53,717 nt of DNA from NCBI RefSeq assembly GCF_003860135.1, contig NZ_RQYN01000016.1, positions 1-53,717 of the forward strand. Direction: 5' to 3'. Position numbers and translations under genes: made by a program. The notes beneath the pieces were generated by a model that did no database searches, was not told where the DNA came from, and saw only the letters and a list, made by a program, of their open reading frames with translations. Origin of the DNA: Tannerella forsythia (GTDB taxonomy: Bacteria > Bacteroidota > Bacteroidia > Bacteroidales > Tannerellaceae). Shown piece by piece: positions 1-53,717 of the stretch. The number at the start of each line of letters is the position of its first letter. The stretch's first letter is position 1.

Positions 1-43
1 CTGAATTATCTCGCCCTTTCAGGGCTGTTTCAGGCGGTCGGTC

Positions 44-77
44 GTGTAAGGGCGAACACACAGGTTCGCCCCTACAC
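44..77. repeat. Long inverted repeat / candidate hairpin
   Basis: Arms GTGTAAGGGCGAAC (44-57) and GTTCGCCCCTACAC (64-77) pair at 13 of 14 positions around a 6-nt loop. From memory, closely similar GTAGGGGCGAAC hairpins are scattered between genes in Bacteroidota, so this is probably a dispersed intergenic element or terminator. The rest of 1-192 holds only short CTCAACA-like direct repeats (about 86-117) and a small GCCC-gaa-GGGC hairpin near 117-127 that could end transcription of the minus-strand gene stopping at 193. Confidence 0.6.
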
Positions 78-192
78 GGCAAACAACTCAACATTTCAAC
101 ATCTCAACAACTCAACGCCCGAAGGGCTTCACTTTTCACTTCACCATCACCTTGAATTGCCACATAGCCCATAACGGTTTACACGGGCACAT

Positions 193-1569
193 TTATTTAT
201 AGTCCACCTCTTCGTTCACCAGCCCTATGCCGCGGAGCTGGGTTTTGCCGTATGAGCCGCCGTTGTAGAGCTGCTTGAAGCCTATGTCCACCATCCGGTA
301 TGTACCGTCCTCCATTTTGAAAATGATGAAAGCGGTGTGGTAGCGATCGATGATGCCGCCCAGCGCATTGCGGGTGTAACTCCAATCGGCACCTTGAATA
401 ATGGCTTTCACCGGAACGCGACCATCGTCGTATATTCCTTTGGCTATGGCTATCATCTCCGCTTCAAGTTTAGGATTGCTGGTGGCTGCTTTAGGAATTT
501 CGGCTTTACCGCCTGAGTTTTTCTTAATTCGGGCATACAACTCCATCCAGTCTTTTTTGACGACCGCTTCCCACTTGGGAAAATTATTGACTTTCATCTT
601 TTCATAAGCAGCCAGAGCGTCCGTATAGTCTTGATCCTCGACTTTTTTCGGATGCGACTGCATATCTTCGGCTGCTATGGCCAATTTGTAACTCTGATAT
701 ACGCCCCGCGCCCAATTCTTCTCTTCGCCGGCCTTCACGGTGCCTATCATCGTATTGAAAAACGTGTTTTTTACATTTTCGAAAGGAACATACTTGCGAT
801 AAAGTTCCATGAGCCGCTCCTCTTCCTCTTTCCAACGAACGTTCGATTTTTTCTGTGTACCCGAAGGATACATGATTAAGACATCCTTATAGCCGTAACC
901 GTATTTTCTGTATTCCGATAGATTAAACTTGATTTTATCGCCATCTGCTAATGACAGGATCGTATTCGGATCTTCGTAATCCAGACTTATTTTCCCCTCC
1001 TCCATAGCCCGCAACATCATGCGCGCTTCGACAAAAAGGGGATACGTTTCTTTGGGGAAAGCCTTGAATACGGCAAAATTAGCATTGATTATAAGATCGG
1101 CCGGAAGTGCATACATACCGCTTTCCGGCTGATAGACGATGCAAGGGCACTCTTTACCCGAAGCCATCATGTATAAAATAACCTGACGCAGCGGGGATTG
1201 CGCTTTGTCTGTTTCAAGGCCGCTTTGGGTGTAGAACATGCCCGGCATGTCTTTGCGAAGCGTAAAATAAATGTCCGGATCCAATTTATCGTACGATGCG
1301 TTCAATGCACTCATCGATACGCCTAAAAACGAATCAATGTCTTGTGCATTTGCACCTCCAGAAGGAACGTTTTGGGATAATGCCTCCGAAACTTTTGTTT
1401 GCTCTGTGTCGAGAGTTTGTTCGGCTTTCTTTTCAACCGATTTTTTCGCTTCTTTCGTAGCGACTTCTTTGGTTTTGGTTTTTGCTTTGTTAAGCAGGCC
1501 CCCCAACTGTGCCTGTGCAGCGCCTTGCACCGACAGGGCAAGAATTAAGATTGCAATTAACTTTTTCAT
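193..1569 (-). CDS. Exported protein of unknown function
   Basis: I do not recognise a named family. The start at 1569 gives a clean signal peptide (MKKLIAILILALSVQGAAQA, then Q); the longer frame from 1614 would bury it. After it comes a Lys/Glu/Thr-rich segment (about residues 22-60, likely helical), then a mixed alpha/beta body of about 400 residues with no obvious catalytic motif. The last ~80 residues (IIDRYHTAFIIFKMEDGTYR region) look like a compact beta-rich domain. With no lipobox, it is probably periplasmic or soluble exported. It lies 75 bp downstream of the HU-like gene on the same strand and may be co-transcribed with it. Confidence 0.75.
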   Translation of the reverse strand: MKKLIAILILALSVQGAAQAQLGGLLNKAKTKTKEVATKEAKKSVEKKAEQTLDTEQTKVSEALSQNVPSGGANAQDIDSFLGVSMSALNASYDKLDPDIYFTLRKDMPGMFYTQSGLETDKAQSPLRQVILYMMASGKECPCIVYQPESGMYALPADLIINANFAVFKAFPKETYPLFVEARMMLRAMEEGKISLDYEDPNTILSLADGDKIKFNLSEYRKYGYGYKDVLIMYPSGTQKKSNVRWKEEEERLMELYRKYVPFENVKNTFFNTMIGTVKAGEEKNWARGVYQSYKLAIAAEDMQSHPKKVEDQDYTDALAAYEKMKVNNFPKWEAVVKKDWMELYARIKKNSGGKAEIPKAATSNPKLEAEMIAIAKGIYDDGRVPVKAIIQGADWSYTRNALGGIIDRYHTAFIIFKMEDGTYRMVDIGFKQLYNGGSYGKTQLRGIGLVNEEVDYK

Positions 1570-1644
1570 TTTCTTCAGTTTTATTTCTGATTTATGATTC
1601 CTGTCTTCTGCCAACCGACGTCAGACGATGGTTTAAATGTTTAA

Positions 1645-2058
1645 CTACGGTGTTTCCGATTCGTTTCCGGTGTATTGGTTCACCACTTTCACTTTCACGC
1701 TTTTGGCGGCGTTGAGCATTTCCTGTTTGGGGAAGAAGCGCACGGCGGGCGTTTTGAGGGTGGCGGCGGTCACTTCCTGCGGTGTATCCATCAGTTGCGC
1801 ACCGATAACCACTTTGATGGCTCCCAAATCGCCCAAGTCGACAGACGCGCCTTGCTGCAGGCCGCTGCTCACAAATTCGGCTAAGGTGGTGAGAGCATTG
1901 CGCACATCGCCCCGCGCAAGGGATGTAGCGCGCACGATTTCGTCTTCGAGTTGTCGCGCGGTTATACGCTGCACGGTTTTGGGAGCAGCGTAATACACGG
2001 TTTGTCCTTTTTTTTCGCCAATGGACATGATGCGTTCTTTTACTTCAAATTCAATCAT
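1645..2058 (-). CDS. HU-like DNA-binding protein (Bacteroidota HU-related type)
   Basis: The 137-aa protein fits the Bacteroidota HU-related family: a short N-terminal beta extension (residues 1-25), then the helical HU core (TVQRITARQLEDEIVRATSL, about 28-47) and the strand with SVDLGDLGAIKVVIGA (about 73-88). The basic C-terminal part (PAVRFFPKQEML, about 104-115) replaces the usual HU arm region. Such proteins are nucleoid-associated DNA-bending factors. The first ATG (2058) is preferred over Met11 because the N-terminal strand is conserved in the family. An A-rich octamer tandem repeat ends 4 bases before this ATG, where a ribosome-binding region would lie, and the candidate promoter lies ~215 bp upstream. 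Confidence 0.85.
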   Translation of the reverse strand: MIEFEVKERIMSIGEKKGQTVYYAAPKTVQRITARQLEDEIVRATSLARGDVRNALTTLAEFVSSGLQQGASVDLGDLGAIKVVIGAQLMDTPQEVTAATLKTPAVRFFPKQEMLNAAKSVKVKVVNQYTGNESETP

Positions 2059-2062
2059 AATG

Positions 2063-2126
2063 TTTAATTGTTTAATTGTTTAATTGTTTAATTGTTTAAT
2101 TGTTTAATTGTTTAATTGTTTAATTG
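2063..2126. repeat. Eight perfect tandem octamers (TTTAATTG; CAATTAAA on the minus strand)
   Basis: The unit TTTAATTG is repeated eight times without error, starting 4 bp upstream of the ATG of the HU-like gene (minus strand). It lies inside that gene's predicted ~210-nt leader. A perfect short tandem repeat of this length is prone to slippage. Because every unit is identical, copy-number change would alter leader length while leaving the bases next to the start codon unchanged. Confidence 0.95.
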
Positions 2127-2275
2127 TTATCGTGACCTCTGTCGCGATGACATGCTGTGCGATGACGCGACCGCCTCGTGTCCGTTAAAGAGATAAGGAC
2201 GTTATCGCTTAGCCGGTTTCCTCGTAACCGTTCAATCGATTGCCTCGTCATCGTCATACCTTCTTTCTCACTGTG

Positions 2276-2306
2276 CAAAATTAAGGGAATGTTGGGTGCA
2301 TGTCAA
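2276..2306 (-). promoter_or_regulatory. Candidate promoter of the HU-like gene
   Basis: Read on the minus strand, 2276-2283 gives TAATTTTG, matching the Bacteroidota -7 consensus TAnnTTTG. A TTG lies at 2304-2306 with 20 bp between, matching the -33 element. This predicts a leader of about 210 nt that contains the octamer repeat. Confidence 0.6.
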
Positions 2307-2328
2307 TCCGTAAAAACCACATAAAAAC

Positions 2329-2393
2329 ACGTAGGGGAAATACGAAATTTCTACGTATTATCCCTTTATTGTTAAAAAACGTTTGTATATTTG
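2329..2393 (+). promoter_or_regulatory. Candidate promoter of the TPR kinase gene, with upstream inverted repeat
   Basis: TATATTTG at 2386-2393 matches the Bacteroidota -7 element and lies 32 bp before the kinase ATG. The -33 element is unclear. An inverted repeat ACGTAG (2329-2334) / CTACGT (2351-2356) sits between this promoter and the divergent HU promoter and could be an operator; this is inference. The remainder of the 367-bp gap (2059-2425) shows nothing else. Confidence 0.45.
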
Positions 2394-2425
2394 TGGCGTA
2401 TTCAATGATGAACAAATAAAAAAAC

Positions 2426-4210
2426 ATGCGTACTTTTTCCTGCTTCTTGACCGTACTTTTATTGTTGTTCGCACCACGGGCGGCAGCGCAGCTTGCAGAC
2501 CACTATGCCCAGGCAAACCGGTATTACTTAGATGCTAAAAACGACTCGGCGCTAGTGTGTTTGAGCGCGGCGCTGAAACAAACCGACAGCATCCAATATG
2601 AACGCAAAACCGAAATTTTGCTGTTCAGAAGCCGCGTGCTGAGTACCCTGACCTTTTTCGAACCGGCCATGGAGGACGCCTTACAAGCGTATGATATCAG
2701 CAAGAGAAACAAGAACGAAAAGTTCATCTCGTTGTCGCTCCTGAGCGTGGGAAAAGTCCATTACCTGATGTATAACGACTCGATCGCGGAAGGCTATATG
2801 CTCCGCGCCAAGGAGCTGGCGGAGAAAAAACGGTTCCGGCAGGAGTTGATGATCATCGACAACGCGCTGGCGCAGCTCTATTCCGTACTCGAACGAAACG
2901 AGGAATGCCTTGCCCTGGCAAAACACTCGCTTGAATTGGCCAAACAGCTGGAAGATACCTTTTATATCGTGCAGAACCTGACTCTTTTTGCGGCTTACTA
3001 TATCAACCTGAACCGCTGGACAAACCCCATTATTCCGGAATACCAGTTTAAAGCGAAACAGTATTTGGATGAAGCCGAACAGATAGCGTCCGATCAGCAC
3101 ACTCCGCTGCTGATCTTGAGTATTTACGCCAACTTCGTCCGCTATTATCGCGTGGAGAAAAACTACCGGGAAGCATTGCAATACGTCAATCGCGTCATCG
3201 GGATGTGCGAACCGACGAATTATGCCATGCTGATACAGATGTATGACTATCTGGTGGGAATCTACGCGCATCTGGGCAATGAGAATATGACGATCAACAG
3301 TCATCAGAAATTTCATCAACTCATGCGGCAACAATCCGATTACAAGCTCCATCAGTCGCTTCAGGAGATGCGGGTCAAACACGACGTGCAGGAGAAAGAA
3401 CTGGAGATCGCGCGCCAACAGGTAGAAATCAAACAAACCCGGTTTTACCAGTGGCTGCTTGTCCTCTCGACCTTATTCGCGTTGCTGCTCTCGGGAATGT
3501 TTTATTATGTGTCTCGCCTGCGCCGCAAGCGCAACAAGGAGCTGTACCGGATTAACGCGAGCAAGGACAAACTGTTCTCGATCGTTTCGCACGACCTGAA
3601 ATCGCCCGTGGCGGCGCAGAAAATGGCGACGGAGATGATGCTGGAGAATTTCGAGGAAATGGACAAACCGCAGTTGCTGGAACATATTCGGAGTTTTCAT
3701 CAGGCTACCGAAACACAGCATGAACTGCTCCGAAACCTGCTCGACTGGGCGCGTATGCAAACCGGACAGATAAAGTATCGCCCCACGCGATTCAGTCTGA
3801 CGGAGCTGGCGAAAGAAGTGGCCGACATTTATCGGCTTCCGGCACAGAATAAGGGTATAAGCATTCGTCTGGAGGCCGCGGCCGATTGTGTGACGCTGGC
3901 CGACCGCTCCATGATCCACACCGTCCTGCGCAACTTGATCAACAACGCGGTGAAATTTTCGCACCGCGAGAGCCAAGTGGCGGTATCGGTAACGTGCGAC
4001 GGAGAACTGGCGCGGGTCATGGTAAAAGACAGCGGCGTGGGAATGCCGGCGGCCGGAGAGGAAAAAATTCTCGTCGGCACCGCGGGTGAAAAAGGGAGCG
4101 GTCTGGGGCTGACCATCTGCCGCGAAATGCTGGAACGAAACAACAGCCGGCTGGAAATACGGAGCACGGAAGGCGTGGGGACGGAGATCGGATTCGGTTT
4201 GGGTGTTTAG
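2426..4210 (+). CDS. TPR-containing sensor histidine kinase
   Basis: The 594-aa protein starts with a signal peptide (residues 1-22, ending ARAAAQ in sense). A roughly 280-residue helical TPR-like sensor region, presumably periplasmic, is followed by a short coiled coil (about 305-335) and one transmembrane helix (about 341-362). The cytoplasmic part has a HisKA domain with phospho-acceptor His389 in SHDLKSP, then an HATPase domain with N box (LRNLINNAVKFS), G1 (DSGVGM) and G2 (GSGLGLTICREM). It signals to the NarL-type regulator encoded 29 bp downstream. A second kinase in this window (23154-25181) is a clear paralogue. The stimulus is unknown. Confidence 0.9.
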   Translation: MRTFSCFLTVLLLLFAPRAAAQLADHYAQANRYYLDAKNDSALVCLSAALKQTDSIQYERKTEILLFRSRVLSTLTFFEPAMEDALQAYDISKRNKNEKFISLSLLSVGKVHYLMYNDSIAEGYMLRAKELAEKKRFRQELMIIDNALAQLYSVLERNEECLALAKHSLELAKQLEDTFYIVQNLTLFAAYYINLNRWTNPIIPEYQFKAKQYLDEAEQIASDQHTPLLILSIYANFVRYYRVEKNYREALQYVNRVIGMCEPTNYAMLIQMYDYLVGIYAHLGNENMTINSHQKFHQLMRQQSDYKLHQSLQEMRVKHDVQEKELEIARQQVEIKQTRFYQWLLVLSTLFALLLSGMFYYVSRLRRKRNKELYRINASKDKLFSIVSHDLKSPVAAQKMATEMMLENFEEMDKPQLLEHIRSFHQATETQHELLRNLLDWARMQTGQIKYRPTRFSLTELAKEVADIYRLPAQNKGISIRLEAAADCVTLADRSMIHTVLRNLINNAVKFSHRESQVAVSVTCDGELARVMVKDSGVGMPAAGEEKILVGTAGEKGSGLGLTICREMLERNNSRLEIRSTEGVGTEIGFGLGV

Positions 4211-4239
4211 ATGTCAAATAATTAAACGATTAAAAGGTT

Positions 4240-4938
4240 ATGGTAAAAATTATTTTGGTGGACGACCACGCTTTGTTTCGCGACGGACTGAACTCCTCGT
4301 TACAGAAGATGGAGAACCTTCCGGTCGATATTATCGGTGAAGCGGGATCGGGAGCAGAGTTTTTCATGTTGCTGTCCCCTGATCGGCTGCCCGATTTGGT
4401 GTTGCTGGATATTGTCTTGCCCGACATGTCGGGGGTAGAAATCGCGCGGCGGCTGAAAAAAGAATACCCCGACGTAAAAATAATCATGCTCTCGGCAGAG
4501 GTGTCCGAAGAATTAATCACCGAACTGCTCGATGTCGGCGTGGAAGGATACCTGAGTAAAATGGCGCGCAAAGAAGACATTCAAACCGCTCTTCGTACCG
4601 TCATCGGGGGATGTCAATATTTCGGACGCAGCGTGGCGAAAATGATGTACGATATTTATCTGGCACAGCAACAGGGCAAAAAAGCCCCGATAAGAAAAAG
4701 TGCCGCAAAAGAAAAAGATAGTTTGTCGAAAGAAGAGGCTACTTTTTTAACCGATCGCGAAAAAGAAATTATCCGTTTGCTGTGCAACGGACTGCAAATA
4801 AAAGAGGTGGCTGAAAAACTAAACATAAGCCCGCGCACGGTGGAAACACACAAAAGTAAAATTCTTCTCAAACTGGGCTTCTCGCGCATAACCGACCTGG
4901 TGAAATTTGCCATAAAAGAAGGGTTGGCCGAGTTGTGA
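4240..4938 (+). CDS. NarL/FixJ-family response regulator
   Basis: The 232-aa protein has a receiver domain (about 1-120) with acidic pair Asp8-Asp9 and predicted phospho-acceptor Asp57 in VLLDIVLPDMSG. A charged linker of about 40 residues leads to a LuxR-type helix-turn-helix (LTDREKEIIRLLCNGL ... ISPRTVETHKSKIL). It follows the TPR kinase by 29 bp with an AAAAGG ribosome-binding sequence, so the two form a two-component system. It is paralogous to the regulator at 22482, although there the regulator precedes the kinase. Targets are not evident; an inverted repeat upstream of the kinase is one candidate site. Confidence 0.92.
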   Translation: MVKIILVDDHALFRDGLNSSLQKMENLPVDIIGEAGSGAEFFMLLSPDRLPDLVLLDIVLPDMSGVEIARRLKKEYPDVKIIMLSAEVSEELITELLDVGVEGYLSKMARKEDIQTALRTVIGGCQYFGRSVAKMMYDIYLAQQQGKKAPIRKSAAKEKDSLSKEEATFLTDREKEIIRLLCNGLQIKEVAEKLNISPRTVETHKSKILLKLGFSRITDLVKFAIKEGLAEL

Positions 4939-5397
4939 GGCTTTCACCATTTCACCTCTCCCTCCTGAATTTAACCCAAATTACGCGATACACTGTTCGG
5001 CGTTTACCATTATTTAATTGTTAATTGTCAATGGTTAATTGTCATACCGGGTACATGATTCGGCGTTATTTACCGGGTACATGATTCTTATACTTTCTAT
5101 TGCGGAATCCGGGTTAAAATAAAGCTCCTATCGCGTAATCCGGGTTCAAGGAGCCTATGAAACTCTTCTCTCCGCTTTCTCAAATAATGAACCAAATGTT
5201 CGGTATATCAATCTTCTGTACGTCAGGTCAACTATTTGCCTTAGACTTCCTTCAGATTCCGATTCGGAACGGAACCCCCTTGTCTTCGGCAGCAACCTTC
5301 CCCCTATGAAGGAGGTTCAGGGACTCTCTTTCTTAGAATATGCCCATGCAGGGGAAACCACAAAAAAAAGCGGTTCACCCTTTCTTACACACCGAAA
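4939..5397. other. Intergenic stretch with short direct repeats; no gene seen
   Basis: There is no convincing ORF. A 17-bp direct repeat TACCGGGTACATGATTC occurs at 5045-5061 and 5071-5087. A 10-bp repeat AATCCGGGTT occurs at 5106-5115 and 5137-5146. The strip 5009-5042 contains TTAATTG-type motifs resembling the HU-leader octamer. The paired repeats could be binding sites or remnants of a mobile element. Confidence 0.6.
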
Positions 5398-5435
5398 GAG
5401 GGTGTGCCCAAACATTGCGTTTTGACCACACCCTC
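5398..5435. terminator. Hairpin terminator after the FKBP operon
   Basis: Arms GAGGGTGTG (5398-5406) and CACACCCTC (5427-5435) are perfect, with inner CAAA/TTTG pairing. The hairpin lies 25 bp beyond the stop of the last FKBP gene (minus strand). A sister element with the same outer sequence lies at 50909-50950. Confidence 0.65.
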
Positions 5436-5460
5436 CCGATCGTTTTCTCTGTACGAGCGT

Positions 5461-6213
5461 TTACTTTTCAGTGCTTTCTGTGCGCTCGGGCTGGATGATT
5501 TCCAACAGCTCTACTTCGAATTCAAGCGTCGCGTGAGGTTTAATCATCTGACCCGCTCCGCTGGCTCCGTAGGCCAGTTCGGACGGAATCCATACCTGAT
5601 ATTTAGCTCCCACAGGCATGAGCTGCAACACTTCCTGCCATCCGCGGATCACCTGCGTAACCCCGAAGGTGGCCGGTTCACCACGCTGTACGGAACTGTC
5701 GAACACGGTCCCGTCAAGCAATTTACCGGTATAATGTACTTTCACCCGATCGGCTTCGGTCGGCTTCGCACCCGTACCTTCGGTAAGTACCTTATATTGC
5801 AGGCCGCTTTCGGTCGTCACAACGCCTTCTTTCGTTTTATTCTCGGCGAGGAATTTCTCCCCTTCGGCTTTTAACGCTTCGGTTTCACGCTGCTGCACAG
5901 CCATGACATATTGCTGAATACGATTCTGTGCATTCTCCGAGCTCATCATCAGGGTAGTATCCCCTTTCAAGGCTTTCACCAAAATATGCGTGAAGACCTC
6001 CATATTAACCGGTCCGTCGGGGAATGTTTTTAAATTCTCCTTCAAACTGGTGCCGATGTTCACTCCCAACGCATAGCTCACCGTGTCGAGCTCCGAAACC
6101 ATCGCCGGTTCTTGAGGAACGGGAGGAGCCACAGCTGTCTTCGTCGTATTACAAGACGTTGCAGCGATCATTCCGACAGCTGCAACACTTGCGATTAGAA
6201 TTCGTACTTTCAT
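5461..6213 (-). CDS. FKBP-type peptidyl-prolyl isomerase, lipoprotein
   Basis: The 250-aa protein has a lipoprotein signal ending in lipobox AATSC (Cys21). An FKBP N-terminal helical dimerisation domain (about 40-130) contains the family signature VSYALGVNIG. The FKBP catalytic domain (about 135-245) has VKVHYTGKLLDGTVFDSS, the conserved RGEPATFGV stretch and ELAYG. It should catalyse proline cis-trans isomerisation and chaperone exported proteins in the periplasm. It is the last gene of a three-FKBP operon; its ATG overlaps the preceding stop codon (TAATG), implying translational coupling. From memory, Porphyromonas has a similar tandem FKBP cluster. Confidence 0.93.
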   Translation of the reverse strand: MKVRILIASVAAVGMIAATSCNTTKTAVAPPVPQEPAMVSELDTVSYALGVNIGTSLKENLKTFPDGPVNMEVFTHILVKALKGDTTLMMSSENAQNRIQQYVMAVQQRETEALKAEGEKFLAENKTKEGVVTTESGLQYKVLTEGTGAKPTEADRVKVHYTGKLLDGTVFDSSVQRGEPATFGVTQVIRGWQEVLQLMPVGAKYQVWIPSELAYGASGAGQMIKPHATLEFEVELLEIIQPERTESTEK

Positions 6214-6929
6214 TATTTCTTGACGATTTCGAGCAACTCTACTTCAAATTCGAGGGTTGCGTTCGGTTTGATCATCTGACCGGCACCGTTAGGACCATAA
6301 GCCAATTCAGACGGAATCCATACCTGATATTTCGATCCAACGGGCATCAATTGCAGTACTTCCTGCCATCCGCGGATCACCTGACCTACCCCGAATACTG
6401 TCGGTTCGCCACGCTGTACCGAACTATCGAATACGGTTCCGTTAAGGAGCTTACCCGTATAGTGGCATTTTACCTGATCTTCAGCCGTCGGTTTTGCACC
6501 CGTGCCTTCGGTGATCACTTTATATTGCAGTCCGCTCTCGGTCGTGATAACGCCTTCTTTCGTTTTATTGGCCGCGAGGAAATCCTGACCGGCTTTCAAT
6601 TCGGCCTCAGCCTCGGTCTGCTGAATCTTCATGACATAGTCGTTTATATACGTCTGGGCCACTTCAGGGGTCATCTTCATGGCTGCCGAATCTTTCATTG
6701 CGGCCATCAATCCGCTCATAAAAGCTTCGTGATTAACGGGTTTTTCGCCGGGGAACGTTTTCAGATTTTCTTTCAGGTTACTTCCGATGTTAATACCCAA
6801 TGCGTAACTTGCACTGTCGATCGGAGCGCTGAGCGCTACATTCGCTGCTCCACCCTGCTGATTACACGAGGTCACTGCCATTCCTGCGGCTACTGCAGCC
6901 GCCATCATTACTACACTTACTTTCTTCAT
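6213..6929 (-). CDS. FKBP-type peptidyl-prolyl isomerase, lipoprotein
   Basis: Paralogue of the neighbouring FKBP genes with the same two-domain plan (FKBP N-terminal helical domain, then catalytic FKBP fold). The true start is taken at 6929 (ATG); the codon at 6938 is TTG and adds only three residues. The signal peptide ends in AVTSC, a lipobox, so the product is probably anchored in the inner or outer membrane and acts in the periplasm. The C-terminal ~110 residues are very close to those of the 5461-6213 product (VFDSSVQRGEP, GWQEVLQLMPVG, KYQVWIPSELAYG), which points to duplication. Its stop overlaps the next start by one base. Confidence 0.93.
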   Translation of the reverse strand: MKKVSVVMMAAAVAAGMAVTSCNQQGGAANVALSAPIDSASYALGINIGSNLKENLKTFPGEKPVNHEAFMSGLMAAMKDSAAMKMTPEVAQTYINDYVMKIQQTEAEAELKAGQDFLAANKTKEGVITTESGLQYKVITEGTGAKPTAEDQVKCHYTGKLLNGTVFDSSVQRGEPTVFGVGQVIRGWQEVLQLMPVGSKYQVWIPSELAYGPNGAGQMIKPNATLEFEVELLEIVKK

Positions 6930-6965
6930 TTTCTTCAATTTTTATTCTATTTATCAATTGCAATC

Positions 6966-7550
6966 TTATACAATATCGAGCAGCTCTACTTCGAACACGA
7001 GCGTACTGTTAGGCTCGATCGTTTCGCCGGCTCCGCGCTCACCGTAAGCCAGTTCGGAAGGGATGAACAGACGCCATTTGGAGCCGACATTCATCAATTG
7101 CAGGGCCTCGACCCATCCGGGAATCACCTGTGAAACACCGAACGTCGCCGGTTCGCCGCGCTGTACGGAACTGTCGAACACGGTGCCGTTAATAAGCGTC
7201 CCATGATAATGGCATTTCACCTTGTCGGAAGCTTTCGGTTTGGCTCCGTCGCCTTTTTTCAATACCTCATACTGCAAACCGCTGGGCAGCGTTACCACAC
7301 CCGCTTTCTCTTTGTTGATACGTAAGAACTCAGCGCCGGCCTGCTTGTTCATTTCAAGTTTCTCAGCCTGTAACTTCATAAAAAAATCATTCAGAATTTG
7401 TTTGGCCTCGTCGTAACTGATAGCCGGCTTCGCTTCGGAGAAAACGTCATTCAATCCCTTGAGAAAGTCGTCCATATTCAATTCCTTGATACCCGAAGCA
7501 CGAAAGTTATTACCAATGCTTAACCCTAAAGCATAGCTGACATTTTCCAT
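6966..7550 (-). CDS. FKBP-type peptidyl-prolyl isomerase without signal peptide
   Basis: First gene of the FKBP operon, 194 aa. It begins directly at the FKBP N-terminal domain (MENVSYALGLSIGNNF) and has no signal sequence, so it should act in the cytoplasm, unlike its two downstream lipoprotein paralogues. The catalytic domain (about 90-194) keeps the family residues in VKCHYHGTLINGTVFDSS, GWVEALQLM and ELAYGERGAGETI. The arrangement supplies the same foldase type to two compartments from one transcript. Confidence 0.93.
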   Translation of the reverse strand: MENVSYALGLSIGNNFRASGIKELNMDDFLKGLNDVFSEAKPAISYDEAKQILNDFFMKLQAEKLEMNKQAGAEFLRINKEKAGVVTLPSGLQYEVLKKGDGAKPKASDKVKCHYHGTLINGTVFDSSVQRGEPATFGVSQVIPGWVEALQLMNVGSKWRLFIPSELAYGERGAGETIEPNSTLVFEVELLDIV

Positions 7551-7589
7551 CTTTTTTCAGTTGTTCTTTTCTATATGTAAATCAGGGTG

Positions 7590-7629
7590 CAAAGGTAATA
7601 ACATATTCGGTATAGACAACGTGTTGTCT
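7590..7629 (-). promoter_or_regulatory. Promoter of the FKBP operon with overlapping inverted repeat
   Basis: On the minus strand 7590-7597 reads TACCTTTG (-7 element), with TTG at 7617-7619 and a 19-bp spacer, a near-ideal Bacteroidota promoter. An inverted repeat AGACAAC-gt-GTTGTCT (7614-7629) covers the -33 position, where a bound repressor would block transcription. The operator role is inference. Confidence 0.6.
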
Positions 7630-7736
7630 CTGTTTTTTTTCACAAGAAGAAAAGAAATTTTGCACAAAGACGGTGTTTCATAGCGCGCAAACGACTTTAG
7701 AGGTTTCGGGCTTTCGGTTCTCCCCTCTCCCAAACA

Positions 7737-7765
7737 AAGACGGTCGTCATCCCGACGACCGTCTT
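7737..7765 (-). terminator. Strong hairpin terminator of the surface-protein gene
   Basis: A perfect 12-bp stem (AAGACGGTCGTC / GACGACCGTCTT) with a 5-nt loop lies 63 bp after the stop at 7828. It is followed on the minus strand by TGTTTG. Confidence 0.75.
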
Positions 7766-7827
7766 CTAAGTATAAACCTTTAAAACCAAAAATGATATGC
7801 GCCTTGCTAAGGCATATACTTCGTTGC

Positions 7828-10800
7828 TTATCTCACGACCACTTTCCGCACCGTATCCGTGCCCAACTTCACGATGTACACCCCCCGGGAAAGACGAAGG
7901 GAACGTTCGCCCGAAAAACCTTCCAAACGATGAAGCAACTGACCCGTGAGCGAGTAAACGCGAACATCCTTCGGAGCGCTCGTACGAACATACAACAAAC
8001 CATTCGAAGACCATACCTCATCGGCTTGCTCTACCGAAACGTTCGACACAGGACTTACTCCCGAGAGCTTCACTTTCAACGGATCAATCACATGACGGAA
8101 ATGTACCGTCACCGTACCGTCCGCATGATGCGTCAATGTCATAAAGCCCAATTCGTCCTGAGATTTAGCTCCCGTCGTAACCTTCAAGCCTTCGAACGTA
8201 TAGCCCGATTCCGGAGTCAGCAGAAGCGTAAACGTACTTTGACTTCTCACATAGTGAAGACCCTGTCCCGGAGAAGTCGTCACATGAGGATAACGACCGA
8301 TCTCTACACTGTGGACCAGATGGATCGTTCCTTGATTCGGGTGATATTCATAAGCGCCCTGATCGACCACATCGTCATAGATTCTCGCACGGCCCCCCAG
8401 ATCGTTCCGCAACGATGAAACATACTGGCCATCCGTTGGCTGAGAGAGCGTTAAACCGACGATCGTTCTGAAGCCCGACAAAACGAACGGGTTGTAACCG
8501 AAGTTTACGGACGGGCTGGAGTTATTCAGCCGATAATCCCCGTCCTTGCGAGGTGTCAGATCCGAATCATATCCTTTCCGCAGAAACAGCGGATCACGAT
8601 CCATATTGTTGCCTCCGTCGCGTCCCAACGTCCCGCCCCAGCCCGACACGTTGCAATGCCTCCAGTACGGGCTACCGCCTCCATTTAGTACATCACCACC
8701 TAACGAACCGTCCGTGAGGTTACCCCACACGATCGTATTACGAAGCGTCGGACGGCCTTCGCTGTTATAGAAACCTGATCCCGACAAAGCCATGTTACCG
8801 CTCAACGTATTATTGAGCGAAAGGAAACTGCTACCGTTATTGTACAGTCCTCCTCCGGTCGATGCCCGGTTATGGCTCACCTCCGTGTTATAAATCAGCA
8901 CATCGTCCGATGAAGTACAACCCGCGTATGCTCCGTCGATATAGATACCGCCACCATGCCCACGGGCTGTGTTCTCTTTCACGACGCTGTTGGCCACCGT
9001 TCCCGAAGCGCCGGCACGGAACAGAATCCCCGCGCCGTCAAGAGCCGTTCCGCCGAGCACCGTAAAACCGTCGAGTCGGGTATCGCGGCTTGTACCGCAG
9101 AACCCGTTCGTATACGTCGTCGACCCGTCGAAGATCACGACCGAATTGCCGTTGCCCCTCAACACCGTACGATACTCGGAAGGCTTGCGTTCGTTCAAGT
9201 TCGTTTCCGTCCCCTTGAAGCCTCCGTACACGTGTACGCTGTCGTAATCGATCAGGAACGAGCCTCCCTTTGGCGGAGTATATTCACCCTGTGCCACCCA
9301 AACGTAGTCGCCTTGAGAAGCGAGCGAAAGCGCTTCCTCAAGCGTTGGAAAAGCATTCTCCCAATCCGATCCGTCACGACGGCCGCCTGTCGAAGCACCG
9401 TTGACAAAGTAACCGTTTACTGCCGGACGTACATCAACGGTCATCTCTAAAGTCGTGTCGCAAAGCACACGATCTGCGCCCACACCTTTGTCGACCAATA
9501 TATTCAGGGTAACTTTTTTCTTCCCTGTACTATTCCAAACCACTCGAGGTGAGGCATCGATCGCTGTCTCCGGCTTCCCCCCTTCAAACGTCCAGCGGCA
9601 AATGGCCTGACTCACATCCATTCCCTTCGTGATCGCTTTAAACACCTGAGGTATGCCTATTTTGGCCGGCTTAGGTTCGGGAGGAAAGCGCTTGATACTT
9701 GCATTGAACGTCAAATCTTGTATCCAACAAGTATCGGTTGTCCAACGTGTTTCATCCGTACCTTGCCCCTGATTCATCAATAGGACGTATTGTCCGGATT
9801 GGGTCGCTTTGACAGAAGACATATTCGATCCTTCGTGAATGGAACTGTCAGGAAAAATCCACTTATAGTGCTCCGCATATCCGCCAAGTAATGTTTGAGG
9901 CTTCGGATCGTCAGCACATCTCCAGATCGTATCCGTTTCAAACTTCCACCGTCCAAACGCCGAAATATACCCGTAAGAGTTGTATTGATGATAATTGGGA
10001 TTGGGCACGTTATTGACGCAGCCCGAATAATACCCGAACGAAAAAGGAGAAGCAGCGTTCGATATCCGTACCAATGATTCGTCGGCACGATTCGAGAGCG
10101 TCAATCGCATGTATTCCCATCCGTCGACGCCCGGCACTGTTCCCTTACTATCGATACGAGCCCCCACGAGTGCGGGATGAAGCATACCGGTAGCCCGGTC
10201 GATGAGTCGTACATCAACAACCTGATTCGTCACCTGATCAGTATACTTGATGTAAAAGTTCGTATCGCATGTTGCTCTGTACACCAGCATCATGGCATTA
10301 TGCACTTTATCTTTATCTCCAATCTGATAATAGGAGAAATCGCTTTGCCCGAGACTATACAAACTCGGCACGATGCCCGCGGCAGGATGGATATCTTCGG
10401 CTGTAGAGTGCAGGCAGGCTACCGGTTCCGTCGATTTGAAAGTCGCCACAAACGGAGCGCCCGATGAGAGATTTCCCATGTCGTATGCTACCATATCGCC
10501 CGGATTCAATCCCGTACCCAGCGAAATCCATCCGCTTCCGGTATTCACCGTCACATCGGTATTCGGATACATGGCCGTAAGATAGACACGGTCTGTCGAT
10601 TCGGTAACCTGTCCGTTTGAGTATCCTTTAACAACCACGTATAAAGTGCTCAAATTATCGGCCGGTACAACCTGATCACCCATCATATCATAATTCGACA
10701 AGTCTTCGCCCGAAGTAACGGCAATCGGTTTGTCGGATTGTAGGTGCGTACCTCCCAATGTACTGAGAACACCAGACGGCGGAGGAAGCGTCGCGGGAGG

Positions 10801-11484
10801 ATCTAATTTCTCTACCTCTGCCAAACGAAATATTTCGCCTTTCTGAAGTGTTACGATATGCGGCGTATTGGCTGCATAAAACTGAGCCGGCACATAGGCG
10901 CCCATCTTATAGCATTTGCGCGGCACGGTAAAGGTTAGTTTCGTATCATTTTCCGTGGCAATCACATCGATCATGTCGCGCGAATTCGGATAACCGATCG
11001 TTGTCGGCGTACGGCGCGAATATCCATTCAGAAAGAATCCATCACTGCTCTGTGGCACATAAAACTCGGTACCGAGTGCTTGCCGGCCTTTGAGCGTAAA
11101 CATATCCTTGTTGGCAAAGACATCAAAGAAGTAATAAGCAATAATCTTCTGATCCGAAGTAATATGTACGCCCGCTTTCAGCCCCAGCTTTCCTTCTGTA
11201 TTGCGAGGCTGTGTTAGATGTTTTTCGATTTCGTTCTTGGTCAGCTTAATATGTCGTCCCCCCTGTGGCGGAATGGTAAAACTCGTATCACGTCCGGTCT
11301 TGAAAAAATGAATTTTCACATTCGCCGTACTATGAGTACCATTCGAAAATATAAAACCTGCATTTTGATTATATTGTCCTCCCTGCATCGGCGTAGGTGC
11401 GGCAAACCAAAACTCCGTATCTTGTGCGTTACCATACGATAACGATAACACGGAAAATAAAAATAGTACTCTAATACTCCTCAT
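7828..11484 (-). CDS. Large T9SS-exported surface protein (IgGFc-binding-like and beta-helix regions)
   Basis: About 1218 aa from the ATG at 11484, chosen because it follows GAGGG and opens a signal peptide (MRSIRVLFLFSVLSLSYGNA). The N-terminal half (FWFAAPTP ... FIFSNGTHSTANVKI, with repeated beta segments to about residue 500) resembles IgGFc-binding-like N-terminal domains. A middle PKD-like region precedes a right-handed beta-helix region (about 700-1040; GDYVWVAQGEYTP, GGGIYIDGAY, GGGLYNNGSSF). The last ~75 residues (VRVYSLTGQLL ... RGVYIVKLG ... KVVVR) are a type A T9SS sorting domain, so the protein should cross the outer membrane and be surface-attached. It is probably an adhesin; the ligand is unknown. 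Confidence 0.8.
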   Translation of the reverse strand: MRSIRVLFLFSVLSLSYGNAQDTEFWFAAPTPMQGGQYNQNAGFIFSNGTHSTANVKIHFFKTGRDTSFTIPPQGGRHIKLTKNEIEKHLTQPRNTEGKLGLKAGVHITSDQKIIAYYFFDVFANKDMFTLKGRQALGTEFYVPQSSDGFFLNGYSRRTPTTIGYPNSRDMIDVIATENDTKLTFTVPRKCYKMGAYVPAQFYAANTPHIVTLQKGEIFRLAEVEKLDPPATLPPPSGVLSTLGGTHLQSDKPIAVTSGEDLSNYDMMGDQVVPADNLSTLYVVVKGYSNGQVTESTDRVYLTAMYPNTDVTVNTGSGWISLGTGLNPGDMVAYDMGNLSSGAPFVATFKSTEPVACLHSTAEDIHPAAGIVPSLYSLGQSDFSYYQIGDKDKVHNAMMLVYRATCDTNFYIKYTDQVTNQVVDVRLIDRATGMLHPALVGARIDSKGTVPGVDGWEYMRLTLSNRADESLVRISNAASPFSFGYYSGCVNNVPNPNYHQYNSYGYISAFGRWKFETDTIWRCADDPKPQTLLGGYAEHYKWIFPDSSIHEGSNMSSVKATQSGQYVLLMNQGQGTDETRWTTDTCWIQDLTFNASIKRFPPEPKPAKIGIPQVFKAITKGMDVSQAICRWTFEGGKPETAIDASPRVVWNSTGKKKVTLNILVDKGVGADRVLCDTTLEMTVDVRPAVNGYFVNGASTGGRRDGSDWENAFPTLEEALSLASQGDYVWVAQGEYTPPKGGSFLIDYDSVHVYGGFKGTETNLNERKPSEYRTVLRGNGNSVVIFDGSTTYTNGFCGTSRDTRLDGFTVLGGTALDGAGILFRAGASGTVANSVVKENTARGHGGGIYIDGAYAGCTSSDDVLIYNTEVSHNRASTGGGLYNNGSSFLSLNNTLSGNMALSGSGFYNSEGRPTLRNTIVWGNLTDGSLGGDVLNGGGSPYWRHCNVSGWGGTLGRDGGNNMDRDPLFLRKGYDSDLTPRKDGDYRLNNSSPSVNFGYNPFVLSGFRTIVGLTLSQPTDGQYVSSLRNDLGGRARIYDDVVDQGAYEYHPNQGTIHLVHSVEIGRYPHVTTSPGQGLHYVRSQSTFTLLLTPESGYTFEGLKVTTGAKSQDELGFMTLTHHADGTVTVHFRHVIDPLKVKLSGVSPVSNVSVEQADEVWSSNGLLYVRTSAPKDVRVYSLTGQLLHRLEGFSGERSLRLSRGVYIVKLGTDTVRKVVVR

Positions 11485-11824
11485 ACCCTCATATTTATAT
11501 ATCATGTTTTTATGTGAATTGTCTTCGGAGCCACTATTTTCCGAGCAATCCCATGACAAAGATAGTAAAAACACCATTGGCTCCAAGCTTTTACTGGACG
11601 GGAAATCCTTTTTAACAAACAGCCATACGGCTTTTTTTCCCTATCCTCCACAAAGCAACCAAAACAATTACATAACATTCAAATATTTACACAAAAACAG
11701 TAAGATATACCCAAAAGTAGGGATTGTGTAATCCGAAAGAATGTTTTTACTTTGTGGCCGGATTAGAATAGGAGTTTTCCGTATGGTTCGGAAAAAAATC
11801 CATCTCGTCCGAAAGAACAAAACG
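11485..11824. promoter_or_regulatory. Divergent promoter region
   Basis: Minus strand: TATCTTTG at 11557-11564 with TTG at 11584-11586 (19-bp spacer) is a good Bacteroidota promoter for the surface-protein gene, giving a leader of about 65 nt. Plus strand: TACTTTG at 11748-11754 with TTG at 11724-11726 is a weaker candidate for the small His-rich gene. Nothing else is apparent. Confidence 0.55.
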
Positions 11825-12175
11825 ATGAGTTTGACACGGAGAATGAAAAAGATAATAGCCGGGTGGCTGCTTATCCTATTTATAGGATATGCGGGCTGCA
11901 CGACTCTTTTTTATCATACGCATCGTATCAACGGGCAGTGGGTTACCCATTCGCATCCCTATTCCGATGCTCCCGACACCGGAAACCATACACATACATC
12001 GGCAGGATTTGCCACCATTGCTTCCCTGACCGCATGGTTAATGCTTGCTTTCCTGCCGAGTATTTTCTCGCAGCCTTTTACGTTGCTTTCAGCTACCATC
12101 GTCGACCGGACAACGAGTCAACACATAACACCCGGAGGAACCACTTTATCCCTCCGCGGGCCTCCCTACTGCTAA
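11825..12175 (+). CDS. Small His-rich membrane protein upstream of a TonB receptor
   Basis: About 117 aa from Met at 11825 (a second start at 11843, MKKIIAGW, is equally possible; the longer frame from 11741 is unlikely). A hydrophobic segment IIAGWLLILFIGYAGC is followed by a histidine-rich stretch (FYHTHRINGQWVTHSHP ... NHTHT, nine His in about 40 residues) and a second hydrophobic helix (TIASLTAWLMLAFLPSIF). The His cluster suggests metal or haem binding in the envelope. It precedes a TonB-dependent receptor by 246 bp on the same strand, so a shared role in metal acquisition is plausible. No named family is recognised. Confidence 0.7.
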   Translation: MSLTRRMKKIIAGWLLILFIGYAGCTTLFYHTHRINGQWVTHSHPYSDAPDTGNHTHTSAGFATIASLTAWLMLAFLPSIFSQPFTLLSATIVDRTTSQHITPGGTTLSLRGPPYC

Positions 12176-12191
12176 AAATCATTCTCTTTTT

Positions 12192-12395
12192 CTGTTCATT
12201 GCTCTTTTGCATATTTTTGAACAGAATTTTCATGTCATCCGGCATGGCTATGTGCTGTATACACTGAAATACAGTTTATCAGAACTTATATAAGAAAATT
12301 CATCAACAGATGAAACAAGGCATGTACCAATCTTTGCAGCCATTCGTATCTATTTACGTATGCTGAAGAGACTGCAGAACATGATGTTTCATCAT
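12192..12395 (+). promoter_or_regulatory. Leader region of the TonB receptor gene
   Basis: TATTTTTG at 12212-12219 matches the -7 element. It lies within an inverted repeat CTGTTC (12192-12197) / GAACAG (12219-12224), a possible operator. A small hairpin ATGATG-ttt-CATCAT (12381-12395) lies 27 bp before the receptor start. No -33 element is clear. Confidence 0.35.
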
Positions 12396-12421
12396 CATTT
12401 AATATTTTAAAAACAAATTCT

Positions 12422-15028
12422 ATGAAATCAATCTATTGTTTATTTTTAAGTTTACTTTTATTCCCGTCGTTAATCATGGCCGACGGAACAAATGACAGAC
12501 CGGAACTTATTAAGCGAGGGACAGATGCCAACATTACCGGTCATGTACAGGATGCTAAAACGAAAGAGCACCTACCCTTCATCAACATCATCGTTAAAGG
12601 AACGACCATCGGTGTAACGACCGACGCAACGGGACACTACATGCTGAAAGATCTGCCTGTAGGAGACCTTACGCTCGAAGTTTCTTTTATCGGATACAAG
12701 AAAGTCACGAAGAAGGTAACCACAAAAGCAAACACGTTGCTTGAAATGAACTTTTTACTCGAAGAGGAAGCATTGGCCATCGACGAAGTAGTCGTTTCCG
12801 CTACCCGGAGCGAGACGATGCGCCGCGAAGCTCCCACATTGGTGAATGTACTTGACATGAAATTATTTGAGCGTACCCAGTCGACCGATATTTCGCAAGG
12901 GTTGAAGTTTCAGCCGGGCGTGCGCGTAGAAAACAATTGTCAAAACTGCGGATTCAGTCAAGTACGAATCAACGGGATGGACGGTCCTTATTCACAGATT
13001 TTGATCGATTCGCGCCCGGTATTCAGTGCGCTTGCCGGTGTATACGGTCTGGAACAAATTCCGGCCAACATGATCGAACGCGTCGAAGTGGTACGCGGCG
13101 GAGGTTCCGCGCTGTTCGGCTCATCAGCCATCGCCGGAACGATCAACATCATCACTCGCGAACCGCTGAATAATTCAGCCAGTATCTCACACCAAACGCG
13201 TGCGTTAGGCGGTCTGAACACATTCGAGAACACCACGAACTTTAACGGATCGATCGTTTCGGACAACCACAAAATGGGGGCTACGATGTTCGGACAGACT
13301 CGTCATCGTTCGGGCTATGACCACGATGGCGACGGATATACCGAAACACCGGTACTCGACGGCCGCACGTTGGGCTTCCGGGCCTTCATCAAGCCGAGCA
13401 ACTACTCGAAACTGACGGCCGAATATCACAACACCCATGAGTTTCGTCGTGGCGGCGACCTGCTCAAAGAGCAGCCGCATAACGCTCACGTAGCCGAACA
13501 GCTGGAGCACACAAACAATATCGGAAGTTTGAATTACAGCCTGTTCAGTCCGAACGGAAAACATCGTTTCAACGCATACGCTTCGTTTATGAAAGTGGAC
13601 CGTAAAAGCTATTACGGAGGAGGAGACAAAACAGCTAACGAAATCATAGCCGAGGGTAAAAAGAATATCGAAAACGCACGGGACAAGTTTATTGAAGATC
13701 TGAAGAAAAGCAACCCCGGGATATCCGATGAAAAAATTGAAGAAGAATTGAATGCCAACTTCTTCCCGAAAACAAATAACGGATTGAGCAACGAAGATAT
13801 GCTCGAATTAAACAAACGTATGGCTTCGTACGGGCGAACCGGCGGCCTGACGCACATGTTCGGTGCGCAGTATGCTTATGAGATGTCCAAACTGCTGTTC
13901 CTGCCGGCTACTCTTACAGCCGGATTGGAATATACACACGATAAGCTTGACGACGTGAGTGGTTATCGGGAAGCTCCACTCATGCAAAAAGTAAATACCC
14001 GGAGCGCTTTCCTGCAAAACGAATGGAAAAACAACTATTGGAGCATCCTCGTCGGCGCACGTTTAGACAAGCATTCGCTCGTGAAGGACATGATTTTCAG
14101 TCCTCGTATCAACTTGCGTTACAATCCGTCTCAGGCCTTCAGCTTCCGCTTAAGTTACAGCAAAGGATTCCGGGCTCCTCAGATTTTCGATGAAGACCTC
14201 CACGTCGACAATGCCGGCGGCGACCTGATCATATCGCAGAATGCACCCAATCTGAAAGAAGAGACCTCGCACAGTTTCAGCGGTTCGATCGACTGGTATC
14301 ACCGCATGGGTGCCTGGCAGTTGAACCTTCTGGCCGAAGGATTTTATACGAGTCTTGTCGATGCTTTCAGTTTCAACCAAAAAGATACCGTTGTGAAAGG
14401 TGTGGGACAGATCCTCAAAATACGTGAAAATTCGGACGGGGCCAAGGTGTACGGACTGAATTTCGAAGGCAAGATCGCCTATCTGAATACATGGCAATTA
14501 CAAGCCGGGCTTACGGCGCAGAAGAGTCTCTGGAATAAGGAACAACAGTGGCACGAAGACGATACGTACAAAACGCGCCGCATGTATCGCACACCGAATT
14601 TGTATGCCTACTTCGTAAGCACGGTTAACTTTACACGTGATTTCACCTTGTCGATTTCCGGAAACTACACGGGAAATATGCTGACAGGCCATGAAATCCC
14701 GACCGAAGATGATGGCAGTTTAACCATGTTCAACGGCAAACCGTCAGCAACCATCCACCCCGATCGTATGCAACACGGTACAGGACAAACATCAACCACT
14801 TATGGTCCGCGCACGTTCCAAACACCCGCGTTCTTCGAGATGGGTTGTCGCTTGTCCTACAACTTCCCGATTTACAATATCTATACGATGCAGATTTACG
14901 CAGGCGTTCAAAATATGTTTAACGCATTCCAAGACGATTTTGACAAAGGACCGGCGCGTGACTCGGCCTACATCTACGGGCCCGGAATGCCGCGCAGTTT
15001 CTTTGCCGGCGTGAAAATCAGCCTATAA
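12422..15028 (+). CDS. TonB-dependent outer-membrane receptor
   Basis: 868 aa. A signal peptide (about 1-20) is followed by a carboxypeptidase-regulatory-like domain (about 38-115, ITGHVQDAKTKEHLPF), a TonB-box-like DEVVVSATR, and a plug domain (about 125-240) with the typical ERVEVVRGGGSALFGSSAIAGTINI. The remaining ~620 residues form the 22-strand barrel, ending in the aromatic-rich SFFAGVKISL. It should import a ligand across the outer membrane using TonB energy. The plug carries an unusual CQNCGF Cys pair next to QVRINGMDGPYSQ, which could bind metal. The His-rich membrane protein upstream supports a metal or metal-complex substrate; this is inference. No cobalamin riboswitch is seen. Confidence 0.9.
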   Translation: MKSIYCLFLSLLLFPSLIMADGTNDRPELIKRGTDANITGHVQDAKTKEHLPFINIIVKGTTIGVTTDATGHYMLKDLPVGDLTLEVSFIGYKKVTKKVTTKANTLLEMNFLLEEEALAIDEVVVSATRSETMRREAPTLVNVLDMKLFERTQSTDISQGLKFQPGVRVENNCQNCGFSQVRINGMDGPYSQILIDSRPVFSALAGVYGLEQIPANMIERVEVVRGGGSALFGSSAIAGTINIITREPLNNSASISHQTRALGGLNTFENTTNFNGSIVSDNHKMGATMFGQTRHRSGYDHDGDGYTETPVLDGRTLGFRAFIKPSNYSKLTAEYHNTHEFRRGGDLLKEQPHNAHVAEQLEHTNNIGSLNYSLFSPNGKHRFNAYASFMKVDRKSYYGGGDKTANEIIAEGKKNIENARDKFIEDLKKSNPGISDEKIEEELNANFFPKTNNGLSNEDMLELNKRMASYGRTGGLTHMFGAQYAYEMSKLLFLPATLTAGLEYTHDKLDDVSGYREAPLMQKVNTRSAFLQNEWKNNYWSILVGARLDKHSLVKDMIFSPRINLRYNPSQAFSFRLSYSKGFRAPQIFDEDLHVDNAGGDLIISQNAPNLKEETSHSFSGSIDWYHRMGAWQLNLLAEGFYTSLVDAFSFNQKDTVVKGVGQILKIRENSDGAKVYGLNFEGKIAYLNTWQLQAGLTAQKSLWNKEQQWHEDDTYKTRRMYRTPNLYAYFVSTVNFTRDFTLSISGNYTGNMLTGHEIPTEDDGSLTMFNGKPSATIHPDRMQHGTGQTSTTYGPRTFQTPAFFEMGCRLSYNFPIYNIYTMQIYAGVQNMFNAFQDDFDKGPARDSAYIYGPGMPRSFFAGVKISL

Positions 15029-15061
15029 CTTTTTCATAAATTGTCGTTTTTGTTTTGAGAT

Positions 15062-15101
15062 GGGCAATCCGCCAAAGTCGTTTGTGACCGGCGAATTGCC
15101 C
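15062..15101. terminator. Bidirectional hairpin between convergent genes
   Basis: GGGCAATCCGCC (15062-15073) pairs with GGCGAATTGCCC (15090-15101) at 11 of 12 positions. A T-rich tract follows in both directions. It separates the receptor gene (plus) from the exported-protein gene (minus). Confidence 0.7.
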
Positions 15102-15161
15102 ACTCCTTTTATACCCAAACCGTGTTTTAAGGCAACATTCCATCAACGAAAAACCATCTCG

Positions 15162-16136
15162 TCAGATGGGGGCGGCATAGAAATACCATGCCCTGTCATA
15201 TCGTTTCAGCTTCCCGTCTTCGTGCGCTACATAGAACTCGAAGTTGGCGCCTTCTTCACCGAAGCGTTCAAGTAAGATCAGCAGCGAACCGTCGTATTTC
15301 CGAAAGAGTCCGGCCACATAAGGTGCGTAATAAGAACCCTCGTCGTCGGCGCGCCAAGTCGAAATCTCATTGTATTCGGCCGGTTCTTCGAGGATCGAAT
15401 ATCCCTCGGGGGTTTCGATCGCCACCAGACCGAGCGCTTGCGTACCTTTATTTTCGAACTGCACGGAATAGACGAAATATTCGCCGTCGGATGTCGCGGC
15501 GACGACTTCGACGGTCTTGATCTTCCGGCCGTATCGCTTGGCCAAATCGCCGCGGGTCTGCTCCATGCGTCGTAGGGCATAGTCGTCATAAATGATATTT
15601 CCTTCATCATCCCGGGCGGTATAATGTTGCATCTCTACGGCCGAAAAATCGCCGGCGAACTTCCGGTCGGAAAGCGATACATAATACATATATTCCTCGT
15701 CCTCCGTCAGGGGCAGCCTGTCCGAGATCAGTTCATAGACGTACCCTCCGAGGTTCCGGAAGTTTTGCGTCGTTTCACGCCCGGTACTTTCGTCGCTTCG
15801 TTTCTGTTTTCGGACGTAGCGAACCGGATAAAGCCGGCCGTTGTGAAAGCAGGTTGTGATGCTATCGGGGCGAATGCCTGCGAAAACATCGTCTTCGTCC
15901 GTTTCACTGACGATAAGCATTTGCCTGCCATCGTCACAGCCCACAGCGATGGAGAAGAGATAGTCGGAAGGGATAAACGTCTCGGCCGCCTCGTTGTCAT
16001 CATGCTCGTCATCGAGGTTGTCCACAATAGTTAGCCGATCTGAATCGGCAACAGACCGGCGGGGATTATCGTGCGAATGGGCACATGCCATCGCGGTCAG
16101 GAACAGCATGGCGAAGAAATAAAAAACCGTTTTCAT
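15162..16136 (-). CDS. Exported protein of unknown function, possible lipoprotein
   Basis: About 324 aa from the ATG at 16136, chosen because it opens a signal sequence (MKTVFYFFAMLFLTAMAC) and leaves a 25-bp gap to the upstream gene; the longer frame to 16178 would overlap it. The Cys after TAMA could be a lipobox, though Met at -2 is unusual. An acidic patch (DNLDDEHDDNEAAE) follows. The rest is a beta-rich soluble domain ending FEFYVAHEDGKLKRYDRAWYF. No catalytic motif or named family is recognised. It is the third of three consecutive minus-strand genes for small exported proteins. Confidence 0.75.
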   Translation of the reverse strand: MKTVFYFFAMLFLTAMACAHSHDNPRRSVADSDRLTIVDNLDDEHDDNEAAETFIPSDYLFSIAVGCDDGRQMLIVSETDEDDVFAGIRPDSITTCFHNGRLYPVRYVRKQKRSDESTGRETTQNFRNLGGYVYELISDRLPLTEDEEYMYYVSLSDRKFAGDFSAVEMQHYTARDDEGNIIYDDYALRRMEQTRGDLAKRYGRKIKTVEVVAATSDGEYFVYSVQFENKGTQALGLVAIETPEGYSILEEPAEYNEISTWRADDEGSYYAPYVAGLFRKYDGSLLILLERFGEEGANFEFYVAHEDGKLKRYDRAWYFYAAPI

Positions 16137-16161
16137 CTTTTTCCGTTTAAACATTGATCGA

Positions 16162-16740
16162 TTAGTTGATCTGTTCATCTTCGTTAATTGTCACATCGTT
16201 TACTTTCATGTAGTCGATCAGGAAGCCGTCGGCGTGTTTTACGAGCGTCACGTCGGTATGGCTCGACGCGTAACCGAAGTCGATGAAGACGTGAAATTTC
16301 AGATCGCCCTGCGGTGTAATGCGCACGTCGTTGAGCTTCTCCGTATCGCCGTTTCCAACGCCGAAATAGTTATAATCTTCTTCTTTGATCGGATAGATCG
16401 CGTTCCATTTCTGCCGGTAACGTTCGATGGCCGCCTGAAGTTCCTCGTCGCTTCCTTCGAAGAATCCGCTGTACAGTTCGAGCGCTTCGCCCCAGAACTC
16501 GTTCAGACGTTGGGTCGTAAATTCGGTATCGAAGTCGGGGAAACAGTATCCGCCTCCGTCGCGGCACGTAAAGAGCCGGGTCAGCCACTGCAAGGCGGCC
16601 TGCTCCGTGTCGGTGATCGAAGCGGTTTGTGTCGTTTCCGCGCTTCCGTTCGTTTCGGGCGCGGCGATACCGCCTGCCCGGGTTTGTTTGCATCCTGCCA
16701 ACATGCCGGCGGCAAACATCAGTAAAAGTAATGTTCTCAT
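16162..16740 (-). CDS. Small lipoprotein of unknown function
   Basis: 192 aa with a clear lipoprotein signal (MRTLLLLMFAAGMLAGC, lipobox LAGC, Cys17). After a Thr/Gly-rich linker, a globular domain (about 45-190) has helices (ALQWLTRLF, RLNEFWGEALELYSG) and then strands (DLKFHVFIDFGYASS, VTLVKHADGFLIDYMKV). This order resembles NTF2-like or DUF3828-like small exported proteins, but I cannot assign it firmly. It lies 25 bp upstream of the 15162-16136 gene and 129 bp downstream of the SH3-like protein gene. Confidence 0.8.
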   Translation of the reverse strand: MRTLLLLMFAAGMLAGCKQTRAGGIAAPETNGSAETTQTASITDTEQAALQWLTRLFTCRDGGGYCFPDFDTEFTTQRLNEFWGEALELYSGFFEGSDEELQAAIERYRQKWNAIYPIKEEDYNYFGVGNGDTEKLNDVRITPQGDLKFHVFIDFGYASSHTDVTLVKHADGFLIDYMKVNDVTINEDEQIN

Positions 16741-16869
16741 TTTCGTTTCTTTCTTTAATTGTTTATGGATGATGGCCGGACGGCCGCAGATCGGTGAGAA
16801 AGAGCCTCTCCCCTCTCCTGCCTGCCCCGGCTGTTAGAGTTCGTTTCGTGATTCCGGCCGGAAGCGGTT

Positions 16870-17625
16870 TCAATCTCCCAGAAAGCCCAGTCCGCGTACG
16901 ACGGGATTGAGGTGATACGTATCATCGTCCGTCAGACGCAGCCATCCGACGAGTCCGAAGGCCGTGCGCACGAGGTAATGCTTCGGCAGTTCCTCCGCGA
17001 GCGGATCCATGTTTTCGGACAGCAGCACTTCTACCTCGTAGCCGACGGGCAGACTCGCCACGACCGTGCCGCCGGTACGTTCGCTGTACAGCTTCACCGG
17101 TTTGAGGAGCTTACCTTTGATGCCGGCATAGAGATAGGGCTGGGGCGTTTCCGTGATACGGCCCGCGGCGTACGTGTACTTGCGTCGTTCGTTGATCATT
17201 TTGTTCGTATGTCCGGCCGTGTAGATGACGCCCGAAGCATGAATGCACAGTTCGTCGGCCTGCTCCTCCAAGAGTGTCCGTCCGCTCTCCTCTACGATGC
17301 GAAACTCCGGGTCGGCACTCATGCCGGGGGTGTAGAGGATATAGACGGCCGACGTCATCGAAGTGTTTCGATACGTTCCCACCAGCACATACTCCATCGT
17401 ATTTTCCGCATCGTAACACGGGTGATCGGCGGGCAATGCCTCACAGCGTTTGCGGACCACGGTAAACGTACTCTTGTCGTACCCGAAACGTGCCTGCGAA
17501 TATTCGCCTTCGGGCGAGGCATCGATCCATGTGAGTTGAGTAAAAGCCTTCTCGGCGGTATCTTGTGCCCACAACGCGAGGGCAGTCCATGTCGACAGTG
17601 CGACCGTTAAAATCATTCGTTTCAT
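16870..17625 (-). CDS. Exported protein with C-terminal SH3-like domain
   Basis: About 251 aa from the ATG at 17625, which opens a signal peptide (MKRMILTVALSTWTALALWA). The open frame continues upstream through the 42-bp repeat array and would add a repeated PLTISQSIENEKK segment, but that would bury the signal peptide and is rejected. The C-terminal third (KLLKPVKLYSERTGGTVVAS ... YLVRTAFGLVGWLRL, about 165-235) resembles bacterial SH3-type domains that bind peptidoglycan or peptides. The N-terminal part is unassigned. A perfect palindrome TTCCGGCCGGAA (16852-16863) lies just after the stop. Confidence 0.75.
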   Translation of the reverse strand: MKRMILTVALSTWTALALWAQDTAEKAFTQLTWIDASPEGEYSQARFGYDKSTFTVVRKRCEALPADHPCYDAENTMEYVLVGTYRNTSMTSAVYILYTPGMSADPEFRIVEESGRTLLEEQADELCIHASGVIYTAGHTNKMINERRKYTYAAGRITETPQPYLYAGIKGKLLKPVKLYSERTGGTVVASLPVGYEVEVLLSENMDPLAEELPKHYLVRTAFGLVGWLRLTDDDTYHLNPVVRGLGFLGD

Positions 17626-17634
17626 TTCTATTCG

Positions 17635-18057
17635 TTTTTTTTCATTGCTTCGACTATCAGTCAAAGGATGTTTTTTTTCGTTTTCGATGCTTTGACTAAT
17701 AGTCAAAGGGCGCTTTTTTTCGTTTTCGATGCTTTGACTAATAGTCAAAGGTACTTTTTTTTCGTTTTCGATGCTTTGACTAATAGTCAAAGGTACTTTT
17801 TTTTCGTTTTCGGCGCTTTGACTAATAGTCAAGGGGCGCTTTTTTTCGTTTTCGATGCTTTGACTAATAGTCAATGGGCACTTTTTTTCGTTTTCGGTGC
17901 TTTGACTAATAGTCAAAGGTACTTTTTTTTTCGTTTTCGACACTTTGACTAATAGTCAAGGGGCGCTTTTTTTCGTTTTCGACACTTTGACTAATAGTCA
18001 ATGGGCACTTTTTTTTCGTTTTCATTGCTTCGACTATCAGTCAAGGGGTACTTTTTT
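17635..18057. repeat. Tandem array of ten 42-bp palindrome units
   Basis: Each unit is a T-tract, CGTTTTCG, a variable triplet and a palindrome of the form CTTTGACT-aat-AGTCAAAG. Palindromes begin near 17648, 17690, 17732, 17774, 17816, 17858, 17900, 17943, 17985 and 18028: seven steps of 42 bp and two of 43. The two outermost copies share a variant (CTTCGACT-atc-AGTCAA), and the suffixes of internal copies show a B-C-D-B-C-D order, indicating three-unit duplication. The 42-bp period equals four helical turns, so palindromes and T-tracts lie on one DNA face. On the plus strand each hairpin is followed by T6-T9 like an intrinsic terminator; on the minus strand (the direction of both flanking genes) it is not. 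Confidence 0.97.
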
Positions 18058-18079
18058 CGTTACGAAGAAAAGATTTCTT

Positions 18080-19909
18080 TTATCTCGATCCTCCGCCATA
18101 ACCTCCACCGGTAGAGCCTCCGCCACCGCCCCACGACGATGAACCTCCTCCGCCTGCAAAAGAACCGGCACGCTCCTTGTTCTTATAACTTACCATACTG
18201 CGACGAAAATCTTTCCCGACCTTACGCGTCATGGCATCGGCCGTAATCATATCGGCGATAAAAGAATGCTGACTGAAGTATTCGGGATAGAGCGATTTGA
18301 ACTCTTTCAGCACCCGATCGGCAATGCCGTAGAGGGAAGCAAATGTCAGATAAGCGTTCCACAAGGCCACCTCTTTGGCTTGACGTTCGTTGATGAGACT
18401 GAAATCGGACAGGTAGTTTTTGAATTGGGGCACCGTTCGCGCCATCTGCTGTCCGCGGCGGGTAAATTTCTGTTTCAACACGGCGCCGTTACGGTCGAAA
18501 TACTTTTCGCCGTACCTTTTCGTCGAATCCATCCATTTACTCATTCGTTCGCCGTTGCTGTGACTGCTTTTCGCCCACTTCGAAAACTCGTCGGGTTGCA
18601 GCGTCAGGTCTTTTCCGGCAGCGGCACGTACAATTTTATAAAGCCGATATTCAATGCCGTCCGTAAATTCCGATTCGGAGGGCATCTCGGTCGCAAACGA
18701 AAGTTTCGGCTGTTTTTCGCCGGGTAGATAACGCATACGAATCGTCCCATTTTGTATCATACGTAACAACATCGCGCTGATGATGTTCGGGTTCCATGTC
18801 TTCCAAAAAGGGTAAGCCTTGCAGATGATATAATTGGCAGCCAGCAAATCGCCGTCGAAGGGGATGTCGCGTCCCCAGTCAGTGACTTGTCTGACCCCAT
18901 ACACCGGCTTTCGTGAGGTAATCCCCACGCCATCCAAAATCGCATAGACAATGAAACCGAGAAGGAGGAGTAGAAGGCCTCCCAGAAGTACGTATTCGAA
19001 CTTTTCGATCGCGAAATAGACGATCAAGAAGCATACGGGCGCGAGCAGAACCGTATACAGTATTCGTTTCCAACCGCGAGGCAGGAAGATCTGCAAAACG
19101 GCAAGAAGCCCTATCACAACGAAGACGTAGGTGGCGAAATCCATCAGCCGGTCGGTCGCGCTTTGCTTCGCATAATCGCTTCCTTTAAAAGCACGTTCTT
19201 TGATGGTATCAAACGACTCGTCGCGCACGTCGGAGGGAGTGAAAACATGCTTCTCGAAACGCGCCATCACGATCACGGCATCCTCCTTTCCCAAAGGGTT
19301 GCTCGTTTTTGCCACAATCTCTCCGCCGATAACGTGTATCTCGCCCTTGAACCCGAACGCCCATACGCCGGTTTCTTCCTTGACGAAAGGCACGACGGAA
19401 TCGGCCGTCAAAACCTTGCGGATCACGACGCGCACCTGCCGGGGCGCGTGGCTCAATCCGCGCGAAACGAATTGATGATTGAACCCGTCGAAGTCTGAAA
19501 ATCCTTTGACAAAGTTCGTCATCGTGTACGACACGGTGAACGTATGACTGCCATACGAACCGATGCCCCAGCACAGCTCATAGTCTCCTGCTCCTTTACG
19601 TACGATGCCGCAGCGTCCGGCTTTTTCGAGCATCGTACGCTCCGTATTCCAGTCACCTTCGTTCACATAAGTCTGCCCCGTTTCGTCACTGACAGTCAGG
19701 TCGAGTACCTCGATCGTACCGAGATTCCCTGCCACGAGATACCACTCCGTACCGGTCGATACGTCGATGTTCCATACTTCGGTGACGCGTGCCGTCCCGG
19801 CGGTGTCGAGCGCCACGGCGATGTCTACGCTGTGTACAACGGTCGCCCGCGCTCCCGACGCGACAATAAGCCACAAAAGAACCGATAGGCCCCAGAGTCG
19901 TTTCATCAT
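18080..19909 (-). CDS. DUF2207-family membrane protein
   Basis: 609 aa. A signal peptide (about 1-22) is followed by an extracytoplasmic beta-rich DUF2207 domain (about 24-230; VHSVDIAVALDTAGTARVTE, VSYTMTNFVKGF) and two or three membrane helices (about 258-325). A cytoplasmic region (about 345-570) is followed by a Gly/Ser tail (SSSWGGGGGSTGGGYGGG) typical of the family. DUF2207 proteins are often encoded beside LemA; their function is unknown but envelope-related. The start overlaps the lemA stop by 4 bp (ATGA), so translation is coupled. It is the last gene of the operon that begins at 22295. Confidence 0.88.
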   Translation of the reverse strand: MMKRLWGLSVLLWLIVASGARATVVHSVDIAVALDTAGTARVTEVWNIDVSTGTEWYLVAGNLGTIEVLDLTVSDETGQTYVNEGDWNTERTMLEKAGRCGIVRKGAGDYELCWGIGSYGSHTFTVSYTMTNFVKGFSDFDGFNHQFVSRGLSHAPRQVRVVIRKVLTADSVVPFVKEETGVWAFGFKGEIHVIGGEIVAKTSNPLGKEDAVIVMARFEKHVFTPSDVRDESFDTIKERAFKGSDYAKQSATDRLMDFATYVFVVIGLLAVLQIFLPRGWKRILYTVLLAPVCFLIVYFAIEKFEYVLLGGLLLLLLGFIVYAILDGVGITSRKPVYGVRQVTDWGRDIPFDGDLLAANYIICKAYPFWKTWNPNIISAMLLRMIQNGTIRMRYLPGEKQPKLSFATEMPSESEFTDGIEYRLYKIVRAAAGKDLTLQPDEFSKWAKSSHSNGERMSKWMDSTKRYGEKYFDRNGAVLKQKFTRRGQQMARTVPQFKNYLSDFSLINERQAKEVALWNAYLTFASLYGIADRVLKEFKSLYPEYFSQHSFIADMITADAMTRKVGKDFRRSMVSYKNKERAGSFAGGGGSSSWGGGGGSTGGGYGGGSR

Positions 19910-20448
19910 ACCTGCGGAAAATCCTGTTTCTTCATGTCGTCTTTCAGATATTCGTGAACCTGAAATCCGAACATTCCCGCCACGAAATTATTGGGTATCT
20001 GGCGTACAAAACGGTTGAATCGTGTCACCGAATCATTATACACCATGCGGCTGAGTCGTACGTTTTCTTCAAACTCACGCATCGTGTCCATCGTTTCGAT
20101 ATACACATGATCGGCCTTGAGCGTAGGATACCGTTCACTCACCACCTTAATATTTCCGACCAGACGCCCAAGCAGGCTCTCCTGTTCTTCGATGTCGCGC
20201 ACCGAAGCCCCGGCATCCAAATCCTTGCGCATCCCGATCACACCCGTTAAGGTTTGGTATTCATGCTCGGCATACTGCTTGACCATGCGCGCCATAGCGG
20301 TAACCAAATCCCAGCGGCTCGATAACTGCACGCCGATTTGACTCAGCGAATTCGTACATAGCTCTTCCCGGTGTACCAACCCACGCTGCACCGCAACGAC
20401 CCATAACGTGACAACACCTATCATTCCTCCTATTACGATTAGTTCCAT
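19906..20448 (-). CDS. lemA: LemA family protein
   Basis: 180 aa. An N-terminal membrane helix (LIVIGGMIGVVTLWVVAV, about 3-20) is followed by a long helical-bundle domain with LemA features: SQIGVQLSSRWDLVTAMARM, the AEHEYQTLTGV stretch, MREFEENVRLSRMVYNDSVTRFN and a C-terminal RQIPNNFVAGMFGF. LemA proteins are membrane-anchored with an extracytoplasmic helical domain of unknown biochemical role. Here it is co-transcribed with DUF2207 (4-bp overlap), the usual partner, and with TMEM43 and ubiquitin-fold genes upstream. Confidence 0.93.
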   Translation of the reverse strand: MELIVIGGMIGVVTLWVVAVQRGLVHREELCTNSLSQIGVQLSSRWDLVTAMARMVKQYAEHEYQTLTGVIGMRKDLDAGASVRDIEEQESLLGRLVGNIKVVSERYPTLKADHVYIETMDTMREFEENVRLSRMVYNDSVTRFNRFVRQIPNNFVAGMFGFQVHEYLKDDMKKQDFPQV

Positions 20449-20520
20449 CTTTCTTGTTATTTATATCATTCAATTTTTCATTCTTCTCTTTCCGGCTGCT
20501 GATTGCCGCCCACCGATGAC

Positions 20521-20712
20521 TTACTCGATATAGATCCGTCTGTTCTCCGACATCGGACTGTCGTCCGAAATAACGTTCTGCCATCGGTCTCTTATGACAA
20601 TCTTTTCCTTTCGGGCACACCTGCCGATGCCGCCGAGATAACTCAGAACGGCATCGCGGGCACGTGCACCACAAAAGATTTCAATTTCAACGTCGTTTAC
20701 AAAAACTTTCAT
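20521..20712 (-). CDS. Small ubiquitin-fold (ThiS/MoaD-like beta-grasp) protein
   Basis: 63 aa, preceded by a GAAAGAG ribosome-binding sequence. The pattern MKVFVNDVEIEIFCGARARDAVLSYL (two strands then a helix) with later strands KIVIRDRWQNVI and a terminal RRIYIE matches beta-grasp sulfur-carrier-like proteins. The C-terminus lacks the Gly-Gly needed for adenylation and thiocarboxylation, so it is unlikely to be a sulfur carrier; it may instead be a binding module. It sits between the TMEM43 gene (48-bp gap) and lemA (72-bp gap). The fold assignment is by pattern only. Confidence 0.65.
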   Translation of the reverse strand: MKVFVNDVEIEIFCGARARDAVLSYLGGIGRCARKEKIVIRDRWQNVISDDSPMSENRRIYIE

Positions 20713-20760
20713 CTCTTTCCCATACTAAAAAATGCTCTTTTTCTTACATTATTATATATT

Positions 20761-22077
20761 CTATCTCGCTGCGGTAGGCGGTGGCGGAGGAGTAGCATTG
20801 AATACATCATCCTGCGTTTTCTTTTTCGCGCGGCTTTTCAGGAAAACGATTCCACCGACAGCCACGACAAGCAACGCGATACCGATAAGCGGACGGAAAA
20901 CAAGCCACGCAATCCCTACCACAAGCAACGACCATACGATACCTAATACTCCGGATACGATCCCGATTCCCGCATCGGCAATATTCGCCAAAAACGGCAA
21001 TACCTTCAACAAGGTTGTCACGACACTGAACATCGCCTTGAGACCGCCCACCACGAGCAACACCCCGATGAGGCGCAAAATCCAGGTCAACATATTGTTT
21101 TCGTCGTGTGCATGCTGAAACATGTTTTCGGCACTGATCGTTCCCATCTCGATGCGTGAGAACGATTCGCCGTTCTTCGCGAGGTAGTCTTCGAAGGTCG
21201 ATCCGTTTACTTTGGCGATTACCGACACATCGGCAGGTTCCACTTTATCGATCGTTACACGCACATCGCCCACCTGAGGACTGTTCGGCGATTGGCCGAA
21301 ATAGACAACATTATCCTTGACGTGCACCAGTTGCGTACTGTCTCCGACATCCTGCAACCAATTCCGTTTGCGATTCCATTCGCGCGCCAGTTTTTCTACC
21401 GTTGTACTGTTGGACGAGTCATTGCTGTCAATCCCGAGCGACTTGCGTATTTCTTTGTTCCATTCCGCGATCTGCGCTTCCGTCATGTTCACTTGAACCG
21501 GTTTCATACCGCTTATTCCTACCTTGAGAAAGTCGGGCAGCATATACCCGCCGAAGGTCACGGTAGGAGCCAGCTGTTTTTCGTCTTTCACATTGGTCAG
21601 CACAAAGTTTTCTCCCCGGTACTCCGAATCTTCAAAATCGGACGAATTAACGGGAGAACCGACCCATTTAGCCTCGTACGTATAAGTGGTAACCGTTTCC
21701 TCCCCACCACCTATTTTGTCCCGCTTTTCAGTCTTCGTTTTCTCTACCCATTGATAGTATTCTACCGTACGACTCAATTTGATGGCCAATTCACGAACGC
21801 CGAAGATATCATCCGTTAGGATGTCTTTCGTATCGGCAAAGGCCGAGGCGTGAATAAGTTTACCGTTGATCGAAGGATCGACCGACGAGACATCGTCGAC
21901 GTGTACCGCCACGGATTGCGCCTCGTTGATCGCTTTGGCCGTTTTGACCGCGCGACCTTCATTCCACCAAAGCAGGCATGTGCCGGCAATAAACATTACC
22001 AAACCGCCCACAATTCCCTTTAATGAGCCGGACAGACGCTGCCCGTAGCTCGTTGTTGTTGTTTTTGTATAAGCCAT
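20761..22077 (-). CDS. TMEM43 (LUMA) family membrane protein
   Basis: 438 aa. An N-terminal membrane helix (IVGGLVMFIAGTCLLWW) runs into the family signature LWWNEGRAV (about 34-42). A large extracytoplasmic domain (about 50-330; KLSRTVEYYQWVE, YTYEAKWVGSPVNSSDF) is followed by three or four C-terminal helices (about 335-422). This matches TMEM43, known in animals as a nuclear-envelope/ER protein and present in scattered bacteria without a known role. It is the second gene of an envelope operon with LemA and DUF2207. The C-terminal tail (FNATPPPPPTAAR) is proline-rich. Confidence 0.88.
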   Translation of the reverse strand: MAYTKTTTTSYGQRLSGSLKGIVGGLVMFIAGTCLLWWNEGRAVKTAKAINEAQSVAVHVDDVSSVDPSINGKLIHASAFADTKDILTDDIFGVRELAIKLSRTVEYYQWVEKTKTEKRDKIGGGEETVTTYTYEAKWVGSPVNSSDFEDSEYRGENFVLTNVKDEKQLAPTVTFGGYMLPDFLKVGISGMKPVQVNMTEAQIAEWNKEIRKSLGIDSNDSSNSTTVEKLAREWNRKRNWLQDVGDSTQLVHVKDNVVYFGQSPNSPQVGDVRVTIDKVEPADVSVIAKVNGSTFEDYLAKNGESFSRIEMGTISAENMFQHAHDENNMLTWILRLIGVLLVVGGLKAMFSVVTTLLKVLPFLANIADAGIGIVSGVLGIVWSLLVVGIAWLVFRPLIGIALLVVAVGGIVFLKSRAKKKTQDDVFNATPPPPPTAAR

Positions 22078-22103
22078 AATCTTTATTATTTAAGTATTTA
22101 TCA

Positions 22104-22295
22104 TCATATCTTAAAAAAGTTTTTCAAGCATTTGTTTCTGATGCTTCGCCAGCAACCGCCCTTCTTTTCTTTCCGTGCGCGATAGTCAGGAAAGTCTTTC
22201 CAGTTTTCACACAGTTCCAGCAACATTTCGTTATATCGCTGCAAACGTTTAGCCCGCATTGCGAGTCTCTTCCTGTCTACTTCTTTTAAAGCCAT
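22104..22295 (-). CDS. Small basic protein heading the TMEM43 operon
   Basis: 63 aa, with many Lys/Arg and one long predicted helix (VDRKRLAMRAKRLQRYNEML) followed by a basic tail (KEKKGGCWRSIRNK). No family is recognised and there is no signal peptide. A well-matched Bacteroidota promoter (-7 at 22322-22329) lies about 27 bp before its ATG, and the TMEM43 start follows 26 bp after its stop. That makes it the probable first gene of the operon rather than a chance ORF. Confidence 0.6.
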   Translation of the reverse strand: MALKEVDRKRLAMRAKRLQRYNEMLLELCENWKDFPDYRARKEKKGGCWRSIRNKCLKNFFKI

Positions 22296-22321
22296 CTATT
22301 TTCTTTCAACTAAATCGGACA

Positions 22322-22390
22322 CAAAGGTACGAAAGTAAATTTCGGAAGTCAATGAGTAAATTACTCAATTTCGCATGAGTAAATTACTCA
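22322..22390 (-). promoter_or_regulatory. Operon promoter with twin 15-bp palindromes
   Basis: Minus strand: TACCTTTG at 22322-22329 (-7) and TTG at 22350-22352 with a 20-bp spacer form a textbook Bacteroidota promoter. Immediately upstream lie two identical perfect palindromes TGAGTAAATTACTCA (22353-22367 and 22376-22390), centred 23 bp apart. Relative to a start near 22318 they centre at about -42 and -65, the positions used by activators bound next to RNA polymerase. The adjacent NarL-type regulator (22482) is the obvious candidate binder; this is inference. Confidence 0.75.
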
Positions 22391-22455
22391 TTTTTTTCGA
22401 GGGAAGAACAGTCTTTTTCCTAAAACGAGACCTTGGAAGTATGTAAAAAAACGTG

Positions 22456-22463
22456 TATATTTG
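22456..22463 (+). promoter_or_regulatory. -7 element of the second two-component system
   Basis: TATATTTG matches TAnnTTTG and lies 18 bp before the regulator ATG. A weak TTG at about 22432 is in the -33 range. The same twin palindromes lie about 80-110 bp upstream. Confidence 0.5.
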
Positions 22464-22481
22464 TCGTCTAAATAGAAAGGC

Positions 22482-23126
22482 ATGCAAGTCAAAATCATTA
22501 CTGTGGATGATCATCCGCTCATCCGGTCGGGCATCCGGCTCACGCTTCTTTCGCGTAAAGAGGCGTATGAACTCGTAGGTGAAGCAAGTTCGGGAAAAGA
22601 ACTGCTTTCGCTGCTCCGAGGAGGAATTAAACCTGATATTGTACTGCTGGATGTCATCATGCCGGAGATGTCGGGCATCGAAGTCGTTAAAATTCTACGT
22701 CGCGAATATCCCGAAATTGCGATTCTGATGCTTTCGTCCGAATCAAGTCAGAAAACGATACTCGAATTGATGGAAATCGGTATCGACGGATATATCAGTA
22801 AAAACTACACGAATTACGAACTCTTTCAGGCAATTGATAATGTAAAAGAAGGATTCGAATATTTCGGACGCGACATCGCGAAAATCATTTACGCGATACG
22901 TGTGTCGAAAAAAAAACTGTCGGACGGTATCTTTACCCAACGGGAGCTCGAAATCATCGACTTGTGCGGCAAAGGATTCTCGACGAAAGAAATTGCCGAG
23001 CAGCTATTTGTGAGTGCGCGCACCATCAGTAATCATAAGCAGCATATCTTTTCGAAAATGGGGATCAACAATCAATACGAAATGATCAAATACGCGATGG
23101 AGAAAGGTTTGATTGCCTTTCATTAA
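22482..23126 (+). CDS. NarL/FixJ-family response regulator
   Basis: 214 aa. The receiver domain (1-120) has Asp9-Asp10 and predicted phospho-acceptor Asp57 in VLLDVIMPEMSG. The LuxR-type DNA-binding domain (about 148-210) has TQRELEIIDLCGKGFS and VSARTISNHKQHIF. It starts after an AGAAAGG ribosome-binding sequence. It is followed 27 bp later by its TPR kinase. It is divergent from the TMEM43 operon, whose promoter has two palindromes that this dimeric regulator could bind. Paralogous to the regulator at 4240. Confidence 0.93.
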   Translation: MQVKIITVDDHPLIRSGIRLTLLSRKEAYELVGEASSGKELLSLLRGGIKPDIVLLDVIMPEMSGIEVVKILRREYPEIAILMLSSESSQKTILELMEIGIDGYISKNYTNYELFQAIDNVKEGFEYFGRDIAKIIYAIRVSKKKLSDGIFTQRELEIIDLCGKGFSTKEIAEQLFVSARTISNHKQHIFSKMGINNQYEMIKYAMEKGLIAFH

Positions 23127-23153
23127 GTTTTTTCCAGTAAGATAAGAAGGATA

Positions 23154-25181
23154 ATGAAACGGGATACATATAATAGAATAGTAAAGTTGTTTTGTTCTTT
23201 CAGATGTATTATCTCGTGTCATATTATTATGATCGTGATAGGGCTCGGTTGTCTCGGTTGCACACGAAACGAATCGGTCAGAGAGCACTGGGAAACACTT
23301 GAAACACGGAAAGACTCACTGGAGAACGCACTTAAAACACGCCATTTGGATCATCCCGACTCTCTGGCGAACACCCTTGCCGGCTTCCGACGGCTCGGCG
23401 ACAGTACGGCCGTAGCCATGGCCTACTATACTTCGGCACGAGCACTCCATCACCAACAAGAATATACGTCGGCCATCGCGAATTACCGCCACGGCATTCG
23501 AGCTTCGGAGCATACGGGAGATACGGCGCTACATATCAATATCCTCCATAACGTGGGAACATGTTACCGACGCATGGGCACCATGTTCGAAGCTTCGGAC
23601 CAGCTCTACGCGGCGCTCAATATGGCCGAACAATACTCGCTCCGCAACACGAAGAAAGGTAAAGAGTTGCGTTCGTACATTTACAACAATCTCGGAAACA
23701 TATACAAATATCTGAACAATAGAGAGGAGGCGGAAGCACTTTTCCGTCGTGCGCTGGCGTTGGACAAGGAGTTGGGCAACATCCTCGGAATGGCTAAAAA
23801 CTACTCGACGCTCGGCAACCTTTACGAACACCGCAACATGTTCGACTCGGCTTACGTGATGTATCACAAAGCGCTCGAATACGATATACAGGCCGGCTCG
23901 CGGTTGGGGATAGGTATCTGCCACAACCGCCTCGGACAGCTTATGATGCACTACGACAGCATCGACGCGGCGCTTGCCCATCATCAGAAGGCTTACGAGC
24001 TGCTTAACGACAGCCGGTACGACACGTGGAACCGTCTGAAGGCAAGTCTATCGATGGCATGGATTTATCTACTCAAGCACGATCTGCCCAAGGCTTATAC
24101 TTTACTCGAAGAAACGGAACAGGAAGCGCTGAGATTACGTTCGTTCGGGCATCTGGAAGAAGTGTATTACTGTCTGGCCGAGTATTACCGGCAGCAAGGG
24201 AACTACAAGAAAGCGTTTGAACAGCAAGCCTTATGCCTTCAATATCGTGACAGTATCTCCAAGCAACGCAACGAACAGGAAGTGGCTCAAAACAGCATCC
24301 GATACGAGCGGCGGAAAAGCGAATTCGAGATCAATCGCTTGAACCTGCAGCACGAGAAGGTGAAAGCCAATCGCCGTGTGATTCTCATCTCGTCCATCAT
24401 CGTCGCCTCCATTCTCATTATGCTGCTTGTCTTGTCGTACTTCTTTATCAGGCTGCAACGCCGTCGTAATCGCGAACTCTACGAAATGAATGCGACAAAA
24501 GACAAATTCTTTTCCATCATCTCGCACGACCTTAAAAACCCGGCTGTTGCTCAGCGCAATGCTTTGCAGGGACTGGTCAACAACGGCCATCTGCTCGACG
24601 AAGATTCACTCGCCGAGTACTACGAGATGCTCCTCAAATCGGCCGACTCGCAGGTCGAGCTGCTTTATAACCTGCTCGACTGGGCACGCGTACAAACCGG
24701 ACGTCTTCCGTACAATCCTTCCGTATTCGAATTGGAGACCACGTTGAAAAGTGAAATCGAACTATTACAAATCGCGTTTACAAATAAAGATATTACAGTG
24801 ACAACAGATTTTGCGGAAGCATGCCTCGTTAACGGCGACCGCAACATGGTTGCCACCGTCTTCCGCAATCTGCTCTCCAACGCCATTAAGTTTACGAACC
24901 AAGGAGGGAAAATAGAAGTTCGCCTTACAAAGAAAGATCATGAGATACATGTCTCGGTGAAAGACAACGGCGTCGGTATCTCTTCCGATAAAATTCCTCA
25001 TCTCTTCAAACTCGACCGTGAACAATCTACTCCGGGCACGTGGGGTGAGACAGGAAGCGGCCTTGGGCTGATGGTCTGCAAGAGCTTCGTCGAGCGAAAC
25101 GGCGGAACGCTTACCGTCAAAAGCATCGAAGGCCGGGGAACCACCTTCAGCTTCACGGTACGGTCAGCTCATGAAGAATGA
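23154..25181 (+). CDS. TPR-containing sensor histidine kinase, possible lipoprotein-type N-terminus
   Basis: 675 aa. The N-terminal hydrophobic segment ends GLGCLGC, which resembles a lipobox, so the sensor may be lipid-anchored as well as membrane-spanning. TPR repeats occupy about 65-385 ([40 protein letters not shown]). A coiled stretch and one membrane helix (about 412-436) lead to HisKA with His458 in SHDLKNP and HATPase motifs [19 protein letters not shown] and [10 protein letters not shown]. Paralogue of the 2426-4210 kinase. Its 3' end overlaps the convergent cobalamin gene by 13 bp. Confidence 0.92.
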
Positions 25182-26977
25182 GATGAATCCAACCGGTATG
25201 GAATATTCCCATCCTCGTCAATCAGCAGAATGGTAAGATGAGTATCAGGTAACAAGGCCATGCAATGATGGAGGCACAGTCGCAGGAGAGCAGGGAAAAG
25301 ACAGTCTTTGTCCGAAACGGAAAGCTGCGTCCATAGTTCGCGCGCAAGCACCATTGAACGAATGACGTCAGACGCCTGCGGCGTACATCCCGACTTGCCG
25401 GCCACTTCCTCCAGAAAATCTTTGTTCATCACGGTCTTTTTACTGTGCGTATCCAAAAATCCCTCCGCCAGCTTAACGGCCTTCCCGATCATGATCCCCA
25501 TCGTCACGTTCGGAATACGCAGATCAGCCGCGATCTTCAGTGTCTCACCGATAAAGTTCCCGTAATGCACAAACGCCTGATCAGGCAGCCCGGGATATTC
25601 TTTTTTAATAAACCGCTCGCTCTTCCCCCCCGAATTGATGACCAGCCGATCGGGACTGAGCGCACGACATACCTCGATTTCGCGACGGATCGCCTCGACA
25701 AAAGCCTCCGACGAAAAAGGCATCACCACCCCCGATGTTCCGATAATCGAAATCCCTCCGACGACTCCGAGCTTCGGGTTGAACGTCCGTGCCGCAAGCG
25801 CTTCACCACCGGGCACGGAGATCGTCACATCGAGTCCGCCGTCATACAACGAAGACAACTCATGCATGATCATCTGTCGCGGAGTACGGTTGATAGCCGG
25901 TCCGCCCACCTCAAGTCCAAGGCCGGGCAGCGTGACTTTCCCCACGCCTTCGCCCTGCAAAAAGCGGATACCCGGCTCTTCGCTTAACGCGACCGTCACG
26001 CAGATTTTGCAGCCGTTCGTCACGTCAGGGTCATCGCCCGAATCTTTCACTACAGTTGCCGTTGCCGCATCTTTTTCGATCAACGTTTCGGCTACAGGCA
26101 AGGTCATCTCTTCGTCGTCGGGCAGCGTAAACGTGACGTTCTTCTGTGACGATCCGTTGAGTAATGCAAGGAGTGCCGCTTTCGCGGCAGCCGTCGCACA
26201 CGATCCGGTAGTATATCCGCTACGCAACGAAAAAAATCCCGGGACGAAACGCTCGATCTGTTTGCGTAACCCGAAATATCCGATTACCACAATAAAAGTC
26301 GAAGGCAATACCGGACGTTTGACGGCGTAAATCGGAATATTCATTTTCTTCACTGCCGCAAGCTTCTCCGAGAAGCCCCCCGATTCACCGCTCTCTTTTG
26401 TCAAAACGGCTTGAGGCTTTACCCGATAAAGCAGCGCTTCTTCCTCTCCCGGACGATAGAATACGATATTCTCTCTGTCCACCCCTTGTCGTTCGGCAAG
26501 CTCAAGCGAACTTGGCTGATCCAACACACGAAAGACGCAATGATATTTCTGCCAGTAAGCTTTCAGTTTCGTAATGGTTTGCACGCCCGTCAACGCCAAC
26601 AAGAACGTAATTCCATCGTTTTCGAGCCTTCGTACGGCATCGGCATAACTGTCACACCACACGACTTCGCTGTTGCGCGGCGGATAAATCCGTTCATAAC
26701 GTACGACCGGCAAGGATAGACGATCGGCCACCTGCGCAACGGTCTGATGCAACAATTCGGCAAAAGGATGAGCGGCATCGACGATAAGGCGTATGCCTTT
26801 CTCACGACAGAACGACGTCATCGTGTCGGTATCCATCGCTCCGGTCAGACGTATACCATTCTTGCAATCAATCTTTTGACTCGATTCTTTCGTCGAATAG
26901 TAATACGGCTGTCCCGTCTCATCGACCGTAGAAACTGCTTTTCGTCCTTCGGTCGTACCGCCCAGTATCAGAATCAT
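25169..26977 (-). CDS. cbiJ-cbiD: Fused precorrin-6A reductase / cobalt-precorrin-5B C1-methyltransferase (CbiJ-CbiD)
   Basis: 602 aa, two enzymes in one chain. Residues 1-~245 are CobK/CbiJ (LILGGTTEGRK start, VDAAHPFAELLH), which reduces the macrocycle after C1 methylation. Residues ~250-602 are CbiD, the C1-methyltransferase of the anaerobic route, with its signature RSGYTTGSCATAAAKA and GGISIIGTSGVVMPFS plus NSGGKSER. CbiD marks the anaerobic (early cobalt insertion) pathway. The gene overlaps the upstream cbiG-cbiF stop by 4 bp and is the last gene of the operon. Its end overlaps the convergent kinase gene. Confidence 0.93.
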   Translation of the reverse strand: MILILGGTTEGRKAVSTVDETGQPYYYSTKESSQKIDCKNGIRLTGAMDTDTMTSFCREKGIRLIVDAAHPFAELLHQTVAQVADRLSLPVVRYERIYPPRNSEVVWCDSYADAVRRLENDGITFLLALTGVQTITKLKAYWQKYHCVFRVLDQPSSLELAERQGVDRENIVFYRPGEEEALLYRVKPQAVLTKESGESGGFSEKLAAVKKMNIPIYAVKRPVLPSTFIVVIGYFGLRKQIERFVPGFFSLRSGYTTGSCATAAAKAALLALLNGSSQKNVTFTLPDDEEMTLPVAETLIEKDAATATVVKDSGDDPDVTNGCKICVTVALSEEPGIRFLQGEGVGKVTLPGLGLEVGGPAINRTPRQMIMHELSSLYDGGLDVTISVPGGEALAARTFNPKLGVVGGISIIGTSGVVMPFSSEAFVEAIRREIEVCRALSPDRLVINSGGKSERFIKKEYPGLPDQAFVHYGNFIGETLKIAADLRIPNVTMGIMIGKAVKLAEGFLDTHSKKTVMNKDFLEEVAGKSGCTPQASDVIRSMVLARELWTQLSVSDKDCLFPALLRLCLHHCMALLPDTHLTILLIDEDGNIPYRLDSSHSS

Positions 26978-28794
26978 GGTCGGAAGATATGTTTGAAATC
27001 GGACGAATAGAGATGTGACAATCCGCTACGGTTATCGATCGCCTCGCCGACAACGAGCAGCGTCGTGAGCGTAAGGTGATTTTCTTTGACGATTCGCGCG
27101 AGGTCTTTAAGTTGTCCGCGATAAATCCGCTCGTCTTTCCATGTCAGTTTGTAACAGGCAGCAACAGGCGTTTCAGGCGGATACGCACGCAATAGTTCAG
27201 CCTGCACTTCATCGACGATGGCCGCACTGAGATAGATACACATGGTGCTTTGCGACCGGGCAAGGAGGTGCAGCTTTTCTTTTTCGGGCATAGGCGTACG
27301 TCCCTGACCGCGCGTCAAAATAATCGTCTGCACCTTTTCGGGGATCGTGAACTGCGATTGCAAGGCCGCGGCCGCAGCCTGAAACGACGAAATGCCGGGT
27401 GTGATATGATAACGCATTCCGTAACGGTCGAAGAAAGCCATCTGCTCCTGAATAGCGCCATAGATACACGGATCGCCCGTATGCAGACGCACAACGAAAA
27501 GCCCCCGGTCGTAGAATTCCTTCATCAGGGCAAACTGTTCCTCAAGGGTCATATCGGCCGAGCTGCGTACCGTCGCGCCGGGTTTGGCATAAAGCGTCAG
27601 TTCGCGCGGCACCAGACTGCCCGCGTACAAAATCAGGTCAGCCTTTTCGAGCATGCGTTTGCCGCGTACCGAGATCAGCTCGGGATCTCCGGGGCCTGCT
27701 CCTACGATTTCGATAAAACCGCCACGCAAACTGTCCGCATCCATCGCAACGGCAAACGTGAAATCACTCTCCGCATTCAGCATACCTTTCTGTTTCTCCA
27801 AGACAAGGGTAGCTCCCTTCGCCGCCTTCTGTGAGGTCGCTTCCGAAACCCCATAGACGCCGGTCGTTTCAAACACTTTCTGCGACGGGTTCGGCACTTC
27901 GATGTCCTGCAAATCGGCCGCTTCATAGATATTTGTCTCTGCCTCCCACGCTTCTGCCAACGCAGCGAACAGGGGTTCGTCTTTCTTCAGCGTGATCGTC
28001 GACACGGAACGAATCGCAAGCGGAGAAAGTCCATGTTCTTCCATCACCTTCTCCATATAGGCGGCTACCCCGTCGGGACAACTGTTCCTGCGACATCCGA
28101 CTCCTATATGGAGCACGCGTGGACGGAAATAAAGTATCGGCGTCTCGCTCTTATAAATAAACGGGCTGACCGCAATAATCAGCTCGTACTCCCGCGGACG
28201 TATATCATGATAAGTGTAGAAAACATCGACATGCTCCGGCAGCGTGCGCTCCAGAAACTCCGTGCCGCGGTCTTTGATCTCGAGCAACAGAGCCGTACGC
28301 CGTCCACCTACGAAAAGCGCAATCATGCGGTTCATCTCGGCCGGTGACGCTGCCGTTCTCCATCCGTAGGTACGACCGAGCGTATCGAGCGCCCAGAGAT
28401 CGGCTCTGTCACTTTGCGTCGTAATCACGGCCTCGCCACCGGTGATGGCCGCGATGCGCCGCGTCCAGTCGTTGGCGCCGCCGATATGTCCCGACAGTAC
28501 GGATACGACGAAACGGCCGGCACTGTCGGTACAAACCACAGCCGGATCGGTATATTTATTTTTCAGACATATCGCCATACTGCGGACACAAATACCCAGC
28601 GCACCGATAAACACAAACGCGCCAAAGTCATGGAAACGATCGGACATGAACCCGTTATAAGAGGAGATGTTCTCACATCCTTCCAACGTGTGCATCGTAT
28701 AAATAGCGGAGGATGATCCTAACTCTCGCCGGATCGTCTGAGCCAGCGGAAGGCCTGCCTCCGAAACAAGGATAATAGCTACATTTTCTTTCAT
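26974..28794 (-). CDS. cbiG-cbiF: Fused CbiG / precorrin-4 C11-methyltransferase (CbiG-CbiF)
   Basis: 606 aa. The N-terminal ~340 residues are CbiG, which opens the delta-lactone and releases acetaldehyde in the anaerobic pathway (FIGALGICVRSMA, LSGHIGGANDWTR, LHIGVGCRRNSC). From residue ~358 a tetrapyrrole methylase domain, CobM/CbiF, adds the C11 methyl (EIVGAGPGDPELISVRG, RLHTGDPCIYGAIQEQM, YHITPGISSFQAAAAAL). The order of catalysis (CbiF then CbiG) is opposite to the order in the protein. A 4-bp ATGA overlap with the downstream cbiJ-cbiD and with the upstream cbiET shows tight coupling. Confidence 0.93.
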   Translation of the reverse strand: MKENVAIILVSEAGLPLAQTIRRELGSSSAIYTMHTLEGCENISSYNGFMSDRFHDFGAFVFIGALGICVRSMAICLKNKYTDPAVVCTDSAGRFVVSVLSGHIGGANDWTRRIAAITGGEAVITTQSDRADLWALDTLGRTYGWRTAASPAEMNRMIALFVGGRRTALLLEIKDRGTEFLERTLPEHVDVFYTYHDIRPREYELIIAVSPFIYKSETPILYFRPRVLHIGVGCRRNSCPDGVAAYMEKVMEEHGLSPLAIRSVSTITLKKDEPLFAALAEAWEAETNIYEAADLQDIEVPNPSQKVFETTGVYGVSEATSQKAAKGATLVLEKQKGMLNAESDFTFAVAMDADSLRGGFIEIVGAGPGDPELISVRGKRMLEKADLILYAGSLVPRELTLYAKPGATVRSSADMTLEEQFALMKEFYDRGLFVVRLHTGDPCIYGAIQEQMAFFDRYGMRYHITPGISSFQAAAAALQSQFTIPEKVQTIILTRGQGRTPMPEKEKLHLLARSQSTMCIYLSAAIVDEVQAELLRAYPPETPVAACYKLTWKDERIYRGQLKDLARIVKENHLTLTTLLVVGEAIDNRSGLSHLYSSDFKHIFRP

Positions 28795-29972
28795 TCTGCT
28801 TTGATTATTTCTATGGGACTATGCGCGTCGACCGTCATACGGATCGTTTCGGTCACGTTACGACCGATGGCGCGGATTCCTTCCTTAAACATTTCGCAAC
28901 TAGCGGCACTCACGGAGTTGAAGACGATGGGGCAGCCCGACGGCAGGCACGTATCCACTTTTTTCAAAATGTCGATAAGTCGCCCACCATGACCTCCGAT
29001 GAAGACAGCGTCGGGAGCAGGATATTCGTGCAATTCAACCTCCATAAAATCACCGGTGACAGCCGTGATACCCGGCGTTCCGAATTTGCGACAGTTATCA
29101 GACAGTATCCCAACCCCTTCGGGACGTTTCTCGAAAGCCGTAATACGGAGGTGAGGAAATTGCAGTTTGGCCTCGACCGATACCGAACCCGTACAGAAAC
29201 CGATGTCCCAAAACGAGTTGCGGTGACGCAGGTCAAGCATGCTCAATGTCAGTAACCGGATGGGCATTTTGGTAATCATATTTACCCGACCGTCGAGCAG
29301 GAAAAACGCTTTTTCCGACACGCCGAACGGACGCGAACGAACGGCTGTGCGCGACAGGATCAAACAGTTGGGAGCAGCAAAGGTACCGTTTACGACCTCG
29401 GCCGGCTGCATCGTATGGACACGCTCGTCGGCTTCGTTACCCAGCCGCTCGCCGATGGCTATGCGGTAATTGTCGTAACCGTATTCAAGCATCCGCTCGG
29501 CAATGACCGGAGGTGTCTTCTCACGATCGGTCAATACACCGATAAGCGGCCTCCCCTCAATAAGAGCAGCATCAAAATCATCCCACGGACGACCGGTCAA
29601 CGACACGACCGACATCTCATTATAAGGCATCTCCAACCGATGTGCCAGCATCTGCAGCGAGTTAAAAGAAGGGAAGGTTACTGTCTGCGCATCGGGGAAT
29701 ACGCGTTGCAGGGTATTCGCAAAACCGAAAAACAGCGGATCGCCCGACGCAAAAACAACGATCTCCGAATGCTCTTCATACTGGGCAAAGACATCATCGA
29801 GAGGGACGGTAATATCGATCCATCTCGCCTCATCGGGCAACATCGTCCGTACGATTTCGCGATGACGTCGTCCACCCGAAAACACCTGTCCTGAAGCAAT
29901 GATCCGTTCCACCTCGGCAGGGAAGTGCAGCCGGCGCTCGTCACTGATTCCGATCACATAAAATTTACGCAT
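28791..29972 (-). CDS. cobL: Precorrin-6Y C5,15-methyltransferase with decarboxylase (CobL/CbiET)
   Basis: About 393 aa. The N-terminal CbiE half (MRKFYVIGISDERR, VFASGDPLFFGFANTL) is a tetrapyrrole methylase. The C-terminal CbiT half (from about 220; FWDIGFCTGSVSVEAKLQF, DAVFIGGHGGRL) is a Rossmann methyltransferase that also decarboxylates the acetate side chain. Two alternative starts lie upstream: an ATG at 29981 and a GTG at 29990 that overlaps the previous stop (GTGA). 29972 is chosen because MRKFYVIG begins at the usual family N-terminus, but the GTG would fit coupled translation. Confidence 0.93.
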   Translation of the reverse strand: MRKFYVIGISDERRLHFPAEVERIIASGQVFSGGRRHREIVRTMLPDEARWIDITVPLDDVFAQYEEHSEIVVFASGDPLFFGFANTLQRVFPDAQTVTFPSFNSLQMLAHRLEMPYNEMSVVSLTGRPWDDFDAALIEGRPLIGVLTDREKTPPVIAERMLEYGYDNYRIAIGERLGNEADERVHTMQPAEVVNGTFAAPNCLILSRTAVRSRPFGVSEKAFFLLDGRVNMITKMPIRLLTLSMLDLRHRNSFWDIGFCTGSVSVEAKLQFPHLRITAFEKRPEGVGILSDNCRKFGTPGITAVTGDFMEVELHEYPAPDAVFIGGHGGRLIDILKKVDTCLPSGCPIVFNSVSAASCEMFKEGIRAIGRNVTETIRMTVDAHSPIEIIKAE

Positions 29973-29986
29973 CGCACTCATTATTT

Positions 29987-31405
29987 TCACACGTCGCGCC
30001 CGGGACGAAGCTGCTCCGCATCGTTAAAACAAAGCACCGCATTGACAAGTGTTGCCGCAACATTACTGCCTCCCTTTCGGCCTTCAATGATAATTTTCGG
30101 TATTCCGACAAACGGCTTGACCATCTGTTTGCTTTCACATACATGCACAAACCCTACCGGCGCGGCAACGATGCCGCACGGATGTGCCTTGTGCTTACGG
30201 ATTAGCGAGCATAGCTCCATCAGCGCCGTCGGAGCATTGCCAAAGACGAACAGCGCATCGGGATGCTCCTCTACGGCCAGCCGTATACCGGCCTGTGTGC
30301 GGGTAATATGCTTATCGGCAGCAAGCGCTGCGGTACGTTCGTCGTTCAAATAACACTTCACCTCGATGCCGAGACGCTGCAAAGCACCTTTTCGGATGCC
30401 CGACGCAACCATCGTAACATCTGTGACAATCGTTTTTACACGCCCCGAACTCAAGGTCTCATAAAGCGTTGCGACGGCCCCCTCATCCATCCACAAGACA
30501 CGCTCCATATCAAAATCGGCCGTCGTATGAATGGCATGCAGCAAAGCCCATTTGCGATCCAACGCAATATCTTTCCGTTTTAATTCTCCTTCGATGGTGC
30601 GGAAGCTTTCCATCATAATCTCCTGACCGATGCCGACACCTTCCTCACGCTCTTCTTCACGATAATAACCGCGCGGCGTAATAAATGTCCGGTCGCTGAC
30701 GAACGACTGCGAGTTACCGATCAGCACGACGGTAAACATATCCGTCTGCTCCGGATCAAAGTCCTGCAAGGTGGTAACGACCACCTCTTCACCGTCGCGT
30801 CCGGCCTGACGTACAAACCCGACAGGTGTCTGCGGCGAACGACTTTGCAGAAATAATTCCTTCAGACGATAGAGTTGCCAGTAGCGTCCCTCACTTTTAG
30901 GATTATAAACAGCCGTAACGAAATCGGCTTCTGCCGCCGCAACGATACGCCGTTCGATCAGCGCCCAAGGCGTCATGAGGTCAGACAGGGAGATGACACA
31001 AAAGTCATGTCCTACAGGCGAACCGAGCAACGCGGCCGCCTTCTGGAAAGCGCTCACTCCGGGTATCACTTCGACAGCCACCTCGCTACGTCGCTGATGT
31101 TTCATTTCGTGTACTAACGGTGCCATACCGTAAATACCCGCATCGCCGGAACTGATCACGCAAACGGTTTTGCCTTCTTCGGCAAGGTCGAACGCCTTCT
31201 CGGCACGTTCTTTCTCACGTTTCATGCCGCTGTCCACACACGGAACTCCTTCCGGCAAATACGGCTTGATATATTGAAAATAGCCATGATAGCCAACAAC
31301 GACATCGCAACGACGCAGTGCATCAACCGCCGCCGACGTTATATCGCCGGCTGAGCCCGGTCCGATACCGATCACGATGATTCGAGCATGATTCTTTATT
31401 TCCAT
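29987..31405 (-). CDS. cobJ-cobH: Fused precorrin-3B C17-methyltransferase / precorrin-8X methylmutase (CobJ-CobH, CbiH-CbiC)
   Basis: 472 aa. Residues 1-~245 are the CbiH/CobJ ring-contraction methyltransferase (IVIGIGPGSAGDITSAA, ISSGDAGIYGMAPLV, VIPGVSAFQKAAALLG). After a short acidic linker (EEEREEGVG), residues ~260-470 are CbiC/CobH, which moves the C11 methyl to C12 (LLHAIHTTADFDM with the likely catalytic His, TDVTMVASGI, VFGNAPTAL). The fusion joins an early and a late step of the ring pathway. It starts 29 bp after the adenosyltransferase stop. Confidence 0.94.
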   Translation of the reverse strand: MEIKNHARIIVIGIGPGSAGDITSAAVDALRRCDVVVGYHGYFQYIKPYLPEGVPCVDSGMKREKERAEKAFDLAEEGKTVCVISSGDAGIYGMAPLVHEMKHQRRSEVAVEVIPGVSAFQKAAALLGSPVGHDFCVISLSDLMTPWALIERRIVAAAEADFVTAVYNPKSEGRYWQLYRLKELFLQSRSPQTPVGFVRQAGRDGEEVVVTTLQDFDPEQTDMFTVVLIGNSQSFVSDRTFITPRGYYREEEREEGVGIGQEIMMESFRTIEGELKRKDIALDRKWALLHAIHTTADFDMERVLWMDEGAVATLYETLSSGRVKTIVTDVTMVASGIRKGALQRLGIEVKCYLNDERTAALAADKHITRTQAGIRLAVEEHPDALFVFGNAPTALMELCSLIRKHKAHPCGIVAAPVGFVHVCESKQMVKPFVGIPKIIIEGRKGGSNVAATLVNAVLCFNDAEQLRPGRDV

Positions 31406-31434
31406 TATTTGTTTTGTAATTCGTATATTCTTAA

Positions 31435-32007
31435 TTATTTAATGCTTTTCCGCTTATATTGGAAGGCCTGCCAGCGTTCCTCACCACGTCCGCATGTGTG
31501 CAATTCATAACGTGCCATGACAAAAAACAGATCGGACAGCCGGTTGACAAAAGCCATCACCAAAGGAGGCAATGCATCGGCTTTATGAAGCGTACACAGA
31601 CGACGTTCGGCACGTCGGGCGGCCGTACGCGCCACATGACACAAGGAAGCTACCTCCGTACCGCCCGGCAGGATAAAGAAACTGTTTTCACCCATCGCTT
31701 CCGTCATCCGGTCGATCTGCTCTTCGCACAACGTGACCATCGTGTCAGGCAAGACATTCGGGTTCTGATCCCGTATCGCCGAGGGGGTTGCCACATGCGA
31801 CATGACTACCATCAGTATCCGCTGTACCTCGTAGAGCGTCGCCTGCCATTCATGCGCTTCCGGCAACCGTGTGCGTAACATCCCGATCCACACATTCAGT
31901 TCGTCGAGACAGCCGTTCGCCTCGATACGGATATCATCCTTATCTACCCGCTGGCCGCCGTGAATCCCCGTACGTCCCTTGTCGCCTCCTTTCGTATAAA
32001 TTTTCAT
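31435..32007 (-). CDS. PduO-type ATP:cob(I)alamin adenosyltransferase
   Basis: 190 aa. The N-terminal MKIYTKGGDKGRTGIHGG motif and later NGCLDELNVWIGM and CHVARTAARRAERRL match the PduO-type family, a trimeric five-helix-bundle enzyme. It transfers the adenosyl group of ATP to cob(I)alamin or a corrinoid precursor. As first gene of the operon it is separated from its promoter by about 34 bp. Confidence 0.94.
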   Translation of the reverse strand: MKIYTKGGDKGRTGIHGGQRVDKDDIRIEANGCLDELNVWIGMLRTRLPEAHEWQATLYEVQRILMVVMSHVATPSAIRDQNPNVLPDTMVTLCEEQIDRMTEAMGENSFFILPGGTEVASLCHVARTAARRAERRLCTLHKADALPPLVMAFVNRLSDLFFVMARYELHTCGRGEERWQAFQYKRKSIK

Positions 32008-32040
32008 TGGTTCTATCTTTTCTTCAAATGAAATTCAGGA

Positions 32041-32072
32041 CAAAGATACACGCTATTTTTTCACCGGACAAA
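32041..32072 (-). promoter_or_regulatory. Promoter of the cobalamin operon
   Basis: Minus strand: TATCTTTG at 32041-32048 and TTTG at 32069-32072 with a 20-bp spacer match both Bacteroidota promoter elements. The implied leader is only ~25-30 nt, too short for a cobalamin riboswitch, so regulation by that route is unlikely at this promoter. Confidence 0.7.
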
Positions 32073-32274
32073 AACGAAATCAGCCGAGCCCTCAACAACG
32101 CAAGACGAAAAAAACGCCAATCACTCGGTTCTTTTCGGTTTCCATATCATTGTTCAAGAAACAGAGGTCTGTGGAAATAGACAGGGGTGACGCATTAAAA
32201 TTGTATTGTCATTAGTATCCTGTCCTGAAAAAGGCTGACAGTGGGTTCGCGATACCGGAATCCGTTTTTTTATG

Positions 32275-32282
32275 TACTTTTG
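32275..32282 (+). promoter_or_regulatory. -7 element for the RsmI-like methylase gene
   Basis: TACTTTTG matches TAnnTTTG. It would place the transcript start near 32289, favouring the ATG at 32311 over 32296. The -33 element is not clear. Confidence 0.5.
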
Positions 32283-32310
32283 TGCTTCGTAAAGAATGGT
32301 TGAACAAAAC

Positions 32311-33015
32311 ATGAAAGCAGCTCTTTATCTGATCCCGGTCACGCTGGGCGAAACGGAACATCACAAGGTATTACCGGCGTATAATCGCGAAGTGATTCTT
32401 GGTATCCGCCATTTTGTGGTGGAAAATATACGCACGGCACGCCGGTTTCTGAAGAAGACGGAACCGTCGCTGGTGATCGACGAGTTGCATTTCTACGAGC
32501 TGAACAAGCACACGTCGCCCCACATGGTCGCAGACTACCTGACACCGCTGGCTACGGGTGAGTCGGTCGGGATCATCTCCGAAGCAGGCTGTCCGGCCGT
32601 GGCCGACCCCGGTGCTGATATCGTAGCCATCGCGCAGCGCAAAGGGTATAAAGTCGTTCCCCTCGTTGGACCTTCTTCTATTCTGCTGACGATCATGGGG
32701 GCCGGATTCAACGGACAAAGCTTCGCCTTTCACGGCTACCTGCCCATCGATGCGGCGCAACGCACCGCGCGGATCAAAGCATTGGAAGCGCGTATCTATT
32801 CCGAAGATCAGACGCAACTCTTTATCGAAACGCCTTACCGAAACGGCAAGCTGCTGGACGAGCTGGTGCGCACATGCAGGCCGTCGACCCGGCTGTGCGT
32901 GGCTTCGAACCTCTCGTGCGAAGACGAAATGATACGCACCAAACCTGTAAAAGAATGGGGCAAAAACACGCCCGACCTGAACAAAAAGCCGACCGTTTTC
33001 GCGCTCTACAAATAA
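32311..33015 (+). CDS. Tetrapyrrole-methylase-fold SAM-dependent methyltransferase (RsmI-like)
   Basis: About 234 aa. The fold is that of RsmI and corrin methylases: KAALYLIPVTLGE start, GIISEAGCPAVADPG (SAM-binding Gly-rich loop with the DPG seen in RsmI), PLVGPSSILLTIMGAGFNG and LFIETPYRNGKLLDEL. The last two resemble RsmI more than CbiL/CbiF, so rRNA ribose methylation is more likely than cobalamin synthesis despite the divergent cob operon. It is shorter than RsmI (about 280 aa), so the substrate stays open. The WlbB-like gene follows after 21 bp. Confidence 0.8.
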   Translation: MKAALYLIPVTLGETEHHKVLPAYNREVILGIRHFVVENIRTARRFLKKTEPSLVIDELHFYELNKHTSPHMVADYLTPLATGESVGIISEAGCPAVADPGADIVAIAQRKGYKVVPLVGPSSILLTIMGAGFNGQSFAFHGYLPIDAAQRTARIKALEARIYSEDQTQLFIETPYRNGKLLDELVRTCRPSTRLCVASNLSCEDEMIRTKPVKEWGKNTPDLNKKPTVFALYK

Positions 33016-33036
33016 GTCATCTTTCACTTTCAGCAC

Positions 33037-33609
33037 ATGGAATATCAGGCACATGAAACAGCCGTTATCGATGCGGGATGCAGCATCGGACAGGGAACGA
33101 AAATCTGGCACTTTTCGCATATCATGACCGGCTGCACCATCGGCCGTGACTGCACGATCGGGCAAAACGTCGTCATCTCGCCGGGAGTATGTCTGGGCAA
33201 TGGGGTGAAGGTGCAGAATAACGTATCGGTCTATACCGGCGTGACGTGCGAAGACGACGTTTTTCTGGGGCCGAGCTGCGTGTTTACGAACGTCATTAAT
33301 CCGCGTAGCGCCGTCTCGCGCAAGCATGAATTCCTACCGACACGTGTAGAAAAGGGTGCGTCCATCGGGGCGAATGCGACCGTGGTATGCGGGTGCGTCA
33401 TCGGTACCTATGCGCTCATCGGTGCAGGAGCCGTAGTGACGAAAGATGTACCTCCGTATGGGCTGTTAGTAGGCAATCCGGCACGTCAGACGGGCTGGGT
33501 GAGCGAATACGGTCATCGTCTCGACTTCGATGCCGAGGGACTGGCTATCTGTCCCGAAAGTCATCAAACCTATCGGTTAACTGAGGGAAAAGTTAGGCGA
33601 GAAACTTAA
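33037..33609 (+). CDS. WlbB/WbpD-like UDP-sugar N-acetyltransferase (hexapeptide repeat)
   Basis: 190 aa left-handed beta-helix acyltransferase. The sequence closely follows the WbpD/WlbB pattern: KIWHFSHIMTGCTIG, CTIGQNVVISPGV, KVQNNVSVYTGV, DVFLGPSCVFTNVINPRS, GANATVVCGCVIG and GLLVGNPARQTGWVSEYG. That enzyme acetylates the 3-amino group of UDP-GlcNAc3NA in di-N-acetyl-mannuronic acid synthesis for surface polysaccharide. No other genes of that pathway are nearby. Its stop codon overlaps the stop of the convergent DUF5686 gene. Confidence 0.88.
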   Translation: MEYQAHETAVIDAGCSIGQGTKIWHFSHIMTGCTIGRDCTIGQNVVISPGVCLGNGVKVQNNVSVYTGVTCEDDVFLGPSCVFTNVINPRSAVSRKHEFLPTRVEKGASIGANATVVCGCVIGTYALIGAGAVVTKDVPPYGLLVGNPARQTGWVSEYGHRLDFDAEGLAICPESHQTYRLTEGKVRRET

Positions 33610-36311
33610 CGCCCGTCCGACTTCAACCATTGCAGCGGAGGAAAACTGACGGTGAGGCCGATAGCATCGTAACGTCCGTTATTAAATCCGGCAAAAACTC
33701 CGATCCGCCCAAGCCCCGAAAAGCCCACGGAGTACCCTGCCTCGCTGTAGTTTCGCCCCGGAATCCAGAGCGAATGTACGTGTAACGCTTCATCAAAAAG
33801 ATAGTTTTGCATAAAGCGTATATGCTTAAGCAGCAAATAATCGGAAGAGAACATCAGATGTCCCTGCAACCATTTGTCATTCGCCGCATAACGATAATGA
33901 TCGATCAAGTTGAAAGCCGTTTGCATCGGGCGATCGGTAACATGCAGTTCACTCGTGATGAAATGCTTAAAATCGGGCAAATAGAGTCTCTTCGCTGACG
34001 GAAAAATACCGGCATCGACTCCATAAAAGAATCGATTGAAAAGATTCAGTTTGACGGTCTGCATCACACTGGCCGAGAGCATCGTAAACGAAGCATTTTG
34101 TCTGTCTCCGAACGGAATAGCTTGCCGATAATGGAAGCTAAAAGTCGGATAGTTGGAGTACGCGTAGATCTTCCGCCCCTCTTGAATCCGATAATAATAA
34201 CGTGGCGTATATCGCAACTGTATGCCGGCGATCCATGCCGTATGATTAGGCATCGGAACCGAAGCGTATCCGTGAGGGAGATTGGAATGCCGAGCCTTTC
34301 CGAAGATACGATACGATGTATGGTTCTCAAGGGTTGATCGCTGTTCGTAATGCATCGTCGCCGACAGGCGCAGTCCGTTCGCCACATCGATACGATGCGT
34401 AACGTCGGCAAACCGCATCCGATACAGCTTGGCCTTATTCGCGGCGAACAACAACGACGCAAAGGAATTAATCAAGCGGTTCGTACCATTCTTTCCCGCA
34501 TAATCTTCCGTGATATCTCCGCCCGAAAGCTCAAGTTCTCCATGCCGTATGGGATCGTAACGAAACGCTGCATTCACTTGCCAAACAAGGGGCTTACGAG
34601 CTGTTGTGTAATAAATCTCCGGAGAGAAAGTGAATGATCTATGGAGAGGGAGATCATCCGAAGAGGACGAGATGACGACTTCGCCCGAAGGGCCCTTCGG
34701 CTTTTTTCGCGTAAAATCCATCTCGAAAGTAAGGCGCTGTCCGATCCAAAAGCCGTCAACAAAATTGTATTCCGGTACTGCCCGAAGCAGACCGCCGTAT
34801 CCGACCCTTGCGTGTTTGCCCAGCTTGATTTTTTCACCCATCAACAATGCCGACATCCATTTCCCGAACGTTCGTCCTTTCAGCGAATCGCTTTGGGTTT
34901 CTTTCCGAATTTCATTTTTCAGACTGTCCTTCCATCGGTAGCTGAGGATTTCGTCTGTCTGCAACGGTTGCGTACGTATCTTCTTCCAATAGTTGGTATC
35001 GCGCAGCAAGATCAGCGAATCGCGTGTAATGCGAACCGTTGAGTCCCACGATTGAAGTTGAAGACTCTTTCTTTTTTCTTTGATTTCGGGTGTCTCGGCT
35101 GCGTCCTGCATCAATTGCGCCATTCTGTATGCGTCGCGGGTAGTTAGTTCTTCCTTGGCGGCCAACTCTTCGAGTTTTTTACGGGCTTTCAACTGTTTCT
35201 TCGTCGCTCGCTTCGTTGCGAGTAACGCTGACTGTACAGGAAGCATGGGTTGGGCAGCGTGCGCTTGTTTCTCATTCACATCGACCTGCCGGTATTGAAC
35301 CGAAGAATAGTATTTCCCTTCGGCCTTTATGCCGAGCATATTGATCTTCAAACTCATATCATAGGCCGTGGGCAACCACACATCGGGTTTGACTTCATGA
35401 AACGACACATGATTACGAAAATTTACTCCCATCTGACGAACGGTGAAATCAATATGTTGCAGATTCCATGTACCGTCCAAAATATAAAGCCATCCGTTCA
35501 CCAACTGTGTATTGTTCTTCTTCGGTATGACCCTGATTTTGTTGATCACCCGACTCCCTTCGGTTGTGACGCCTTCCAGAACAAATTTGTAGTACGAGAA
35601 GGCTCCGGGTGCCAATGGTGAGGTTACGCCGAACAGTTCGGGATCGTACACGTTGCTGGTCACGACATTCATCGCCATTTTTTCATCGTCGAACTCGGCA
35701 GGAATAGACGAGGACAATGCGACGACTTTCTGGTCGTAGGTGTTCGGTGCTTTGAATTTCACCTCATTTTGCGACTCCATCAGAAAGAGTTTGTTCGAAA
35801 GGTTCTTTATCTTGGTCTTCTGATCCCCGATAAGGACAGAACCCAAAGACGGCAGCTTGCCCGTTTTGAGCGTTCCTTTAATATAGACATCCGCCTGATA
35901 GGCTTTAACCTGAAAACGATAAAAAGGAGCATGCGCAATCGCCTTGCGCATAATGGCGTATGCGGGATCTTCCCCTCTCCCATCGACAACGACTTCGCGC
36001 AGCGAATACGCTTTCTGCTGCAACGTTATTTGCAAGGTCGTTTCGGAGTCGGAAATCGTAAACGGAAGGACTTGTTTCTCATATCCGAGAGCCGAAAATT
36101 CCCCGACATAACGTCCTTGTTCCAGATGCGACACAAACTCACCTTGCTCATTGGCGACAATGCCTAATGCAGCCTCACGAATATAAATTGTTGCGTACGA
36201 GACTGGTCGTCCCTCAGCGTCGGAAATCGTTCCCTTTAAACTTTGCGCCTGTGAAAAAACAGCTGAAAGACATAGCCCCCAGCAGAAAAAGAGAAGAAAA
36301 TATTTTCGCAT
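33606..36311 (-). CDS. DUF5686 outer-membrane protein with carboxypeptidase-regulatory-like domain
   Basis: 901 aa. A signal peptide (about 1-22) is followed by a CarboxypepD_reg-like domain (about 24-105; LKGTISDAEGRPVSYATIYI), then the DUF5686 region with an N-terminal soluble part (AIAHAPFYRFQVKAYQADVY) and a C-terminal beta-barrel (about 560-901; FAGFNNGRYDAIGL near the end). Bacteroidota carry several such proteins; their function is unknown. A Lys-rich helical stretch (RATKKQLKARKKLEEL) lies near residue 375. It lies 22 bp downstream of nadC on the same strand. Confidence 0.87.
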   Translation of the reverse strand: MRKYFLLFFCWGLCLSAVFSQAQSLKGTISDAEGRPVSYATIYIREAALGIVANEQGEFVSHLEQGRYVGEFSALGYEKQVLPFTISDSETTLQITLQQKAYSLREVVVDGRGEDPAYAIMRKAIAHAPFYRFQVKAYQADVYIKGTLKTGKLPSLGSVLIGDQKTKIKNLSNKLFLMESQNEVKFKAPNTYDQKVVALSSSIPAEFDDEKMAMNVVTSNVYDPELFGVTSPLAPGAFSYYKFVLEGVTTEGSRVINKIRVIPKKNNTQLVNGWLYILDGTWNLQHIDFTVRQMGVNFRNHVSFHEVKPDVWLPTAYDMSLKINMLGIKAEGKYYSSVQYRQVDVNEKQAHAAQPMLPVQSALLATKRATKKQLKARKKLEELAAKEELTTRDAYRMAQLMQDAAETPEIKEKRKSLQLQSWDSTVRITRDSLILLRDTNYWKKIRTQPLQTDEILSYRWKDSLKNEIRKETQSDSLKGRTFGKWMSALLMGEKIKLGKHARVGYGGLLRAVPEYNFVDGFWIGQRLTFEMDFTRKKPKGPSGEVVISSSSDDLPLHRSFTFSPEIYYTTARKPLVWQVNAAFRYDPIRHGELELSGGDITEDYAGKNGTNRLINSFASLLFAANKAKLYRMRFADVTHRIDVANGLRLSATMHYEQRSTLENHTSYRIFGKARHSNLPHGYASVPMPNHTAWIAGIQLRYTPRYYYRIQEGRKIYAYSNYPTFSFHYRQAIPFGDRQNASFTMLSASVMQTVKLNLFNRFFYGVDAGIFPSAKRLYLPDFKHFITSELHVTDRPMQTAFNLIDHYRYAANDKWLQGHLMFSSDYLLLKHIRFMQNYLFDEALHVHSLWIPGRNYSEAGYSVGFSGLGRIGVFAGFNNGRYDAIGLTVSFPPLQWLKSDGR

Positions 36312-36333
36312 ATCACATTCCGTCCCCCCCTAT

Positions 36334-37182
36334 CTACAAGGCTTTAAGACTCATGTCAAGACTTTTGACCGAATGAGTCAGAGCTCCTACCGAGATATAG
36401 TCGACTCCACATTCGGCATAATCGCGTAGCGTATCGAACGTAATCCCACCCGATGATTCCGTCTCATAACGCCCTCCGATACGCTGTACAGCCTCACGGG
36501 CATCCGACGGACTGAAATTATCGAGCATGATGCGGTCTACTCCCCCGACTTTCATCACTTCATCCAGCTCTTTGAAATTGCGGACTTCGATCTCGATCTT
36601 GAGTTGTTTTCCTTTTTCTTTCAAATAGTTTTGTGCCCGTGTAATGGCCTGCTCAATTCCTCCGGCGAAATCGACATGATTATCTTTCAGCAGAATCATA
36701 TCGAACAGCCCGATGCGATGATTGACTCCCCCGCCGATGCGTACCGCCTCCTTTTCAAGCATGCGCATGCCCGGTGTTGTTTTACGCGTATCCAGCACCC
36801 GTGTCTTTGTTCCTTCGAGGGCTTTCACGTATCGGCGTGTCGTCGTTGCGATGCCGCTCATACGTTGCATCACGTTCAGTACCAGTCGCTCCGTTTGCAG
36901 AAGAGACTGCACCTTACCTTCGACCGTAAACGCGATGTCTCCCTCATTCACCTCGGCCCCGTCGCAAATAAAAACCTCCATTCGCATATCGGGGTCGAAA
37001 TGCCTGAAAATACGTTGCGCCATATCTACACCGGCCAACACGCCGGGTTCTTTGATAATCAGCCGGCTCTTCCCCATCTCGGTCGACGGGATGCAACATA
37101 AGGTCGTATGGTCGCCATCGCCGATGTCTTCGGCGAAGGCGAGCGTAATCAGTTCGTCAATCAGTTGGTCTATACTTTTCAT
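36334..37182 (-). CDS. nadC: Nicotinate-nucleotide pyrophosphorylase (carboxylating)
   Basis: About 282 aa from ATG 37182 (MKSIDQLIDELITLAFAEDI), where the family normally begins; the longer frame to 37221 is not needed. It converts quinolinate and PRPP to nicotinate mononucleotide, CO2 and pyrophosphate in NAD synthesis. Visible family motifs are EDIGDGDHTT, LNVMQRMSGIAT, TRVLDTRKTTPGMR, EKEAVRIGGGVNHR, LLKDNH and IEIEVRNFKELDE, with VDYISVGALTHSV at the C-terminus. It is downstream of the DUF4783 gene and upstream of the DUF5686 gene in one probable operon. Confidence 0.96.
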   Translation of the reverse strand: MKSIDQLIDELITLAFAEDIGDGDHTTLCCIPSTEMGKSRLIIKEPGVLAGVDMAQRIFRHFDPDMRMEVFICDGAEVNEGDIAFTVEGKVQSLLQTERLVLNVMQRMSGIATTTRRYVKALEGTKTRVLDTRKTTPGMRMLEKEAVRIGGGVNHRIGLFDMILLKDNHVDFAGGIEQAITRAQNYLKEKGKQLKIEIEVRNFKELDEVMKVGGVDRIMLDNFSPSDAREAVQRIGGRYETESSGGITFDTLRDYAECGVDYISVGALTHSVKSLDMSLKAL

Positions 37183-37221
37183 TTGAATAATCCTGTCATG
37201 AAGGGACACCATCTTCTGCAC

Positions 37222-37593
37222 TCATTCGATACGTATCGAATGAATGAGCGGTTTACCCTCTTTCACTATATACGTAATATTTACACGAAATTCTTTCGTC
37301 GATGTCTGCAATTTCCCGACTATAAACCCGCTGTCGTTTTTATCGGCATGATGCGCGACGGTAAATCCCGACGGTTTATTGGATTGAAAGAACTGAGTAA
37401 GAACGGCCGTTGCGTCAGCCGCGCTACCTTTTTGCGCAACATTCGGGACTGCAATATCTACTTCCGAGTTCATATTATTAGCTAACATTGTGGCATCACC
37501 ATTCTTAAACGCATTAGATACCAGCGTAATGTCTACAGCTTGCATACTCAAAACAGAGAGAGCGCATACGAATATAAAAATCAATTTTCTCAT
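37222..37593 (-). CDS. DUF4783 exported small protein
   Basis: 123 aa with a signal peptide (MRKLIFIFVCALSVLSMQA). The body (ITLVSNAFKNGDATMLANNM ... SEVDIAVPN ... VLTQFFQSNKPSGFTV) has the NTF2-like pattern of DUF4783. From memory this family is often encoded next to nadC in Bacteroidota, as here (39-bp gap). Function is unknown. Confidence 0.88.
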   Translation of the reverse strand: MRKLIFIFVCALSVLSMQAVDITLVSNAFKNGDATMLANNMNSEVDIAVPNVAQKGSAADATAVLTQFFQSNKPSGFTVAHHADKNDSGFIVGKLQTSTKEFRVNITYIVKEGKPLIHSIRIE

Positions 37594-37627
37594 TGCTGTT
37601 TCCTCCTTACTTTAATATTCTTAATTA

Positions 37628-37635
37628 CAAAAGTA
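37628..37635 (-). promoter_or_regulatory. -7 element for the DUF4783-nadC-DUF5686 operon
   Basis: The minus strand reads TACTTTTG, 34 bp before the DUF4783 start. The -33 element is not well matched. On the plus strand TATCTTTA (37761-37768) is a weaker candidate for rlmH. Confidence 0.45.
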
Positions 37636-37788
37636 TCTATTATTTTCAAAGTCGGGCGTTAAAAATGAAAAAAACGCTCCCAAAATAAATTTAGATCACT
37701 TTTTATCAACAAATTGCAATTAACTGTTCTTTTTATGGCTCTACAGTAAAAAATATGTCTTATCTTTACTCGGTCAAATTAGAATCAG

Positions 37789-38262
37789 ATGAATATTATA
37801 CTTCTAACAGTCGGTAAAACGGATGCTTCCTATTGGAAAGATGCTCTAACAGAGTATCAGCGGCGCTTGCAGCATTATATCCCCTTTGAATTGCAAGTGC
37901 TCCCGGATATAAAAAATACAAAAAATCTGACGAAAGCTGAACAAAAAGCCCAGGAAGGTGTTTTAATACGAAAAGCATTGCAAGCAGGTGATTGGTGCGT
38001 GTTGTTGGACGAACAAGGAAAAGAATACACATCCATGGAGTTTGCAGCTTATTTAGAAAAGAAAATACAAATCGTATCGAGGCGTCTTGTTTTTATCATC
38101 GGCGGACCGTATGGTTTCAGCGATGAGGTGTATCAGATGGCATCCGAGCGTTTATCGCTTAGTAAGATGACATTTTCGCATCAAATGATTCGTCCGATAT
38201 TTGTCGAACAACTTTATCGAGCAATGACGATTCTCCGCGGTGAGCCGTATCATCATCCGTAG
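37789..38262 (+). CDS. rlmH: 23S rRNA (pseudouridine1915-N3)-methyltransferase RlmH
   Basis: 157 aa SPOUT-fold methyltransferase that modifies pseudouridine 1915 in helix 69 of 23S rRNA on assembled ribosomes. Visible motifs are the N-terminal NIILLTVGKTD, VLLDEQGKEYTSMEFA, the knot sequence FIIGGPYGFS and the C-terminal LSKMTFSHQMIRPIFVEQLY followed by GEPYHHP. The length matches the family. Confidence 0.97.
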   Translation: MNIILLTVGKTDASYWKDALTEYQRRLQHYIPFELQVLPDIKNTKNLTKAEQKAQEGVLIRKALQAGDWCVLLDEQGKEYTSMEFAAYLEKKIQIVSRRLVFIIGGPYGFSDEVYQMASERLSLSKMTFSHQMIRPIFVEQLYRAMTILRGEPYHHP

Positions 38263-38327
38263 AGAACCGGAGAAAAAAATTGTATTTTTGTCCTATTGAT
38301 AACACTTTAGAACCCATTAATTTTTAT

Positions 38328-40826
38328 ATGATGAAACGGTCTATTTCTTTATTCTTACTTCTCCTGACATCGTTCGTAGCGATGGCGCAGGTGACGACCG
38401 ATCCGGCGATAGTGACGGAGGCCGGAACGGTGAAAATCATTTTCGACGCATCGAAAGGAAATGGCGGCCTGAAAGGATATGCCGGTCCGGTTTATGCGCA
38501 TACAGGTGTGATAACGAACAAGAGCACAAGCGGAAGCGACTGGAAGTATGCTCCTTCGTGGGGAGACAATCAGGAAAAATACAAACTTACTTCGTTGGGT
38601 GGCGACCGCTGGCAACTGACCCTTTCACCCAATATTCGGACGTATTACGGTGTGCCGACGGACGAGAAGATTCTTAAACTTGCTTTCGTTTTCCGCAGCG
38701 GTGACAAGCAGAAGGAAGGAAAAGGAGAAGGCAATACCGATATCTTTGTGACGCTGAACGAGCAAGCGTTTGTTCCTGCTGCACCCGAACGTAAGCCGCG
38801 TCCGGAGGGGATAACAGACGGAATAACGTATCGTGAAGACGGCTCTGTCGTGCTTTCGCTCTATGCGCCCGGCAAGCAGCATGTGCATCTCTTGGGCGAC
38901 TTCAACAACTGGACAAAGAGTAACGACTGGCAGATGTACCGTGACGGCGATCATTGGTGGAGAACGGTCCAGGGACTGAAGAAAGGTGAAGAATATGCGT
39001 TCCAATATCTTATTGATAATGCATTCAAGATTGCGGATGCTTATGCCGAGAAGATACTCGATCCGTGGAATGACCGTGCCATTCCCGCGTCCGTCTATCC
39101 CGGCCTGAAACCTTATCCGATGCAGACGGAAGGCATCGTCGCGGTGATGCGTACCGGAGCAGAGCTGTATCAATGGCAAACGAGCGAATTCGAACCGACG
39201 GCTGCCGACCGGCTGGTAGTCTATGAGTTGCTCATTCGCGATTTCACGAAAGAAGGTACGATCACAGCGGCCATCGACAAACTGGATTACCTGAAAGCCA
39301 TGGGCGTGAATGCCATCGAGCTGATGCCTGTGCAGGAATTCGAAGGAAACGACAGTTGGGGGTATAATCCCTCGTTCTATTTTGCGCCCGACAAGGCCTA
39401 CGGTACCCCCAACGACTACAAACGCTTCATCGATGAGGCTCACGCACGGGGCATGTCGGTCATCCTTGATGTCGTCTTTAATCATGCGACGCTCTCGCAT
39501 CCTTTCGCACGTCTCTACTGGGATGGTACGACCGGGAAGCCGGCCGCGGACAATCCATGGTTCAACGTCGATGCACCGCACCCTTACAACGTGTTCTCCG
39601 ACTTCAATCACGAATATTCCGGCACCCGTAATTTCTTTAAACGGGTATTGAGCCACTGGTTGACGGTCTATCGGGTCGATGGTTTCCGGTTCGATCTGAC
39701 GAAAGGATTTACGCAAACGAAATCGACCGAGTCGACGGCTTCCCGTTATGACGCGTCGCGTATTGCGATTCTGAAAGATTACCATGCGCATATTCAAAAA
39801 ATCAATCCGAAAGCGTACACGATCCTCGAACATTTCTGCGAAAACAAAGAAGAGAAAGAATTGGCCGACAACGGAATGCTGCTTTGGAATAATATGAATC
39901 ATGCCTATTGCCAATCCGCGATGGGATACAAAGACGGAAGCGGTCTGAAAGGCGGCAGCGCGACCTCACGAGGCTGGAAAGAACATCGCCTGATGACGTA
40001 TCAGGAAAGTCACGACGAAGAGCGCACGATGTACAAAGCAAAAACGTGGGGTATCCCGCCGGTCAAGAGCGACGAGGCGACGAGACTACGTCGGGCGGCG
40101 CTCAATGCCGCATTTCTGCTGTGCACGCCCGGCCCGAAGATGATTTGGCAATTCGGTGAGTTGGGCTACGATTATTCGATCGAGGAAAATGGCCGTACGG
40201 GACGTAAGCCGGTACGGTGGGACTATTATGAAGATACGCACCGTCATAATCTGTTCGACACATATGCCAAGCTGCTCGCTTTGCGCAAGAAACACCCCGG
40301 GCTGTTTGCTTCACCCACCTCAGAGATGATGAATACCGAGACGTCGGACTGGGAGAACGGCCGGCGTATCGCACTGCAACATGCAGGGGCCGATTTGCTG
40401 TTGTTAGGTAATTTCACCGATAAGCCCTTATCTATCCCGGCACAGTTCCCAACGACCGGAAAATGGAAAAACATTTTCAGTGACACCGAAGCATTTCTGG
40501 AGATTGGAGCGACTGATAAAAACCGGGAAGTGCTGCTACAACCTCATGGCTTTCATCTCTATCTGCGGGAGCCCGGATTGTCGGCCAACGAGAAGATCGG
40601 AACTGTCGCTCCGTGCGAGATTCGTTTGCATGATGGAGTGGTCGTCGTTCGATGTGCAGAAAAAATCAGCCGGATAAGTCTCTACTCGTTCGGAGGATAT
40701 CTGCTTCGCGCCGCCGACCATGCCGATAAACTGGATGTCGCAGATATTCCATCCGATATTTATCTGGTCACAGTACGTACTGCAAGTGGCGAAGTCTACA
40801 GCCAGAAGATCGTCATTAACCGATAG
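38328..40826 (+). CDS. T9SS-exported GH13 alpha-glucan hydrolase
   Basis: About 832 aa from the ATG at 38328 (signal MMKRSISLFLLLLTSFVAMA). A Bacteroidota-type N-terminal carbohydrate module (about 20-135) precedes a CBM48-like domain (about 150-240; VHLLGDFNNW) and a GH13 catalytic barrel (about 290-640). Predicted catalytic residues are nucleophile Asp456 (VDGFRFDLTKG), acid/base Glu501 (TILEHFCEN) and Asp563 (YQESHDEERT); DVVFNHA is the first conserved region. The C-terminal ~75 residues (ISLYSFGGYLL ... IYLVTVRT ... QKIVINR) resemble a T9SS type A sorting domain. It should degrade alpha-1,4- or 1,6-glucans outside the cell; exact specificity is not clear. Confidence 0.9.
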   Translation: MMKRSISLFLLLLTSFVAMAQVTTDPAIVTEAGTVKIIFDASKGNGGLKGYAGPVYAHTGVITNKSTSGSDWKYAPSWGDNQEKYKLTSLGGDRWQLTLSPNIRTYYGVPTDEKILKLAFVFRSGDKQKEGKGEGNTDIFVTLNEQAFVPAAPERKPRPEGITDGITYREDGSVVLSLYAPGKQHVHLLGDFNNWTKSNDWQMYRDGDHWWRTVQGLKKGEEYAFQYLIDNAFKIADAYAEKILDPWNDRAIPASVYPGLKPYPMQTEGIVAVMRTGAELYQWQTSEFEPTAADRLVVYELLIRDFTKEGTITAAIDKLDYLKAMGVNAIELMPVQEFEGNDSWGYNPSFYFAPDKAYGTPNDYKRFIDEAHARGMSVILDVVFNHATLSHPFARLYWDGTTGKPAADNPWFNVDAPHPYNVFSDFNHEYSGTRNFFKRVLSHWLTVYRVDGFRFDLTKGFTQTKSTESTASRYDASRIAILKDYHAHIQKINPKAYTILEHFCENKEEKELADNGMLLWNNMNHAYCQSAMGYKDGSGLKGGSATSRGWKEHRLMTYQESHDEERTMYKAKTWGIPPVKSDEATRLRRAALNAAFLLCTPGPKMIWQFGELGYDYSIEENGRTGRKPVRWDYYEDTHRHNLFDTYAKLLALRKKHPGLFASPTSEMMNTETSDWENGRRIALQHAGADLLLLGNFTDKPLSIPAQFPTTGKWKNIFSDTEAFLEIGATDKNREVLLQPHGFHLYLREPGLSANEKIGTVAPCEIRLHDGVVVVRCAEKISRISLYSFGGYLLRAADHADKLDVADIPSDIYLVTVRTASGEVYSQKIVINR

Positions 40827-41180
40827 TCATATATCGGTTTGCGCCTCGCAAGATTAGCGTAGTCTTATTGCAGGATATGTTTTAGCTTAAACAAAATTCA
40901 AGATATGACACATATTTACAAAGTTCCATTTGCGTTGATTCGCGCCATTCGCATATCCAACAAAGGCTTGTGATACTTGTGGTTAAAGCTGACAGTTAAA
41001 AACAGTATGCTGAACGCTAATTAATTCAGGCTTTTAACCCTACTGCCGGGATACGGCGTTTTTTATGCTGACAAAGATAGGAGGTTGAGCTTTTTATGTA
41101 CTTTTGCAACGTAAAAATACAATCGGATGAACGAATGAAGATGAATGAATCATAACATTAAAATTAAATAAAAAAACATC
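40827..41180. other. Intergenic region with weak terminator and promoter
   Basis: A short hairpin GCCG-ggata-CGGC (about 41045-41057) followed by GTTTTTT may terminate the glycosidase gene. TACTTTTG at 41099-41106 is a good -7 element for the MORN gene 75 bp downstream. No small gene or structured RNA is recognised. Confidence 0.5.
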
Positions 41181-41912
41181 ATGAAACGACGTATCTTATT
41201 TTCCGCATTTCTATGCAATATCTTATTGCCGATGCTTACGGCTCAGGAAGCAGTTTATCAGGTAGAAGAAATTACCGTGCTCAATTATGGCGACGGGCGT
41301 TTTCTGTTTCGCGAAGACAACGAGAGTAAGAAGCCTCTTGAGGGAAAGCATCGCATTATTGATGGTTATCGATCGGAGTATATCTTGGCTGAATTTAAAG
41401 ACGGCATGTATCATGGCGGTTTTCAGCGTTTCAAGTATAATAAAATGGTCGAAGAAGGAACGTATTCCGAAGGACGTAAAATTGGAGTCTATAAAATCTA
41501 TTTTTCAGACAGTAAGCAGGTAAAAGAAGAAAGTCCATACACCGAAGGCAAGTTGAACGGTATTCGGAAAACGTACTATGTTGACGGTTCCCTACAATCT
41601 GAAAAAGGATACAAAATGAGCATAGAAGACGGGATTGATCGTAAATATGAATGGCAGACAGGTAAAATACTTCGTGACATGTTTTATAAAGACGGAGTTC
41701 TCGAAGGAAAACAAGAACAACATATTATGAGTAATATCGGGAACTATGTAAAATATTCGAATTATCGGAACGGAAAATTGCATGGGCCTTATTCCGAGGT
41801 GTATACCGAAGGTAAAAAAAAGGACAAAATACGTCTGAAAGGTACTTATAAAGATGGTGAAAAGACTGGTGAATGGATTGACAACAGGAAGAAATACGAT
41901 TGGAAGCAATGA
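41181..41912 (+). CDS. Exported MORN-repeat protein
   Basis: 243 aa with a signal peptide (MKRRILFSAFLCNILLPMLT, then AQ). From about residue 70 there are six or more MORN-type repeats of about 22 residues (DGMYHGGFQRFKYN, EGKLNGIRKTYYVDGSL, NGKLHGPYSEVY, DGEKTGEWIDNR). Such repeats form extended beta meanders that bind proteins or lipids. Many relatives are labelled YwqK-like antitoxins by automatic annotation; here the exported location argues against that. The stop overlaps the helicase start (ATGA), so the two are translationally coupled although their cell locations differ. Confidence 0.88.
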   Translation: MKRRILFSAFLCNILLPMLTAQEAVYQVEEITVLNYGDGRFLFREDNESKKPLEGKHRIIDGYRSEYILAEFKDGMYHGGFQRFKYNKMVEEGTYSEGRKIGVYKIYFSDSKQVKEESPYTEGKLNGIRKTYYVDGSLQSEKGYKMSIEDGIDRKYEWQTGKILRDMFYKDGVLEGKQEQHIMSNIGNYVKYSNYRNGKLHGPYSEVYTEGKKKDKIRLKGTYKDGEKTGEWIDNRKKYDWKQ

Positions 41913-44068
41913 CCCAGACACCGTCTGTCGACATTTACGCCTTAGCTGAAGAGTTCATCGAGCATACGGCTTGTCCCGTCTTTCTGACCGGCAAGGCCGG
42001 GACAGGCAAGACTACTTTCCTGAAGCATCTCCGCGAGCATACGCAGAAGCAGATGGCCGTCATTGCCCCTACGGGGGTTGCGGCGATCAATGCCGGAGGC
42101 GTCACAATCCATTCGTTCTTTCAACTGCCCTTCACTCCGTTCGCCCCGATCCCGCAGGGACGGAAAAACCTGATTGCGAAAAGTAAACTTACGACTGTCC
42201 GCCGAAAAGTACTGCAAGAACTGGAACTACTCGTCATCGACGAAATCAGTATGGTACGTGCCGATCTGCTCGATGCGGTCGATGCCATGTTGCGCCATTT
42301 TCGTTATCGTGCCAACGAACCGTTCGGCGGCGTACAAGTCGTTTATATCGGCGACATGTACCAACTCTCTCCGGTCGTGCCGGACGAAGAATGGCAACTG
42401 CTCTCACAGTTCTACGAAGGGCCTTATTTCTTTCAGAGCAAGGTTGTTCAGCAGCAGCCACCCGTTTTCATCGAGCTGGATCGTATCTTCCGACAGACGA
42501 ACGAACAGTTCATCTCTCTGCTGAACGAAGTGCGCAATAACTGCCTGACAGAAGCCGGCGAACGATCGCTTAACAGCCGCTACATCCCCGACTTCCGACC
42601 CTCGAACGAAGACGGCTACATTACGCTTACGACGCACAATGCCAAGGCAGACCGTATCAATTACGAAGAATTGGACAAAATCGACAATGAAAGTTTTCAT
42701 TTTGATGCGCAAGTACAGGGCGATTTCCCGGAAAAAAGTTTTCCGAACGATGAACGATTGACGTTAAAGAAAGGAGCACGCGTGATGTTCATCGCCAATG
42801 ATCTGGAAACGCCACGCCGCTATTACAACGGAAAAATCGGGATCGTTATCGATATCGATGAAGAGCATATCCGGGTAAATGGTGACCACGACGATGAACC
42901 GATCGAGGTCAAGCGGGAGACATGGCAAAATATTCATTACACCGTCAACAAAGAGACGAACCAGATCGAGGAGCATAAGCTCGGCAGCTATACGCAATAT
43001 CCGCTGCGACTGGCCTGGGCTATTACGATTCATAAAAGTCAGGGACTTACGTTCGATCGGGTCGTCATCGATGCGCAGGCCGCGTTTGCTCCGGGACAGG
43101 TCTATGTGGCGCTCAGTCGCTGTCGCTCGCTCGAAGGCATTGTCCTCTCTTCGACTATCAACACCCAGGCTTTGCAGGTCGACAGACACATCATCCGCTA
43201 TGTTCAACAAAAACCTTCGACCCGCGAGTTGGAAGCGCAAATCACAGTATTTAAAGAACGTTATAACGAACAAGTATTGTTTGATATCTTCAATTTCAAC
43301 GATATTCTTTATGAAATGCGCAGACTTTACGAACAAACCGTCAACGAGAAGAGCGCCTTCAATGACGAAACGCTTCCTTTTATCAGCCGGATGATGGATC
43401 AGACCGACCGACTGAATCAAGTCACGGCCTCATTCCGTAAACAATTGCAATACCTTCTTCACACTTCCGATACTCAACGGACAAACGAGCGCATCAGAGC
43501 CGCCTCGGATTATTTCGTTACGCATCTGACGTCGCTCATCGCCGACGGAGAGAAATCGCCCGCCCGTACCGACAGCCGTGCGTCGGCACGTGACTATAAC
43601 GATGCCCTCACGACGATTCTCACTCGTCTGGCTTATAAAAAGCATCTGATGGGCGGGATATGCGATGGGTTTTCCATAGCCCGCTACTTCGAACTGAAAG
43701 CTACATTTACCGCTCCTTCCGGCTCCATCAATGCGTATGCGGCAGCCCATAAAGAGTTGAAGACGGAAACGGAGCATCAGGAATTATTCGGCCTGCTGGC
43801 TGCCTTACGAAAAGAGCTGTGCGAAGAAACGGGTGCGCCGGCTTATCTCGTAGCCGCTACGAAAACATTGATCGAACTATGTAACATGCGTCCTCAAACA
43901 CCTGAGGAATTGATGTGTATCAAAGGGTTCGGAAAAGTGAAGACGCAGAAATACGGCGATCGTTTTCTGGAAATCATTAACGAATATTGTCGCAAATACG
44001 GCCTGAGTTCACGCGTGGATGCTTCCGATCATACGAAAAAAAGAAAGAAGCGAAAAACCGACTCATGA
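41909..44068 (+). CDS. Pif1/RecD2-like SF1 helicase with C-terminal HRDC domain
   Basis: About 719 aa from the ATG at 41909; the upstream in-frame TTG at 41900 is not used. Motif I GKAGTGKTTF, PTGVAAINAGG (Ia), Walker B LVIDEISMVRAD, QLSPV (motif III) and the C-terminal AWAITIHKSQGLTFD plus VYVALSRCRS identify a 5'-3' SF1B helicase of the Pif1/RecD type. A helical region leads to an HRDC-like domain (about 640-705; RPQTPEELMCIKGFGKVK), common in RecQ, which binds DNA. The basic tail is KKRKKRK. Probable role: DNA recombination or repair, or unwinding of structured DNA. Confidence 0.92.
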   Translation: MTQTPSVDIYALAEEFIEHTACPVFLTGKAGTGKTTFLKHLREHTQKQMAVIAPTGVAAINAGGVTIHSFFQLPFTPFAPIPQGRKNLIAKSKLTTVRRKVLQELELLVIDEISMVRADLLDAVDAMLRHFRYRANEPFGGVQVVYIGDMYQLSPVVPDEEWQLLSQFYEGPYFFQSKVVQQQPPVFIELDRIFRQTNEQFISLLNEVRNNCLTEAGERSLNSRYIPDFRPSNEDGYITLTTHNAKADRINYEELDKIDNESFHFDAQVQGDFPEKSFPNDERLTLKKGARVMFIANDLETPRRYYNGKIGIVIDIDEEHIRVNGDHDDEPIEVKRETWQNIHYTVNKETNQIEEHKLGSYTQYPLRLAWAITIHKSQGLTFDRVVIDAQAAFAPGQVYVALSRCRSLEGIVLSSTINTQALQVDRHIIRYVQQKPSTRELEAQITVFKERYNEQVLFDIFNFNDILYEMRRLYEQTVNEKSAFNDETLPFISRMMDQTDRLNQVTASFRKQLQYLLHTSDTQRTNERIRAASDYFVTHLTSLIADGEKSPARTDSRASARDYNDALTTILTRLAYKKHLMGGICDGFSIARYFELKATFTAPSGSINAYAAAHKELKTETEHQELFGLLAALRKELCEETGAPAYLVAATKTLIELCNMRPQTPEELMCIKGFGKVKTQKYGDRFLEIINEYCRKYGLSSRVDASDHTKKRKKRKTDS

Positions 44069-44169
44069 AAACTTTTCATGCCGAAGATAGCGTTTGACTG
44101 CTCGTACGTAAAAAGTTTTTAGAAGACAGATGATTGGGTGTTTTTCTTCAAAAAAAAGAGACAAAAAGG

Positions 44170-44200
44170 TTTGCAGAAAACAAAATAACTTCTACTTTTG
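44170..44200 (+). promoter_or_regulatory. tRNA-Lys promoter
   Basis: TTTG at 44170-44173 and TACTTTTG at 44193-44200 with a 19-bp spacer match both Bacteroidota promoter elements, 36 bp before the tRNA. Confidence 0.7.
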
Positions 44201-44235
44201 CACTCGCTAAGTCAGATAAGACTTTATCATTGTAT

Positions 44236-44308
44236 GACTCCGTAGCTCAGTTGGTAGAGCAAATGACTCTTAATCATTGGGTCGAGAGTTCGAGCCTCTC
44301 CGGGGTCA
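44236..44308 (+). tRNA. tRNA-Lys (anticodon CTT)
   Basis: 73 nt. Acceptor arms GACTCCG / CGGGGTC pair with one G-U, the D arm is GCTCAGTTGGTAGAGC, the anticodon stem AATGA/TCATT encloses loop CTCTTAA with anticodon CTT, and the T arm carries GTTCGAG. The discriminator base is A; CCA is not encoded. No attachment-site duplication is seen next to it. Confidence 0.96.
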
Positions 44309-44329
44309 CAGCATACAAAAAGGTTCTTA

Positions 44330-44362
44330 ACAAGGTTTTACGGCACCTCCGTAAGACCTTGT
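44330..44362 (+). terminator. Strong terminator after the tRNA gene
   Basis: A 14-bp stem with one G-U pair (ACAAGGTTTTACGG / CCGTAAGACCTTGT) and 5-nt loop CACCT, followed by TTGCGTTT, 22 bp past the tRNA 3' end. Confidence 0.8.
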
Positions 44363-44504
44363 TTGCGTTTAAGGCAAACGGTAAAACAAGAACAGCCGAT
44401 GGTATAATCGGGGCCGGTCGGGGCGAATGATCCGTCTAAAATCTCCATGGGGCAACGGCCGCAGAAGAAGAGTTGACTTTTATTCCCACATCTTCGTCTC
44501 GCCA

Positions 44505-44539
44505 TTTGTTCGAACGAACCGTTTTTTTTTCTATCTTTG
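44505..44539 (+). promoter_or_regulatory. Promoter of purL
   Basis: TATCTTTG at 44532-44539 is a strong -7 element with TTTG at 44505-44508 (spacer 23 bp, slightly long). The leader is about 30 nt, too short for a purine riboswitch. The stretch 44363-44504 shows nothing recognisable. Confidence 0.6.
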
Positions 44540-44578
44540 ATGCGCATTTAAATAATCAATAACCATAAGGAATTATAT

Positions 44579-47500
44579 ATGATTCAGTTTTTTCAATCGT
44601 CGGACAAAACCGTCTTAGCAGTAGAGAGTTCCCATGCCTTTTCGAAGAACGATATCGAAAAATTAATCTGGCTGTTCAGCGGCGCCACTCCGGTAGAGGC
44701 GAATGTGGTTAAGGGACGATTTGTCGGGCCGCGTCGTGAGATGATCACGCCGTGGAGCACGAATGCGGTCGAAATCACGCAGAACATGGGCTTGGAAGGA
44801 ATTTCGCGTATCGAAGAATATATTCCCTTGTCGCCGGAAAAGGAACATGACCCGATGTTGCAACATGTCTATGAAAACCTTGACCAGCAACTGTTCACGA
44901 TCGACCGGACGCCCGATCCGATTGTGTATATCGACGATATTGCGGCCTATGACGAACAGGAAGGACTTGCGCTGAGCACCGACGAAGTGAGCTACCTCAA
45001 CGAAGTCAGCCAAAAACTGAAACGTAAATTGACCGACAGCGAAGTGTTTGGATTTTCGCAGGTGAATTCGGAGCATTGCCGACATAAAATCTTCGGTGGC
45101 ACCTTCGTGATCGACGGCGAAGAAAAAGAGCATTCCCTCTTTAGTCTGATCAAAAAAACATCGGCCGAGAACCCGAACAAGCTGGTTTCAGCCTACAAAG
45201 ACAATGTGGCCTTCAACGCCGGCCCGACGGTCGAACAGTTCGCTCCTCTGTCTGCCGATAAACCCGACTACTTTTCGGTTAAGAAAATCGACACCGTGTT
45301 GTCGCTCAAGGCCGAAACACATAATTTCCCGACAACCGTAGAGCCGTTTAACGGTGCCGCTACGGGTACGGGAGGCGAGATTCGCGATCGTTTGGGCGGA
45401 GGCAAGGCTTCTCTTCCCATCGCAGGAACGGCCGTGTATATGACTGCGTACCCCCGCACCGAAGAAAATCGCTCGTGGGAGAAAATACTCGATCCGCGTC
45501 GATGGTTGTACCAGTCGCCCGAACAAATCCTGATCAAAGCCTCGAACGGCGCTTCCGATTTCGGAAATAAGTTCGGACAACCGCTGATCTGCGGATCGCT
45601 GCTCACTTTCGAGCACACCGAGAACGAGAAGAAATATGCGTACGACAAAGTCATCATGCTGGCCGGAGGCGTGGGCTACGCGAACAAACGCGATGCCCTC
45701 AAAGGTGAACCGAAGCCGAAGGAGAAAGTGGTGATTCTCGGAGGTGATAACTACCGCATCGGTATGGGTGGCGGCGCCGTCTCATCGGTTGATACGGGAC
45801 AATATACGAGTGGCATCGAGCTGAATGCCGTGCAACGTGCCAATCCGGAGATGCAGAAACGGGCGGCCAACGTGATCCGTGCGATTGCGGAATCCGAAAG
45901 TAATCCCATTATCTCGATCCACGATCATGGAGCGGGGGGGCACCTGAACTGTCTGTCCGAGCTTGTCGAAGCTACCGGCGGACATATCGACATGTCGAAA
46001 CTCCCTGTCGGCGACCCGACACTTTCGGCGAAGGAGATTATCGGCAACGAGAGTCAAGAGCGTATGGGGCTATTGATGAAAGAAAAAGACGTCGAGCGTG
46101 TGCGACGTATCGCTGAACGTGAACGCGCACCGATGTACGTTGTTGGTCAAACGACGGATGATATGAAATTTGTTTTCGAACAGCAGGACGGCGTACGTCC
46201 CATCGATATCAAACTCGAGTACATGTTCGGTAAGCCACCGCGGACCATCATGGAAGATCAAACGGTCGACGAAGCATATTCCCCTGTCAAATATAAGGAA
46301 GCCGATTTGCATCGCTACCTCGAAAATGTGCTCCAGCTCGAAGCCGTAGCCTGCAAAGACTGGCTAACGAACAAGGTCGACCGCAGTGTGACGGGTAAGA
46401 TCGCTCGCCAACAGTGTCTGGGTGAGTTGCAGCTACCGCTCAGCGACCTTGGCGCCGTGGCGCTCGACTATCGGGGTAAGGCCGGTATGGCCACCTCCAT
46501 CGGCCACGCTCCGCAAGTCGCGTTGATCGACCCGGCCGCCGGATCGGTGATGGCTATCGCCGAAGCACTGACGAATATTGTCTTTGCTCCACTGGTCGAT
46601 GGGCTTACCAGTGTCTCGTTAAGCGCCAACTGGATGTGGCCCTGCCGGAACAAGGGCGAGGACGCGCGGTTGTATAAGGCCGTTGAAGCGGCATCGAATT
46701 TTGCCTGCGCACTCGGTATCAACATCCCGACCGGCAAGGACTCGCTTTCGATGACCCAGAAATACGGTACCGACAAAGTCTTTTCACCCGGCACTGTGAT
46801 TATCTCGGCCGCGGGTGAAGTGAGCGACATCCGCAAGATCGTTTCGCCTGTACTTGTTCGCGACAAACATACCTATATATATTATATCGATTTTTCGTTC
46901 GATGCTCTTCACCTCGGCGGATCGGCTTTCGCACAGTCACTCGGCAAGGTGGGCAGTGAGGCGCCGACAGTCAAAGATTACGATTATTTCCGCGACGCAT
47001 TCCATACCGTACAAGAAGCGATCAACAAGGGATTGATACTTGCCGGACATGATATTTCGGCAGGCGGTATGATCACCGCTTTGCTCGAAATGTGTTTCGC
47101 CAATGTCGAAGGCGGTCTGGAAGTGGATTTGAACGCCATAGCCGAAGAAGATATCGTTAAAATCCTGTTTGCCGAGAATCCGGGTATCCTCGTTCAGGTG
47201 AAAGAGAAGAGCGTCTTCGAGAAACAGATGCGTGCGGCCGGTATCGGATTCGCACGTATTGCACGGCCGACAGACGAACGGCACCTCATCGTGACGAAAA
47301 ATGATGCGACTTATCATTTCGGTGTGGATTATATGCGCGATGTCTGGTACAAGTCATCGTATCTGCTCGATATGCAGCAGAGCGGGCGCGAATGCGCCGG
47401 CAACCGGTACGAGAACTACAAGATGCAACCGCTCAAATACAAGTTTCACAAAGATTTTGCAGGGACGCTCGCGTCGTACAAACTGACGGCCGACCGTCGC

Positions 47501-48259
47501 AAGCGGAGCGGTGTTCGTGCGGCCATCCTGCGCGACAAGGGTACAAACGGGGAACGCGAAATGGCTTACACGCTCTATCTGGCCGGTTTCGATGTGAAGG
47601 ATGTGCATCTGACCGACCTCGCTTCGGGGCGTGAGACGCTCGAAGATGTGAACTTCATCGTCTTCTGCGGCGGATTCTCCAACTCCGATGTACTCGGTTC
47701 GGCCAAAGGGTGGGCTGCCGGTATTCTTTATAATGAGAAGGCCAAGCAGGCCATCGATCGCTTTTACGCACGCGAAGACACGATGAGCCTCGGCATCTGC
47801 AACGGCTGTCAGCTGATGGCCGAATTGGGACTGCTCTATCCCGAACACGAAGAGAAGCATAAGATGAGGCATAACCGTTCCCATAAATTCGAATCGGGAT
47901 TTGTAGGGATAGATATTCCGAAGAATCATTCCATCATGCTCGGCTCGCTATCGGGCACGAAGCTTGGTGTCTGGATTGCGCACGGCGAAGGTCGGTTCGA
48001 ATTTCCGTACGACGAAAAACAATACCACATTGTGGCGAAGTACAGCTACGATGGTTATCCGGCCAATCCGAACGGTTCGCCGTGGGCCGTTGCCGGCGTT
48101 TGCTCGGCCGATGGCCGCCATCTCGCCATGATGCCTCATCCCGAACGCTCTATCTTCCCGTGGCAATGCGGATATTATCCCGCCGACCGCCTCGGCGACG
48201 ACGTGACACCATGGATCGAGGCTTTTGTGAATGCCCGTCGATGGATTGAAGCACACTGA
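44579..48259 (+). CDS. purL: Phosphoribosylformylglycinamidine synthase, large single-chain type
   Basis: 1226 aa, full length for the single-chain type. It makes FGAM from FGAR, glutamine and ATP in step four of purine synthesis. Domains: N-terminal PurS-like part (1-~140), linker and two AIRS-like synthase halves (~150-940; FSQVNSEHCRHKIF, TETHN-type SLKAETHNFPTTVEPFNGAATGTGG segment, SIHDHGAGG, GHDISAGGMITALLEM) and a C-terminal glutamine amidotransferase (~965-1226). The amidotransferase has Cys1074 in GICNGCQLM and HPERS. The ribosome-binding sequence AAGGAATT precedes the ATG. It is a single-gene unit between the tRNA terminator and its own terminator. Confidence 0.97.
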   Translation: MIQFFQSSDKTVLAVESSHAFSKNDIEKLIWLFSGATPVEANVVKGRFVGPRREMITPWSTNAVEITQNMGLEGISRIEEYIPLSPEKEHDPMLQHVYENLDQQLFTIDRTPDPIVYIDDIAAYDEQEGLALSTDEVSYLNEVSQKLKRKLTDSEVFGFSQVNSEHCRHKIFGGTFVIDGEEKEHSLFSLIKKTSAENPNKLVSAYKDNVAFNAGPTVEQFAPLSADKPDYFSVKKIDTVLSLKAETHNFPTTVEPFNGAATGTGGEIRDRLGGGKASLPIAGTAVYMTAYPRTEENRSWEKILDPRRWLYQSPEQILIKASNGASDFGNKFGQPLICGSLLTFEHTENEKKYAYDKVIMLAGGVGYANKRDALKGEPKPKEKVVILGGDNYRIGMGGGAVSSVDTGQYTSGIELNAVQRANPEMQKRAANVIRAIAESESNPIISIHDHGAGGHLNCLSELVEATGGHIDMSKLPVGDPTLSAKEIIGNESQERMGLLMKEKDVERVRRIAERERAPMYVVGQTTDDMKFVFEQQDGVRPIDIKLEYMFGKPPRTIMEDQTVDEAYSPVKYKEADLHRYLENVLQLEAVACKDWLTNKVDRSVTGKIARQQCLGELQLPLSDLGAVALDYRGKAGMATSIGHAPQVALIDPAAGSVMAIAEALTNIVFAPLVDGLTSVSLSANWMWPCRNKGEDARLYKAVEAASNFACALGINIPTGKDSLSMTQKYGTDKVFSPGTVIISAAGEVSDIRKIVSPVLVRDKHTYIYYIDFSFDALHLGGSAFAQSLGKVGSEAPTVKDYDYFRDAFHTVQEAINKGLILAGHDISAGGMITALLEMCFANVEGGLEVDLNAIAEEDIVKILFAENPGILVQVKEKSVFEKQMRAAGIGFARIARPTDERHLIVTKNDATYHFGVDYMRDVWYKSSYLLDMQQSGRECAGNRYENYKMQPLKYKFHKDFAGTLASYKLTADRRKRSGVRAAILRDKGTNGEREMAYTLYLAGFDVKDVHLTDLASGRETLEDVNFIVFCGGFSNSDVLGSAKGWAAGILYNEKAKQAIDRFYAREDTMSLGICNGCQLMAELGLLYPEHEEKHKMRHNRSHKFESGFVGIDIPKNHSIMLGSLSGTKLGVWIAHGEGRFEFPYDEKQYHIVAKYSYDGYPANPNGSPWAVAGVCSADGRHLAMMPHPERSIFPWQCGYYPADRLGDDVTPWIEAFVNARRWIEAH

Positions 48260-48323
48260 TTTCTGTCCCCTTGGCATATCGGGGCGTTTGAAACAGGAAA
48301 AATAGACACACTAAAATGATTGA

Positions 48324-48354
48324 GAGGCCGGAGAATCGAGTATTCTTTGGCCTC
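48324..48354 (+). terminator. Terminator of purL
   Basis: Outer stem GAGGCC/GGCCTC and inner stem AGAAT/ATTCT form a long hairpin followed by GATTTT, 64 bp after the purL stop. Confidence 0.8.
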
Positions 48355-48566
48355 GATTTTAACAATTAGATGGATGTATGGAAATACTGTTTAGTTATTG
48401 ACAGAGAAAGGGTTATATTCTTTCTAATGGAGGAGAATAAGCCATTTTGATTTATCTTACTAATTATTATTAACGGTTGAACGCTATATTTTTCACCTTT
48501 TTTGCGTGAATATTAAACTAAAATGCACGTTATTTGTTATCATTAAAAGAGGAGAAGCAAAAGACA
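48355..48566. other. A+T-rich region upstream of the RprX-like kinase
   Basis: No gene is evident. AGGAG at about 48549-48553 is the ribosome-binding sequence for the kinase ATG at 48567. TATATTTTTC near 48485 and TTGACA near 48398 are weak promoter candidates; neither fits the Bacteroidota consensus well. Confidence 0.4.
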
Positions 48567-50102
48567 ATGAAGAAGTCAACGATTTGGATGCTTGCGACCG
48601 TCATGGGATTTGCATTTGCAGGCCTGCTTTATTTGCAGGTCAGCTATATCAGTATCATCATGAAGACGAGCAACGAACAGTTCGACACTACGGTACGTCG
48701 CTGTTTGGAAAAAGTGTCCGGCAGTATCGAACGGGATGAGGTCTATCGGTATCTGGAAGAAGACATCAAGTCCGGTGGGAACAGCTTCATGTATAAAAGT
48801 CCTCCCAATCAGATGGAGATCAATCAGAAGATTACGCAGAGCGAAAGTTACCAGTTACATGTGCAAAATGCCAATGGCAGCATTCAGCATATCGAACTCA
48901 ATCGTTTCAGCGCAACGACTTCGGTACCTTCGAAGAATACGATTATCCGCGCATCCGAAGAGCAGCAGAAGAAACTATTGAAACGGTATGAATATCAGGC
49001 GGGTGTGATTGATGATGTGCTGTACAGTATGATTTATACGCCGAACCTGAAGCCTATCGATGAACGAGTTGATTTCAAGGTGTTGAACAATTACATCAAG
49101 TCTGAACTGATCAGCAGCGGGCTGAACATTCCGTATATTTTTTCGGTGGTCAACAAGGATGGCGTGACCATCTATCAGAACGAAGCGTATGATAAACCGC
49201 CGAAGACTGCCGATGTGGTCACCCATGTGTTATTCCCGAACGATCCGCCGTCGAAATGGAATTATCTTAAGATTTATTTTCCGACGAAGAGGGATTATAT
49301 ATCGAGTTCTGTGACATTCCTCGTGCCATCCGTGCTGTTCTCGTTTATTTTGCTGGTGACGTTCATTACAACGATCTACATTATTTTCCGTCAGAAGAGG
49401 CTGTCGGAGATGAAGAATGATTTTGTGAACAATATGACGCACGAGCTGAAGACGCCGGTATCGACGATTTCACTGGCCGCACAGATGCTGCGTGATACGG
49501 ATATTACGAAAAGCCCCGATGTCTTCAAACATATTTCGGGGGTCATTAACGATGAAACGAAGCGCCTTGGCTTTCTCGTAGAAAAGGTGCTCCAAATGTC
49601 GCTGTTCGAAAAACAGAAGGCGACGTTGAAACTGAAAGAAATTGATGCCAATGATTTGCTGGTCGGGATTGTCAGCACCTTTGCTCTGAAAGTGGAGAAG
49701 TACGGCGGGACGATCGACGTGGATTTACAGGCTGAAGATTCGTCCGTTTATATCGACGAGATGCATATCACGAACGTCTTGTTCAACCTGCTCGATAATG
49801 CCGTCAAGTACCGCCGCAAGGAAGTGCCATTGGAACTCATGGCGCGCACACGTAGCGAAAACGGTAAACTGATTATCTCGATCGAAGATAATGGCATCGG
49901 CATCAAAAAGGAACATCTGAAAAAGATATTTGACCGCTTCTACCGTGTGCCCACCGGGAATGTGCACGATGTGAAAGGCTTCGGATTGGGGCTGGCCTAC
50001 GTGCGCAAGATGGTCGAGGATCATGGCGGAACGATCCGTGCCGAACAACAACAGGAATCAGGAACACGATTTATTATAACATTGCCACTCATTAAAAACT
50101 AA
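48567..50102 (+). CDS. rprX: RprX-like sensor histidine kinase
   Basis: About 511 aa from the ATG at 48567, which follows AGGAG; the frame from 48534 starts before the ribosome-binding site. Two membrane helices (about 5-24, TIWMLATVMGFAFAGLLYLQ, and about 248-275) flank a periplasmic sensor domain of about 220 residues. HisKA carries His292 in MTHELKTPVSTISL; the HATPase domain has FNLLDNAVKY, DNGIGI and GFGLGLAYV. The architecture and the adjacent OmpR-type regulator match Bacteroides RprX/RprY, a system linked to stress and tetracycline-effect phenotypes. The signal is unknown. Confidence 0.88.
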   Translation: MKKSTIWMLATVMGFAFAGLLYLQVSYISIIMKTSNEQFDTTVRRCLEKVSGSIERDEVYRYLEEDIKSGGNSFMYKSPPNQMEINQKITQSESYQLHVQNANGSIQHIELNRFSATTSVPSKNTIIRASEEQQKKLLKRYEYQAGVIDDVLYSMIYTPNLKPIDERVDFKVLNNYIKSELISSGLNIPYIFSVVNKDGVTIYQNEAYDKPPKTADVVTHVLFPNDPPSKWNYLKIYFPTKRDYISSSVTFLVPSVLFSFILLVTFITTIYIIFRQKRLSEMKNDFVNNMTHELKTPVSTISLAAQMLRDTDITKSPDVFKHISGVINDETKRLGFLVEKVLQMSLFEKQKATLKLKEIDANDLLVGIVSTFALKVEKYGGTIDVDLQAEDSSVYIDEMHITNVLFNLLDNAVKYRRKEVPLELMARTRSENGKLIISIEDNGIGIKKEHLKKIFDRFYRVPTGNVHDVKGFGLGLAYVRKMVEDHGGTIRAEQQQESGTRFIITLPLIKN

Positions 50103-50121
50103 ACATTAAAAATCAGAAATT

Positions 50122-50847
50122 ATGGACGAAAAATTGAAAATCTTCTTTTGCGAAGACGATGAAAATTTAGGAATGCTGCTAAGAGAATACTTGCAGGCCA
50201 AAGGTTATATTACCGACTTGTTCTCCGACGGAGAAGCCGGTTATAAAGGCTTTACGACAGGATCTTACGACTTGTGCGTGCTGGATGTGATGATGCCGAA
50301 GAAAGACGGCTTCACGCTGGCTCAGGAAATACGTTCCATTAATCCCGATATCCCGATTATCTTCCTGACTGCAAAAACGATGAAGGAAGATATCCTCGAA
50401 GGGTTTAAGATCGGAGCGGACGATTATTTGACCAAACCGTTCAGCATGGAAGAGTTGCTGCTGCGTATCGAAGCGATTCTGCGCCGCGTGAAAGGCAAGA
50501 AGATGAAGGACGTACCTTTCTACAGACTGGGTAACTTTATGTTCGACACGCAAAAACAGACGCTGACCATCGGCGAGAAGATCACGAAACTTACGACGAA
50601 GGAATGCGAACTGTTGAGTCTGCTCTGCGCACATGCCAACGAAATTCTGGAGCGTAATTACGCCCTGAAAACGATTTGGGTCGATGATAATTATTTCAAC
50701 GCCCGGAGTATGGATGTGTACATCACGAAGTTGCGTAAATTGCTGAAAGATGATCCGGAAATCGAGATTATCAATATCCACGGAAAAGGATATAAGCTGA
50801 TTACGCAGTCGGGCGAAGAACAAGCTCGCGAAGACGGTATCATTTAA
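50122..50847 (+). CDS. rprY: RprY-like OmpR-family response regulator
   Basis: 241 aa. The receiver domain has Glu11-Asp12-Asp13, predicted phospho-acceptor Asp55 in CVLDVMMPKKDGF, and the conserved LTAKT and TKPF (Lys near 107). A winged-helix DNA-binding domain follows (about 135-230; LTTKECELLSLLCAHANEIL, MDVYITKLRKLL, NIHGKGYKL). It lies 19 bp after the kinase gene, forming the RprXY pair. From memory, P. gingivalis RprY lacks a neighbouring RprX, so the intact pair here separates this organism from it. Confidence 0.93.
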   Translation: MDEKLKIFFCEDDENLGMLLREYLQAKGYITDLFSDGEAGYKGFTTGSYDLCVLDVMMPKKDGFTLAQEIRSINPDIPIIFLTAKTMKEDILEGFKIGADDYLTKPFSMEELLLRIEAILRRVKGKKMKDVPFYRLGNFMFDTQKQTLTIGEKITKLTTKECELLSLLCAHANEILERNYALKTIWVDDNYFNARSMDVYITKLRKLLKDDPEIEIINIHGKGYKLITQSGEEQAREDGII

Positions 50848-50908
50848 AATGACCGGAACAGGGTCGGGGCTGTCTCATCAAATGCCTATTTTTTCGAGGC
50901 AGCCTTGT

Positions 50909-50950
50909 TAAGAGGGTGTGTCAAACGCCATGTTTGGGCAGACCCTCTTA
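50909..50950. terminator. Bidirectional terminator between convergent genes
   Basis: TAAGAGGGT (50909-50917) pairs with ACCCTCTTA (50942-50950), and CAAAC pairs with GTTTG inside. It shares the GAGGGTGTG core with the hairpin at 5398-5435, suggesting a repeated terminator family. Confidence 0.7.
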
Positions 50951-50963
50951 CACACTGCTGTTT

Positions 50964-51662
50964 TTACCACATCGAGTGCTTGCGCAACTCTCTGCGCAAC
51001 GCTTGGGTCTGTCCGTCCGTGACGCGGTCCATCAACTGCCAGAACCGCTCGCCGTGATTCATCTCGACCGTATGGCACAGCTCGTGCAGCAGGACGTAGT
51101 CGATCAGGTGTTCCGGCAGCACCATCAGCGAAAGTGCCAGGCTGATACGCCGTTCCGAAGAGCAGCTGCCCCAACGTGTCTTCATATCGCGTACCGTCAC
51201 CCCGGTGTATGAAAACCCGTGACGTGCAGCCAGAGCCGCGAGTCGTTTAGGAAGCACGCGAAGCGCCTCGTGACGAAGCGCACGACGAATCATCGCGTGT
51301 AAGACTTTCTGTACCGATTCACTTCCGAAGTCTGTGGCTTCCGGACAGGCCAGATGGAGTATGCCCTCTTTTAAGGTCATATAAAAGTCTGTCCGTGGAC
51401 AGCGGAAAATTCGCAGGCGAAAAGTTGACGTCTGCCAGTCTGTTTGTTCGTCGAACCGTTGTGTCGTATTGCGTGTGAGCAATTCCTGCAACTTCTTGCG
51501 ATGCTGATCGATAAACGCCAGCATCTCGCCTTCGCTACCGCGTACCGGCAACGTTCCGACGACCTGCCCGTTCTCAACTCGCAACGTATATCGGCGTGCC
51601 CGCGGATGACGACGCAACCGTATCATTCCTAACATCTCGTCGAAAATTTCCTTTTCACTCAT
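50964..51662 (-). CDS. YgjP-like zinc metallopeptidase (M48/SprT-related)
   Basis: About 232 aa from ATG 51662 (MSEKEIFDEM). The frame extends to a TTG at 51683, but that codon lies inside the -7 element. The C-terminal half has RWGSCSSERRISL and the zinc site HELCHTVEMNHGERFW: HExxH with the third histidine five residues further on, as in YgjP/WLM-type peptidases. It lacks a signal peptide, so it is cytoplasmic. The substrate is unknown; relatives are often conserved single genes. Confidence 0.9.
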   Translation of the reverse strand: MSEKEIFDEMLGMIRLRRHPRARRYTLRVENGQVVGTLPVRGSEGEMLAFIDQHRKKLQELLTRNTTQRFDEQTDWQTSTFRLRIFRCPRTDFYMTLKEGILHLACPEATDFGSESVQKVLHAMIRRALRHEALRVLPKRLAALAARHGFSYTGVTVRDMKTRWGSCSSERRISLALSLMVLPEHLIDYVLLHELCHTVEMNHGERFWQLMDRVTDGQTQALRRELRKHSMW

Positions 51663-51680
51663 GTCTGTTATTTGATCGCG

Positions 51681-51688
51681 CAAAGATA
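51681..51688 (-). promoter_or_regulatory. -7 element for the metallopeptidase gene
   Basis: The minus strand reads TATCTTTG, 19 bp before the ATG at 51662. No clear -33 element is visible. Confidence 0.5.
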
Positions 51689-52159
51689 CCGATTCTTCGG
51701 AATCTCTGGAAATTGACCTGCTGACAAAAAACGGAAGGTCTTTTTGAGATATTCGAGCATCTTGACATGGTAAACAGCATGATAAAACAAGGGATGACGA
51801 ATGTTTATCTTAAACGGTATTTCCTGTGGATCATATTTAGCAAATACTTTAAGGAAAAAACTTACGTAACCCAAGTAAGATTTAATAGTTATCTTTTTTA
51901 TATGGTTGATTCAAGTTGTTTTTATAGTTTTTTTAAAGCCTCTTTCTATAATATGATTTACTTATTGCACTATTTTTTTTAAGAAAGCAATATGTAATAC
52001 ATATTTATTTATTTATTTACTTTGCAAAAACAATACAATTTATATAAACGAAAATAGCAGTGTGAGACAGATGGAATGTGTCTATTTATTATGTGTTACC
52101 ATAAAAGTAGATATGACCGACAGGCTACCAAACTGTATTGACAAGAACCAGATATAATA
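51689..52159. other. A+T-rich boundary region upstream of the Hsp70 gene, with palindrome
   Basis: Composition shifts to A+T-rich within this stretch. ORFs here lack credible starts or motifs. A perfect 7-1-7 palindrome ATATGTA-a-TACATAT (51990-52004) is followed by ATTT repeats and TACTTTG (52018-52024), a near-match to the -7 element. This could be a promoter with an operator over its -33 position, giving a leader of about 130 nt. Confidence 0.5.
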
Positions 52160-53659
52160 ATGGCGACAGATATTAATATTCAGAGTTTATTTCCAGCATT
52201 AAGAAACTCTCAAGTTGTAAGACCAGTGAGAGACATTTTTAATACAACATTTATTGGTGTTGATTTCGGAACGTCTACGACAGTTGTTTCAGTTGCAACT
52301 ATTGACGGGACGATAAAGAAAATTTTAACACAGCCAATTTGGCTGAATCAAAAACTTTATGATGGTGCGATAATGTCATCAGAAAAAATTCCTACTGTTA
52401 TTGCTTGGTATAACCAACAACTTTTAGTAGGAAAAGGTGCGGCTGATTTGAAATATCAACTCAAAAAAGGCGTAAACATCTGGTACTCATTTAAAATGGA
52501 GTTAGGTGAGGACCTTGGCTCAAAATACTACAACAGTGAACTTGACAGAAAAAGCGACTTCCCTATTTTGAATCCTAAAGACGCAGCAAAAGTTTTTTTT
52601 CAATATTTGAAAGCACAAATTGATCGTTATATTAGAATAAATAATTTGCCGCCTAATGTTCAATATGCGGTAAGTATTCCAGCTTCTTTTGAAGCAAATC
52701 AAAGAAAAGAACTGATTTATGCATTAGAACAAAATGGAATTTCAATTAACAAGCAATCTTTGATTGACGAGCCCAATGCTGCTTTTCTAAGTTACGTTCA
52801 AGTATCTTCTTTAGAAAAAAAAACTATGACAATTCCTGATGGAGACAATCCTAAAATATTGGTTTTTGATTTTGGAGCAGGAACTTGTGATGTTTCCATT
52901 CTTGAATTAGGAAAAGATTTACACGGTATTTACTCTAAAAATCTATCTATCTCAAAGTTTGAAAAACTTGGTGGCGATGATATAGACCGACTGATAGCTA
53001 TTGAGTATCTTTTTCCGCAATTACTCAAAGAAAGCGGAAGAGCAAACGAAGATCTTAGAACACCAGAAAAACAGAGAATTATTAATCAGTTGCTTAAAGC
53101 CGCAGAGTTACTGAAAATTATGATATGCGAAAACATTTCATTGCAAACAAATAATCGCATATTACCAACTGCTGCAATCAGTAAGGATTATGTATCAGTA
53201 GGGGACCGTATTGAAATTGATTCAAGAAAGGGACTTTTGACATTGACAGAACCTAAACTTTCCTATGCGGAATTTAACGAAGTGATGAAAGTGTTTTTAA
53301 AATTAACGGCATTACTTCCATACAAGTCTAAAAATGTTGAAGAAGAATTTGTAACTATATTCAGTCCGATTCAAACAGCTTTAAAAAAGGCTATGCTTTC
53401 CAAAGACGAAATTGATTATGTCTTATTTATTGGTGGAAGTTCCAAAAATCCGTATGTACAATCATCATTAAAAGAGTTCTTTAAAGAATCTGAATTGTTA
53501 GTCCCAAGAGATTTGCAAACGCACGTCTCATCGGGTACGGCAATTCATTCGCTTGTCTACAATGGTTTTGGCAAAAATATCATTCAACCAATTACAAGCG
53601 AACCATTTTTAGTAATTACCAAAGACGAAACACCGAAAATAATTCTGGCTCTATGTTGA
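52160..53659 (+). CDS. Hsp70-family ATPase, truncated after the nucleotide-binding domain
   Basis: 499 aa. After a 31-residue N-terminal extension come the Hsp70 phosphate-1 motif (GVDFGTSTT, 33-41), phosphate-2 (FDFGAGTCDVS, about 236-246) and adenosine motif (FIGGSSKNPYV, about 422-432). The actin-like ATPase domain is therefore complete. The chain reaches what should be the start of the substrate-binding domain (PITSEPFLVI ... KIIL) and then stops at LALC, about 150 residues or more short of DnaK. The gene is visibly A+T-rich compared with its neighbours, suggesting transfer. It is not the housekeeping DnaK. Truncation by an inserted element is likely. Confidence 0.8.
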   Translation: MATDINIQSLFPALRNSQVVRPVRDIFNTTFIGVDFGTSTTVVSVATIDGTIKKILTQPIWLNQKLYDGAIMSSEKIPTVIAWYNQQLLVGKGAADLKYQLKKGVNIWYSFKMELGEDLGSKYYNSELDRKSDFPILNPKDAAKVFFQYLKAQIDRYIRINNLPPNVQYAVSIPASFEANQRKELIYALEQNGISINKQSLIDEPNAAFLSYVQVSSLEKKTMTIPDGDNPKILVFDFGAGTCDVSILELGKDLHGIYSKNLSISKFEKLGGDDIDRLIAIEYLFPQLLKESGRANEDLRTPEKQRIINQLLKAAELLKIMICENISLQTNNRILPTAAISKDYVSVGDRIEIDSRKGLLTLTEPKLSYAEFNEVMKVFLKLTALLPYKSKNVEEEFVTIFSPIQTALKKAMLSKDEIDYVLFIGGSSKNPYVQSSLKEFFKESELLVPRDLQTHVSSGTAIHSLVYNGFGKNIIQPITSEPFLVITKDETPKIILALC

Positions 53660-53717
53660 TTTGAGTGGGTAATGGAAATTCCTTCCTCCGTTTATGTAGT
53701 ATACCATATCCATAAAG
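53647..53717. mobile_element. Possible insertion-sequence end interrupting the Hsp70 gene
   Basis: The Hsp70 reading frame loses its family pattern at about 53647, where GGCTCTATGTTGATTTG begins. From memory, GGCTCT/GGTTCT openings occur at ISL3-family ends, but the window ends before a transposase could be seen, so this is only a candidate. Confidence 0.3.

Follow-up and report, generated by a model that had tools for sequence, protein, structure and literature searches.

Tannerella forsythia carries, in the gap between two co-directional genes, ten head-to-tail copies of a 42-43-bp unit built on the dyad TTGACT-N3-AGTCAA; this genome has two further arrays of the unit, which recurs in arrays of a sister species. 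As a leading but still tentative account, drawn from comparison of the repeats, we read the family as a lineage-specific palindromic minisatellite whose dyad would be kept because something, most likely a dimeric DNA-binding protein, recognises its sequence. The window, the whole stretch of DNA that was analysed (53,717 nucleotides, contig NZ_RQYN01000016.1), has the following features at this locus.

16873..17625, minus strand: gene downstream of the array, encoding 251 aa without a Pfam family; the sister has a 97% identical protein beside the same array
17626..17647, minus strand: leader of 22 bases, from the last dyad to the downstream start codon; its CAATG and A-run are also found in the sister
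17639..18061, minus strand: the array, ten tandem units of 42-43 bp that read TTGACTATTAGTCAAAGYRYCGAAAACGAAAAAAAGYRYCCN in gene sense (YRY, drifting patches)
17648..18046 (first to last), no strand: ten dyads TTGACT-N3-AGTCAA, with exact arms in eight of the ten
18080..19909, minus strand: upstream gene, DUF2207 protein of 609 aa; 89% identical in the sister, beside the same array

The array fills the space between the DUF2207 gene, whose stop codon lies 33 bases ahead of the first dyad, and the 251-aa gene, both on the minus strand. TRF delimited it at 17639-18061 with a period of 42 and 10.0 copies, and the palindromes start at 17648, 17690, 17732, 17774, 17816, 17858, 17900, 17943, 17985 and 18028, separated by seven steps of 42 bp and two of 43 bp. 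The ten 42-43-bp units described by an earlier sequence-only reading were thus borne out, as were its T-tracts, which are 6-9 bases long. Its 19-bp near-perfect palindrome holds with some qualification: apart from the centre, the palindrome is perfect in four of the ten units (17690, 17732, 17774 and 17900), four others have one mismatched outer pair and two an inner mismatch. The latter are the outermost copies, which do share a variant palindrome as that reading had noticed (CTTCGACTATCAGTCAA on the plus strand; one A to G change each on the minus strand). The array is not a product of chance, because the 16-base core, allowing three mismatches, matched the window 20 times on both strands versus 0.48 expected, and none of 100 shuffles reached 20.

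A three-unit duplication (suffix order B-C-D-B-C-D), also reported previously, was recovered both as a 126-bp TRF period over nearly the same stretch (score 652 versus 539 for the 42-bp period) and as a minimum of unit-to-unit distance at lag 3 (mean 3.67 edits versus 5.0-7.0 at lags 1, 2, 4, 5 and 6). The period is 42 in 22 of 31 units and 43 in the other nine. With a period of 42 the A-tract, of interest for the bent-DNA element that the sequence-only reading had put forward as a possible role, recurs in phase as a matter of course, and the claim that all units face the same side of the helix follows; this helical phasing is, however, arithmetic from the period and has no independent evidential weight, 3 of every 21 integer periods falling within 0.5 bp of a multiple of 10.5 by our own reckoning. 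In a period-compensation test few or no shuffles were as tight, but substitutions that shift segment boundaries also yield this signal, which is given no weight here.

The T. forsythia genome (3.3 Mb in 226 contigs) holds three arrays, which we call C58 (the window array, 10 units), C36 (10 units) and C47 (8 units). A search of this genome for the 19-bp palindrome with up to three mismatches returned 24 matches on each strand, where a control gave 2 forward and 1 reverse; the three arrays account for all 48, as are all 21 exact copies of the core TTGACTNNNAGTCAA (nine in C36, four in C47 and eight in the window). All eight exact cores of the sister genome lie in arrays too, and the exact-core search of both genomes found no single copies of the unit. 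The scattering of single units expected of an ordinary REP element, named in advance as the outcome that would overturn the sequence-only reading, was therefore absent.

Outside these two genomes the family was not recovered. The two-unit pattern, with up to three mismatches, was found in 2 of 123 family genomes, T. forsythia and its sister, and in T. forsythia alone in a sample of 41 genomes without the sister; two other genus members, G041 and G042, contain no exact cores. In a collection of 84,980 species, which may omit records of the T. forsythia genome that holds the window, the two-site pattern occurred in nine stretches, four of them in one MAG, Tannerella sp. S17M_Sa_42, which is the sister. 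The remaining five, from Streptococcus, Paenibacillus (two), Candidatus Formimonas and Anaerocolumna, were taken as independent palindromes rather than family members, their linkers differing in two of five inspected. Another tandem array with this dyad core, about three copies long, is in Streptococcus suis (L021, 3410-3540), its unit being based on TTTGACTGAAAGTCAAA and unrelated to that of Tannerella. When the array was compared by BLAST with 41 genus genomes, 35 had matches at E ≤1; those beyond the two carriers were short (16-50 bases; best E 0.012) and were not counted as family. Searches of 50,697 phage and 72,556 plasmid records gave no match at E ≤0.01, and one IMG/VR contig matching the two-site pattern was set aside for its different linker. 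The array family was not found in the literature on tandem or palindromic repeats of Tannerella and Bacteroidetes, surveyed in part by title among the papers listed and largely outside subscription journals.

Comparison with the sister revealed arrays at orthologous loci. At the window locus, one sister contig begins inside the array beside the DUF2207 gene (89% identical protein) and a second starts in the array beside the downstream gene (97%), so that the array is interrupted by contig ends. The other locus, between the 5'-nucleotidase and DUF6261 genes that flank C36, is complete in the sister with 3 units versus 10 in T. forsythia. Its outer units match in the two species, sharing a TAT spacer, GAAAAGAAAGCA and CGTTGA...TCAACGCGAG, letters hardly seen elsewhere, and seven inner units are extra or lost. 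Given 10 versus 3 units with matching outer units, copies have been gained or lost inside the array; together with the three-unit duplication in the window, this upholds the suggestion of an expanding repeat. Two or more sites are common to both sister species and were therefore occupied before these split. The 42-43 spacing, whose conservation in relatives had been proposed as a check, is kept in the sister.

The third sister array stands at a contig edge, adjoining a hydrolase gene, and shares with C47 variants otherwise unseen (TTGACTAATGGTCAA; similar GGTCA tails). IspG, which precedes C47 in T. forsythia, adjoins the hydrolase in G041 with no array between them; because of these C47-type variants and this gene order, the hydrolase array may be the C47 array. 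This comparison gave no insertion boundary at the IspG locus, because the T. forsythia neighbours differ and the sister IspG contig ends 57 bases past the stop codon, before any array. IspG itself is 89% identical between the two species, or about 11% DNA divergence. The DUF2207 locus of G041 has no such array, but its gene order is also different, and in the two further genus members searched nothing matched the downstream 251-aa protein. At the window locus of the sister, the palindrome has CAATG behind it in the end unit beside the downstream gene, but not in the one beside DUF2207. The window has CAATG behind the palindromes of both end units (17648-17666 and 18028-18046), along with the same GAT spacer and arm G. 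The simplest account would be that a terminal unit was copied from one array end to the other.

Within the unit, conservation is markedly uneven. Counted over 31 full units, agreement with the majority is 368/372 cells in the dyad arms, 236/248 in CGAAAACG, 176/186 in the A-run and 77/93 in the 3-base spacer, which is A/T only in 30 of the 31, versus about 62% in the drifting patches (first patch 58/93, last seven bases 136/217); the units are non-independent and mutation rates may vary along them, so the contrast carries no clean P value. This contrast cannot come from whole-unit copying by itself, though unequal mutation could contribute. Arms were classified in 38 units and are exact in 29. 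Six units (W58_1, W58_10, C47_3, C47_5, C47_6 and G44h_3) have a single A to G substitution in the 3' arm, at two positions only (bases 10 and 14), perhaps representing two events; in RNA of the gene-sense strand each would still pair, as G.U. C36_10 shows a compensatory pair change in its arms, and two units have arm indels, C47_8, in which the six-base arms are kept, and G44U_3.

The genes beside the arrays, DUF2207 (window), 5'-nucleotidase/DUF6261 (C36) and IspG/AHCY (C47), have no evident common function. The DUF6261 protein that follows C36 has 45 matches in G042, a complete genus member (L076, L079, L082 and L083), 7 in T. forsythia, 5 in the sister and none in G041. Other repeat-like stretches (TTAATTGTCAGTTGTCAATTG and CCCCCCTTCGAAGGGGGG) lie beside C47 (L010, 4700-4900), and a related repeat, AATGGTTAATTGTC, is found at 5016-5044 of the window. 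Elsewhere in the window, a perfect 8-bp repeat, TGTTTAAT, is present 8.5 times at 2061-2128 and stops two bases short of the ATG of a 137-aa ORF on the minus strand (1645-2058; by eye, HU-type DNA-binding protein-like). The number of its repeats could alter leader length, making a phase-variable switch possible. An Rfam match to group-II-D1D4-3 (5085-5273, minus strand; 40 bits versus a cut-off of 32) is followed at 5461-7550 by three successive similar minus-strand ORFs, by eye FKBP-type isomerase-like, a tandem gene family.

In the account that we prefer, a 42-43-bp unit would have multiplied into head-to-tail runs at a small number of intergenic sites in the Tannerella lineage, at least two of them filled before the two sister species parted. 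Copies have come and gone inside each array, presumably by slippage or unequal recombination, while the patches drifted and the dyad, CGAAAACG and the A-tract were kept, the conservation of its arms suggesting that the dyad is recognised by its letters. Its most likely reader, a putative homodimeric DNA-binding protein, would sit on adjacent sites spaced about four helical turns apart, and the array would then be a dense candidate binding cluster between genes. Consistent with this are the occurrence in arrays only, the sites common to the sister, the contrast between arms and patches, the A/T spacer and the even spacing. The binding platform for a dimeric protein proposed by the sequence-only reading thus fits the near-constant arms, and the protein itself remains putative. 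Counting against the protein are the lack of single dyad sites outside the arrays, neighbours without common function, a carrier range of two species only, and the one-sided A to G changes (6/6 single-base deviants), which are more in keeping with an RNA hairpin than with a symmetric operator.

A less probable account, although a serious one, is that of a neutral or selfish palindromic minisatellite copied long ago to a few sites and with no role in the cell, in which palindromes drive their own copying and correction and the arms merely look conserved. The difference of 10 versus 3 copies at one locus, the three-unit duplication and the limitation to two species would all be expected of such an element, as would the greater similarity of units within arrays than between them (5.72 versus 7.17 edits on average; 0/5000 label shuffles). 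However, copying is not tightly array-bound, since the distance of several window units to units of C36 is no greater than to those of their own array, and the arrays were retained at common loci through about 11% DNA divergence with near-constant arms beside patches at 62%. We regard as unlikely an RNA element, in which the array would be transcribed with its neighbours and a row of hairpins with A-rich linkers would make the upstream message decay more slowly or separate the expression of the two genes. All three T. forsythia arrays do have the unit on the strand of both neighbouring genes, but agreement in 3/3 has a chance of 1 in 4, and in the third sister array the unit direction is opposed to the adjoining hydrolase, which points towards the array. 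A terminator-like hairpin, seen by eye, also separates IspG from C47. The 3'-arm changes that preserve a G.U pair on the gene-sense strand (6/6) and the compensatory change of C36_10 favour pairing; nevertheless, the six deviants are perhaps two events, which weakens the strand bias, and a constraint on pairing only would predict more compensatory changes. Folding was strong (z of -13.2 sense and -9.4 antisense; 0/100 shuffles each), but tandem palindromes fold well by construction. Recognition by a protein is preferred to an RNA element because it is the letters of the arms, rather than their pairs, that are kept.

Terminator-like polarity of the T-tracts and a block to antisense transcription had also been proposed. 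On the plus strand a stem is indeed followed by T7-T9, and a lax scan picked out six of the ten palindromes, its total for the region being 10 hits versus 5.2 (sd 2.5) in shuffles. The likeness was overstated, however: the stem has 8 pairs, only 3 of them G-C, and 4-5 bases separate it from the T-tract, unlike an ordinary intrinsic terminator, and we consider a row of such terminators very improbable. Least credible is a coding repeat, whether a 14-residue repeat extending the downstream protein or a separate small protein. A frame is open from 17943 into the downstream gene, and C36 and the short sister array each have one stop-free sense frame; yet the 43-bp steps disrupt the frame, and each of the three sense frames contains 5-9 stops in the window and C47 arrays. 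At the sister junction the A-run differs in length and, by eye, the frame meets a TGA overlapping the ATG of the gene; this closed frame argues against a conserved coding extension.

The family behaves like a tandem satellite, and it was set against several known classes. Clustered operators of dimeric regulators have letter-conserved half-sites, an A/T spacer and even spacing. The Tannerella arrays share all three, including inverted half-sites conserved by letter (368/372), but differ in having no single sites elsewhere. They also have the properties of a satellite: units of a single sequence follow one another head to tail at several sites (10, 10 and 8 units), and copy number varies between related genomes (10 versus 3), here between species rather than strains. 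A CRISPR was rejected because the linkers resemble one another, with identities that average 0.82, 0.81 and 0.85 in the three arrays, and Rfam gave no match to the array at gathering scores nor at E ≤1, in agreement with the view that no named repeat family is involved.

Porphyromonas gingivalis belongs to the same order as Tannerella. Its 464/PgRS (41-nt) and BrickBuilt (23-nt) repeats are described as lying within MITE-like elements with terminal inverted repeats (PMC4596501). Both these and the Tannerella arrays are species-restricted intergenic tandem arrays of short repeats, but the latter lack terminal repeats and shared flanks, the 41-nt repeat being compared by its description (PMC4596501). 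The longest exact inverted match between the 150-base flanks is 6-7 bases in all three arrays, and the 300-base flanks of the three share matches of 10 bases at most, which set aside a BrickBuilt-type MITE. REP elements of the GTAG and CGTC superfamilies are described as dispersed, standing singly or as opposed dimers and bearing an unpaired tag, CGTC REPs having the unpaired CGTC at one end, a loop of 4-5 and mostly opposed dimers (PMC3733652). REPs, as there described, and the Tannerella unit are alike in being short palindromes between genes whose stem measures about 8 bp (PMC3733652). The Tannerella unit, in contrast, occurs in head-to-tail arrays only, with none of the 21 exact cores or 48 looser matches outside them, and has a spacer of 3; a GTAG tag stands beside the stem, on either strand, in 0/31 units, and CGTC lies within 6 bases 3' of the arms in 5/31 and in the last 8 bases in 3/31. 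Nor was a link to RAYT supported, PF01797 genes numbering none in T. forsythia and the sister (91% complete) and one each in G041 and G042, which lack the unit.

A close likeness is to the 46- and 37-bp intergenic satellite families described in Leptospira interrogans, non-coding tandem repeats present at several genome sites (PMC6749651). These and the Tannerella arrays are both long-unit and non-coding, and in each a single family recurs around the genome. The conserved dyad, the fixed orthologous positions and the co-orientation with genes are features of Tannerella that do not figure in the passages of the Leptospira description by which the two were compared (PMC6749651). Non-coding long-unit satellite families are described in the same account as scarce in bacteria (PMC6749651).

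The array family is ordinary in kind and unusual in form. It separates two things that are usually confounded, the copying of whole units and the constraint on one part of the unit. Even without a function, it offers a candidate typing locus for this Tannerella group, and the arrays mark places where short-read assemblies may break, the sister contigs ending inside them. If the dyad is bound, array length would be a natural dial for the number of binding sites, as in the sisters with 3 versus 10 units at one locus. A bolder and rather unlikely extension is a chromosome-anchored platform, in which a lineage-specific protein would coat the head-to-tail dyads, spaced four helical turns apart with the A-tract between them, at a few fixed intergenic sites, and array length, changed by slippage, would tune the strength of the effect on neighbouring genes or local chromosome structure. 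If true, such a platform would give a bacterium a cis element that resembles a satellite and occurs in arrays only.
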